NCBI GenBank assembly: GCA_007375535.1
Contig: VMEM01000003.1
Coordinates: 1-32,810, forward strand
Origin: Parcubacteria group bacterium LiPW_41
GTDB lineage: Bacteria; Patescibacteriota; Minisyncoccia; UBA6257; GWB1-50-10
Direction of reading: 5' to 3'
DNA length: 32,810 nt
The notes under the pieces are model-generated. The model was not told the DNA's origin and did no database searches. It saw nothing but the letters and a program-made list of their open reading frames with translations. This document shows positions 1 through 32,810 of the stretch, piece by piece. Within the stretch, counting starts at the first letter, position 1. Each line of letters opens with the position of its first letter. The position numbers and the translations under genes were made by a program.

Positions 1-324
1 AAGGTAGAAACTGCGGTTCGCATTGTTCACAAACCAACGGGAATTGTTGTTGCATCTCGCGAAGAGCGAACACAGCACGCAAATCGCGAAAAAGCGATGG
101 ATGTGTTACGTGCAAAATTATTTGAGGCACAACGAGAGCAGGCGGTTGGTTCAGTAGATCAGATTCGAAAAGAGCAGGTAGGAACTGCCGATCGATCAGA
201 AAAAATTCGTACATATAATTTTCCTGATGACAGAATTACTGATCATCGCATCGGAAAGAAGTGGAGCAATCTTGAGAAGATTTTAGAAGGGGATTTCGAC
301 AAAATTGCAGACGCGTTTAAGTAG
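1..324 (+). CDS. prfA: Peptide chain release factor 1, C-terminal part
   Basis: The reading frame is open from the first base and ends with TAG. It encodes the last 107 residues of a class I release factor, which recognises UAA/UAG in the ribosomal A site and triggers peptide release. The segment TAVRIVHKPTGIVV and the block EKIRTYNFPDDRITDHRIG are diagnostic. RF1 has RTYNFP..R.TDHR at this place, whereas RF2 has RSYVLD..R.KDLR. The GGQ peptidyl-hydrolysis motif should lie only a few residues upstream of the window edge, because it directly precedes this segment in the family. The 5' two thirds (codon-recognition domain, PxT motif) are outside the window. The gene itself ends in TAG, so RF1 is needed for its own synthesis. 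A bidirectional hairpin terminator follows 33 bp later. Confidence 0.95.
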   Translation, partial: KVETAVRIVHKPTGIVVASREERTQHANREKAMDVLRAKLFEAQREQAVGSVDQIRKEQVGTADRSEKIRTYNFPDDRITDHRIGKKWSNLEKILEGDFDKIADAFK

Positions 325-357
325 GGTTTAAAAATTAGAAATTGATAATTAAAAATT

Positions 358-385
358 CAAACTCCGATATTTCTATCGGAGTTTG
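358..385. terminator. Bidirectional hairpin terminator between prfA and the tRNA-Lys unit
   Basis: A perfect 12-bp inverted repeat (358-369 with 374-385) has a TTTC loop and A/T-rich flanks on both sides. It can end prfA on the plus strand. It also lies immediately beyond the duplicated tRNA-Lys 3' end on the minus strand. Confidence 0.8.
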
Positions 386-388
386 ATA

Positions 389-484
389 TTTGTGCCCCCA
401 CTAGGATTTGCCTCTCCCTTCGGTCGAAACCTCATTACTTCGTAATTTCGGCCTTTGGTTCGAATCCTAGTAGAAAATAAAAAA
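389..484 (-). repeat. tRNA-Lys tail element: duplicated tRNA 3' end plus hairpins
   Basis: Read on the minus strand, this follows tRNA-Lys and its first terminator. Bases 389-408 are an exact 20-nt copy of 510-529, the tRNA 3' end plus its flank. Bases 457-471 are a 15-nt inverted copy of 521-535, the T arm. Between them lie small inverted repeats such as ATTAC/GTAAT around 435-447. No open reading frame explains it. Elements with the same layout follow tRNA-Arg and tRNA-Ala. The function is unknown; candidates are an att-site remnant, a mobile hairpin element, or a structured RNA tail. Confidence 0.7.
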
Positions 485-485
485 C

Positions 486-500
486 CCAAAACAAGTTTGG
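486..500 (-). terminator. First terminator of tRNA-Lys
   Basis: CCAAA (486-490) pairs with TTTGG (496-500). On the minus strand the hairpin is followed by a T-rich run (471-484). Confidence 0.65.
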
Positions 501-513
501 ATTTTTCATTTTG

Positions 514-587
514 TGCCCCCACTAGGATTCGAACCTAGGACCCACTGCTTAAAAGGCAGGTGCTCTACCAGGCTGAGCTATAGGGGC
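514..587 (-). tRNA. tRNA-Lys (anticodon TTT)
   Basis: On the minus strand it folds as a full cloverleaf: acceptor GCCCCTA/TGGGGGC with discriminator A, D stem GCTC/GAGC, anticodon loop CTTTTAA, and T stem CTAGG/CCTAG with loop TTCGAAT. The anticodon stem has a C-T mismatch at the 27-43 position. No CCA is encoded (the next bases are CAA), so the 3' end must be made by the CCA-adding enzyme encoded at 2200-3705. Confidence 0.95.
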
Positions 588-642
588 ATCAGACTTCACA
601 GTACAGCAAATTCAATTCTAAATTTTTTGCACTAAAAGTCAA

Positions 643-1512
643 CTATTCACTAATTGTGGCAAGAATTATGACCGCAACACAGGTAACGGCGATTCCGATA
701 TACTGGTGCCATTTCAATTTTTCTTTATTTAGAAATACTCCAAGAAGTGCACCAAATGCGATATAACTTTCGGTAATTCCTACCGCAATAGAAATTGGTA
801 GATAGGTTACCGAAAAAGCAAAAAATATCCAGGCGACATTATCGAGAATGCTTTGGCCGGTAATAATTCCAATATTTTCTTTTATTTCTTTAATTCCATT
901 TTTTAGTTGTCCACGTGTCAAAAGATATAACAAACAAAAGATTCCAAGAGAACCATGGATAAACCAAATAGAAATTAGAGGGGAGATGGTTTGACTCGCA
1001 ACACCAACAATGAAGTTTCCCAATCCCATTCCAATTGCTCCCATAATTGCCAACACAACACCACGTTCAAATATTCTTTTGTGATAGTGGAGATGTGTGT
1101 GATGTACGGTTATTGCAAGCATTATACCAACGAAAATAACACCAATAAGAATCATTTGAACGAGCGAAAGATATTCTCCCCAGATTCCTATACTCAAACC
1201 AAGAGAAACGGGAACCTCAAGTCCGTAGAGTGGTTCAACGATAGAAAATTTTCCGCGCCTTAATGCTTCAAAATCAAAAAGTGCAGCAGAAAACATTACT
1301 AATCCGCCAAGTGAGAGAATAATTAAATCACGAGACGAACTAAACAATGCTGGAATCTCTTTGTATATAAATGGACACAACACAATGAGCGCAACAATTC
1401 CGATGTACATGAGTGCTTTCATGCTTCCCACCCTTCTTACTGTTTTTTGAATAAGAAAATCTCCAAATGTCCAACTTATCATTGCACCAATCGCAAATAA
1501 AATTCCTTGCAT
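643..1512 (-). CDS. EamA/DMT-superfamily membrane transporter
   Basis: A 289-residue protein with about ten hydrophobic helices arranged as two halves of five. This is the drug/metabolite transporter layout, with helix starts such as GAMISWTFGDFLIQK in half one and GNFIVGVASQ in half two. The family moves small metabolites or drugs across the inner membrane; the substrate here cannot be read from sequence. A histidine-rich loop (HHTHLHYHK) joins the halves around residue 140, which is unusual and could bind a metal. The start is supported by a -10-like TACAAT (minus strand, 1525-1520) ending 7 bp before the ATG, with no Shine-Dalgarno, so the mRNA is probably leaderless. It is monocistronic, lying between tRNA-Lys and tRNA-Arg. 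EamA could also be annotated simply as a conserved membrane protein. Confidence 0.85.
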   Translation of the reverse strand: MQGILFAIGAMISWTFGDFLIQKTVRRVGSMKALMYIGIVALIVLCPFIYKEIPALFSSSRDLIILSLGGLVMFSAALFDFEALRRGKFSIVEPLYGLEVPVSLGLSIGIWGEYLSLVQMILIGVIFVGIMLAITVHHTHLHYHKRIFERGVVLAIMGAIGMGLGNFIVGVASQTISPLISIWFIHGSLGIFCLLYLLTRGQLKNGIKEIKENIGIITGQSILDNVAWIFFAFSVTYLPISIAVGITESYIAFGALLGVFLNKEKLKWHQYIGIAVTCVAVIILATISE

Positions 1513-1598
1513 ATATTTTATTGTATCGTATTTTCCAGAGATTTACTTTTTTTTAGTTATGTATACAATGGCTATTAAGGTCCATTTGAGAATAAATT

Positions 1599-1670
1599 GC
1601 CCCCGTAGTGAAATGGATATCATAACAGTCTTCGAAACTGTCGTTCCAAGTTCGAATCTTGGCGGGGGCA
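1599..1670 (+). tRNA. tRNA-Arg (anticodon TCG)
   Basis: The cloverleaf is complete: acceptor GCCCCCG/CGGGGGC with discriminator A, D stem GTGA/TCAT, anticodon stem ACAGT/ACTGT around loop CTTCGAA, and T stem CCAAG/CTTGG with loop TTCGAAT. The anticodon TCG reads CGA, CGG and related Arg codons depending on modification. CCA is not encoded (CAA follows). A possible -10 (TACAAT, 1564-1569) lies about 30 bp upstream. Confidence 0.95.
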
Positions 1671-1681
1671 CAAAATAAAAA

Positions 1682-1712
1682 CCCAAGTTTATCTTGGGAT
1701 TTTATTTTTTAC
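1682..1712 (+). terminator. First terminator of tRNA-Arg
   Basis: CCCAAG (1682-1687) pairs with CTTGGG (1693-1698), followed by a T-rich tract. Confidence 0.75.
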
Positions 1713-1845
1713 GCTAAAATTCGAACGGGAAAGGGGTCGGGAAAACGGGAGTTTTCCCGTGGTGGAGGTATTGGAACCGCACGGTTTCAAAAAATTTCGT
1801 CTGCGAAATTTTGTTCGATTCCTTGGCGGGGGCACAAAATAAAAA
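1713..1845 (+). repeat. tRNA-Arg tail element: hairpin array ending in a second tRNA 3' end
   Basis: After the first terminator comes ATTCGAAC, an inverted copy of the tRNA T loop. Three small hairpins follow: CGGGAAAAC/GTTTTCCCG near 1738-1759, AACCG/CGGTT near 1777-1788, and AAATTTCG/CGAAATTT near 1793-1812. Bases 1822-1845 then repeat 1658-1681 exactly over 24 nt: the last part of the tRNA plus 11 bases of its downstream flank. The copied T loop reads GTTCGATTC instead of GTTCGAATC. A second terminator follows at once. It has the same layout as the Lys and Ala elements. Confidence 0.7.
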
Positions 1846-1862
1846 GAGCCCAAATTGGGCTC
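1846..1862. terminator. Shared terminator of the tRNA-Arg tail and the convergent small gene
   Basis: GAGCCCAA and TTGGGCTC form an 8-bp stem around one base. The hairpin overlaps the stop codon of the minus-strand gene ending at 1861, so it can serve both directions. Confidence 0.7.
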
Positions 1863-2112
1863 ACATTTTGTTTAGCATTGGAGAGAGGCTGGATATAAGT
1901 GTGTCTATTTCGTTTAGAATTTTTTGGGCGGCAATCATAAATTCTGAGTCCTTCTTGTTTTTAAATGACTCTGTATTTTCGATTTTCTCTTTAATTTCTA
2001 AGAGTTTCTTTTTTGCAACCTTGTCTTCAATTTGTTGGTTTTCTATCTGGTTTCTTAAGGTTGCAACTTCCGAACTTCGGATGCTTTCAAAAAATTTTGT
2101 TGTATTGTCCAT
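1861..2112 (-). CDS. Small helical, probably coiled-coil protein of unknown function
   Basis: An 83-residue protein, rich in Glu, Lys, Ile and Asn, with no transmembrane segment or cysteines. The stretch from about residue 15 to 55 (NQIENQQIEDKVAKKKLLEI and what follows) looks like a heptad-type coiled coil. The start is unusually well supported for this genome: AAGGAGG ends 5 bases before the ATG, and upstream lies TTGACA (2168-2163), 17 bp, TAAAAT (2145-2140) on the minus strand. It is divergent from the CCA-adding enzyme gene, sharing its -35 region. I do not recognise the family. Gene-like composition and the strong translation signals are the main reasons for calling it. Confidence 0.7.
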   Translation of the reverse strand: MDNTTKFFESIRSSEVATLRNQIENQQIEDKVAKKKLLEIKEKIENTESFKNKKDSEFMIAAQKILNEIDTLISSLSPMLNKM

Positions 2113-2139
2113 TTGGACCTCCTTTTTAATGTTGAGCAG

Positions 2140-2190
2140 ATTTTAACCTCGAATATGATGTTTGTCAATGTGCAATATTTCTATTACAAT
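2140..2190. promoter_or_regulatory. Divergent promoters with overlapping -35 boxes
   Basis: Plus strand: TTGTCA (2162-2167), 17 bp, TACAAT (2185-2190), 9 bp before the ATG of the CCA-adding enzyme. Minus strand: TTGACA (2168-2163), 17 bp, TAAAAT (2145-2140), about 27 bp before the small gene at 2112. The -35 hexamers occupy the same base pairs, so the two polymerases should exclude each other. Confidence 0.7.
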
Positions 2191-2199
2191 ATAAAAAGA

Positions 2200-3705
2200 A
2201 TGAAAAAGATCCCGAATGAGGTTGAGGAGATAGCGAGAAAACTTGAAGTAGGTGGCTTCGAGGCGTTTCTTGTTGGGGGATGTTTGAGAGATATGATTTT
2301 GGGAGTGGTCCCAAAGGATTGGGATATTGCGACAAACGCAACTCCTGATCAAGTAGAGAAACTTTTTTATGACTTTGGTGGACGAACAAAAGAAGATCCC
2401 GCAACAGTATATGAAAATGAATTTGGTACTGTAGGAATAAAAACAGAATCAGATGATCCAACCCTTAAAATTATTGAGGTAACAACGTATCGCATCGAGG
2501 GGAAGTATTCAGATGTGCGCCATCCAGATGAGGTACGATTTGCAAAGACAATTGAAGAAGATTTAAGTAGGCGAGATTTTACCATTAACGCAATTGCACT
2601 ATCACTTACTAATGCAATTCAGAATAAAAAAATAGAAAGCCAACTCATTGATCCTTATAATGGACTCAGTGATATTTCAGCAAAAATAATTCGTACTGTT
2701 GGAAATCCTGATAAGCGATTTACTGAAGATGCGCTTCGCTTAATGCGTGCTGTTCGGTTCTCTGCACAACTTGGTTTTTCTATTGAAGAAAAGACACAAG
2801 AAGCAATTCGTTTGCACGCAGGACTTTTGGATGTAATTGCAAAGGAGCGAATTCGTGATGAGTTTACAAAACTTATAATGACTGATCGTGCAGCGGAGGG
2901 GATTGTTGTAATGGAAGATACGGGATTATTAAAATATGTAATTCCAGAATTGAGAGAGGGAATTGGGTGTGGGCAGAACAAGCATCATATCTATACTGTA
3001 TTTGATCATAATGTTCGCGCGCTTAATTATGCTGTTGAAAAGGGATATTCACTTGAAGTGCGTTTGGGTGCCTTGCTTCACGATGTGGGAAAACCAAAAA
3101 CGAAACGAGGCGAAGGAATTGATTCAACGTTCCATGGACACGAAGTTGTTGGAGGAAAGATGACTGCAAAAATTATGGATCGATTGCGGTTTTCGAAAGA
3201 TGTTACCGAAAAAGTAATTCATCTTGTTCGATATCATTTGTTTTATTACAACGTAGGTGAGGTGAGTGAGGCGGGCGTGCGAAGATTTATCAGTCGTGTG
3301 GGAATTGAAATGGTTGATGATTTATTAAAGATTAGAGAAGCGGATAGAATCGGTTCGGGAGTTCCAAAAGCGTTTCCATACAAGTTGCGACATCTTCAAT
3401 TTATGATTGAAAAGGTTCGTCATGATCCGGTGCATCCAAAGATGTTGAAGTTAAATGGAAATGAGCTGATGGAATTGCTTAATATAAAACCAAGTAGGCG
3501 AGTGGGGTGCATTCTTTCCATTCTTTTAGAGGAGGTGCTTGACGATCCAACACGAAATACAAAAGAATACCTTGAGAAACGCGCAAAGGAGTTACAAGTT
3601 CACGACGATGTTGCATTAAATGAACTTTCTCGAAAAGCACAGGAGGTAAAAGAAGAATTTGAATCGGGAGTAGAGGATGAAATGAAAAAGAAGTATAAAG
3701 TGTAA
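2200..3705 (+). CDS. cca: CCA-adding enzyme (tRNA nucleotidyltransferase) with HD domain
   Basis: A 501-residue class II nucleotidyltransferase that adds or repairs the 3' CCA of tRNAs. The catalytic head has GGCLRD at residues 26-31 and the metal-binding DWD at 40-42. The arginine-rich DLSRRDFTINAIA block and the EDALRLMRAVRFSAQLGF block are the ATP/CTP-recognition and neck motifs. A C-terminal HD phosphohydrolase domain follows (HH near 262, LLHDVGKPK near 290, HGHE near 315), as in many bacterial Cca enzymes. I chose ATG 2200 because it lies 9 bp after a -10 box; the longer upstream frame would start before the promoter. It fits its setting, since none of the four tRNA genes nearby encodes CCA. 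A strong hairpin terminator follows. Confidence 0.95.
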   Translation: MKKIPNEVEEIARKLEVGGFEAFLVGGCLRDMILGVVPKDWDIATNATPDQVEKLFYDFGGRTKEDPATVYENEFGTVGIKTESDDPTLKIIEVTTYRIEGKYSDVRHPDEVRFAKTIEEDLSRRDFTINAIALSLTNAIQNKKIESQLIDPYNGLSDISAKIIRTVGNPDKRFTEDALRLMRAVRFSAQLGFSIEEKTQEAIRLHAGLLDVIAKERIRDEFTKLIMTDRAAEGIVVMEDTGLLKYVIPELREGIGCGQNKHHIYTVFDHNVRALNYAVEKGYSLEVRLGALLHDVGKPKTKRGEGIDSTFHGHEVVGGKMTAKIMDRLRFSKDVTEKVIHLVRYHLFYYNVGEVSEAGVRRFISRVGIEMVDDLLKIREADRIGSGVPKAFPYKLRHLQFMIEKVRHDPVHPKMLKLNGNELMELLNIKPSRRVGCILSILLEEVLDDPTRNTKEYLEKRAKELQVHDDVALNELSRKAQEVKEEFESGVEDEMKKKYKV

Positions 3706-3712
3706 AAATAGA

Positions 3713-3740
3713 ACCCCGCCAATCCATGGATTGGCGGGGT
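3713..3740. terminator. Terminator after cca, shared with the tRNA-Ala tail
   Basis: ACCCCGCCAATCC pairs with GGATTGGCGGGGT in a near-perfect G+C-rich palindrome. A/T-rich sequence flanks it on both strands. It also forms the second terminator of the minus-strand tRNA-Ala unit. Confidence 0.85.
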
Positions 3741-3743
3741 CTC

Positions 3744-3893
3744 TTTGTGGACCTAGGCAGAATCTCCCGCACCTCTCAGTCGTGCCGTCGCACTCCTTCG
3801 GGTTGGGCACCGCCTCACGTGCTCGTTTGCTAACTCGCACATGCTCCGGCGTTCGATTCTCCGCGCGAAACAAGCAGTTGTTTCGCTTAGGTC
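3744..3893 (-). repeat. tRNA-Ala tail element: duplicated tRNA 3' end plus hairpins
   Basis: Bases 3744-3764 copy 3928-3948 exactly (21 nt): the tRNA-Ala 3' end and its flank. Bases 3851-3860 (GTTCGATTCT) are an inverted copy of the T loop and stem at 3944-3953. A partial inverted acceptor (CTTAGGTC, 3886-3893) is separated from it by a hairpin, GCGAAACAA/TTGTTTCGC (3865-3886). The middle is noticeably more G+C-rich than the surroundings and contains further short inverted repeats. Nothing coding is evident. Confidence 0.7.
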
Positions 3894-3896
3894 AAA

Positions 3897-3925
3897 AATA
3901 AAAACATCAAGACGATGTTTTTATT
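3897..3925 (-). terminator. First terminator of the tRNA-Pro/tRNA-Ala unit
   Basis: AAAACATC (3901-3908) pairs with GATGTTTT (3914-3921). On the minus strand it is followed by a T-rich tract. Confidence 0.7.
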
Positions 3926-3931
3926 TATTTG

Positions 3932-4002
3932 TGGACCTAGGCAGAATCGAACTGCCGTCTCGGCAATGCGAATGCCGCGTTCTACCACTGAACCATAGGC
4001 CC
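3932..4002 (-). tRNA. tRNA-Ala (anticodon CGC)
   Basis: Acceptor GGGCCTA/TAGGTCC contains the G3-U70 wobble pair that identifies alanine tRNA, with discriminator A. Anticodon stem CGGCA/TGCCG surrounds loop TTCGCAT, and T stem GGCAG/CTGCC has loop TTCGATT. No CCA is encoded. It lies 6 bp downstream of tRNA-Pro, so the two are surely co-transcribed. Confidence 0.95.
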
Positions 4003-4008
4003 ATCTTG

Positions 4009-4079
4009 TCGGAGAGCCGGGAATCGAACCCGATCTACACGCACCCGAAGCGTGCGTACTACCGGTATACTACTCTCCG
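4009..4079 (-). tRNA. tRNA-Pro (anticodon CGG)
   Basis: Acceptor CGGAGAG/CTCTCCG with C1-G72 and A73 fits bacterial proline identity. The anticodon stem CACGC/GCGTG with loop TTCGGGT gives U33, anticodon CGG and G37. A competing stem register would place TTC in the loop but would lack U33, so it is disfavoured. The variable loop is 4 nt. No CCA is encoded. Confidence 0.9.
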
Positions 4080-4143
4080 ACTTCTATAAATGAACAACAT
4101 ACACAATATATATGAAATGTATTATTTGGTAAACTGATGCTAA

Positions 4144-4764
4144 ATGATAAAGAAAGAGAAGAGAAAAAATAGATGCGCTTGGGTTCCAGAAGGGAATGAA
4201 TTATATATACACTATCACGACACTGAGTGGGGAGTTCCTATATTTGATGATAAAAAAATGTTTGAATTTCTTGTACTCGAAAGTGCACAGGCAGGATTGT
4301 CATGGATAACTGTGTTAAGAAAGCGAGAAGCATATCGGAAAGCATTCGCGGGTTTTAATCCTGTGCGTGTTGCGAAATTTACTGATAATGATGTCGAACG
4401 TCTTCTCCAGAATGAAGGAATTATACGAAATAGATTAAAGATTGTGGCGGCAATAGAAAATGCAAAACAGTTTTTAAAAATTCAAAAAGAATTTGGAACG
4501 TTCTGCGATTATATGTGGAGTTTTGTAGACAATGTCCCAATGAATGCAAAAAGGAAAAGCATCAAGGAAATTCCCACGCTTAATAAGCAGGCAGAAACTC
4601 TTGCGTCTGATATGAAAAAACGTGGATTTAGGTTTTTTGGTCCAACAATTTGCTATGCACATATGCAGGCAGTGGGTATGGTAAATGACCACACTATCGA
4701 TTGTTTTAGGTATAAAGAGGTAAAAAGGGGTATACTGAAAGGGTCGAAGAAAAACAAAAAATAA
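4144..4764 (+). CDS. tag: DNA-3-methyladenine glycosylase I
   Basis: A 206-residue base-excision repair enzyme that removes 3-methyladenine from alkylated DNA in the cytoplasm. Family signatures are RCAWV, YHDTEWGVP, the LES-QAGLSWITVL-KRE block, and FGPT-CYAHMQAVGMVNDH. The structural zinc ligands of E. coli Tag are all present: C11, H25, H183 and C187 (HxxxC). The protein is about 20 residues longer than the E. coli enzyme, from a basic N-terminus and a Lys-rich tail. It probably forms an operon with the cupin gene, which starts 3 bp after the stop. Start choice: the ATG at 4144 is the only one that leaves the conserved N-terminal block intact with a short leader. Confidence 0.95.
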   Translation: MIKKEKRKNRCAWVPEGNELYIHYHDTEWGVPIFDDKKMFEFLVLESAQAGLSWITVLRKREAYRKAFAGFNPVRVAKFTDNDVERLLQNEGIIRNRLKIVAAIENAKQFLKIQKEFGTFCDYMWSFVDNVPMNAKRKSIKEIPTLNKQAETLASDMKKRGFRFFGPTICYAHMQAVGMVNDHTIDCFRYKEVKRGILKGSKKNKK

Positions 4765-4766
4765 TT

Positions 4767-5165
4767 ATGAAAGGATATATAAAAAATATTGAAAAGGAAA
4801 CATTAGAAAATACCAATTTTCGGAAAGTTCTTTATACCGGACGATATAGTCAGTTGGTCGCGATGCACTTAAATCCAGGGGAAGAGATTGGAGAAGAAGT
4901 GCACGGGCTTGATCAATTTCTACGCATTGAAGAAGGGGACGGTGTCGCAATTCTTGATGATGTTTCGACTGAGGTACATGATGATTTTGCGATTGTGGTT
5001 CCTGCAAGTACAAAACATAATGTGAAAAATACATCTCCAGATAGGGTTATGAAAATTTATACTATTTATTCTCCACCAGAGCATAAAGATGGGACAATTC
5101 ATGTAACCAAAATGGATGCAATGAATGATCACGAGGATCACTTCAACGGAAAAACCTCCGAATAA
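4767..5165 (+). CDS. Single-domain cupin protein
   Basis: A 132-residue protein with one cupin beta-barrel. Motif 1 is PGEEIGEEVHGLDQFLRIEEG, and motif 2 is VVPASTKHNVKN with the conserved Pro, His and Asn. The HxH pair of motif 1 is reduced to HGLDQ, so the metal site, if any, would use one His, a Gln or Glu and the motif-2 His. Small cupins range from sugar epimerases to dioxygenases to simple binding proteins; substrate and reaction cannot be assigned. It starts 3 bp after tag and ends in a terminator, so the two form an operon. Confidence 0.85.
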   Translation: MKGYIKNIEKETLENTNFRKVLYTGRYSQLVAMHLNPGEEIGEEVHGLDQFLRIEEGDGVAILDDVSTEVHDDFAIVVPASTKHNVKNTSPDRVMKIYTIYSPPEHKDGTIHVTKMDAMNDHEDHFNGKTSE

Positions 5166-5187
5166 AAATTGCCTTAGGGCAATTTTT
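5164..5187 (+). terminator. Terminator of the tag-cupin operon
   Basis: AAAAATTGCC and GGCAATTTTT form a stem with a TTAG loop, followed by T-rich sequence. Confidence 0.8.
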
Positions 5188-5197
5188 ATTTAGTTTA

Positions 5198-5279
5198 AAA
5201 CTCAAAGTTCAAATCTCAAAAATGAAGCTAAAAACTTTTAAGATTCAACTTTGCCTTTTGATTTTTGCGTTTTGAGTTA
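5198..5279 (+). repeat. A/T-rich intergenic repeat, family A copy 1
   Basis: An imperfect inverted repeat with hallmark words CTCAAA, AAATCTCAAAA, GAAGCTAAAAAC, then TTTTGATTTTTG and TTTTGAGTT. The same words recur in the same order at 12906-13000 and 31300-31400. In all three places the repeat ends next to the -10 box of the next gene. Confidence 0.7.
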
Positions 5280-5289
5280 TGATATATGT

Positions 5290-6972
5290 ATGACCTCTGT
5301 CGTTTTTGATCTTGCGATTGTAATTCTTATTGCTGCGGTATTCGGTGTGATTGCAAGAATATTCAAACAACCAACAATTCTTGCATATCTCGCAACGGGA
5401 ATTTTAATTGCTGCAGTTGGTATGCTTGCAGTTGGTGCAAACGAGACATTCACAGCATTTTCTGAGTTGGGAATAATGTTGTTGCTCTTTATGGTGGGAT
5501 TGGAAATCAATTATACCTCTCTACGTTTAGTTGGGGTTCAGTCACTTATTTTAGGATTAGGACAGATCGCATTCACTTTTGGTATTGGATATTTTCTCAC
5601 TTCGTTGCTTGGGTTTTCGTCGCTTACCTCTGCATATATTGCTATCGCTCTTACATTTTCAAGCACTATCGTGGTAGTGAAGCTTCTTTCTGATAAAAAG
5701 GAAATGAATAGCTTGTATGGAAAATTAGCGTTGGGAGTTCTCTTGGTTCAAGATATTATTGCAATTCTTCTCCTTGTGGTACTTGCAGGGATTGGGAAAG
5801 GAGCGGAATTTTCTGTTTGGAATTTGTTGTTAGTGCTTCTTGAGGCAATTGTATTATTTGTTGTTATGCTTCTTTTGGGAAGGCGAGTAGTGCCAATTGT
5901 GTTTGAAAAAGTGGCCCGATCAAATGAACTTCTTTTTCTTGTGAGTATGGCGTGGGTGTTTCTTGTTGCGGCATTTGTTTCAAAAATTGGATTTTCAGTA
6001 GAAATCGCTGGATTCCTTGCTGGAATAGCGCTTGCGAATTCTTCAGAGCATCATGAAATTTCTGCGCGCGTAAAACCGCTTCGTGATTTTTTCCTTATTG
6101 TGTTCTTTGTTGTGCTCGGTGCATCAATTTCGTTTGCAAATTTCTCCGCAGTTGCCGTTCCTGTAATTATCCTTTCTTTATTTGTTCTTATTGGAAACCC
6201 ACTTATTGTGATTGTTTTGATGGGAATCATGGGATATCGAAAGCGAACGAGTTTTATGACTGGTATTACTATTGCTCAAGTTTCTGAGTTTAGTTTGGTG
6301 CTCGTCGCTATTGGGTTCAAACTTGGACACATTCAAAGTGATGCAGTAACCACGCTTACCACTGTGGGTGTTATTACGATTGTTTCATCAACCTATCTTA
6401 TTCAGTACGGTGACCATTTATATAAATTTTTGAAATCAGGACTTAGGTTTTTTGAGAGAAAAAATAATATAGAGGGTTCAATGGATGTGGGTATCGAAGC
6501 GAGGCAAATTGTTCTTATTGGATATCATCGAATGGGAGAAAGTATTGCGACTGGATTACCAAAAGATAAATTGTTAGTGGTTGAGTTCGACCCTGAGGTG
6601 ATAAAGAAATTGAAGCGTATGGGATATCAAGTGTTGTTTGGCGACATCACTGATCAGGAAATTTTTGAGGCTGCGAAAGTAGAAGAATCAAAATTGGTGA
6701 TTTCTACAAGTCCTGATTTTGAAGATAATATGCACCTCATCCACATATTAAAAACACACAAACTTTCTCATCCTCCGAAAGTAGTAGTGCGTGCAGAAAC
6801 AGAACATGAGATGGTCCACTTGTATCGTGCAGGAGCAGATTATGTGTTGGCTCCACACTTCACCGCTGGACAATATTTCGGCAAGACCGTTGCAATCGAT
6901 CCTGAAATGAAAATTCTTTCTCAATTAAAAGCGAGAGATTTAGATTTATTGAAAAGTATTTCTGGACGATAA
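5290..6972 (+). CDS. CPA2-family cation/proton antiporter with TrkA-N domain (KefB/KefC-like)
   Basis: A 560-residue protein. Residues 1-385 form 12-13 hydrophobic helices of the Na+/H+ exchanger fold, with family segments such as LGIMLLLFMVGLEI, FSSTIVVVKLLSDK and VEIAGFLAGIALA. Residues about 404-533 form a cytoplasmic Rossmann-type TrkA-N/RCK domain (IVLIGYHRMGE, VVEFDPE, GD-TD) that senses NAD(H) or a similar ligand and gates transport. It likely exchanges K+ or Na+ for H+ across the inner membrane. The RCK glycine pattern is GYHRMG rather than GxGxxG. The start at 5290 is chosen because TATGAT (5278-5283) ends 6 bp before it; the longer frame from 5251 would begin upstream of the promoter. 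It is monocistronic, with a strong convergent terminator. Confidence 0.9.
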   Translation: MTSVVFDLAIVILIAAVFGVIARIFKQPTILAYLATGILIAAVGMLAVGANETFTAFSELGIMLLLFMVGLEINYTSLRLVGVQSLILGLGQIAFTFGIGYFLTSLLGFSSLTSAYIAIALTFSSTIVVVKLLSDKKEMNSLYGKLALGVLLVQDIIAILLLVVLAGIGKGAEFSVWNLLLVLLEAIVLFVVMLLLGRRVVPIVFEKVARSNELLFLVSMAWVFLVAAFVSKIGFSVEIAGFLAGIALANSSEHHEISARVKPLRDFFLIVFFVVLGASISFANFSAVAVPVIILSLFVLIGNPLIVIVLMGIMGYRKRTSFMTGITIAQVSEFSLVLVAIGFKLGHIQSDAVTTLTTVGVITIVSSTYLIQYGDHLYKFLKSGLRFFERKNNIEGSMDVGIEARQIVLIGYHRMGESIATGLPKDKLLVVEFDPEVIKKLKRMGYQVLFGDITDQEIFEAAKVEESKLVISTSPDFEDNMHLIHILKTHKLSHPPKVVVRAETEHEMVHLYRAGADYVLAPHFTAGQYFGKTVAIDPEMKILSQLKARDLDLLKSISGR

Positions 6973-6978
6973 TAAAAC

Positions 6979-7000
6979 CCCGCCCCTCACGAGGGGCGGG
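6979..7000. terminator. Convergent terminator after the antiporter
   Basis: A perfect 10-bp G+C-rich stem (CCCGCCCCTC/GAGGGGCGGG) with a 2-nt centre. A runs lie on the left and a T-rich run on the right. It lies between genes that converge from both sides. Confidence 0.85.
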
Positions 7001-7007
7001 ATTGTTT

Positions 7008-7709
7008 TTATGCAACTGCTTTTCTTGATTTTTTTCGTTTTCCGATTCTTGAGATACGAAAACCAACCATATAGAAAAAAAGCCTCCAAAGTTTTTTTGG
7101 TTTGGAAATATTTTTATATTTTCGTTGTCGGATAGCATCAAATAGTGCAGACTCAGAAAATTCGAACGCCTCTATTGAAACATATCCTGAACATAAATAT
7201 TTCATTCGATGCGCATCTGGCGTCGCAATGTAGGGGAGACTATTTTGTTCTGCAAATAACTGTGCTTTTTTATTGAAATCAATATATTTTGTATAAAACC
7301 ATGAAAATTCGATAGCATCAAAACATTCTTTGTGTTGCTCAAGTTTTTCTTGTAATGAATATCCACCAGGGAAATAGGGGTGTGGCGCGATAATAAAACA
7401 ATTAGGATGTGTTTGTTTATATATATGAAGTGCCTCAAATGTATGAACATTTTCGATTGATTTATCGCAATTTAATATCACAACATCACGTTTTTCTATA
7501 ACTTTTTCCACTCCTGATATAAACAATATTCCATACTTGTCTGCAATTGTTTGATACATGTCTTTTGAAGTAAAAGTATTGTGACAAGTAAGGGCAACCG
7601 CGTGCATTCCTTGTTCTTTTGCTTCCTTGAGTGCTTGTTCGAATGAATAGGTAATATAATCGTTTTTGTCGTCTCCTGCGTGGAGATGAAGTAGTGCATT
7701 AATGGTCAT
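7008..7709 (-). CDS. PHP-domain metal-dependent phosphoesterase
   Basis: A 233-residue protein of the PHP fold, which hydrolyses phosphoesters with two or three metal ions. H8-L-H10 forms the first metal motif. TCHN, PHPYFPGG and TPDAH (D165, H167) supply further ligands. Family members include histidinol phosphatase, nucleases and RNA/AMP phosphatases; the substrate here is open. The C-terminal 35 residues form an unusual basic and aromatic tail (WRLFFYMVGFRISRIGKRKK) that could bind a membrane or nucleic acid. I start at 7709 because the preceding 18 codons give a hydrophobic extension before the first metal motif and because a TATCAT box lies about 10 bp upstream. Confidence 0.85.
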   Translation of the reverse strand: MTINALLHLHAGDDKNDYITYSFEQALKEAKEQGMHAVALTCHNTFTSKDMYQTIADKYGILFISGVEKVIEKRDVVILNCDKSIENVHTFEALHIYKQTHPNCFIIAPHPYFPGGYSLQEKLEQHKECFDAIEFSWFYTKYIDFNKKAQLFAEQNSLPYIATPDAHRMKYLCSGYVSIEAFEFSESALFDAIRQRKYKNISKPKKLWRLFFYMVGFRISRIGKRKKSRKAVA

Positions 7710-7774
7710 GAATGATATAATGATATCAAGAAAGGTCGAAAGAAAGATATACGCATTCAACACATTTTAACTAT

Positions 7775-8452
7775 ATGGTAGTTCAAGATTGGACAGCAGT
7801 TGTGGTGAATTCTTTGCAGAACCTTTGGGGCGGCACAATTTCCGTACTCGCAAACGTCTTGGGGGCGCTTATCGTCCTTTTGATTGGTCTTATTGTTGCT
7901 GGCGGACTTGGTGCACTCATTGAGCGTGTGGTAAATCTTGTAAAACTTGATAAGGCGCTTAAGAGCCTCGGATTAGAAGAGTATTTTGAGCGTGCAGGTT
8001 TGAAGATTAACAGTGGGAAGTTTTTTGGAAAAATCGTATATTGGTTCCTCGTGGTGGTTTTCCTCCTTGCGGCAACCGATATCCTTGGATTTTATTCACT
8101 TTCTAACTTCCTTCGTGAGGCGCTTATGTATGTTCCAAACGTTATCATTGCAGTGCTCATTATGCTTGCAAGCATCGTGATCGCAAACATTTTGAAGAAA
8201 CTTGTTACTGCATCGGTAAAAGGAGCAAAACTTCACGCATCGAATTTTCTCGCATCTCTCACGTGGTGGTCAGTAATTATCTTTGGTCTTTTCACTGCGC
8301 TTACACAGATCGGAATTGCAGTAGCAATAATTCAGTCATTAGTGACGGGATTTGTTGCAATGATTGCAATTGCGGGTGGTATTGCGTTTGGATTGGGCGG
8401 AAAGGATTATGCTGCATCACTCATTTCAAAAATGAGAGAGCATGTAGAATAA
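7775..8452 (+). CDS. CmpX/MscS-like conserved TM-helix membrane protein
   Basis: A 225-residue protein with about four or five transmembrane helices. The C-terminal helix ends in GGIAFGLGGKDYAASLISKM, which resembles the pore-lining TM3 of MscS channels (GLAGKD-A-). The large cytoplasmic beta domain of MscS is absent, and the protein ends shortly after the pore-helix motif. This is the pattern of 'conserved TM helix' (CmpX-type) proteins, proposed to affect mechanosensitive or osmotic responses. It is divergent from the PHP gene, with only 65 bp between starts. A terminator follows. Confidence 0.8.
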   Translation: MVVQDWTAVVVNSLQNLWGGTISVLANVLGALIVLLIGLIVAGGLGALIERVVNLVKLDKALKSLGLEEYFERAGLKINSGKFFGKIVYWFLVVVFLLAATDILGFYSLSNFLREALMYVPNVIIAVLIMLASIVIANILKKLVTASVKGAKLHASNFLASLTWWSVIIFGLFTALTQIGIAVAIIQSLVTGFVAMIAIAGGIAFGLGGKDYAASLISKMREHVE

Positions 8453-8460
8453 CAACTACA

Positions 8461-8491
8461 AAAAATCCTCCGCTAACGCGGGGGATTTTTT
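8461..8491 (+). terminator. Terminator after the CmpX-like gene
   Basis: AAAAATCCTCCGC pairs with GCGGGGGATTTTT around a TAAC loop, followed by T residues. Confidence 0.8.
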
Positions 8492-8600
8492 AATTTCAAA
8501 TTTCAAATTCTAAATTTCAATTAAATTCCGAAAGTTTAAATTTTAAAACATTAAGATTTATTTAAAAATTACAAAATTAAAAATTGAATATTGGGCCAGC
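8492..8600. repeat. Low-complexity A/T-rich intergenic repeat
   Basis: Strings of AATTTCAAATTTCAAATT, ATTCTAAATTT and ATTAAAAATTGAAT fill this stretch. They resemble the family C words near 11.6, 18.4 and 21.8 kb but are more degenerate. No gene is visible. Confidence 0.5.
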
Positions 8601-8619
8601 TTCTTGGTTAATAAGTGGT

Positions 8620-8648
8620 TTGACTTCTCACTACAATTCGTATATTAT
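8620..8648 (+). promoter_or_regulatory. Promoter of rplU
   Basis: TTGACT (8620-8625), 17 bp, TATTAT (8643-8648). The hexamer ends 9 bp before the ATG, so the mRNA would have at most about 3 untranslated bases. Confidence 0.75.
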
Positions 8649-8657
8649 CAGTTTGTT

Positions 8658-8969
8658 ATGGCAAAGTTTGCAATTATAGAAACAGGCGGAAAACAATACA
8701 AAGTAGAACTTGGTACCAAATTAAAAGTTGAAAAACTTGGCGTACCAAAAGGAGAAAAAGTTTCACTCGACAAAGTGCTTCTTCTTGTGGATGGAGATAC
8801 TATTGAAATTGGAACTCCATATATAAAGAATGCAGCGATTGAAGCAGAGGTTGCTGAAGTAGGGAAGGCAGACAAGAAAATTGTATTTCGATATCATGCA
8901 AAAACACGATACCGAAAATTCAAAGGACATCGCCAGCCATTTACCGAGGTAAAAGTTAAAAAAGTCTAA
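8658..8969 (+). CDS. rplU: Ribosomal protein L21
   Basis: A 103-residue large-subunit protein that binds 23S rRNA. The signatures are MAKFAIIETGGKQYKVE at the start, then VLLLVDGD and YHAKTRYRKFKGHRQPFTEVKV near the end. Length and ends match the bacterial family. There is no Shine-Dalgarno; a good promoter ends 9 bp before the ATG, making the message nearly leaderless. The gene is followed at once by a terminator. The usual partner rpmA (L27) is not next to it, and no L27 gene is present in this window. Confidence 0.97.
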   Translation: MAKFAIIETGGKQYKVELGTKLKVEKLGVPKGEKVSLDKVLLLVDGDTIEIGTPYIKNAAIEAEVAEVGKADKKIVFRYHAKTRYRKFKGHRQPFTEVKVKKV

Positions 8970-8972
8970 AAG

Positions 8973-8992
8973 AATCCCGCGTTTGCGGGATT
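8973..8992 (+). terminator. Terminator of rplU
   Basis: AATCCCGC pairs with GCGGGATT around a GTTT loop, followed by a T run. Confidence 0.85.
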
Positions 8993-9037
8993 TTTGTTTT
9001 CAGTGTTTAATTCTCTTAGAAACTTAAGGAGGCGCAT

Positions 9038-9250
9038 ATGGTAGTCCCAATAGTTTTTTCTCTCGTTACGTTGGTTTTGTTGTTGTCTTATATAAAATGG
9101 GAAAAAAAATGCAAGGAAAAGTTTGGGTCAATTACCAACGCTCCGGATGTGGTAGTCAAAAGAGAGGATCGTCATTTTGTTCTTTTGTTTCTCTTTATTT
9201 TCCTTACGTTGGTTGCTTGGACTTTTTACCTTGAACTTGACCCATTCTAG
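9038..9250 (+). CDS. Small two-helix membrane protein of unknown function
   Basis: A 70-residue protein with a hydrophobic helix at residues 2-18 and another near 48-65, joined by a Lys-rich hydrophilic loop. AAGGAGG lies 5 bases before the ATG. A plausible promoter (TTGCGG, 17 bp, TTTAAT at 9006-9011) overlaps the end of the rplU terminator, giving a leader of about 20 nt. It is the first of four consecutive small membrane-protein genes with strong Shine-Dalgarno sites. No family recognised. The independent signals and its own terminator support it as a gene. Confidence 0.65.
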   Translation: MVVPIVFSLVTLVLLLSYIKWEKKCKEKFGSITNAPDVVVKREDRHFVLLFLFIFLTLVAWTFYLELDPF

Positions 9251-9260
9251 TAATGAATAA

Positions 9261-9282
9261 AAACCCCCAGTATCGGGGGTTT
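9261..9282. terminator. Convergent terminator between two small membrane-protein genes
   Basis: AAACCCCC pairs with GGGGGTTT. It overlaps the stop codon of the minus-strand gene ending at 9281. Confidence 0.8.
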
Positions 9283-9598
9283 AAAATTTGAGTCGATTGT
9301 TTGGGGGAGGTGAGTTGTTAAATAATTCATTAATAAGTCTGACAGAAATACACGCTCCGGCATGCAGAAATCCGATAAATAAAAAAGTTATTCCATACCC
9401 AAATCCAGCTTTGAGGGGTAATCCGAAATACCAACAAAGAATAAGAGAAGTCCAAATCCCTACTGCTCCAATGAAGCCACCTCGAAAGAGACATGTGAAA
9501 AGATAGTGAAGTCCCTTGAGAGAAGACGACTCTGCAAAGTATTTTGCGCTTAAGAGGGCGCCAAACATGACAATAATCAGATATGTTGAAAGGTCCAT
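9281..9598 (-). CDS. Small three-helix membrane protein of unknown function
   Basis: A 105-residue protein with about three hydrophobic helices (residues 5-20, 33-52 and 60-85), small glycine-rich turns (LFRGGFIGAVG) and a Pro/Asn-rich tail. AAAGGAGG lies 4 bases before the ATG at 9598; the in-frame ATG farther upstream (9643) has no such signal and would place the Shine-Dalgarno inside the coding region. It is divergent from the gene at 9714, with overlapping -35 boxes. I do not recognise the family. Confidence 0.65.
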   Translation of the reverse strand: MDLSTYLIIVMFGALLSAKYFAESSSLKGLHYLFTCLFRGGFIGAVGIWTSLILCWYFGLPLKAGFGYGITFLFIGFLHAGACISVRLINELFNNSPPPNNRLKF

Positions 9599-9630
9599 AT
9601 AGCCTCCTTTTTTAAAGTTCGTATGGGCGA

Positions 9631-9681
9631 ATGGTACTACCAAAGTATGTGCTTGTAAACCATATGGATTAGGGGTTTAAT
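9631..9681. promoter_or_regulatory. Second pair of divergent promoters with overlapping -35 boxes
   Basis: Plus strand: TTGTAA (9653-9658), 17 bp, TTTAAT (9676-9681), serving the gene at 9714. Minus strand: TTTACA (9659-9654), 17 bp, TACCAT (9636-9631), serving the gene at 9598. Both give leaders of about 26 nt that contain the Shine-Dalgarno site. The arrangement repeats that at 2140-2190. Confidence 0.55.
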
Positions 9682-9713
9682 ACAGGGAGTAAATTAATCA
9701 TACGGAGGTTGTT

Positions 9714-9971
9714 ATGAACTTGTTTGTTTTATCTTTAATTCCTCAATATATTACTTCTCCATTTTGGTTTGTACTTATATTTGCAGTTTTATATTTCTTG
9801 GCGAAGTATATGTATAAAAGGGAATTTAACGCAATCGGAAGTGATAATAAAAATCATGATGCAAAGGCTGGGGGATGGGCCATCATTGAATCTTTTTCTC
9901 TATTTCTTGGTGTGGCTTCTGCATTGTGGCTTGTTACTGCGGTTGTCGTGTACTTTATCTCATCTGCATAA
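9714..9971 (+). CDS. Small two-helix membrane protein of unknown function
   Basis: An 85-residue protein with hydrophobic helices at about residues 14-32 and 58-82 and a basic loop between. CGGAGG lies 5 bases before the ATG. The gene has its own promoter and terminator, like its neighbours. Similar size, topology and signals suggest these four small genes belong to one functional class, but their sequences are not obviously related. No family recognised. Confidence 0.65.
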   Translation: MNLFVLSLIPQYITSPFWFVLIFAVLYFLAKYMYKREFNAIGSDNKNHDAKAGGWAIIESFSLFLGVASALWLVTAVVVYFISSA

Positions 9972-9973
9972 AA

Positions 9974-9999
9974 AAATACCCCGACATATTGGGGTATTT
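9974..9999 (+). terminator. Terminator of the small gene at 9714
   Basis: AAATACCCC pairs with GGGGTATTT, with A/T-rich flanks. Confidence 0.8.
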
Positions 10000-10060
10000 A
10001 CTTTTTATGTAATTTGTTGTATCATTATATAGTTATTTAACTATGAATTAGGAGGTGAAT

Positions 10061-10258
10061 ATGTTCGTTCCTCTTCCGATAATTCTTGCTCTTGGTTTTT
10101 TGTTTCTAGCAGCAGTTTCTTTTCTTGTTGCAGCACTTCTTTCAGAAAACCCAAAGAGAAACATTGCGTGTTGGTTTATCCTCTTTTGTATTGGTATATT
10201 CGGATTTCTCATTTCCTGTATTTGGGGAATCGTGAAATTAATTTCGAGCGTCTTTTGA
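10061..10258 (+). CDS. Small two-helix membrane protein of unknown function
   Basis: A 65-residue, almost wholly hydrophobic protein: helix one about residues 5-28, a short SENPKRN turn, then helix two at 36-60. AGGAGG (10050-10055) lies 5 bases before the ATG at 10061. The GTG at 10055 overlaps the Shine-Dalgarno itself and is rejected. Its last codons and TGA stop are embedded in the terminator hairpin. Size and hairpin topology recall small holin-like or toxin-like peptides, but nothing specific supports that. Confidence 0.6.
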   Translation: MFVPLPIILALGFLFLAAVSFLVAALLSENPKRNIACWFILFCIGIFGFLISCIWGIVKLISSVF

Positions 10259-10264
10259 CGCTCG
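10245..10264 (+). terminator. Terminator overlapping the end of the small gene
   Basis: CGAGCGTC pairs with GACGCTCG around TTTT, followed by a T-rich run. The TGA stop codon is inside the stem-loop. Confidence 0.8.
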
Positions 10265-10285
10265 TTTTATTTATAATAAATATAT

Positions 10286-10984
10286 ATGAGGGAAAATTTT
10301 GTGAATGGGAAAATTTATCATCTCTACAACAGGGGAGTCGACAAGCGTCCCATTGTTCGTGATGATCACGATCATTTTCGTTTCATACATTCATTATTTG
10401 AGTTTAATAATGAAAATCAATCTGTTCCACACCTTCACCGACAATTGTCCGAGGTCGGACCTCGGACAATTGGACGGAATAGGGAACCGAGGAAGCTCTT
10501 GGTGGATTTGATTGCGTTTTGTTTGATGGATAACCATTATCACTTAATGGTGAGACAACGAGTTGATGGAGGAATAAGTAAATTTGTTCAGAAGTTTGGC
10601 ACTGGGTATACAATGTATTTCAATGAAAAGCATGAACGATCTGGTGTATTATTTCAGGGGAAATTTAAGTCAGTTTTAGTAAGCGATGATTCGCAATTTA
10701 ATTTTCTTCCATTTTATATTCATGCAAATCCACTTGATAAGAAATTTAAAGAGTGGAGAAGTAAAGAAATGAAGAATCCAAAACAAGCAATAGAATTTTT
10801 GAAAGAATACCGATGGAGTAGTCTTCCTGATTATGTTGGAGTGAAAAACTTTCCATCGGTTACACAACGGGAATTATTACTCGAGTATTTTGAAGGGGAG
10901 AAGGGGATGGAGAAAGCACTTATACAATGGCTAAAAAATATGAACGAGGATTGGAGCGAAAGAAAACATATTACATTTGAATAA
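10286..10984 (+). CDS. REP-associated tyrosine (Y1/HUH) transposase
   Basis: A 232-residue single-strand DNA transposase of the RAYT/IS200-like group. Opening motif YHLYNRGVDKRPI; the HUH metal motif is HYH in CLMDNHYHLMV near residue 86. The conserved block VQKFGTGYTMYFNEKHERSG contains the likely nucleophilic tyrosine, and LFQGKFKS follows. Such enzymes cut and rejoin palindromic REP sequences. TATAAT (10272-10277) ends 8 bp before the ATG, so the mRNA is probably leaderless. Unusually, a perfect 31-bp palindrome (10442-10472) lies within the gene and is read in frame as QLSEVGPRTIG, in a region variable among relatives. A second copy follows the stop codon. Confidence 0.9.
   Translation: MRENFVNGKIYHLYNRGVDKRPIVRDDHDHFRFIHSLFEFNNENQSVPHLHRQLSEVGPRTIGRNREPRKLLVDLIAFCLMDNHYHLMVRQRVDGGISKFVQKFGTGYTMYFNEKHERSGVLFQGKFKSVLVSDDSQFNFLPFYIHANPLDKKFKEWRSKEMKNPKQAIEFLKEYRWSSLPDYVGVKNFPSVTQRELLLEYFEGEKGMEKALIQWLKNMNEDWSERKHITFE
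10442..10472. repeat. REP-like palindrome inside the transposase gene
   Basis: Two 15-bp arms beginning CAATTGTCCGAGGTC mirror perfectly around a single G. The frame of the transposase stays open through it. It is identical in its 31-bp core to 10989-11019. Confidence 0.9.
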
Positions 10985-10987
10985 ATT

Positions 10988-11020
10988 CCAATTGTCCGAG
11001 GTCGGACCTCGGACAATTGG
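10988..11020. repeat. REP-like palindrome downstream of the transposase gene
   Basis: Two 16-bp arms beginning CCAATTGTCCGAGGTC mirror around a single G, starting 3 bp after the transposase stop codon. This is the typical position of a REP substrate for a RAYT. It could also act as a transcription terminator, though no clear T run follows. Confidence 0.9.
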
Positions 11021-11059
11021 GATGTTGGGGGAGGGTGAGAGAGTTGGTATAATGAACAT

Positions 11060-11584
11060 ATGGAGTTACAGATGACAAAAAGGCAGTGGATTATTTTGGG
11101 GGCACTTATTGTGTTTGTGATTGTGGTGGTTGTGTTTGGGGTAACGCAAAAACCAAAACAAGAAGAAAAACCAATAGTAAAAGAAGAACCAGTGGATGTT
11201 GTTGCGACAGGCACAAAGCGTGTTGAATTTGTTCCTGACGTTCCCGTAAATGCAACTGCAACAAAACCAAAAGAACAATTTGTAGTTGGAGGGTCGGATA
11301 ATAGTTTTGGAGTGTATGATATTGGAATTTCAAAAACAGGATTTTCACAAACAAATTTAACAGTGAAAAAAGGAGATTTTGTAAAAGTGGGAATAATTGG
11401 AGTTGATGGTGAGTACGATTTTTCTATTCCACAATATGGGACATATATATCAGTACAAAAAGGGGAGACAAAACAGGTAACGTTTATTCCTGACACCGTG
11501 GGAACATTCTTGTTTGAATGTCGCGACAAGTGTCCAAATGGGCAAAAGATAAGTGGGAAGTTTATAGTACTGCCAAAGCAGTAA
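11060..11584 (+). CDS. Membrane-anchored cupredoxin-like protein 1 (CxxxC type)
   Basis: A 174-residue protein with an N-terminal membrane helix (residues 8-28), a variable linker, and a C-terminal beta-sandwich of the cupredoxin type exposed outside the cell. The domain ends GTFLFECRDKCPNGQKISG. The CxxxC spacing resembles the Cu-A site of cytochrome oxidase subunit II (CSEICG..H..M), but the histidines and methionine expected of Cu-A are not present. It may bind copper differently, form a disulfide, or be purely structural. It is closely similar to the protein at 21895 (shared YDFSIP, GTY, KGE, FEC, KI.G, VLPK). TATAAT (11048-11053) ends 6 bp before the ATG, with TTGGGG 17 bp farther up. 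Confidence 0.75.
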   Translation: MELQMTKRQWIILGALIVFVIVVVVFGVTQKPKQEEKPIVKEEPVDVVATGTKRVEFVPDVPVNATATKPKEQFVVGGSDNSFGVYDIGISKTGFSQTNLTVKKGDFVKVGIIGVDGEYDFSIPQYGTYISVQKGETKQVTFIPDTVGTFLFECRDKCPNGQKISGKFIVLPKQ

Positions 11585-11673
11585 TTTTGAATGACGAATT
11601 TCGAATAACGAATGAGGGAGCCAATCTTTTTAGTTCCCAATTCAAAATTCATAATTAGAAATTCGTAATTAAC
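11585..11673. repeat. A/T-rich intergenic repeat, family C copy 1
   Basis: The left arm has the words GAATGACGAATTTCGAAT and AACGAATGAG. The right arm has AATTCAAAATTCATAATT and AAATTCGTAATT, approximately inverted relative to the left. The same words recur at 17667-17735, 18371-18540 and 21769-21830. Confidence 0.75.
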
Positions 11674-11701
11674 AAACGTGTTATACTATATACATAGAGC
11701 T

Positions 11702-12295
11702 ATGGATCAAAAACAAATAAAAATTATCGTCGGGGTCGCGGTTGTAGTGGTCGTTGGAGCGCTCCTTGCAATTGGATCAAATCAGGGATGGTTTGGTGCA
11801 AAAAGTGTTACACCAGAAGCGAACATAAGCACTACCACAACTTTAAATGTAAATACTCCGGGTACTGATGTGTTTCGTCCTGAGCAAAAGGATGCACTTC
11901 CTACTGTTGAGGGAGGAACGCGTGTAGTTGCGGAAGAAACAATAAAGACTCCAGAAGTGGGAGCTTCGTCAACACCAAAAGATGTTGCAGTTCCAACAAA
12001 TGTTTTGGAGACTGGACCAAGTGCATTCCGTCAGTTTGAGATGAAAGGAGAAGGAGGAAAATATACTCCATCAACATTGGTAGTGAATGAGGGAGATGTG
12101 ATTGATATCAACTTCACCGCAGTAGATGCAAAGTACAATGTGTTTTTCCCAGATTTTGGAGTGTATCGAACAATCGAGAAGGGAGCATCAATGAAGATCC
12201 AATTCCAAGGATATCCATTCGGAAAATATGGATTCTATTGTAAGGACATTTGTGGAAAAGAAGTGACGGGAACATTGATTGTTAACAAGAAGTAG
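11702..12295 (+). CDS. Membrane-anchored cupredoxin-like protein 2 (CxxxC type)
   Basis: A 197-residue protein with an N-terminal membrane helix (residues 7-25), a long Thr/Pro/Val-rich linker to about residue 108, and a C-terminal cupredoxin-like domain. The end reads YGFYCKDICGKEVTG, matching the Cys-x-(D/E)-x-Cys-Gly part of a Cu-A site. As in its relatives, the His and Met ligands are missing (VFFPDFG where Cu-A proteins have HSFW-P). I start at 11702 because TATACT (11682-11687) lies just upstream and the longer frame would place residues before the promoter. A family C repeat separates it from the previous paralogue. Confidence 0.75.
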   Translation: MDQKQIKIIVGVAVVVVVGALLAIGSNQGWFGAKSVTPEANISTTTTLNVNTPGTDVFRPEQKDALPTVEGGTRVVAEETIKTPEVGASSTPKDVAVPTNVLETGPSAFRQFEMKGEGGKYTPSTLVVNEGDVIDINFTAVDAKYNVFFPDFGVYRTIEKGASMKIQFQGYPFGKYGFYCKDICGKEVTGTLIVNKK

Positions 12296-12366
12296 GGAAT
12301 AGTGATTAGGGTATAGGGTTTTGGTGGAAGTTGTAAAAACAAGAAATTTATTGTATTTTATTAACA

Positions 12367-12594
12367 ATGGAACGAACGATTGTTCAATTCAAGATATCCA
12401 AAGGGGAAACACATTTTGTAGCTGAATGTGTTGACCTTCCTATTGTGACACAAGGAAGGACACTTGATGAGGTGGCAAAAAATATTAATGAGGCGGTTGG
12501 CTTGTATCTTGAGGGAGAGGAGATGAAACAGTTCGGAATCGTAAAAAATCCTTCTGTTTTGGTAAATTTTGAAATCAATCAGGCATATGCCTAA
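12367..12594 (+). CDS. hicB: HicB-family antitoxin
   Basis: A 75-residue protein with the HicB fold: strand FVAECVDLPIVTQGRTLDEVAKNINEA, then helix VGLYLEGEEM. It would neutralise the HicA RNase encoded by the overlapping next gene. Only the partial RNase H-like domain is present; no ribbon-helix-helix or HTH follows, so autoregulation through its own DNA-binding domain is not evident. TTGTAA (12331-12336), 17 bp, TATTTT (12354-12359) ends 7 bp before the ATG, a leaderless layout. The gene order antitoxin then toxin is the less common hicBA order. Confidence 0.85.
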   Translation: MERTIVQFKISKGETHFVAECVDLPIVTQGRTLDEVAKNINEAVGLYLEGEEMKQFGIVKNPSVLVNFEINQAYA

Positions 12595-12829
12595 ACTGAA
12601 GATTCTTTCTGGGTTAGAAATTATTTCAATATTAAAACTTTTCAATTTTTTAACTGACTCCCAGAAAGGAAGTCATATAAAATTGGTAAGAATAAAAAAT
12701 GGGACGAGGGAGGTGTTGGTTATTCCGAATCATAAAGAATTGGATAAAGGGACAATATCAGGAATTTATAAACAAGCATCAAAATTTATATCAATTCAAG
12801 AGTTACAAAAACATTTTTACAACGATTAG
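12587..12829 (+). CDS. hicA: HicA-family mRNA interferase toxin
   Basis: An 80-residue dsRBD-like toxin that cleaves mRNA on translation arrest. Family landmarks are MPKLKILSGLEIISILKLF, the catalytic His in KGSHIKLVR, and VLVIPNHKELDKGT, then IYKQA. The ATG at 12587 overlaps the last 8 bases of hicB, so translation is probably coupled. I prefer it to the earlier ATG at 12569 because MPKL is the family's normal start. A terminator follows. The unit is a complete type II toxin-antitoxin module. Confidence 0.88.
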   Translation: MPKLKILSGLEIISILKLFNFLTDSQKGSHIKLVRIKNGTREVLVIPNHKELDKGTISGIYKQASKFISIQELQKHFYND

Positions 12830-12840
12830 CTAATAAATGA

Positions 12841-12871
12841 AAAATCCTCGCATATATGATGCGGGGATTTT
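12841..12871 (+). terminator. Terminator of hicBA
   Basis: AAAATCCTCGCAT pairs with ATGCGGGGATTTT, allowing one wobble pair, with a short A/T loop. Confidence 0.75.
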
Positions 12872-12905
12872 GTTATAATGAGAGAAGGAGGAGTGTAGCA
12901 AAAAA

Positions 12906-13000
12906 ATCAAAACACAAATCTCAAAAGGCAAAGCTGAAACTAAAAGGTTAAAAAAGTTTTTAGATACAATTTTGCACTTTGAAGTTTGAACTTTACACTA
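12906..13000 (+). repeat. A/T-rich intergenic repeat, family A copy 2, carrying a promoter
   Basis: It has the same word order as 5198-5279 and 31300-31400: CAAATCTCAAAA, GGCAAAGCTGAAACTAAAA, then TTTGCACTTTGAAG and CTTTACACTA. The end supplies TTGCAC (12972-12977), 16 bp, TACACT (12994-12999) for the giant gene. Confidence 0.7.
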
Positions 13001-13005
13001 CTATT

Positions 13006-16000
13006 TTGAAATACCCACGCATAATTATTGCAATAACGATTTTGACACTTTCTTCATTGATTGGGAGTGTTTCGTTTGCATTCATTGGTCCGGGGAGTTT
13101 GACTCCAGGAACGGGGAATGGAGCACTTCAGGTTGATTCAAATTTAAACATTGGGTTTGGAACAAATCTCGCAACACCAACAGGAGATGCAACAAATGCA
13201 TTATTTGGACGCGTGTTCACTATTGCTTCAACATCTGATCCTGGTATTTCACTTCGAAACCTTGGTGGTGGAAGAAACTACACAATGTATTCCCGTGCAA
13301 ATGGGCGGTTTGTTATTTGGGATGATTTTTCGTCACGACCTCGTTTCTTTATTGATGCAAACGGGTTTGTAGGAATTTCGGGAAATAGCACGAGTACTTA
13401 TTTCTTTACTCCAGCATCAGCGCTTCATGTTGCGGGAAGTATCCAAAGTGATGCGGCGTTTGTGGGAGCAGTTGCTCCATCGAGTATTACCGGTGGTGCG
13501 TTTCAATCATCAAATTACGCATTTCCAAGTGCTGTAGGAGTTGGAACTTCTACTACTTCGGGGCTTCCGACTGGTGGAATGTATGTTGCGGGAAATGTCG
13601 GAATTGGGACGGTTAGTCCGGGGGCAAAGTTGGATGTTATGGGATCAGATGCTGACAATGCGGTTCTTGCGCGATTTTATGCAAATACTTCTTCAAGAGG
13701 TTCATTTATTATTCGAAATGGTACAGGTTCAAATCCAACCACATTCATTGGAACTGCAGGATCAAATGAGCATTTAGCGATTGGAGCCGTAAATACCGAA
13801 CGTATACGAATTGCACCTGGAGGAAATGTTGGAATTGGGTCAACAAGTCCAAATGCTCCACTTGAAATTGGGACACAAGGAAGTATACAAGGAGCGAATG
13901 TAAACCTTATTCTTTCGGGTTCTGGTGGATATCCAGGTATTCAATTTTGGAATGCTTCCGGTGTTTCAAGAACGATAATACGACAGGATAGTACCAATGA
14001 TAGGTTGGCAATTTTCACAAACACTGGAACTGCGGCTGTTCCAGTGTTAACTGAAAAAATAACTCTTTTAAATAGTGGTAATTTTGGTATTGGGGTAGCG
14101 GCTCCTACGGCAAAACTTCATATCTATGGTGAGGGGGCGACAGATATGATAAAAATGACTGCAAACTATGCGACGCCACAAGTTTGGACGCAGTATGTTG
14201 ATTCTGGAGGGTGGTATTTAAAACAAGACGCAACATTTCCTTTTCATGTTCATAGTGGTGGTAATGTTGGTATCGGAACAAATACACCAGGACAGAAATT
14301 AACAGTGGCGGGGGTGATTGAGTCGACAACGGGAGGAATAAAGTTTCCTGATGGAACAACACAGGTGACTGCGGGAGGGGGAATTGGAAATTCTGTGGGA
14401 TGGTCACGCACAGGAACAAATGTGTTTCTCTCCACTTCAACGGATTGGGTAGGAATTGGAACTTCAACGCCAACACAAGCATTAGATGTTCGCGGAAATT
14501 TGTATGTTTCAGGAAATATAACAACGGGGGGAACGATGACTACAAACGTTGGGGCATCGAATGTTTCTGCGGGAAGTTTCGGAACCACTGCAGGAAAGGG
14601 AAACTATCGTTTTGAAGGAGCAGCAACAACGAATGATGTTTTGAAAATTGATGCAACAAATGAGCGAGTTGGTGTGGGAACTGCGAGTCCAGGATATAAA
14701 CTTGATATTGCTGCTCTTTCTGGTTCGGTAGAGCCAACGAGTTTGAAAATAAGTGGTGGAGCGACTAATGCAACACAGATTCGCATTGGAGATAACTATA
14801 CAGCTTCTGTGGGTACCCGATATTCAGGAGCCGATTCGTATCTTGCAAGTAATGCATATCAAAATACTTTAGGAGCCGATTCGTGGGCTAAAACAGCAAG
14901 CACCTATTCTTCGGCTATGATGTCTTTAGGGATAAGCTCTACCCTAACATCGCCTGCATTTCAAATTAAATATTCACCAGCAAATACCGCAACTGGTGGT
15001 ATTGCCTCCTTCTTTACTAGTGATTTACTTACGGTTTTAGGGAATGGAAATGTTGGTATTGGTACAACAGGACCAAGTGATAAATTACAAGTTTCTGGTG
15101 GAAGTATTTGGGTACCAGATGATAATTCAAGAGTTCTAGTAGGTGATGGAAGTTATGGATTGGCAATGATAAAGAAAGGTAGTGAAAATGGGAGAATTAT
15201 TTTTGGTAGTGGTTCAACTTTTTCAATTGCTAAATCAAGTGCCGCCAATATTCAGAGCACAGGAATTGCGAGTCAAACATTTACTAGTTATTTTGATATA
15301 GCAAATAATGGCAATGTTGGTATTGGAACAGCTGCACCACGGGATAAACTCGATGTTAATGGTGATATAGCAAATTACACAGCATCAGGAAATAATTTTC
15401 TTGGCAATAAAATTGTAACTAATGGAGTGATTCAAATAAATGGTTTTAAAGAAGTTGGACAAAGCTCAACCATTACTGTTACTGGTGGAACTTTAGTTTC
15501 TGGCGGTCCAACGGCGAGAAATGGATATGGAGCATGGGATGTAACCACATTTCCACAAACAATGACTATTAGTAATAGAGGGTGGTGGACTTTAGGTGGA
15601 ATATCATTTGTTGGTGGTGATGTATATGGTTTCCAAACAAATCGTTTATTACCAAAAAGTTTTTTAATTGAAAAAAGTACTGATAATATATCATGGACAA
15701 CCCTTGCTGATGTGACCAATAACACAGGTAATTCTTATTTCTTAGATGGATTTTCTGATTCTCCATATATTCGAATTACTGTGCGAGCACCTCAGGATAC
15801 AAGAACAGGATCTTCTATTGCACTATTGCAGATTTTTGAAACACATAATGTTGGGGTAGGGAATGGTCCATTTACAGTAAGTCACGAAGGAAACGCAGTA
15901 TTCATTGGTGGAAATGTTGGTGTTGGAACCACAACTCCAGCGTCGGCGCTTTCGGTTGTTGGTGATATTCGCGCGACGGGAAATGTAATCGCTGGTGGAA

Positions 16001-18018
16001 CGATGACTGCAAATGTCGGAGCACCAAACGTATCAGCAGGAACGTTTGGAACGACTGCCGGAAAAGGAAACTACACTTTTGAAGCTGCAGCAAATACTAA
16101 CAATGTTTTGAAAGTTGATGCGACAAATGAAAGAGTTGGGGTTGGGGAGAGTGGACCAACAACAGCATTGGATGTAAAAAAAGATGTTCCAGCAGCATCT
16201 GGCACATCTCCTATTCTTCTCGTCGGAAATAAATCTGGAAATTGGAGTAATTATGCGATGATTGAAACAAGGAATGTTCCCGATGGACGAGCGGTACGTT
16301 TTGGTAGTTATCTTGGTTCATCAAGCTATACACAAGGTGGTTTTGCTGTGGTGACAGGTGTGGATGGAGATATAAGTAGTACTCCAACAACAAAGTTTTT
16401 TGTGAGACACGATGGAAATGTTGGTATTGGGACAAATACACCAGGAAAATTATTGGAGCTCTCTTCTGCATCTGCTCCAACTATGAGAATAAGAAATACA
16501 AATTATTCTCCGAATAAAGTTTTTGATTTTTCGATTTTGGATTCTGGGGGACTCTATTTAGTAGACAAAGATAACGATAAGGTTGCATTGTTTAGTGAAA
16601 GCAGTGGTGTTGCGATAGGTAGTGGATACGCAACTGGTGCATATGGGCCACCAGCAAATGGAATGATAGTAGAGGGAAATATTGGTGTTGGAACGACTAC
16701 TCCTGCTTTTAAACTTGATGTTGCTGGAGTTATTAGATCAAATGTTGCAAATGTTGGAACAATAAATTTAGGTACCGATTCGTTCAGCAGCACATACACG
16801 ACAGCGCAAATAATTGGTCAGACATCACCAAACTATACTTCTTCGGGAAAACTTTCATTTAAAGTGTTAACGTGGGGTGTTGGTAGTGACTACGGTCCAA
16901 CTGAACAAATGTCTATTAATGTGACTGGTCCAGATACTAAAGCAGCTACCATTATTATGGCTCCAAATGGTGGGAAGGTTGGAATTGGAACGAGTACTGC
17001 TCCAACATATATGTTAGATGTTGCGGGAACAGGAAGTTTTGCAAATCCTGTGATTGTTGGCTCCCCAACTGCGGTAAATCACGCAACCACCAAATCATAT
17101 GTTGATTCATTAGTGACCGGTGGTGCAACATCAGGAAACCTTGCAACATTGGTAGTCACCGGCACCACTACACTCGCTTCCACTGCAGGAAAAGTAATCA
17201 TTGGTGGTGCTGGTCCATCGCTCAAGCTTGATGTCACTGGTCAGGGACAACTCACCGACACGATAAGTGCAACGAAATATTACGATTATAACGACCCAAC
17301 GTATTATGTTGATCCCGCAAACACAGGAACGGCATTGAAATTTAATGGTGCAATGCAAGCAGAGGGGACTGGAGTGAACTATTTAATGGGACAACTTGGT
17401 GTTGGTGCTTCAAATCCTGGAACACATCGATTCTATGTTGGAAACGGAACATCCTACTTCAATAATACTGTAAGCATTAATGGATCACTAAATATGGTGG
17501 CTTCGAGTAGTATTTCAATGGGAAATGGCAATATAGGCACTGTTGGCAAACTAACCGTACAGACCATCGACCCTCTCTATGAAATTGATGGAGAGAAGTA
17601 CGCCACCTATGCATCATCTATTGCGGGAGGAGTGAAGGAAGAATATGTGGGAAGAGGGAAATTAATCTCGAATGACGAATTTCGAATGACGAATGATTCC
17701 GAATTCAAAATTCAAAATTCAAAATTCAATAATTACACGTACGTTATCGATTTTTCAAAAATCGAGAAAGGAAGTGACTTGTGGGTTTGGTACCAAGCAG
17801 TGGACTTTGATAAAAAGAACGTGGAGGCACTTGTTACCGCGTATGATTCTCTTGCAAAGATTGGATATAAAATCGATGGAAAGAAACTTATATTCTTTAG
17901 TGATGAAGAAACAGAATTCTCGTTTAGATTGGTAGGAAATCGTTTTGACCACATGAACTGGCCTACATATTCTAAGGATCAAAACGAAACACCTTCGTTT
18001 ATCCTCAAATCAAAATAG
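13006..18018 (+). CDS. Giant secreted repeat protein (NVGIGT repeats, fibre/adhesin-like)
   Basis: A 1670-residue protein with a signal peptide (hydrophobic residues about 5-23, cleavage likely after SFA). It then has about fifteen repeats of the form GNVGIGT-(S/T)P-x-x-KLDV-G spaced 40-120 residues apart, as in phage tail fibres and CPR surface proteins. Residues about 825-950 look like a discoidin (F5/8 C) carbohydrate-binding domain: WDVTTFPQT, WWTLGG, FLIEKSTDNISWTTLAD, YIRITVRAP. A 48-residue block is duplicated (14535-14660 and 16000-16140). The C-terminal domain after residue 1520 contains an in-frame insert derived from an intergenic repeat (17667-17735). No S74 chaperone is seen. I choose the TTG at 13006, 6 bp after a TACACT box; the TTG at 12979 lies upstream of that promoter. 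Probable role: surface attachment. Confidence 0.85.
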   Translation: MKYPRIIIAITILTLSSLIGSVSFAFIGPGSLTPGTGNGALQVDSNLNIGFGTNLATPTGDATNALFGRVFTIASTSDPGISLRNLGGGRNYTMYSRANGRFVIWDDFSSRPRFFIDANGFVGISGNSTSTYFFTPASALHVAGSIQSDAAFVGAVAPSSITGGAFQSSNYAFPSAVGVGTSTTSGLPTGGMYVAGNVGIGTVSPGAKLDVMGSDADNAVLARFYANTSSRGSFIIRNGTGSNPTTFIGTAGSNEHLAIGAVNTERIRIAPGGNVGIGSTSPNAPLEIGTQGSIQGANVNLILSGSGGYPGIQFWNASGVSRTIIRQDSTNDRLAIFTNTGTAAVPVLTEKITLLNSGNFGIGVAAPTAKLHIYGEGATDMIKMTANYATPQVWTQYVDSGGWYLKQDATFPFHVHSGGNVGIGTNTPGQKLTVAGVIESTTGGIKFPDGTTQVTAGGGIGNSVGWSRTGTNVFLSTSTDWVGIGTSTPTQALDVRGNLYVSGNITTGGTMTTNVGASNVSAGSFGTTAGKGNYRFEGAATTNDVLKIDATNERVGVGTASPGYKLDIAALSGSVEPTSLKISGGATNATQIRIGDNYTASVGTRYSGADSYLASNAYQNTLGADSWAKTASTYSSAMMSLGISSTLTSPAFQIKYSPANTATGGIASFFTSDLLTVLGNGNVGIGTTGPSDKLQVSGGSIWVPDDNSRVLVGDGSYGLAMIKKGSENGRIIFGSGSTFSIAKSSAANIQSTGIASQTFTSYFDIANNGNVGIGTAAPRDKLDVNGDIANYTASGNNFLGNKIVTNGVIQINGFKEVGQSSTITVTGGTLVSGGPTARNGYGAWDVTTFPQTMTISNRGWWTLGGISFVGGDVYGFQTNRLLPKSFLIEKSTDNISWTTLADVTNNTGNSYFLDGFSDSPYIRITVRAPQDTRTGSSIALLQIFETHNVGVGNGPFTVSHEGNAVFIGGNVGVGTTTPASALSVVGDIRATGNVIAGGTMTANVGAPNVSAGTFGTTAGKGNYTFEAAANTNNVLKVDATNERVGVGESGPTTALDVKKDVPAASGTSPILLVGNKSGNWSNYAMIETRNVPDGRAVRFGSYLGSSSYTQGGFAVVTGVDGDISSTPTTKFFVRHDGNVGIGTNTPGKLLELSSASAPTMRIRNTNYSPNKVFDFSILDSGGLYLVDKDNDKVALFSESSGVAIGSGYATGAYGPPANGMIVEGNIGVGTTTPAFKLDVAGVIRSNVANVGTINLGTDSFSSTYTTAQIIGQTSPNYTSSGKLSFKVLTWGVGSDYGPTEQMSINVTGPDTKAATIIMAPNGGKVGIGTSTAPTYMLDVAGTGSFANPVIVGSPTAVNHATTKSYVDSLVTGGATSGNLATLVVTGTTTLASTAGKVIIGGAGPSLKLDVTGQGQLTDTISATKYYDYNDPTYYVDPANTGTALKFNGAMQAEGTGVNYLMGQLGVGASNPGTHRFYVGNGTSYFNNTVSINGSLNMVASSSISMGNGNIGTVGKLTVQTIDPLYEIDGEKYATYASSIAGGVKEEYVGRGKLISNDEFRMTNDSEFKIQNSKFNNYTYVIDFSKIEKGSDLWVWYQAVDFDKKNVEALVTAYDSLAKIGYKIDGKKLIFFSDEETEFSFRLVGNRFDHMNWPTYSKDQNETPSFILKSK
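17667..17735 (+). repeat. Family C repeat inside a coding region
   Basis: The stretch has the family C words (CGAATGACGAATTTCGAATG, then repeated ATTCAAAATTC) and is read in frame as SNDEFRMTNDSEFKIQNSKF. It lies at residues about 1553-1577 of the giant protein. The translation is low-complexity and unlike the sequence on either side. Confidence 0.8.
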
Positions 18019-18030
18019 GGGAATGGCCAA

Positions 18031-18321
18031 TCCCGCACCTTTCAAAAATCATTATGTTCTACGTCTACATATTAAAAAGTGTACGTACAAATGAGCTTTA
18101 TATTGGATATACAACTAATGTAGTGAGACGACTCAAAGAACATAATGAGGGATTAAATAAATCAACAAAATCAATGCGACCGTTACAATTGGTATATCTT
18201 GAGGGATATGCCGATGTGCGGGATGCACGTGATCGTGAACGAAAGATAAAGCAGTTTGGTAGAGTATATAGCCAATTGAAACGGAGGATACAACGAAGTA
18301 TTGTTTTTGAAAGGTGCGGGA
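18031..18321. mobile_element. Candidate GIY-YIG mobile unit bounded by an 18-bp inverted repeat
   Basis: TCCCGCACCTTTCAAAAA (18031-18048) is repeated exactly in inverted orientation at 18304-18321. The arms enclose the start and most of the GIY-YIG gene; the right arm lies within its coding region. The unit sits 13 bp after the stop codon of the giant gene. Confidence 0.55.
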
Positions 18322-18368
18322 CTAAAGACCAGAGTGAGAAGGCAAGCTTTATTTTGAAAGCAAAATAA
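18054..18368 (+). CDS. GIY-YIG nuclease-domain protein
   Basis: A 104-residue stand-alone GIY-YIG domain of the UvrC/YhbQ-like type. YVYILKS is the GIY strand; LYIGYTTNVVRRLKEHN contains the YIG strand and catalytic Arg, and the catalytic Glu is expected in the DARDRERKIKQF helix. Such small proteins nick DNA and are often mobile. The last 22 residues (ERCGTKDQSEKASFILKAK) are encoded across and after the right arm of the inverted repeat. The final SFILKAK resembles the SFILKSK ending of the preceding giant protein. No clear promoter or Shine-Dalgarno is visible. Confidence 0.88.
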   Translation: MFYVYILKSVRTNELYIGYTTNVVRRLKEHNEGLNKSTKSMRPLQLVYLEGYADVRDARDRERKIKQFGRVYSQLKRRIQRSIVFERCGTKDQSEKASFILKAK

Positions 18369-18370
18369 AG

Positions 18371-18540
18371 TAATTTCGAATGACGAATTTCGAATTTTGA
18401 ATGAGAGGGAAGAGACTTAAGAAAAAGAAGAATTAGTTAAATAGAAGAGGTATAACTTTTTAAAGCTACTGCCTTTCTGTTTTTTTAGTTCTCTGTGTAT
18501 TCTAATTCGAAATTAAAAATTCATTATTCGTAATTCAATT
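18371..18540. repeat. Intergenic repeat, family C copy 3, with a 90-bp centre
   Basis: The left arm (18371-18410) has AATTTCGAATGACGAATTTC. The right arm (18501-18540) has AATTCGAAATTAAAAATTC and TTATTCGTAATTCAATT, approximately inverted. The centre is purine-rich and without an evident gene. The right arm ends 9 bp before the -10 box of the next gene. Confidence 0.65.
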
Positions 18541-18561
18541 GTAGTTTGCTACAATTAGTAT

Positions 18562-19068
18562 ATGGACGAAAAAAAGAAACAGAGAATAATGATTTGGATT
18601 GCGGTGGGGGTGTTTGTGGCACTCGGAATTATTTTTCTCGCAACATCGGGGAACAAGGCAACTACCGATATAAAAGAATCAATAATTGGGACGAATACAG
18701 AGGAAAACTCTGGGGTGGTGAATACACCAGTTCCAAACAATGCAGAGGTTCCTCAAGCAAGTGCAGTGTCTCGAGAGAATCTTCCTGAGGGAACTATTGA
18801 ACTTGTTTCGTCACTTACTGGATTTTCACCAAATTCGTTTTCAGTAAAAGCAGGACAAAAAATAACACTTGCAATTACTTCAAAAGACAAATCTCATACA
18901 TTTGCATTTAAAGACCCAACACTTGCTTCGGTTGCATTGAATGCAGGAGCGGGACAGACAAGTGCGGTGAACTTTATCGCACCAACAAAGAAGGGAGAGT
19001 ATGTATTCAGGTGTGATCTTCCAGGACATGAAGATAATGGGGAAGTAGGAGTAATGACTGTGAAATAA
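18562..19068 (+). CDS. Membrane-anchored cupredoxin 3 (type 1 copper-like)
   Basis: A 168-residue protein with an N-terminal membrane helix (residues 9-27), an Asn/Thr/Val linker and a C-terminal plastocyanin-like domain (residues about 78-168). A His in SKDKSHTFAF and Cys and His in YVFRCDLPGHEDNG provide three ligands of a blue-copper centre. The fourth is uncertain: a Met lies nine residues after the second His (GVM), while the place where sulfocyanin-like proteins have Met is Glu. The probable role is extracellular copper binding or electron transfer. TACAAT (18550-18555) ends 6 bp before the ATG, with no Shine-Dalgarno. The nearest paralogue is at 21192. Confidence 0.8.
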   Translation: MDEKKKQRIMIWIAVGVFVALGIIFLATSGNKATTDIKESIIGTNTEENSGVVNTPVPNNAEVPQASAVSRENLPEGTIELVSSLTGFSPNSFSVKAGQKITLAITSKDKSHTFAFKDPTLASVALNAGAGQTSAVNFIAPTKKGEYVFRCDLPGHEDNGEVGVMTVK

Positions 19069-19088
19069 AAAGCTATAAGCTTTTTATG

Positions 19089-19160
19089 AAACCCTAAGCA
19101 CTAATTCCTGCCTACCGGCAGGCAGGCCTAAACTCTAAACAATATCGAAATTCAAATGGT
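19089..19160. repeat. Left half of a family B repeat, split by a gene
   Basis: CCCTAAGCACTAATTCC, a palindrome, then CTAAACTCTAAACAATATC and GAAATTCAAATGG. The same words in the same order form the left half of the intact copy at 21052-21176. The ATG in CAAATGG serves as start codon of the four-helix-bundle gene. Confidence 0.65.
19107..19126. repeat. CCTGCC/GGCAGG palindrome
   Basis: CCTGCCTACCGGCAGGCAGG is a compact G+C-rich near-palindrome inside the A/T-rich family B repeat. The other B copies lack it, so it looks like an insertion. Confidence 0.6.
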
Positions 19161-19518
19161 TGAATCCCAAAACAAGAGAAATGGGTATGATCTTGAAGAG
19201 AGAACACTTATCTTTGCACGAAATGTGCGTGATTTAATAAATAAGGCTCCTAAATCAGTCACTACTATTGAATATGGAAAACAACTTGCTCGTTCAGCGG
19301 GTTCTGTTGGTGCTAACTATATTGAAGCGAATGAATCCTTAAGTAAAAAGGACTTTGTTATGAGGGTTAAAATTTGTAGAAAAGAAGCAAAAGAAAGTGC
19401 TTATTGGTTATCACTTATTCTTGTACATCAAAACGACGAAGAGAAACAAAAAGAACTAAAACAAGAGGCGACAGAGTTAATGAAAATATTCGGCTCTATT
19501 ATTGAGAAGTCAAAATAG
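19156..19518 (+). CDS. Four-helix-bundle protein (23S rRNA intervening-sequence protein family)
   Basis: A 120-residue all-helical protein. Landmarks of the family are YDLEERTLIFARNVRDLI, QLARSAGSVGANYIEANESL, FVMRVKICRKEAKESAYWL and the Glu-rich last helix. Members were first noticed inside 23S rRNA insertions and occur widely as short solitary genes; their biochemical role is not established, though they form pentameric helical bundles. The start codon lies within a family B repeat and the other half of that repeat follows the stop codon. A second, more diverged member is at 23884. Confidence 0.88.
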   Translation: MVESQNKRNGYDLEERTLIFARNVRDLINKAPKSVTTIEYGKQLARSAGSVGANYIEANESLSKKDFVMRVKICRKEAKESAYWLSLILVHQNDEEKQKELKQEATELMKIFGSIIEKSK

Positions 19519-19534
19519 TTTTGTTTTTTGATAT

Positions 19535-19576
19535 TAAAATTTGTTTAGAGTTTAGGGTTTCGGATTTAGAGTTTAT
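19535..19576. repeat. Right half of the split family B repeat
   Basis: ATTTGTTTAGAGTTTAGGG, TTTCGG, then ATTTAGAGTTT match the right half of the copy at 21052-21176 and, more loosely, the copies near 30.4, 32.0 and 32.5 kb. The repeat ends 15 bp before the -10 box of the next gene. Confidence 0.65.
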
Positions 19577-19604
19577 TTTATTGTATTTTGTTACAATTAA
19601 ATAA

Positions 19605-21047
19605 ATGAAGCACGAGCCTATAAAAAAGTTGATGAAGGAGGGGAAGAAGCTGTTTGAGGGATTGGGTATTGCATTTAGTGTGATGATTGCTGCGATTGGT
19701 TTCTTTACTTTTCTTTTTCTTGCTGCATCTGCGATACGAACGTTTTTGGAAAATCGTATTATTGAGAATGCAATCACCAGCGTTCAAAAAGGGGACAAAT
19801 CAACTCTTGGACAACAGTCAATTATTAGTTCTTCAACTGAGGTACTTTTAAATCTCAAAAGACGAGAAATTTCTAAATCAATTCTTGATCTTGAAATTCC
19901 TGGGCTTCAAAATGGAAAGCCAGTTTCTTCTGATGAATACAGCTATCAAACATTTCACGATTTCTTTTCTGGGCTTGGGTGGATTGATTCGGTGCAGACA
20001 ACGTTGTGGCACGACAAGCAAGTTTCTGCATTTGTGCTTCCTCCAAAATTTGAATGGAAACGAGTTGATAGCGCTTCAGAAATAAATACCGAACAGGCCT
20101 GTGTACGAGATGAGTGTTATTCGGTTCGCGGATTGGAGTTGTTTAGAAAGAATAGAGAAGTCCCACTTCCTGAAGAGGTTCGAGGAAGAGCGATAATGAC
20201 ACTTTCGGTGGCGGCACTTGATACCCAATGGAGAATTGCGGTGGTAACAAAAGAGGATGAGGAATTCAAAACGTGGGTCTATGCATTTAATGGAGAAGAG
20301 TTTAAGAATTTAAGAGGAAGTGGCTCTTTGTTTTCTTCCAAATATATTGGGACAGCGGGAATGGGAGGAAATGATGGAGGATGGTTTCTCTTGTATGGAG
20401 GATATGAGGGGAAGGCGTTGCAGTTCTTAAGCGACGGGAGTGTTGTTGAAATTCCAAATATATTTAACACTCGACTTATGGACGGGGGATTTGTTCCAGG
20501 TATTTCAAAGGTGGGATATGGAAACGATGCAACGTGGTTTGTGTGGAGCAAGGAAGCGGGAAGGATTAAGTTTATAAAATTGTTCCAAAATGGAAAATCA
20601 ACAATTGATGGTGCGGTAGACCTTACCTCGTCAATCTCATCAAATATTGGAATTGTACGACGATTTGTCTGCAATGGAGTGGTATCAGGAAAATCGCTTC
20701 GTTGTAATGCTGATTTAGAGACTGTATCAAGTTCTTGGGATTTCAATGATTATGGATTTGATAATTCAAAACCATATACAATTGTTTCTGCAAATATTAG
20801 CAACAACATACTTCCAGTGCACAGAGGAAATATTTCATATTTTGGTTCTGATGGTTCAGGAAAAGTCACCATCTCGCTTTCAAATGATGGAATAAATTGG
20901 GATGTTGCAGATAATAACAAAGAAATAATTTTCAAAAATATAGAAGCAAACAGAATGTTTTGGAAGATGGAGTACACTCCAGCAAGCAACCCAATGTATT
21001 CGGTGTTCTTTAAATCGGTGAAGCTAGACTTCAAATTAAAAAGATAG
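19605..21047 (+). CDS. Large membrane-anchored extracellular protein of unknown function
   Basis: A 480-residue protein with one N-terminal membrane helix (residues about 20-45, GLGIAFSVMIAAIGFFTFLF), so most of it lies outside the cell. After a helical linker comes a beta-rich region (residues 120-380) with repeated blocks such as WRIAVVTKEDEEFKTWVYAF, GWFLLYGGYEGKALQFL and ATWFVWSKEAGRIKFIKLF that suggest propeller-like blades. The last 100 residues (GKVTISLSNDGINWDVADNN, FWKMEYTPASNPMYS) look like a beta-sandwich of the kind found in sugar-binding or tail proteins. Four cysteines could form two disulfides. TACAAT (19592-19597) ends 7 bp before the ATG. I recognise no family and infer only topology and fold class. 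Confidence 0.75.
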   Translation: MKHEPIKKLMKEGKKLFEGLGIAFSVMIAAIGFFTFLFLAASAIRTFLENRIIENAITSVQKGDKSTLGQQSIISSSTEVLLNLKRREISKSILDLEIPGLQNGKPVSSDEYSYQTFHDFFSGLGWIDSVQTTLWHDKQVSAFVLPPKFEWKRVDSASEINTEQACVRDECYSVRGLELFRKNREVPLPEEVRGRAIMTLSVAALDTQWRIAVVTKEDEEFKTWVYAFNGEEFKNLRGSGSLFSSKYIGTAGMGGNDGGWFLLYGGYEGKALQFLSDGSVVEIPNIFNTRLMDGGFVPGISKVGYGNDATWFVWSKEAGRIKFIKLFQNGKSTIDGAVDLTSSISSNIGIVRRFVCNGVVSGKSLRCNADLETVSSSWDFNDYGFDNSKPYTIVSANISNNILPVHRGNISYFGSDGSGKVTISLSNDGINWDVADNNKEIIFKNIEANRMFWKMEYTPASNPMYSVFFKSVKLDFKLKR

Positions 21048-21051
21048 CCCT

Positions 21052-21176
21052 TTAAACCCTAGGCACTAATTCCCAAACTCTAAACAATATCAAAATTCAA
21101 ATGGTCTAAATTCTAAACGTTTGGAGTTTTGGTCATTTGGATTTGTTTAGGATTTAGGATTTCGATATTAGAGTTT
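21052..21176. repeat. Intergenic repeat, family B, intact copy
   Basis: CCCTAGGCACTAATTCCC, CTAAACAATATC, then a centre with CATTTGGATTTG and a right half TTTAGGATTTAGG, CGATATTAGAGTTT. The halves are approximately inverted. It ends 3 bp before the -10 box of the next gene. Confidence 0.7.
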
Positions 21177-21191
21177 GTGTATAATAAATAT

Positions 21192-21746
21192 ATGGACAAG
21201 AAAACAATCATTTGGATTATATTAGGGGTGGTGGTTGTTGCCGTCGTTGTGTTGGCACTCACGGGAAGTTTTAGTGCTCCACAAAAAACGGAACAAACAT
21301 ACAAACCAGGAAATGTTGCAGCACCTGGTGCAAGTGCAGTGAGTACTTCGGGGATTGTGGTAACTTCAGAAGGGAAGGCAGCACGAAACGATGCGGCGCC
21401 AATGTCACCAGAAGCACCACAGGAATCACTTCCAATTACCGACACAAGTTCTGTGACTTCGGATGCAATTGATATAAAAGTTACTTCTACAGGAATTACT
21501 CCAAAGGAATTTTCTGTAAGGGCAGGAGCGGTGACTCATTTACTTGTTTCTACGGGAGACCAATATACTCACTTGTTTAAATTCCAAGACCCATCACTTT
21601 CTGCAATTGCGGTAGGAATTGGTCCTGGAGATCCAGCACGACTCATGACCTTTAATGCACCAACCACAAAGGGAACATATCAGTATTTCTGTGATGTTCC
21701 GGGACATGTAGGAAGAGGAGAATCGGGGAAGATGATAGTAAACTAA
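21192..21746 (+). CDS. Membrane-anchored cupredoxin 4 (type 1 copper-like)
   Basis: A 184-residue protein with a membrane helix at residues 6-24, a low-complexity linker and a C-terminal plastocyanin-like domain. QYTHLFKFQDPS supplies the first His; YFCDVPGHVGRGESGKM supplies Cys, His and a possible Met. As in the protein at 18562, the usual axial Met position is Glu. The two share HxFxFxDPxLxxxA and xxGxYxFxCDxPGH, so they are paralogues. I start at 21192 because TATAAT (21180-21185) ends 6 bp upstream; earlier in-frame codons belong to the preceding repeat. A terminator follows. Confidence 0.8.
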   Translation: MDKKTIIWIILGVVVVAVVVLALTGSFSAPQKTEQTYKPGNVAAPGASAVSTSGIVVTSEGKAARNDAAPMSPEAPQESLPITDTSSVTSDAIDIKVTSTGITPKEFSVRAGAVTHLLVSTGDQYTHLFKFQDPSLSAIAVGIGPGDPARLMTFNAPTTKGTYQYFCDVPGHVGRGESGKMIVN

Positions 21747-21767
21747 AAAAGCCCGAAAGGGCTTTTT
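21746..21767 (+). terminator. Terminator of cupredoxin 4
   Basis: AAAAAGCCC pairs with GGGCTTTTT around GAAA, followed by more T residues. Confidence 0.85.
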
Positions 21768-21768
21768 T

Positions 21769-21830
21769 TAATTTCGAATGACGAATGACGAATTTCAAAT
21801 GAAGAGAAGAGAATGGGGCGAATTTTGAAT
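21769..21830. repeat. Intergenic repeat, family C copy 4
   Basis: AATTTCGAATGACGAATGACG and ATTTCAAATGAAGAG, followed by AATTTTGAATGGG. It has the same words as the other family C copies but only one recognisable arm. Confidence 0.6.
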
Positions 21831-21894
21831 GGGTCTAGAAGAAGCAGATTTATTTGTCGCTCATAATTTGTTGCAATGTGTTAAAATAAACTTG

Positions 21895-22452
21895 ATGGAT
21901 ACAACTTCTATTTCCAAGTTTCGGAAGGAAATTATATGGGGCATTGTTCTTGTTGTACTTATTATAGTTGCTGGGTTTATTTTGCAAAAAAATAATATAC
22001 TATTAGTAAATAAAAATGGTGTCACAGCATCAAGTACTGAACCAATGTTTAATGGCGTTCCGTTAAAAGATGTATATACCAAAGAAGTTCCTCAAGGCGC
22101 AACTCTTACGGATGCACAAACGGTGATTCCTGCAAGTGCCAATAAAGCACTAACAACAAGTGCACGCACAATTGTTATGAAGGCAACACAGGATGGTTTT
22201 AACCCATCAACTGTTACGGTAAATCAGTGGGATAGAATAGAGCTTGCGTTTTCTCCTCAAGATGGCGATTACGATTTTTCAATTCCTTATTTAGGTACCT
22301 ATTTTTATACAGTAAAGAAAGGAGAGCAAACAAAAATGGCATTTGAGTTGCCAACATCAGGAACGTTTTATTTTGAATGTTTGTATGCGTGTCCCACGAG
22401 TGGAAAAATAAAAGGGGAGATTGTCGTGTTACCGAAAAACGCGAGACAGTAG
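21895..22452 (+). CDS. Membrane-anchored cupredoxin-like protein 5 (CxxxC type)
   Basis: A 185-residue protein with an N-terminal membrane helix (residues about 13-30), a linker, and a C-terminal cupredoxin-like domain. It is closest to the protein at 11060: both have DG-YDFSIP, GTY, KGE, then GTF-FEC---CP and VVLPK. The Cys pair is FECLYACPTSGK; no His or Met ligand follows. The two copies lie on either side of the giant gene, about 11 kb apart. TAAAAT (21882-21887) ends 7 bp before the ATG. The longer frame from 21829 starts in a family C repeat and is rejected. Confidence 0.75.
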   Translation: MDTTSISKFRKEIIWGIVLVVLIIVAGFILQKNNILLVNKNGVTASSTEPMFNGVPLKDVYTKEVPQGATLTDAQTVIPASANKALTTSARTIVMKATQDGFNPSTVTVNQWDRIELAFSPQDGDYDFSIPYLGTYFYTVKKGEQTKMAFELPTSGTFYFECLYACPTSGKIKGEIVVLPKNARQ

Positions 22453-22462
22453 AAATCTATAA

Positions 22463-22505
22463 TTATCGAAGTCCGACTTCCAATTTGGAAGTCGGACTTC
22501 GATAA
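22463..22505. repeat. Long perfect palindrome, possible terminator or REP relative
   Basis: Two 21-bp arms beginning TTATCGAAGTCCGACTTCC mirror perfectly around one T. The 1-nt centre and the GTCCGA core recall the palindrome of the transposase at 10286, but the arms differ. It lies 10 bp after a stop codon, so it may terminate transcription. Confidence 0.8.
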
Positions 22506-22547
22506 AGGGACTGGCAATGAAAACTTTATTCTAATTTTATAATATAA

Positions 22548-23879
22548 ATGAAATATCGTTTTTTCTCTTTGATTGCAATTACACTTATTCACACTAAAAA
22601 GATTTTTAAACGTGTGTTAGCAAAATGGAATATCTCAACTTCTGTAATTACTCCACCAAAAAATGTGTCTTTTGATAGTGAATTACAAAAGAATGGTACA
22701 ACTAGTGCACCTGAAGAGAGAAAGCAAACGGTTTTTGGACAGCGTATTGCGGAAATATGTCCCTATTGTGCTTCAAAAAATTTTGTAAAGCGTGGAATGC
22801 GAAAGAAAAAACGCGAATCAGTCCAGTTATATCTTTGTCGCGTATGTGGAAAAACATTTACTGCACAATTTGTGAAGGGCAAACAGTATCCACTTCACGT
22901 AGTAATTGAATCATTGAATTATTATTATCTTGGGTATTCATTTACGCAAACTGTTGCAATTATGCATGCGAAACACACCATTGAAATTCCTCCTGCGACA
23001 ATTTCTGCGTGGGTGGAAGAGTTTAAGGAAATATGTCCGTATGATCGGATGCGAGAATATGCACTCAAACGTTTTACACCCAAAGATGCAGTTCAGGTGA
23101 CCACAATGGCACATCGCCAAATTTATCGCTTTCGTTATCATCGCGCAAAGTTCTCTCTTATTCTTGAAGATTTTAAGCATCGTAATTTTAGTCGTCTTCG
23201 CGAATATCTTGAATCTGTTTCTGCAGAAACACCACATCATTATTTTCAGGAAGGTAACCGTATTTCGGAGGCACGTGCCCGATTTAACTATAATGATGTA
23301 TACCTTCGTGCAAAACAGAATTATGCAACACGTATCGCGCGGTTTGTGCTTCAAGCAGTACAGGAAAATAAATTCCGACATGAGGCACTCCAACGATTTA
23401 TGATTGCAACTGATTCAGTTACGATCGCAACTGAAGTTCCTGTATATATCACTGGAGAAGATATTGAGCATATGTCACATGCGTTAGGGTTTGAAATTCC
23501 TGGGTTTGCAGAGTGGAAAAAGGAAAACAAGCGTATTCTTATTACTGGGCATATTGATTTTTTACAAGTACGGAATGGACAGGTACATATTTTGGACTAT
23601 AAACCACATGCAGATAAGGAGCGTCCCATTGAACAACTCACATGGTATGCGCTTGCACTTTCGCGACTTACAGGGCTTCGACTCTATGAATTTGTGTGTG
23701 CGTGGTTTGATGACACACATTATTTTGAATTTTATCCGCTCCATATTGTGTTAAAGAAAAAGAAAGTGCGAGTGAGAAAGAAACAATGGAATACAGAACT
23801 TAAAGTTGGTGTTGCAAGTCCGCTTGCGGAAGTAACGGCACCACCGGGGAAGCGTCGCAAACCAATTAATGTACAGTAA
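22548..23879 (+). CDS. Zinc-ribbon plus PD-(D/E)XK nuclease-like protein
   Basis: A 443-residue protein. Residues about 71-105 form a four-Cys zinc ribbon (CPYCASKNFVKRG, LCRVCGKTF) like that of IS1-type InsA proteins. Residues 120-165 resemble a helix-turn-helix (FTQTVAIMHAKH, PPATISAWVEE). Residues about 333-400 carry the PD-(D/E)XK pattern: Asp in GHIDFLQ, then ILDYKP with Asp and Lys, then QLTWYALALSRLTG. It may be a DNA-cutting enzyme, perhaps from a mobile element or defence locus. Residues 1-13 (MKYRFFSLIAITL) match the signal-like start of the fibre protein at 24562 and fit poorly with a cytoplasmic nuclease. TATAAT (22538-22543) ends only 4 bp before the ATG. Confidence 0.75.
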   Translation: MKYRFFSLIAITLIHTKKIFKRVLAKWNISTSVITPPKNVSFDSELQKNGTTSAPEERKQTVFGQRIAEICPYCASKNFVKRGMRKKKRESVQLYLCRVCGKTFTAQFVKGKQYPLHVVIESLNYYYLGYSFTQTVAIMHAKHTIEIPPATISAWVEEFKEICPYDRMREYALKRFTPKDAVQVTTMAHRQIYRFRYHRAKFSLILEDFKHRNFSRLREYLESVSAETPHHYFQEGNRISEARARFNYNDVYLRAKQNYATRIARFVLQAVQENKFRHEALQRFMIATDSVTIATEVPVYITGEDIEHMSHALGFEIPGFAEWKKENKRILITGHIDFLQVRNGQVHILDYKPHADKERPIEQLTWYALALSRLTGLRLYEFVCAWFDDTHYFEFYPLHIVLKKKKVRVRKKQWNTELKVGVASPLAEVTAPPGKRRKPINVQ

Positions 23880-23883
23880 TAAT

Positions 23884-24393
23884 ATGGAACAAACTCGTCA
23901 ATGGAAATCTTATCCTAAAAAACCAATACGGAGTTTTCGCGATTTGGAGGTGTATACAAAAACACTCGAGTGTGCGGTTGTTATTGCATCGTCTGTGCGC
24001 ACATCCGTTCCTGATTTTCCTGAATTATCAGGAATGGTAAATTGTGCGCTTTCCATTCCACTTTGGATTGCAGAGGCACATTCAATACGGTTTGCGAATA
24101 AAAAAGAAGGCATCACGCTTCTTGAGCGTGCGATGGCGGGGTGTAATAAAATGGTGGTGTATATTGAAGAAATGGTTGGAGTATATGGTGTGTCTTCTGG
24201 TATATTACCAGAAGAAAAGACAGAAAAGACAGAAAAGAAAAAAACAAATTCTATTCCAATACCTCGCAATACGCTTTCATTGGAACTTGCCGATGATCTC
24301 GTTAAAAAATACATAGAAGTACGAGGGAAGATTTTTCGCCTCGAGCAATCATGGAAAAAGTGGGATACAGAAGATGCTATGCGAAAAGTATGA
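23884..24393 (+). CDS. Diverged four-helix-bundle protein
   Basis: A 169-residue helical protein. SFRDLEVYTKTLECAVVIAS and MVNCALSIPLWIAEAHS correspond to the first helices of the 23S rRNA intervening-protein family, then a helix with CNKMVVYIEEM. A charged low-complexity insert (EEKTEKTEKKK) separates the last helix. It starts 4 bp after the nuclease-like gene and is probably in its operon, so the two may act together. Cysteines in the first helices are not typical of the family. The ATG at 23884 is preferred to the one at 23869, which overlaps the upstream gene. Confidence 0.75.
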   Translation: MEQTRQWKSYPKKPIRSFRDLEVYTKTLECAVVIASSVRTSVPDFPELSGMVNCALSIPLWIAEAHSIRFANKKEGITLLERAMAGCNKMVVYIEEMVGVYGVSSGILPEEKTEKTEKKKTNSIPIPRNTLSLELADDLVKKYIEVRGKIFRLEQSWKKWDTEDAMRKV

Positions 24394-24427
24394 AAATAGT
24401 TATTCAGGATTTTGAAAAGTAATGTGC

Positions 24428-24561
24428 TATAATAATAAAAAGAAATAAAATATTTATTATCTCACGAAAAAGTGCTGTATAGGCAAAAATGTGGGAAAGT
24501 CGTGAGATGGGAATGCAGGAAGGTCGTGAGATAGCAACATATCAATCTATACTACTAATTA
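24428..24561 (+). promoter_or_regulatory. Two candidate promoters around a structured leader
   Basis: TATAAT (24428-24433) could start a transcript about 120 nt before the ATG. TATACT (24548-24553) could start a leaderless one. Between them ATCTCACGA (24459-24467) can pair with either of two downstream copies of TCGTGAGAT (24500-24508 and 24524-24532), which lie in a 24-nt direct repeat. Either a regulatory leader or a small RNA could be encoded here. Confidence 0.45.
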
Positions 24562-26280
24562 ATGAAATATCGCTTTTTCTATTCTTTTATAATCACTATT
24601 GCTCTTTGTGGATTTGTTTTGTATCAAAACGCACTTGCCCTAAACCTTGATACCACTGCAGTAAGTCCTGGGCTTGATGGAAACAGTAATTATATTTTTA
24701 ATATTGCGGGGCTCTCAATTGGGACTACCACAAAAACAGCAAATACACTTCGGGTAGGTACGGGGGGTATTATATTTTCAGACGGGAGTACACAAACAGC
24801 GGGATTCCTTGGTTCTTCTCAAACAGTTTCAGCGGGAAACGTGAGTCAGGGTGTGTTTGGATATCCGAGTGCGTCAAGTGCATTTGCATTTCCTGCCGCA
24901 CTTGGTATAGGTATAAACACCTATGCAGGACTTCCTGCTAATGGGTTGTATGTTGCTGGTTCGGTCGGCATCGGCACAACGGCACCAAGCTCCAAATTAC
25001 ATGTGTATGGTTCTGGCGGTAATCAAGGATTAATATTAGAAGCAAGTGATACAAGTGATGATTGGATAACATTTAAATCCGGTGGAATGACACTTGGCGG
25101 CGTTATGGGCGGATGGGCGACGGATACTGGTTATCTACGCTTTGATACAAAAGTTGCTGGTGGTGGAACTACGGAAAAAATGAGAATAACAAGCACCGGC
25201 AACGTCGGCATCGGGACGACGAGTCCATTGACGAAACTTCACGCCGTAGGTTCTTCTGCGACAAACATTGATGTTTTGACACTTGAGAATACTGACATAA
25301 CAAGTAATACGACACGGGCTTTAAGTCTAAATTTTGTAGGGAGAGATACTGTTGGAAATCAAAAAACAGTATCGGCTATCAGGGCAGTGGTTGACCAGAT
25401 AAACGTAAATGATGGGTATTTGTCTATACACACTAGAAACGCCAACACGCTAACGGAGCAAATTAGAATTAATAAGTCTGGTGATTTGGATGTATTTAAT
25501 GGTGTATTAAGGGTAGCTGGGACAGGAAATACAACAATAGCAGGCAACGTCGGCATCGGGACGACGAATCCTAGTTCAAAATTAGATGTTACCACCGCTG
25601 GGCTGGGGGTAACCCAGACTACGACATCTGGTTTGGCTCTTGTTAATACCACGGCTGCAGCTTTAGGCGCTCAACAGATTTCTCCGGCTCTAAGGTGGAG
25701 CGGGTTTGGCTGGAAAACTGATGTTACAGCAGGTTCACAAGCGGTAGATTTCAGAGCCTTTGTCACACCAGTGCAAGGCACGGCTAATCCTACTGGTTAT
25801 CTTGGCTTTGGTTCTTCAGTGAACGGCGGAGCTTACAGCGATAATCAATTGGTAATTACAACCGCCGGCAACGTCGGCATTGGGACGACGAGTCCTGGAG
25901 AAAAACTCGAAGTTAGTGGTAATGTAAAGGCAGTATCATTCTTATATTCTTCTGATTTCAATCTTAAAAAAGATATTTCCATCATTCCAAATGCGCTTTC
26001 AAAAGTTCTCCAACTTCAAGGTGTCTCTTTTAAATGGAAAACAAATAGTGAACCTTCAATTGGTTTTATCGCCCAAGATGTTGAGAAAATATTTCCAGAT
26101 CTTGTGAGAACAGATCCGGTTACTAAACTTAAATCCGTGCAATACGGTAACCTAGTTGCACCATTAGTCGAGGCCGTGAAAGCCCAACAGGTGCAAATAG
26201 AGACTTACAAAAAGAATCAAGAGGATCAACAGAAACAAATTGATGAATTAACAGAGAAAATTAAATTACAAGTAAGATAA
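24562..26280 (+). CDS. Secreted fibre protein with C-terminal peptidase S74 (self-chaperone) domain
   Basis: A 572-residue protein with a signal peptide (residues 1-26, ending NALA). Four repeats GxVGIGTT-(S/A/N)P---KL follow, as in tail fibres. Residues about 463-545 form the intramolecular chaperone (peptidase S74) domain: SSDFNLKKDI with the likely catalytic Ser and Lys, FKWK, IGFIAQDVEKIFPDLV, and VQYGNLVAPLVEAVKAQQ. Residues 545-572 form a coiled coil for trimerisation. In this family the domain folds the trimeric fibre and then cuts itself off. It is paralogous to the giant protein at 13006, which shares FAFP-A-G-G and GL-YVAGxVGIGT. It is the first gene of a probable three-gene operon; the next start overlaps its stop codon. 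Confidence 0.9.
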   Translation: MKYRFFYSFIITIALCGFVLYQNALALNLDTTAVSPGLDGNSNYIFNIAGLSIGTTTKTANTLRVGTGGIIFSDGSTQTAGFLGSSQTVSAGNVSQGVFGYPSASSAFAFPAALGIGINTYAGLPANGLYVAGSVGIGTTAPSSKLHVYGSGGNQGLILEASDTSDDWITFKSGGMTLGGVMGGWATDTGYLRFDTKVAGGGTTEKMRITSTGNVGIGTTSPLTKLHAVGSSATNIDVLTLENTDITSNTTRALSLNFVGRDTVGNQKTVSAIRAVVDQINVNDGYLSIHTRNANTLTEQIRINKSGDLDVFNGVLRVAGTGNTTIAGNVGIGTTNPSSKLDVTTAGLGVTQTTTSGLALVNTTAAALGAQQISPALRWSGFGWKTDVTAGSQAVDFRAFVTPVQGTANPTGYLGFGSSVNGGAYSDNQLVITTAGNVGIGTTSPGEKLEVSGNVKAVSFLYSSDFNLKKDISIIPNALSKVLQLQGVSFKWKTNSEPSIGFIAQDVEKIFPDLVRTDPVTKLKSVQYGNLVAPLVEAVKAQQVQIETYKKNQEDQQKQIDELTEKIKLQVR

Positions 26281-27920
26281 TGATGTTATATAAAAACCAA
26301 TTTTTTAGATTGATATCTATAGTCATTGGATTGGTTTCTTTTGTCGCTGTAACGGTGTATGGAATTAATACTACAGACACTGGTTTTCAAGTAAACGCTG
26401 GTGTTTCTAATGTAACCGTTGATGCGTGGGGGACTTGTAATAAAGTAAGTAATGCGAGTGCTAAAAATTATTTTGTACCCACTAAAACATCTGCTGAATG
26501 GACTGCATTCAGAAACAGTTTACCAGCAAACGTAACGTTATCTGCGTGTTGTACTACTGGATATCTTGACGGCGACCTCGACGGCGACGGTGCGGGAGTA
26601 TATGGATGTTATAGTAGTGGTACTATAGTTGCAAATAACAACGACTGCGATGATACAAATGCGTCTATTAAATCAGGGTCAACACGAACCAGATATCAAA
26701 GTTCTACACCGGGATGTGGCACTGCGTGTGCAAGTGAAACACAAACATGTTCAACGGGTGGGGTGTGGTCTGGGACATATTCAGGAACATCATGCACTGC
26801 ATCAACTCAGACTCGTTATGGGGCATTAACTTCAGCATGTGGCACATATAGTTCAACAAGTGAAACGCAAACCTGTCAGACAAATGGAACGTGGTCGCCA
26901 AATAATTATTCATTAACAAGTGCGCCTGCGGCTACAACCCAGACTCGTTATGCGGCCGCAACCTCAACCTGCGGGACATATGGGTCATTGAGTGAAACGC
27001 AAACATGTCAGGCGAATGGTCTATTTAATGGTTCCTATACACTCACTAACCCTCCTGGTGCCGATACGCGAACACGTTATGCCGATTCTGCACCGTGTGA
27101 TGCAGCGTGTTCCAGTCAAACACAAACTTGCCAATCTAATGGAACCTGGTCTCCAAATACCTATATATATAGTTCATGTGCCGCACAGTCTTCAACTGAG
27201 TGGTGGATTGATTTTGATCATGATAATTATGGGAATAACACAAACACACAATGGGCATGCAGCGCTCCATCTGGATATATAAGTGGGGGTGGGACTGTCG
27301 ATTGTAATGATATGGATGGCTCAAAATTCAGAACGGTCGCGGGTTACCGAGATGGTGATTATGACGGATATGGATATGGATCATACCAGACTTGCGTAGG
27401 TGATTGGGTTTCGTATGTTGCAAATAATACTGATTGTTATGACTCTAATTCCAGTGCAAGACCCGGTCAAACTCAATGTTTTTCATCAAATAGAGGGGAT
27501 GGAAGTTTTGATTATAACTGTGACGGGAGTTCATCGCTTATGTATAATCATCCAGTTCTTGGATGTGTTGCATTTGGCGGAATGACATGGCGTGCAGAAA
27601 TACGAAATGAGACTACAGGAGGAACATGTGTTGCAAATTCCACAACTTGTGGTGCGGGGACTGCGTTGGGGTATTGGAAATCGGGGGGTTCATGTGTTTG
27701 TTCTCCGAATACAGTATGTTATTCAGGCAATCCTTCGGCGGGACAATGGGGTTACCCAGTAAGTGCATATGGAGCCAGTGATTGCGGAACACAAAGTGGG
27801 ACATATGAAAGTAATGGTCCAGCTGGAATGTGGCGTGGCGATTCTTCATGTTTACCGGGTAATGAAACTGCAGGAAGTTTTGGTGGCCCCACTACTCCCG
27901 TTTCTTTAATTTGTAGATAA
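26280..27920 (+). CDS. Secreted Cys-rich protein with MopE-like metal-binding repeats
   Basis: A 546-residue protein with an N-terminal signal/anchor helix (residues 9-30). Four Cys-rich repeats of about 40 residues have the pattern T(R/Q)TRY...CG..C/S..(E/Q)TQTC..NG.WS (residues about 135-310). Three Asp-rich stretches, LDGDLDGDGAG with NNDCDDTN, DFDHDNYG with VDCNDMD, and GDYDGYGYG with NTDCYD and DYNCDG, match the 'putative metal-binding motif' of MopE-type proteins, which bind calcium-like ions or copper. More than 30 cysteines imply extensive disulfides, consistent with thiol-redox genes downstream. The stop of the S74 gene and this start overlap (TAATG), so translation is probably coupled. 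A second ATG follows immediately at 26283. Confidence 0.8.
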   Translation: MMLYKNQFFRLISIVIGLVSFVAVTVYGINTTDTGFQVNAGVSNVTVDAWGTCNKVSNASAKNYFVPTKTSAEWTAFRNSLPANVTLSACCTTGYLDGDLDGDGAGVYGCYSSGTIVANNNDCDDTNASIKSGSTRTRYQSSTPGCGTACASETQTCSTGGVWSGTYSGTSCTASTQTRYGALTSACGTYSSTSETQTCQTNGTWSPNNYSLTSAPAATTQTRYAAATSTCGTYGSLSETQTCQANGLFNGSYTLTNPPGADTRTRYADSAPCDAACSSQTQTCQSNGTWSPNTYIYSSCAAQSSTEWWIDFDHDNYGNNTNTQWACSAPSGYISGGGTVDCNDMDGSKFRTVAGYRDGDYDGYGYGSYQTCVGDWVSYVANNTDCYDSNSSARPGQTQCFSSNRGDGSFDYNCDGSSSLMYNHPVLGCVAFGGMTWRAEIRNETTGGTCVANSTTCGAGTALGYWKSGGSCVCSPNTVCYSGNPSAGQWGYPVSAYGASDCGTQSGTYESNGPAGMWRGDSSCLPGNETAGSFGGPTTPVSLICR

Positions 27921-27925
27921 ACTTT

Positions 27926-28792
27926 ATGCAATATAATAAAAAAACAATTTACATTATTTTAGTAGTTCTTTTTATTTTGATCTGTATTTTTTTTCTTTTT
28001 TTTCAAAAAAATAAAGAAAATAAAGTGGAGCCTAATAAAGAAATAGAATCGTATAAAATACTTTCCCAAAAAATGAAGGAGGGGAAGTTGAATAGTGAAG
28101 AACTCAATCTCCTTTCAAAAAAAGAGACTGAACTTGTTGAACTTCAAAAAAGGGGTATTGAGGCTATTGCCACAAAAGATTTTGCTTTGGCGATAGATAT
28201 ATTTTCGAAGTTGACTATGTGGAATGAAGGAAGTCCTCTTCCCCACACACAATTAGGTTGGATCTATGAATTACAAAATAATTCCGAAGGTGCACTCGAG
28301 GAGTATAAAAAAGCGATAGAATTAAATGAAGTTGAAAAGTTGACCTCTCCGTATTTAGGACTCGCACGGTTATATGTGGAAGAAGGTAAATTTACTGAAG
28401 CGGAAACGGTTTTAAAAAATGGAATTGAAATGGACCCTACATATTCCGATTTTTATCTAAAATTGAGTGAAATTTATGGGAAAATGGGAGAGTCAGAAAA
28501 AAAGAATGAATATATCAAAAAATACGAATCTTCACTTAAATCTTCCCAGTTAATCACTAATTCAACCTCTACAGACGTGGGGAAAACCCCCGAATTTTAT
28601 CTTGAACTAGCGCGCGAAGCATTAGTCAATGAAAGAGCGTGGGAAGCTGAAGCAATGGTAAAACTTGGTTTAGAGATTGATAAGAATTATGCCGAGTTTT
28701 ATAATATTTTAAGAATTGTCTATGAAAAATATCATAATCCTGAAAAAGCGAAAGAATATGCGGCAAGATATGAAGAATTACGGATAAAATAG
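27926..28792 (+). CDS. Membrane-anchored TPR protein
   Basis: A 288-residue protein with an N-terminal membrane helix (residues 7-27). From about residue 75 come tetratricopeptide-type helix pairs: AIATKDFALAIDIFSKL, HTQLGWIYELQNNSEGALEEY, YLGLARLYVEEGKFTEAETVL, FYLKLSEIYGKMGESEKKNEY, and two pairs near the C-terminus. TPR domains are scaffolds for protein-protein contacts. Placement 5 bp after the MopE-like gene suggests a role in assembly or display of the fibre and Cys-rich proteins. Runs of T and A at 27983-28016 could allow polymerase slippage. A strong terminator follows. Confidence 0.85.
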   Translation: MQYNKKTIYIILVVLFILICIFFLFFQKNKENKVEPNKEIESYKILSQKMKEGKLNSEELNLLSKKETELVELQKRGIEAIATKDFALAIDIFSKLTMWNEGSPLPHTQLGWIYELQNNSEGALEEYKKAIELNEVEKLTSPYLGLARLYVEEGKFTEAETVLKNGIEMDPTYSDFYLKLSEIYGKMGESEKKNEYIKKYESSLKSSQLITNSTSTDVGKTPEFYLELAREALVNERAWEAEAMVKLGLEIDKNYAEFYNILRIVYEKYHNPEKAKEYAARYEELRIK

Positions 28793-28814
28793 TAGTCCAA
28801 AAATATTTATTTTT

Positions 28815-28838
28815 CCCCATGGCGGTTTAGCCATGGGG
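28815..28838 (+). terminator. Terminator of the fibre operon
   Basis: CCCCATGGC pairs with GCCATGGGG around GGTTTA, followed by T-rich sequence. Confidence 0.85.
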
Positions 28839-28909
28839 TCTTCTTTTTCTCTCGCTATTTATATTTAATAAAGTTTAGTATAATAGAAGCTATATTATAA
28901 ATAATACAT

Positions 28910-29959
28910 ATGAAAATATCACACATCGTACATAAGGTTCGTTCTTTAAGAAAAGAGAGACAAAATAAAGAAAATCAAGGACAGGAGAAGCGAGCTATTT
29001 TTGTGAGCGGGTTAATTATTGTTGCTGCCGCTGTTATTGCGGTTGGCATCCTCACAAAATGGACATTTTTCCTCGGTTCTTCGCTTAGTACTGATACAGT
29101 AAAAGCGAAAACAGAGCAGTTTATTTTTTCTTCGAATCTTTCAGGAGGGAAGAAGGTTGAAATAAAAGAAATTTCAGACGCGGGGGCGGGAATATATAAA
29201 ATTATGGTGCAACTTGAAGGAGCGCCGAGTCTTATTGAATCCTATATAACAAAAGATGGAAAATTATTTTTTCCAAACGTAATGAAGATGGATCCAACTG
29301 ATGCAAATAAATTGCCTCAGACTTCAAAAAATATTCCCAAATCGGATAAACCGAATATAGAACTTTTTGTGATGAGTTATTGTCCATTTGGCACACAAAT
29401 TGAAAAAGGAATTATTCCCGTGCTTGAAACATTAGGAAGCGCAATAGATTTTAGGCTGAAATTTGTTAATTATACGCTTCATGGAAAAAAAGAATTTGAT
29501 GAAAATATAAATCAATATTGTATAGAAAAGGAAGCGCCACAAGCTCTTGTTGGATATCTTAAGTGTTTTGATGGAACAAATAGTAATGCATGTCTTGCTA
29601 TAAATTCTATTAGTGCAGCAACAATTAATGCGTGTGTTTCAGCAACTGATAAAAAATATAAACTTACCGCATTATTTGAAAAAGAGTCAAAAGAACGTCA
29701 AGGGAATTCATCATTTCCACTTCACGAGGATGAAAATAAAGCATACGGAGTTAAAGGTTCTCCTGCACTCGTTATTAATGGCACAAGTGTTGAATCTTCC
29801 CGTGACAGCGCAAGTCTCTTAAAAACAATATGTAGTGCATTTACAAATAAACCATCAACCTGCGATACAAAACTTTCTGATGTTGCTCCTGGTCCTGGAT
29901 TTGGGAATACTCCAGCAGCAGCAGGAGGTGCGGCAACTGCTGGATGTGAAACACAATAA
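28910..29959 (+). CDS. Membrane-anchored DsbA/GILT-like thiol oxidoreductase with single-Cys active site
   Basis: A 349-residue protein with a basic N-terminus, a membrane helix at about residues 30-50 and an extracytoplasmic thioredoxin-fold region. The active site is SYCPFGT near residue 157, so the second Cys of CxxC is replaced by Gly. Further cysteines occur in QYCIEKEAPQ, YLKCF and NACL, and the cis-Pro loop is GVKGSPALVINGT. This pattern fits GILT/DsbA-like proteins of CPR bacteria and archaea. It probably works on disulfides of secreted proteins; the single-Cys site suggests an isomerase or reductase role, or a partner Cys elsewhere. Possible -10 boxes are TATAAT (28879-28884) and TATTAT (28893-28898). 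Confidence 0.85.
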   Translation: MKISHIVHKVRSLRKERQNKENQGQEKRAIFVSGLIIVAAAVIAVGILTKWTFFLGSSLSTDTVKAKTEQFIFSSNLSGGKKVEIKEISDAGAGIYKIMVQLEGAPSLIESYITKDGKLFFPNVMKMDPTDANKLPQTSKNIPKSDKPNIELFVMSYCPFGTQIEKGIIPVLETLGSAIDFRLKFVNYTLHGKKEFDENINQYCIEKEAPQALVGYLKCFDGTNSNACLAINSISAATINACVSATDKKYKLTALFEKESKERQGNSSFPLHEDENKAYGVKGSPALVINGTSVESSRDSASLLKTICSAFTNKPSTCDTKLSDVAPGPGFGNTPAAAGGAATAGCETQ

Positions 29960-29960
29960 A

Positions 29961-29998
29961 AACTAAAAACAAAACCCTTTAAAGGTTTTGTTTTTAGT
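29961..29998 (+). terminator. Terminator of the DsbA-like gene
   Basis: A long A/T-rich inverted repeat: AACTAAAAACAAAACC with GGTTTTGTTTTTAGTT, loop CTTTAA. It contains the -35 (TTGTTT, 29988-29993) of the next gene. Confidence 0.7.
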
Positions 29999-30024
29999 TT
30001 GAGATGCCATATAATAGTGTGTAT

Positions 30025-30369
30025 ATGATTTCGTATGATGATTTTGCAAAAGTGGAACTAAAAACCGCACACGTAGTAACTGCAGAACGGGTTCCCAACT
30101 CAGAAAAATTATTAAGACTTTCTTTGCAGGTTGGGGATACAAATGAAACAGGAGAGCTAGTTGAACGGATTGTTCTTGCGGGGATTGGGAAACAATATGA
30201 GCCAGAATTGCTTGTCGGGAAGGATATTGTGATTGTCGCAAATCTTGAACCACGTTCACTTATGGGAGAGGTGAGTAATGGAATGATTGTTGCAGCAACA
30301 AATGGAGATGGTGTTATCTCAATTCTTCAACCAGACAAACCGATCGGGGGAGGGTGGAAGATAAAATAA
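30025..30369 (+). CDS. Stand-alone tRNA-binding (EMAP II/CsaA/MetRS C-terminal-like) OB-fold protein
   Basis: A 114-residue OB-fold domain, as found at the C-terminus of dimeric methionyl-tRNA synthetases and in the CsaA and Arc1p/EMAP families. Landmarks are FAKVELKTAHVVTAERVPNSEKLLRL, VLAGIGKQYEPELLVGK, and VANLEPRSLMGEVSNGMIVAA. It binds tRNA non-specifically. It may be the detached MetRS appendage supplied in trans, or a CsaA-like chaperone. TTGTTT, 16 bp, TATAAT (30010-30015) precedes the ATG at 30025 by 9 bp; an earlier in-frame ATG at 30004 lies upstream of the -10 and is rejected. Confidence 0.88.
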   Translation: MISYDDFAKVELKTAHVVTAERVPNSEKLLRLSLQVGDTNETGELVERIVLAGIGKQYEPELLVGKDIVIVANLEPRSLMGEVSNGMIVAATNGDGVISILQPDKPIGGGWKIK

Positions 30370-30485
30370 ACCCTAAACACTAATATCGAAATCCTAAACA
30401 AATCCAAAATACAAATTATCGAAACCAGTTTGAATATTTGAGTTTTGATATTGTTTAGAGTTTAGTTTTTTGAATTTAGAGTTTT
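30368..30485. repeat. Intergenic repeat, family B copy 3
   Basis: AAACCCTAAACACTAATATC, ATCCTAAACAAATCC, then CCAGTTTGAATATTTGAG, TTTTGATATTGTTTAGAG and TTTAG. It is nearly the same as 31930-32039 and 32416-32527. The two halves are roughly inverted, so a long imperfect hairpin is possible. Confidence 0.8.
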
Positions 30486-30495
30486 AAATAAATTT

Positions 30496-31287
30496 ATGAA
30501 ACAAAAATTATTTTCTTATGCATTAGTTGGTTGCATCATCCTTATTTTGGGTATTGTTCTTTTTGTTAAGCTAACTCCAACAGGGGAGGAGGTTCTCTCG
30601 TTGTTTAAGTCCTCACATTCATTTTTTCTCCCATTAGTTATTGTTTCCGCTGTTATAGATAGTATCAACCCTTGTGCGTTTTCTATTCTTTTACTAACAA
30701 TTACATTTTTATTTAGTTTGGGAGCAGATAGAAAGAAAATATTTTCTATTGGTGGATCATATATTCTTGGGGTTTTTCTTGTGTATCTTGCAATTGGATT
30801 GGGTATTTTGAATGTTCTTTCATTTTTTAATATTCCCAATTTTGTGGGAAAGGTTGGCGCAATGTTAATTATTCTGCTTGGTATTCTCGACATCATAAAT
30901 ACATATATTCCTTCGTTTCCAATCAAATTAAAAATTCCAAAAGCATCACACAAAACGATGGCGCGTCTTATGGAAAAATCTTCAATTCCTGCTTCTTTTG
31001 CTCTTGGAGCTTTTGTTGGGCTTTGTGAATTCCCTTGTACTGGAGGTCCTTATTTAATGATTCTTGGGTTGCTCCATGATTCGCGTACATTTATGGGTGG
31101 TTTTGGGTATTTATTGCTTTACAATGTGCTTTTTATTGCTCCATTGCTCATTATTTTGGGTATTGCATCAAAAAAGACGTTGGTAGATAGATTTGATGCG
31201 TGGAGAAAGGATGTATCAGGAAAATTGCGTTTTATTGATGGTGCAATTATGATTGGAATGGGAGTGCTCATTTTCTTACTTTCGTAA
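30496..31287 (+). CDS. CcdA/DsbD-like thiol-disulfide membrane protein
   Basis: A 263-residue inner-membrane protein with about seven helices. The redox-active cysteines of the CcdA family are visible: NPCAFS at about residues 58-63 in the first core helix, and GLCEFPCTGGPY at about 175-186 in the fourth. It would carry reducing equivalents from cytoplasmic thioredoxin across the membrane to extracytoplasmic thiol proteins, such as the DsbA-like protein at 28910 and the thioredoxin at 32050. The C-terminal codons and stop lie within a 13-bp perfect hairpin. The start is the first ATG after a family B repeat; a weak TTAAAT box ends 6 bp before it. Confidence 0.88.
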   Translation: MKQKLFSYALVGCIILILGIVLFVKLTPTGEEVLSLFKSSHSFFLPLVIVSAVIDSINPCAFSILLLTITFLFSLGADRKKIFSIGGSYILGVFLVYLAIGLGILNVLSFFNIPNFVGKVGAMLIILLGILDIINTYIPSFPIKLKIPKASHKTMARLMEKSSIPASFALGAFVGLCEFPCTGGPYLMILGLLHDSRTFMGGFGYLLLYNVLFIAPLLIILGIASKKTLVDRFDAWRKDVSGKLRFIDGAIMIGMGVLIFLLS

Positions 31288-31296
31288 GAAAATGAG
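31267..31296 (+). terminator. Hairpin spanning the ccdA-like stop codon
   Basis: CTCATTTTCTTAC and GTAAGAAAATGAG form a perfect 13-bp stem around TTTC. No T run follows, so it may protect the mRNA end rather than terminate transcription. Confidence 0.55.
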
Positions 31297-31299
31297 TAA

Positions 31300-31400
31300 A
31301 TCAAAACTCAAATCTCAAAATGCAAAGTTGAAGCTAAAAACTTTTTAACTTAAAACCTTTACGTTTCATTTTTGACTTTTGCACTTTACGCTTTACACTA
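31300..31400 (+). repeat. Intergenic repeat, family A copy 3, carrying a promoter
   Basis: TCAAAACTCAAATCTCAAAA, GCAAAGTTGAAGCTAAAAAC, then TTTTTGACTTTTGCACTTT and CTTTACACTA. It ends with TTGACT (31372-31377), 16 bp, TACACT (31394-31399), the same promoter arrangement as copy 2. Confidence 0.75.
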
Positions 31401-31406
31401 ACATAT

Positions 31407-31943
31407 ATGGATTTCGAAATAATTAAACAAAAAATTGAAGAGATGAAGAAGAAGGGGGACGTTGATCTCTCACTTGATGAAGATCTTTCAATTGCAATTA
31501 TGAATCTTGTGAGTTTGGAGGAGCATTTTTTCTTTACTGCAGAAAAGACAAAGAAAGATGACTATTTCAATTTGTTGCGTGAGGTGAGAGAAATGCGAAG
31601 GGAGTTGTTGGGAAAGATGATGACACAAAACGAGGGAGAGACGTGGTGTATATCAAAACATCTTCTCGCGACCTCAATGCGTCTCATGGAAGTAGGAACA
31701 AAATTAGAAGGAAGTGGAAAGAGGGAGGAAGCAAAGCGTATGTTTGATTTGGCATATAAATCATATGCAATGTTCTTTGGGATTCGTTTGAAACTTGTTG
31801 ATATAAGCTCAATAAAAAAAATTGATGATTCCCAGCTTTCAAAACATGACACAAAGCCAAAAGATGGTCCGTGGTCATTTGAAGATATTGTCGAAAAAAT
31901 GGTTGACTGCTGCGACGAATCAGATAAAAATCCTAAGCACTAA
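31407..31943 (+). CDS. Conserved helical protein of unknown function
   Basis: A 178-residue, mostly alpha-helical, soluble protein with no signal peptide. Striking segments are SLEEHFFFTAEKTKKDDYFNLLREVREMRRELLGKM, then GETWCISKHLLATSMRLMEVG and AYKSYAMFFGIRL. The clustered His, Glu, Cys and Trp (EEH, WC-KH) are the kind of residues that could bind metal, but no known site is recognised. A similar hypothetical protein is common in CPR genomes in my recollection; no function is known to me. TACACT (31394-31399) ends 7 bp before the ATG. The last residues (NPKH) and the stop codon are read from the beginning of a family B repeat. Confidence 0.8.
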   Translation: MDFEIIKQKIEEMKKKGDVDLSLDEDLSIAIMNLVSLEEHFFFTAEKTKKDDYFNLLREVREMRRELLGKMMTQNEGETWCISKHLLATSMRLMEVGTKLEGSGKREEAKRMFDLAYKSYAMFFGIRLKLVDISSIKKIDDSQLSKHDTKPKDGPWSFEDIVEKMVDCCDESDKNPKH

Positions 31944-32039
31944 TATCGAAATCCTAAACAAATTCAAAATACTAAAATCGGTTTGAATATTTGAGTTTTG
32001 ATATTGTTTAGAATTTAGGGTTTAGAAATTAGAATTTTA
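31930..32039. repeat. Intergenic repeat, family B copy 4
   Basis: ATCCTAAGCACTAATATC, ATCCTAAACAAATTC, then GGTTTGAATATTTGAG, TTTTGATATTGTTTAGAA and TTTAGGGTTTAGAAATTAG. Its left end encodes the C-terminus and stop of the preceding gene. Confidence 0.8.
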
Positions 32040-32049
32040 TAAAGGATTT

Positions 32050-32418
32050 ATGAATAAAAAGAATATATTAATTACTATCGGACTTGTTGTTTTAGTTGTT
32101 GGCTTCATTGTGTTCATGTGGTATTTGGCGCAACCAAAACCTGTTGCTCCTGAAGTTGTAGCATTATCGCAATGTCTAAAAGAAAAAGGTGCAGTAATGT
32201 ATGGGACGTATTGGTGTTCTCATTGTAAAGAACAAAAGAGGATGTTTGGAGACGCATTTAAAAATATCTCATACGTTGAATGCACAGAAAAAGAAAAAGA
32301 GTGTACCGTAGCGGGAATAGAGGGATACCCAACCTGGGTGTTTGCTGATGGATCAAAGCTTCCTGGTGTACAAGAATTTAAAGTACTCGCAGACAAAGCA
32401 GGATGCCCATTTCGGTAA
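32050..32418 (+). CDS. Membrane-anchored thioredoxin-like protein
   Basis: A 122-residue protein with an N-terminal membrane helix (residues 6-26) and a short thioredoxin fold outside the membrane. The active site is YWCSHCKEQK with C56 and C59. Two further cysteines (VEC, KECTV) may form a structural disulfide. The cis-Pro loop is GIEGYPTWVFADG. This is the type of thioredoxin domain that is fused to vitamin K epoxide reductase in many bacteria, here on its own. It is a natural partner of the CcdA-like and DsbA-like proteins encoded just upstream. AAAGGA lies close before the ATG. Confidence 0.88.
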   Translation: MNKKNILITIGLVVLVVGFIVFMWYLAQPKPVAPEVVALSQCLKEKGAVMYGTYWCSHCKEQKRMFGDAFKNISYVECTEKEKECTVAGIEGYPTWVFADGSKLPGVQEFKVLADKAGCPFR

Positions 32419-32527
32419 ACCCTAAACACCAATATCGAAACTCTAAACAAATTCAAATTACCAAAACCAGTTTGAGTATTTGAGTTTTGATATTGTTTAG
32501 AATTTAGGGTTTAGAAATTAGAATTTA
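32416..32527. repeat. Intergenic repeat, family B copy 5
   Basis: TAAACCCTAAACACCAATATC, CTCTAAACAAATTC, CCAGTTTGAGTATTTGAG, TTTTGATATTGTTTAG, TTTAGGGTTTAGAAATTAG. It supplies the stop codon of the preceding thioredoxin gene (TAA at its first bases). Confidence 0.8.
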
Positions 32528-32532
32528 TTAGG

Positions 32533-32557
32533 CTCTGTTCTCACGACAGAGTATAAT
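32533..32557 (+). promoter_or_regulatory. Promoter with operator-like inverted repeat
   Basis: CTCTGT (32533-32538) and ACAGAG (32546-32551) are perfect inverted repeats that directly abut TATAAT (32552-32557). A repressor bound there would block the -10. The ATG follows 6 bp later. Confidence 0.5.
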
Positions 32558-32563
32558 TGTTAT

Positions 32564-32810
32564 ATGGCTCGTGTCCAAAATATTGAAACCTTTCAAAAAT
32601 CAGACTTAAGAAAGAAAGCACTTGAGATTATTGAGGCGGCGTATGACGCTATCGACACAGAGCGTGCAATTGAACGTGTAGTTCAGATTACAAAAACAAC
32701 GCTTCAACTCGGAGAGGTAAAAATTTCACTTGATACAGTTGATAGAATTTTTATTGTGGGGGCAGGCAAGTGTTCTCCTATTGCTGCATGTGCACTTGAA
32801 AGTATATTGG
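32564..32810 (+). CDS. Glycerate 2-kinase family protein (DUF4147/MOFRL), N-terminal part
   Basis: The first 82 residues of a gene that runs out of the window. The sequence SDLRKKALEIIEAAYDAIDT, then VDRIFIVGAGKCSPIAACALESIL, is the typical start of the GckA/TtuD family: a helical lead-in followed by the glycine-rich strand-turn-helix (VGAGKxS). These cytoplasmic enzymes phosphorylate D-glycerate to 2-phosphoglycerate and feed it into lower glycolysis. TATAAT ends 6 bp before the ATG and there is no Shine-Dalgarno. The C-terminal MOFRL domain is not visible. Confidence 0.85.
   Translation, partial: MARVQNIETFQKSDLRKKALEIIEAAYDAIDTERAIERVVQITKTTLQLGEVKISLDTVDRIFIVGAGKCSPIAACALESIL

What the first reader, a model, noticed from the sequence alone, without database searches (positions are those of the whole stretch)
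389..3948. Every tRNA transcription unit is followed by a terminator, a hairpin-rich element and a second copy of its own 3' end
Three separate tRNA units (Lys; Arg; Pro-Ala) show the same layout: tRNA, terminator, 95-150 bp of stacked small hairpins, an exact 18-24 nt copy of that tRNA's 3' end including flanking bases, then a second terminator. The exact copies are 389-408 = 510-529, 1658-1681 = 1822-1845 and 3744-3764 = 3928-3948. The copied ends differ between loci, so some process copies the local tRNA end or inserts at it. Possible explanations are remnants of integration at tRNA att sites, a tRNA-specific mobile hairpin element, or a regulatory RNA tail that presents a decoy tRNA end to RNase Z or the CCA enzyme. 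I know of no named family that fits.
Basis: partly seen in the sequence, partly recalled or inferred. Interest (0 to 1): 0.78.

Follow-up and report, generated by a model that had tools for sequence, protein, structure and literature searches.

The report
Hairpin elements cloning tRNA gene ends
Many tRNA genes of these tiny Patescibacteria, and a few ribosomal-protein and topoisomerase genes in relatives, are followed by a small hairpin-rich non-coding element that has the gene's own last ~18 bases at one end and a reversed copy inside; it looks like an undescribed mobile element whose ends come to match wherever it lands.

Summary
In detail: the three copies are exact (20, 24 and 21 nt). It is genome-wide but not universal: 26 of 37 tRNA units in this genome carry such an element.

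Cores fall into at least four families. Two covariance models find them in 21 and 36 of 59 relatives, patchily, and one also elsewhere in Patescibacteria and in Elusimicrobia. Near-identical cores sit behind different tRNAs of one genome, each with ends matching its own tRNA. The sense copy starts almost always at T-loop base 56/57 and nearly always reaches base 74.

Rare copies sit at 3' ends of protein genes (topA, rpsR, rpsI) with copies of those ends, differing mostly synonymously. This argues against a tRNA-processing decoy and for insertion with target duplication.

Best reading: a non-coding mobile element family whose ends are rewritten to match each target. No Rfam family matches. Tyrosine recombinase, RAYT, reverse transcriptase and Cas1 do not track it, so enzyme and mechanism are unknown.

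The parts
513..587 (-). tRNA-Lys (TTT), target gene 1
   Evidence: ARAGORN and Rfam RF00005
510..529 (-). X1: 3' end of tRNA-Lys plus CACAAA flank, the part present twice
   Evidence: exact repeat
474..509 (-). terminator-like hairpin between tRNA-Lys and the element
   Evidence: sequence read directly
457..473 (-). X': inverted copy of the tRNA-Lys T-arm (CTACTAGGATTCGAACC; 15 nt exact antisense)
   Evidence: anatomy
409..456 (-). hairpin-rich core, family 2
389..408 (-). X2: second sense copy of the tRNA-Lys 3' end (20 nt)
1599..1671 (+). tRNA-Arg (TCG), target gene 2
1658..1681 (+). X1: 3' end of tRNA-Arg plus flank
1674..1711 (+). terminator-like hairpin
   Evidence: sequence
1713..1726 (+). 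X': antisense T-loop (GCTAAAATTCGAAC), partly diverged from the local tRNA
1720..1822 (+). core, family 1 (model R2 match, 117.7 bits)
   Evidence: other members
1822..1845 (+). X2: second copy of the tRNA-Arg 3' end (24 nt)
3931..4002 (-). tRNA-Ala (CGC), last of the Pro-Ala unit, target gene 3
3928..3948 (-). X1: 3' end of tRNA-Ala plus flank
3895..3927 (-). terminator-like hairpin
   Evidence: sequence
3865..3886 (-). HP1: perfect 9-bp hairpin GCGAAACAACTGCTTGTTTCGC, following a partial antisense acceptor (GACCTA)
   Evidence: HP1 statistics
3851..3863 (-). X': inverted copy of the tRNA-Ala T-arm (CGGAGAATCGAAC)
3760..3856 (-). core, family 4 (model R1 match, 66.3 bits)
3744..3764 (-). X2: second copy of the tRNA-Ala 3' end (21 nt)
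3712..3742 (-). second terminator-like hairpin after X2
   Evidence: sequence

Best explanation
These are copies of a family of short (about 85-220 bp), non-coding, hairpin-rich mobile elements that insert at the 3' ends of tRNA genes, occasionally of other conserved genes, always in one orientation. The join is at the T-loop, just before base 57. At least 18 nt of target (base 57 to at least base 74) are present twice, so the tRNA stays whole. Between the two direct copies lie an optional terminator-like hairpin, often a perfect small hairpin (HP1), an inverted copy of the target's T-arm and the structured core. Inverted arm and sense copy can fold against each other into an outer stem around the core. 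When the element moves, the core moves (in the cleanest pair together with HP1) while both arms come to match the new target. SHOWN: anatomy, cores shared between tRNAs, target-matching ends, sharp boundaries, protein-gene targets, patchiness, arrays and decay. INFERRED: that copies arise by insertion with target duplication, that the inverted arm is rewritten by hairpin-directed template switching at or after insertion, and that gene conversion and homologous exchange between strains later keep or swap the gene ends. UNKNOWN: the enzyme, and whether the intermediate is single-stranded DNA or RNA.
For: Same core behind different tRNAs of one genome, each with its own tRNA's ends: nearest neighbour in the same genome 30 of 49, same isotype only 5 of 49; G016 Pro-cgg and Pro-tgg cores 97% identical with different, local X' and X2. 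Copy starts at base 56/57 in 45 of 55 loci and reaches base 74 or beyond in 53 of 55. X' fits the own tRNA, 0 of 300 permutations. Patchy: R1 in 21 of 59, R2 in 36 of 59 relatives; 4 of 50 last-of-unit tRNAs in four R1-negative relatives. topA, rpsR and rpsI insertions carry copies of those gene ends. Tandem arrays with different cores and truncated remnants. Covarying core structure. HP1 perfect in 84 of 86, no G.T in 785 pairs, against G.U in 82 of 1884 tRNA pairs, which points to maintenance at DNA level.
Against: No clean filled/empty site pair was found: same-genus comparisons gave remnants, not empty sites. No enzyme tracks the elements and no copy with its own gene was found. Core hairpins show G.T 18 against A.C 4, which fits an RNA or a folded single strand. 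Occupying 26 of 37 units is high for a parasite. In topA the second copy is a diverged allele, not a fresh duplicate.
Confidence: 0.7

Rival explanations
1. Scars of ordinary integrative elements: a tyrosine or serine integrase inserted plasmids or islands at gene 3' ends, leaving the usual direct repeats; the genes were later lost and the core is a conserved attachment-site structure.
For: Direct repeats of gene 3' ends that rebuild the gene are the classic att pattern. topA, rpsR and rpsI copies differ mostly or only synonymously, as when an element brings a replacement end. Large serine recombinase genes lie directly behind tRNA 3' ends in four genomes.
Against: Nothing but about 100-200 bp lies between the copies in nearly all loci; conserved structured cores and an inverted target copy are not left by deletion. 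One core family sits at many unrelated targets of one genome with local ends, while an integrase att site is sequence-specific. G015 has 6 R1 hits and no tyrosine recombinase hit. The serine recombinase units are separate insertions; in G016 one split a tRNA from its hairpin element.
Confidence: 0.14
2. A regulatory RNA tail: read-through transcripts fold so that the antisense T-arm pairs either with the tRNA or with the second copy, controlling tRNA 3' processing or presenting a decoy end.
For: Mutually exclusive pairing X1:X' or X':X2 is possible from the sequence; core structure is conserved with G.T above A.C in core hairpins; most units of this genome have one.
Against: The same element at topA, rpsR and rpsI with coding-end copies; absent from 11 of 37 units here and most tRNAs sampled in relatives; usually placed behind a terminator-like hairpin; HP1 lacks wobble pairs; no Rfam family.
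Confidence: 0.08
3. No dedicated machinery: local template switching makes inverted and direct copies at tRNA ends, and cores spread passively by microhomology and homologous recombination after natural transformation.
For: The joint lies in the universal GTTCGANTCC segment; perfect inverted repeats without wobble pairs are what template switching would leave; the rpsI target (GGTCGAAAC) resembles a T-loop; no enzyme tracks the elements.
Against: topA and rpsR targets do not resemble a T-loop; the joint is sharp; core groups with little similarity to each other share the same joint, which suggests a common enzyme or rule.
Confidence: 0.08

Closest known systems
Casposons (Cas1-encoding transposons; PMC4046053)
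   Same: Target sites overlapping the 3' ends of tRNA genes and of a conserved protein gene (aEF-2), with target duplications that leave the gene intact
   Different: Casposons are multi-kilobase and encode Cas1 and PolB with their own terminal inverted repeats; here no genes, no Cas1 in any of 59 genomes, and ends that are copies of the target
MITEs and REP/RAYT elements
   Same: Short non-coding hairpin elements in many copies per genome, patchy between relatives
   Different: MITEs have fixed own inverted repeats and short target duplications; REPs depend on a RAYT, which does not track these elements. Here the inverted repeats are made of target sequence
Integron cassette arrays and attC sites
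   Same: Folded single-strand-like sites and tandem arrays of different units at one anchor (G016 Arg-tct)
   Different: No genes in the cassettes, no integrase requirement, and the repeat between units is the local tRNA 3' end
tRNA attachment sites of genomic islands (partial tRNA fragments; PMC9897764)
   Same: Second copy of the tRNA 3' end downstream of the tRNA
   Different: No island between the copies; a conserved structured core and an inverted target copy

Membership tests
Casposon | Encodes, or is mobilised by, a Cas1 integrase | tested here: not met
   No PF01867 match in 59 relatives including the element-rich ones; an enzyme on an absent plasmid is not excluded
Casposon | Target duplication at tRNA or protein-gene 3' ends | tested here: met
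   compared with the description in PMC4046053
MITE | Constant terminal inverted repeats belonging to the element | tested here: not met
   The inverted repeat (X' against X2) is local target sequence and changes between copies with near-identical cores
REP/RAYT element | Co-occurs with a RAYT (Y1) transposase | tested here: not met
   PF01797 absent from G016, G029, G015, G007, G025 and G032, which carry many elements
Integron / CALIN | Tyrosine integron integrase in the genome | tested here: not met
   G000 has one tyrosine recombinase in all, G015 none although it has 6 R1 hits; integrase-less attC clusters are not excluded by this
Integron / CALIN | attC site with GTTRRRY core boxes | not tested
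   No attC covariance model was at hand; by eye the arms are T-arm sequences without these boxes
Integrative island at a tRNA att site | Genes, including an integrase, between the two direct repeats | tested here: not met
   About 100-200 bp of non-coding DNA between the copies in almost all loci
Known structured RNA family | Match to an Rfam model | tested here: not met
   Only the tRNA family reaches its gathering score in the window; no match covering a core below E=1 reaches a family cut-off
tRNA-processing RNA tail | Confined to tRNA genes | tested here: not met
   topA, rpsR and rpsI insertions

The most novel reading that the evidence does not exclude
A new class of mobile nucleic acid that rewrites part of itself at every insertion: the antisense T-arm next to the core acts as a target guide (in a folded single-stranded DNA or an RNA) that positions the joint at base 56/57, and the new target is copied into the element in both orientations, so that each element carries a guide for the site it occupies. 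Several dissimilar cores would use the same rule, with the enzyme supplied in trans.
Probability: 0.25. Interest if true: 0.92.

Novelty: categorically new. Interest (0 to 1): 0.8.

Why it matters
If right, Patescibacteria (and some Elusimicrobia) carry a widespread unnamed class of minimal mobile element that lives at tRNA 3' ends without breaking them, occupies most tRNA units of some streamlined genomes, and has ends copied from the host gene. It would need a mobilisation mechanism not matched by the transposon, integron or attachment-site families tested here, and it gives a testable system for how very small genomes tolerate mobile DNA. It may also explain assembly breaks at tRNA genes in some of these MAGs and tRNA-end fragments that annotation tools could misread.

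Tried and rejected
Chance was rejected. Tandem tRNA duplication was rejected: the left arm is antisense including the T-loop, not a copy of the tRNA 5' strand. Y1/RAYT, tyrosine recombinase, RT and Cas1 were each tested for co-occurrence and none tracks the elements. A pattern scan of viral contigs gave only one match, in what looks like coding sequence. A first wobble test (56 G.U against 61 A.C) looked decisive for DNA but was partly alignment noise: redone on locally found hairpins it holds for HP1 only, while core hairpins lean to G.T. A fixed 18-nt target duplication was considered; the longer copies at topA and rpsR make 18 nt a minimum rather than a rule. Antisense of the terminal acceptor bases is not clearly above background. 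A serine-recombinase 'autonomous' version looked promising in L392 and L315, but the L315 'core' was a chance motif in coding sequence and L392 is a nested insertion. Same-genus comparisons gave remnants, not clean empty sites. Literature searches found no description (open-access papers only).
Full report
OBSERVATION. The three repeats are exact and maximal (20, 24 and 21 nt) and are the 3' ends of tRNA-Lys, tRNA-Arg and tRNA-Ala. I collected the flanks of all 43 tRNA genes found in the 747-kb genome, plus a tRNA-Phe split by an intron. tRNAs that are not last in their unit never have an element of their own. Of 37 last-of-unit tRNAs I count 26 with an element and 11 without. Against mismatched pairs the self-copy is far beyond chance (19 of 44 against 5 of 1830).

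ANATOMY. Reading with the tRNA: tRNA 3' end (X1), CACAAA, usually a terminator-like hairpin, in family 4 often a partial antisense acceptor and a perfect hairpin HP1, then X' (antisense of the T-loop and the 3' strand of the T-stem, GGANTCGAAC in the common case), a structured core, then X2, the sense copy. X' and X2 can pair to make an outer stem. Cores in this genome fall into four groups: family 1 (e.g. Arg-tcg, Val-gac, Ser-cga, Ala-tgc), family 2 (e.g. Lys, Pro-tgg, Ser-gga, Gly-ccc), family 4 (e.g. Asp, His, Glu, Leu-gag, Tyr, Thr-cgt, Ala-cgc, Phe) and family 5 (e.g. one Met, Arg-gcg, Gly-tcc) (grouping by eye for families 2 and 5, by covariance model for 4 and 1). The window shows three of the four: Lys (family 2), Arg (family 1), Ala (family 4).

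STRUCTURE AND ITS LEVEL. In eight family-4 cores of this genome 15 of 25 pairs covary. Over 86 distinct cores, most from relatives, 90% of cells pair against 56.5% in shuffles, and sliding the structure by one column destroys it. HP1 is almost always perfect (84 of 86) and has no G.T pair in 785, while tRNA stems from the same genomes have 82 G.U and 3 A.C in 1884 pairs. I read this as maintenance at the DNA level, for instance by template switching in quasi-palindromes; that is inference. Core hairpins do show more G.T than A.C (18 to 4, some of them orthologous copies), so an RNA or a strand-specific single-stranded DNA role of the core stays open.

DISTRIBUTION. Model R1 (family 4) hits 21 of 59 relatives, 1 to 22 copies each, and 18 of 380 genomes drawn from the phylum. 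Model R2 (family 1) hits 36 of 59. In four R1-negative relatives only 4 of 50 last-of-unit tRNAs have a copy. The elements are thus common but patchy.

MOVEMENT BETWEEN TARGETS. Among 49 cores of four genomes the nearest neighbour is in the same genome in 30 cases and behind the same isotype in 5 (some elements are counted twice where tRNAs adjoin, which inflates the first number). In G016 the Pro-cgg and Pro-tgg elements have 97% identical cores and nearly the same HP1, yet X' and X2 match each its own tRNA. In G029 the Val-tac and Arg-tcg cores are 98.7% identical, with X2 each its own. So the core travels and the arms are local. X' fits its own tRNA better than other tRNAs (0 of 300 permutations).

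BOUNDARIES. In 55 loci with a good copy, X2 starts at T-loop base 57 (17) or base 56 (28, where the last base of the core is often also C) and reaches at least base 74 in 53. The left boundary is sharp; the right boundary has a sharp minimum and a tail. The minimum coincides with the functional end of the tRNA, so selection against shorter, tRNA-breaking duplications may set it.

NOT ONLY tRNA GENES. Of 81 pattern hits, 62 have a detected tRNA directly upstream; several others are tRNAs cut by the end of the stretch or missed. Five are protein genes: topA (L204), rpsR (L217, L271) and rpsI (L224, L264), named from their translated C-termini. Their second copy is the coding 3' end. In L204 it is identical for 33 nt, then diverges but still reads KTIPERCSNKTCPNHNPHKKGK-stop against KTIPERCSNKSCANHNPHKREKK-stop in the gene; in L271 all differences in LLPYIQK-stop are synonymous; in L224 and L264 the K-R-stop codons differ synonymously, though the L264 copy needs a one-base gap just upstream. 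Such copies were once coding, which fits exchange of element-bearing alleles between strains by homologous recombination, or integration of an element that brings a replacement end. Either way it does not fit a tRNA-processing function.

ARRAYS AND DECAY. G016 Arg-tct has units in tandem with different cores, the third cut off in the stretch shown; several loci end in a truncated extra unit (G000 Arg-gcg and Arg-ccg, G034 Gly-gcc and Lys-ttt, G029 Ala-ggc). G029 Leu-gag and G016 Gly-gcc hold remnants where the sister genome holds a fuller element.

MECHANISM. Insertion at the T-loop with duplication of the target explains X1 and X2. X' is harder: it spans about four bases upstream of the joint (GTTC in tRNAs), so it looks templated by intact target rather than by X2. 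Either X' is needed as a guide to the target and later corrected, or it is copied from the target at insertion by fold-back synthesis. I could not decide. No enzyme class tested tracks the elements: tyrosine recombinase, RAYT, RT, Cas1. Large serine recombinases lie directly behind tRNAs in four genomes but appear to form their own insertions.

COMPARISON. Target choice and duplication recall casposons (PMC4046053), size and copy number recall MITEs and REPs, tandem folded units recall integron arrays; for each a defining feature fails or could not be settled. No Rfam family matches. I found no description in open-access literature; subscription papers were not searchable.

VERDICT. A real, widespread and, as far as I can tell, undescribed family of hairpin-rich elements with target-matching ends, best read as mobile. 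Mobility is well supported by comparison but not seen directly; the enzyme and the rewriting step are open. I call it categorically new because target-derived, re-made ends in both orientations are not a feature of any family I tested, while granting that small non-autonomous mobile elements as such are a known kind.

Noticed in passing
L392 (G016:C6:8663-10159), L113, L315, L294: Large serine recombinase genes (PF00239 and PF07508 in L392) lie directly downstream of and convergent with tRNA-Ala, -Val, -Glu and -Leu; the G016 one is flanked by an inverted repeat of about 100 bp and separates tRNA-Ala from its hairpin element.
   Followed up: partly
L086 335-619 (G000:C2:15335-15619), L084, L085: tRNA-Phe split by an intron of about 212 nt in the anticodon arm (probably group I); the hairpin element still follows the tRNA.
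   Followed up: no
window 10286-10984: RAYT-like Y1 transposase gene (PF01797), the only one in this genome; it does not track the elements.
   Followed up: partly
L226 around 2100-2384 (Yanofskybacteria): A tRNA-Ser gene appears interrupted in the T-loop by an element, with the 3' end only after it; either a broken gene or an intron-like state.
   Followed up: no
G034 contigs C5, C6, C11, C16, C20, C28: Several contigs end within a few hundred bases of a tRNA gene, as if repeats behind tRNAs break the assembly.
   Followed up: no
G000:C6:102787-103395 (L331): A reverse transcriptase gene (PF00078), present in only some of the element-bearing relatives.
   Followed up: no
L247, L252, L256, L258, L262, L253: Variant layout in Kaiserbacteria and relatives: the joint lies at the tRNA 3' terminus, and tRNA end plus flank form a nearly perfect long hairpin with its inverted copy before the same core.
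   Followed up: partly
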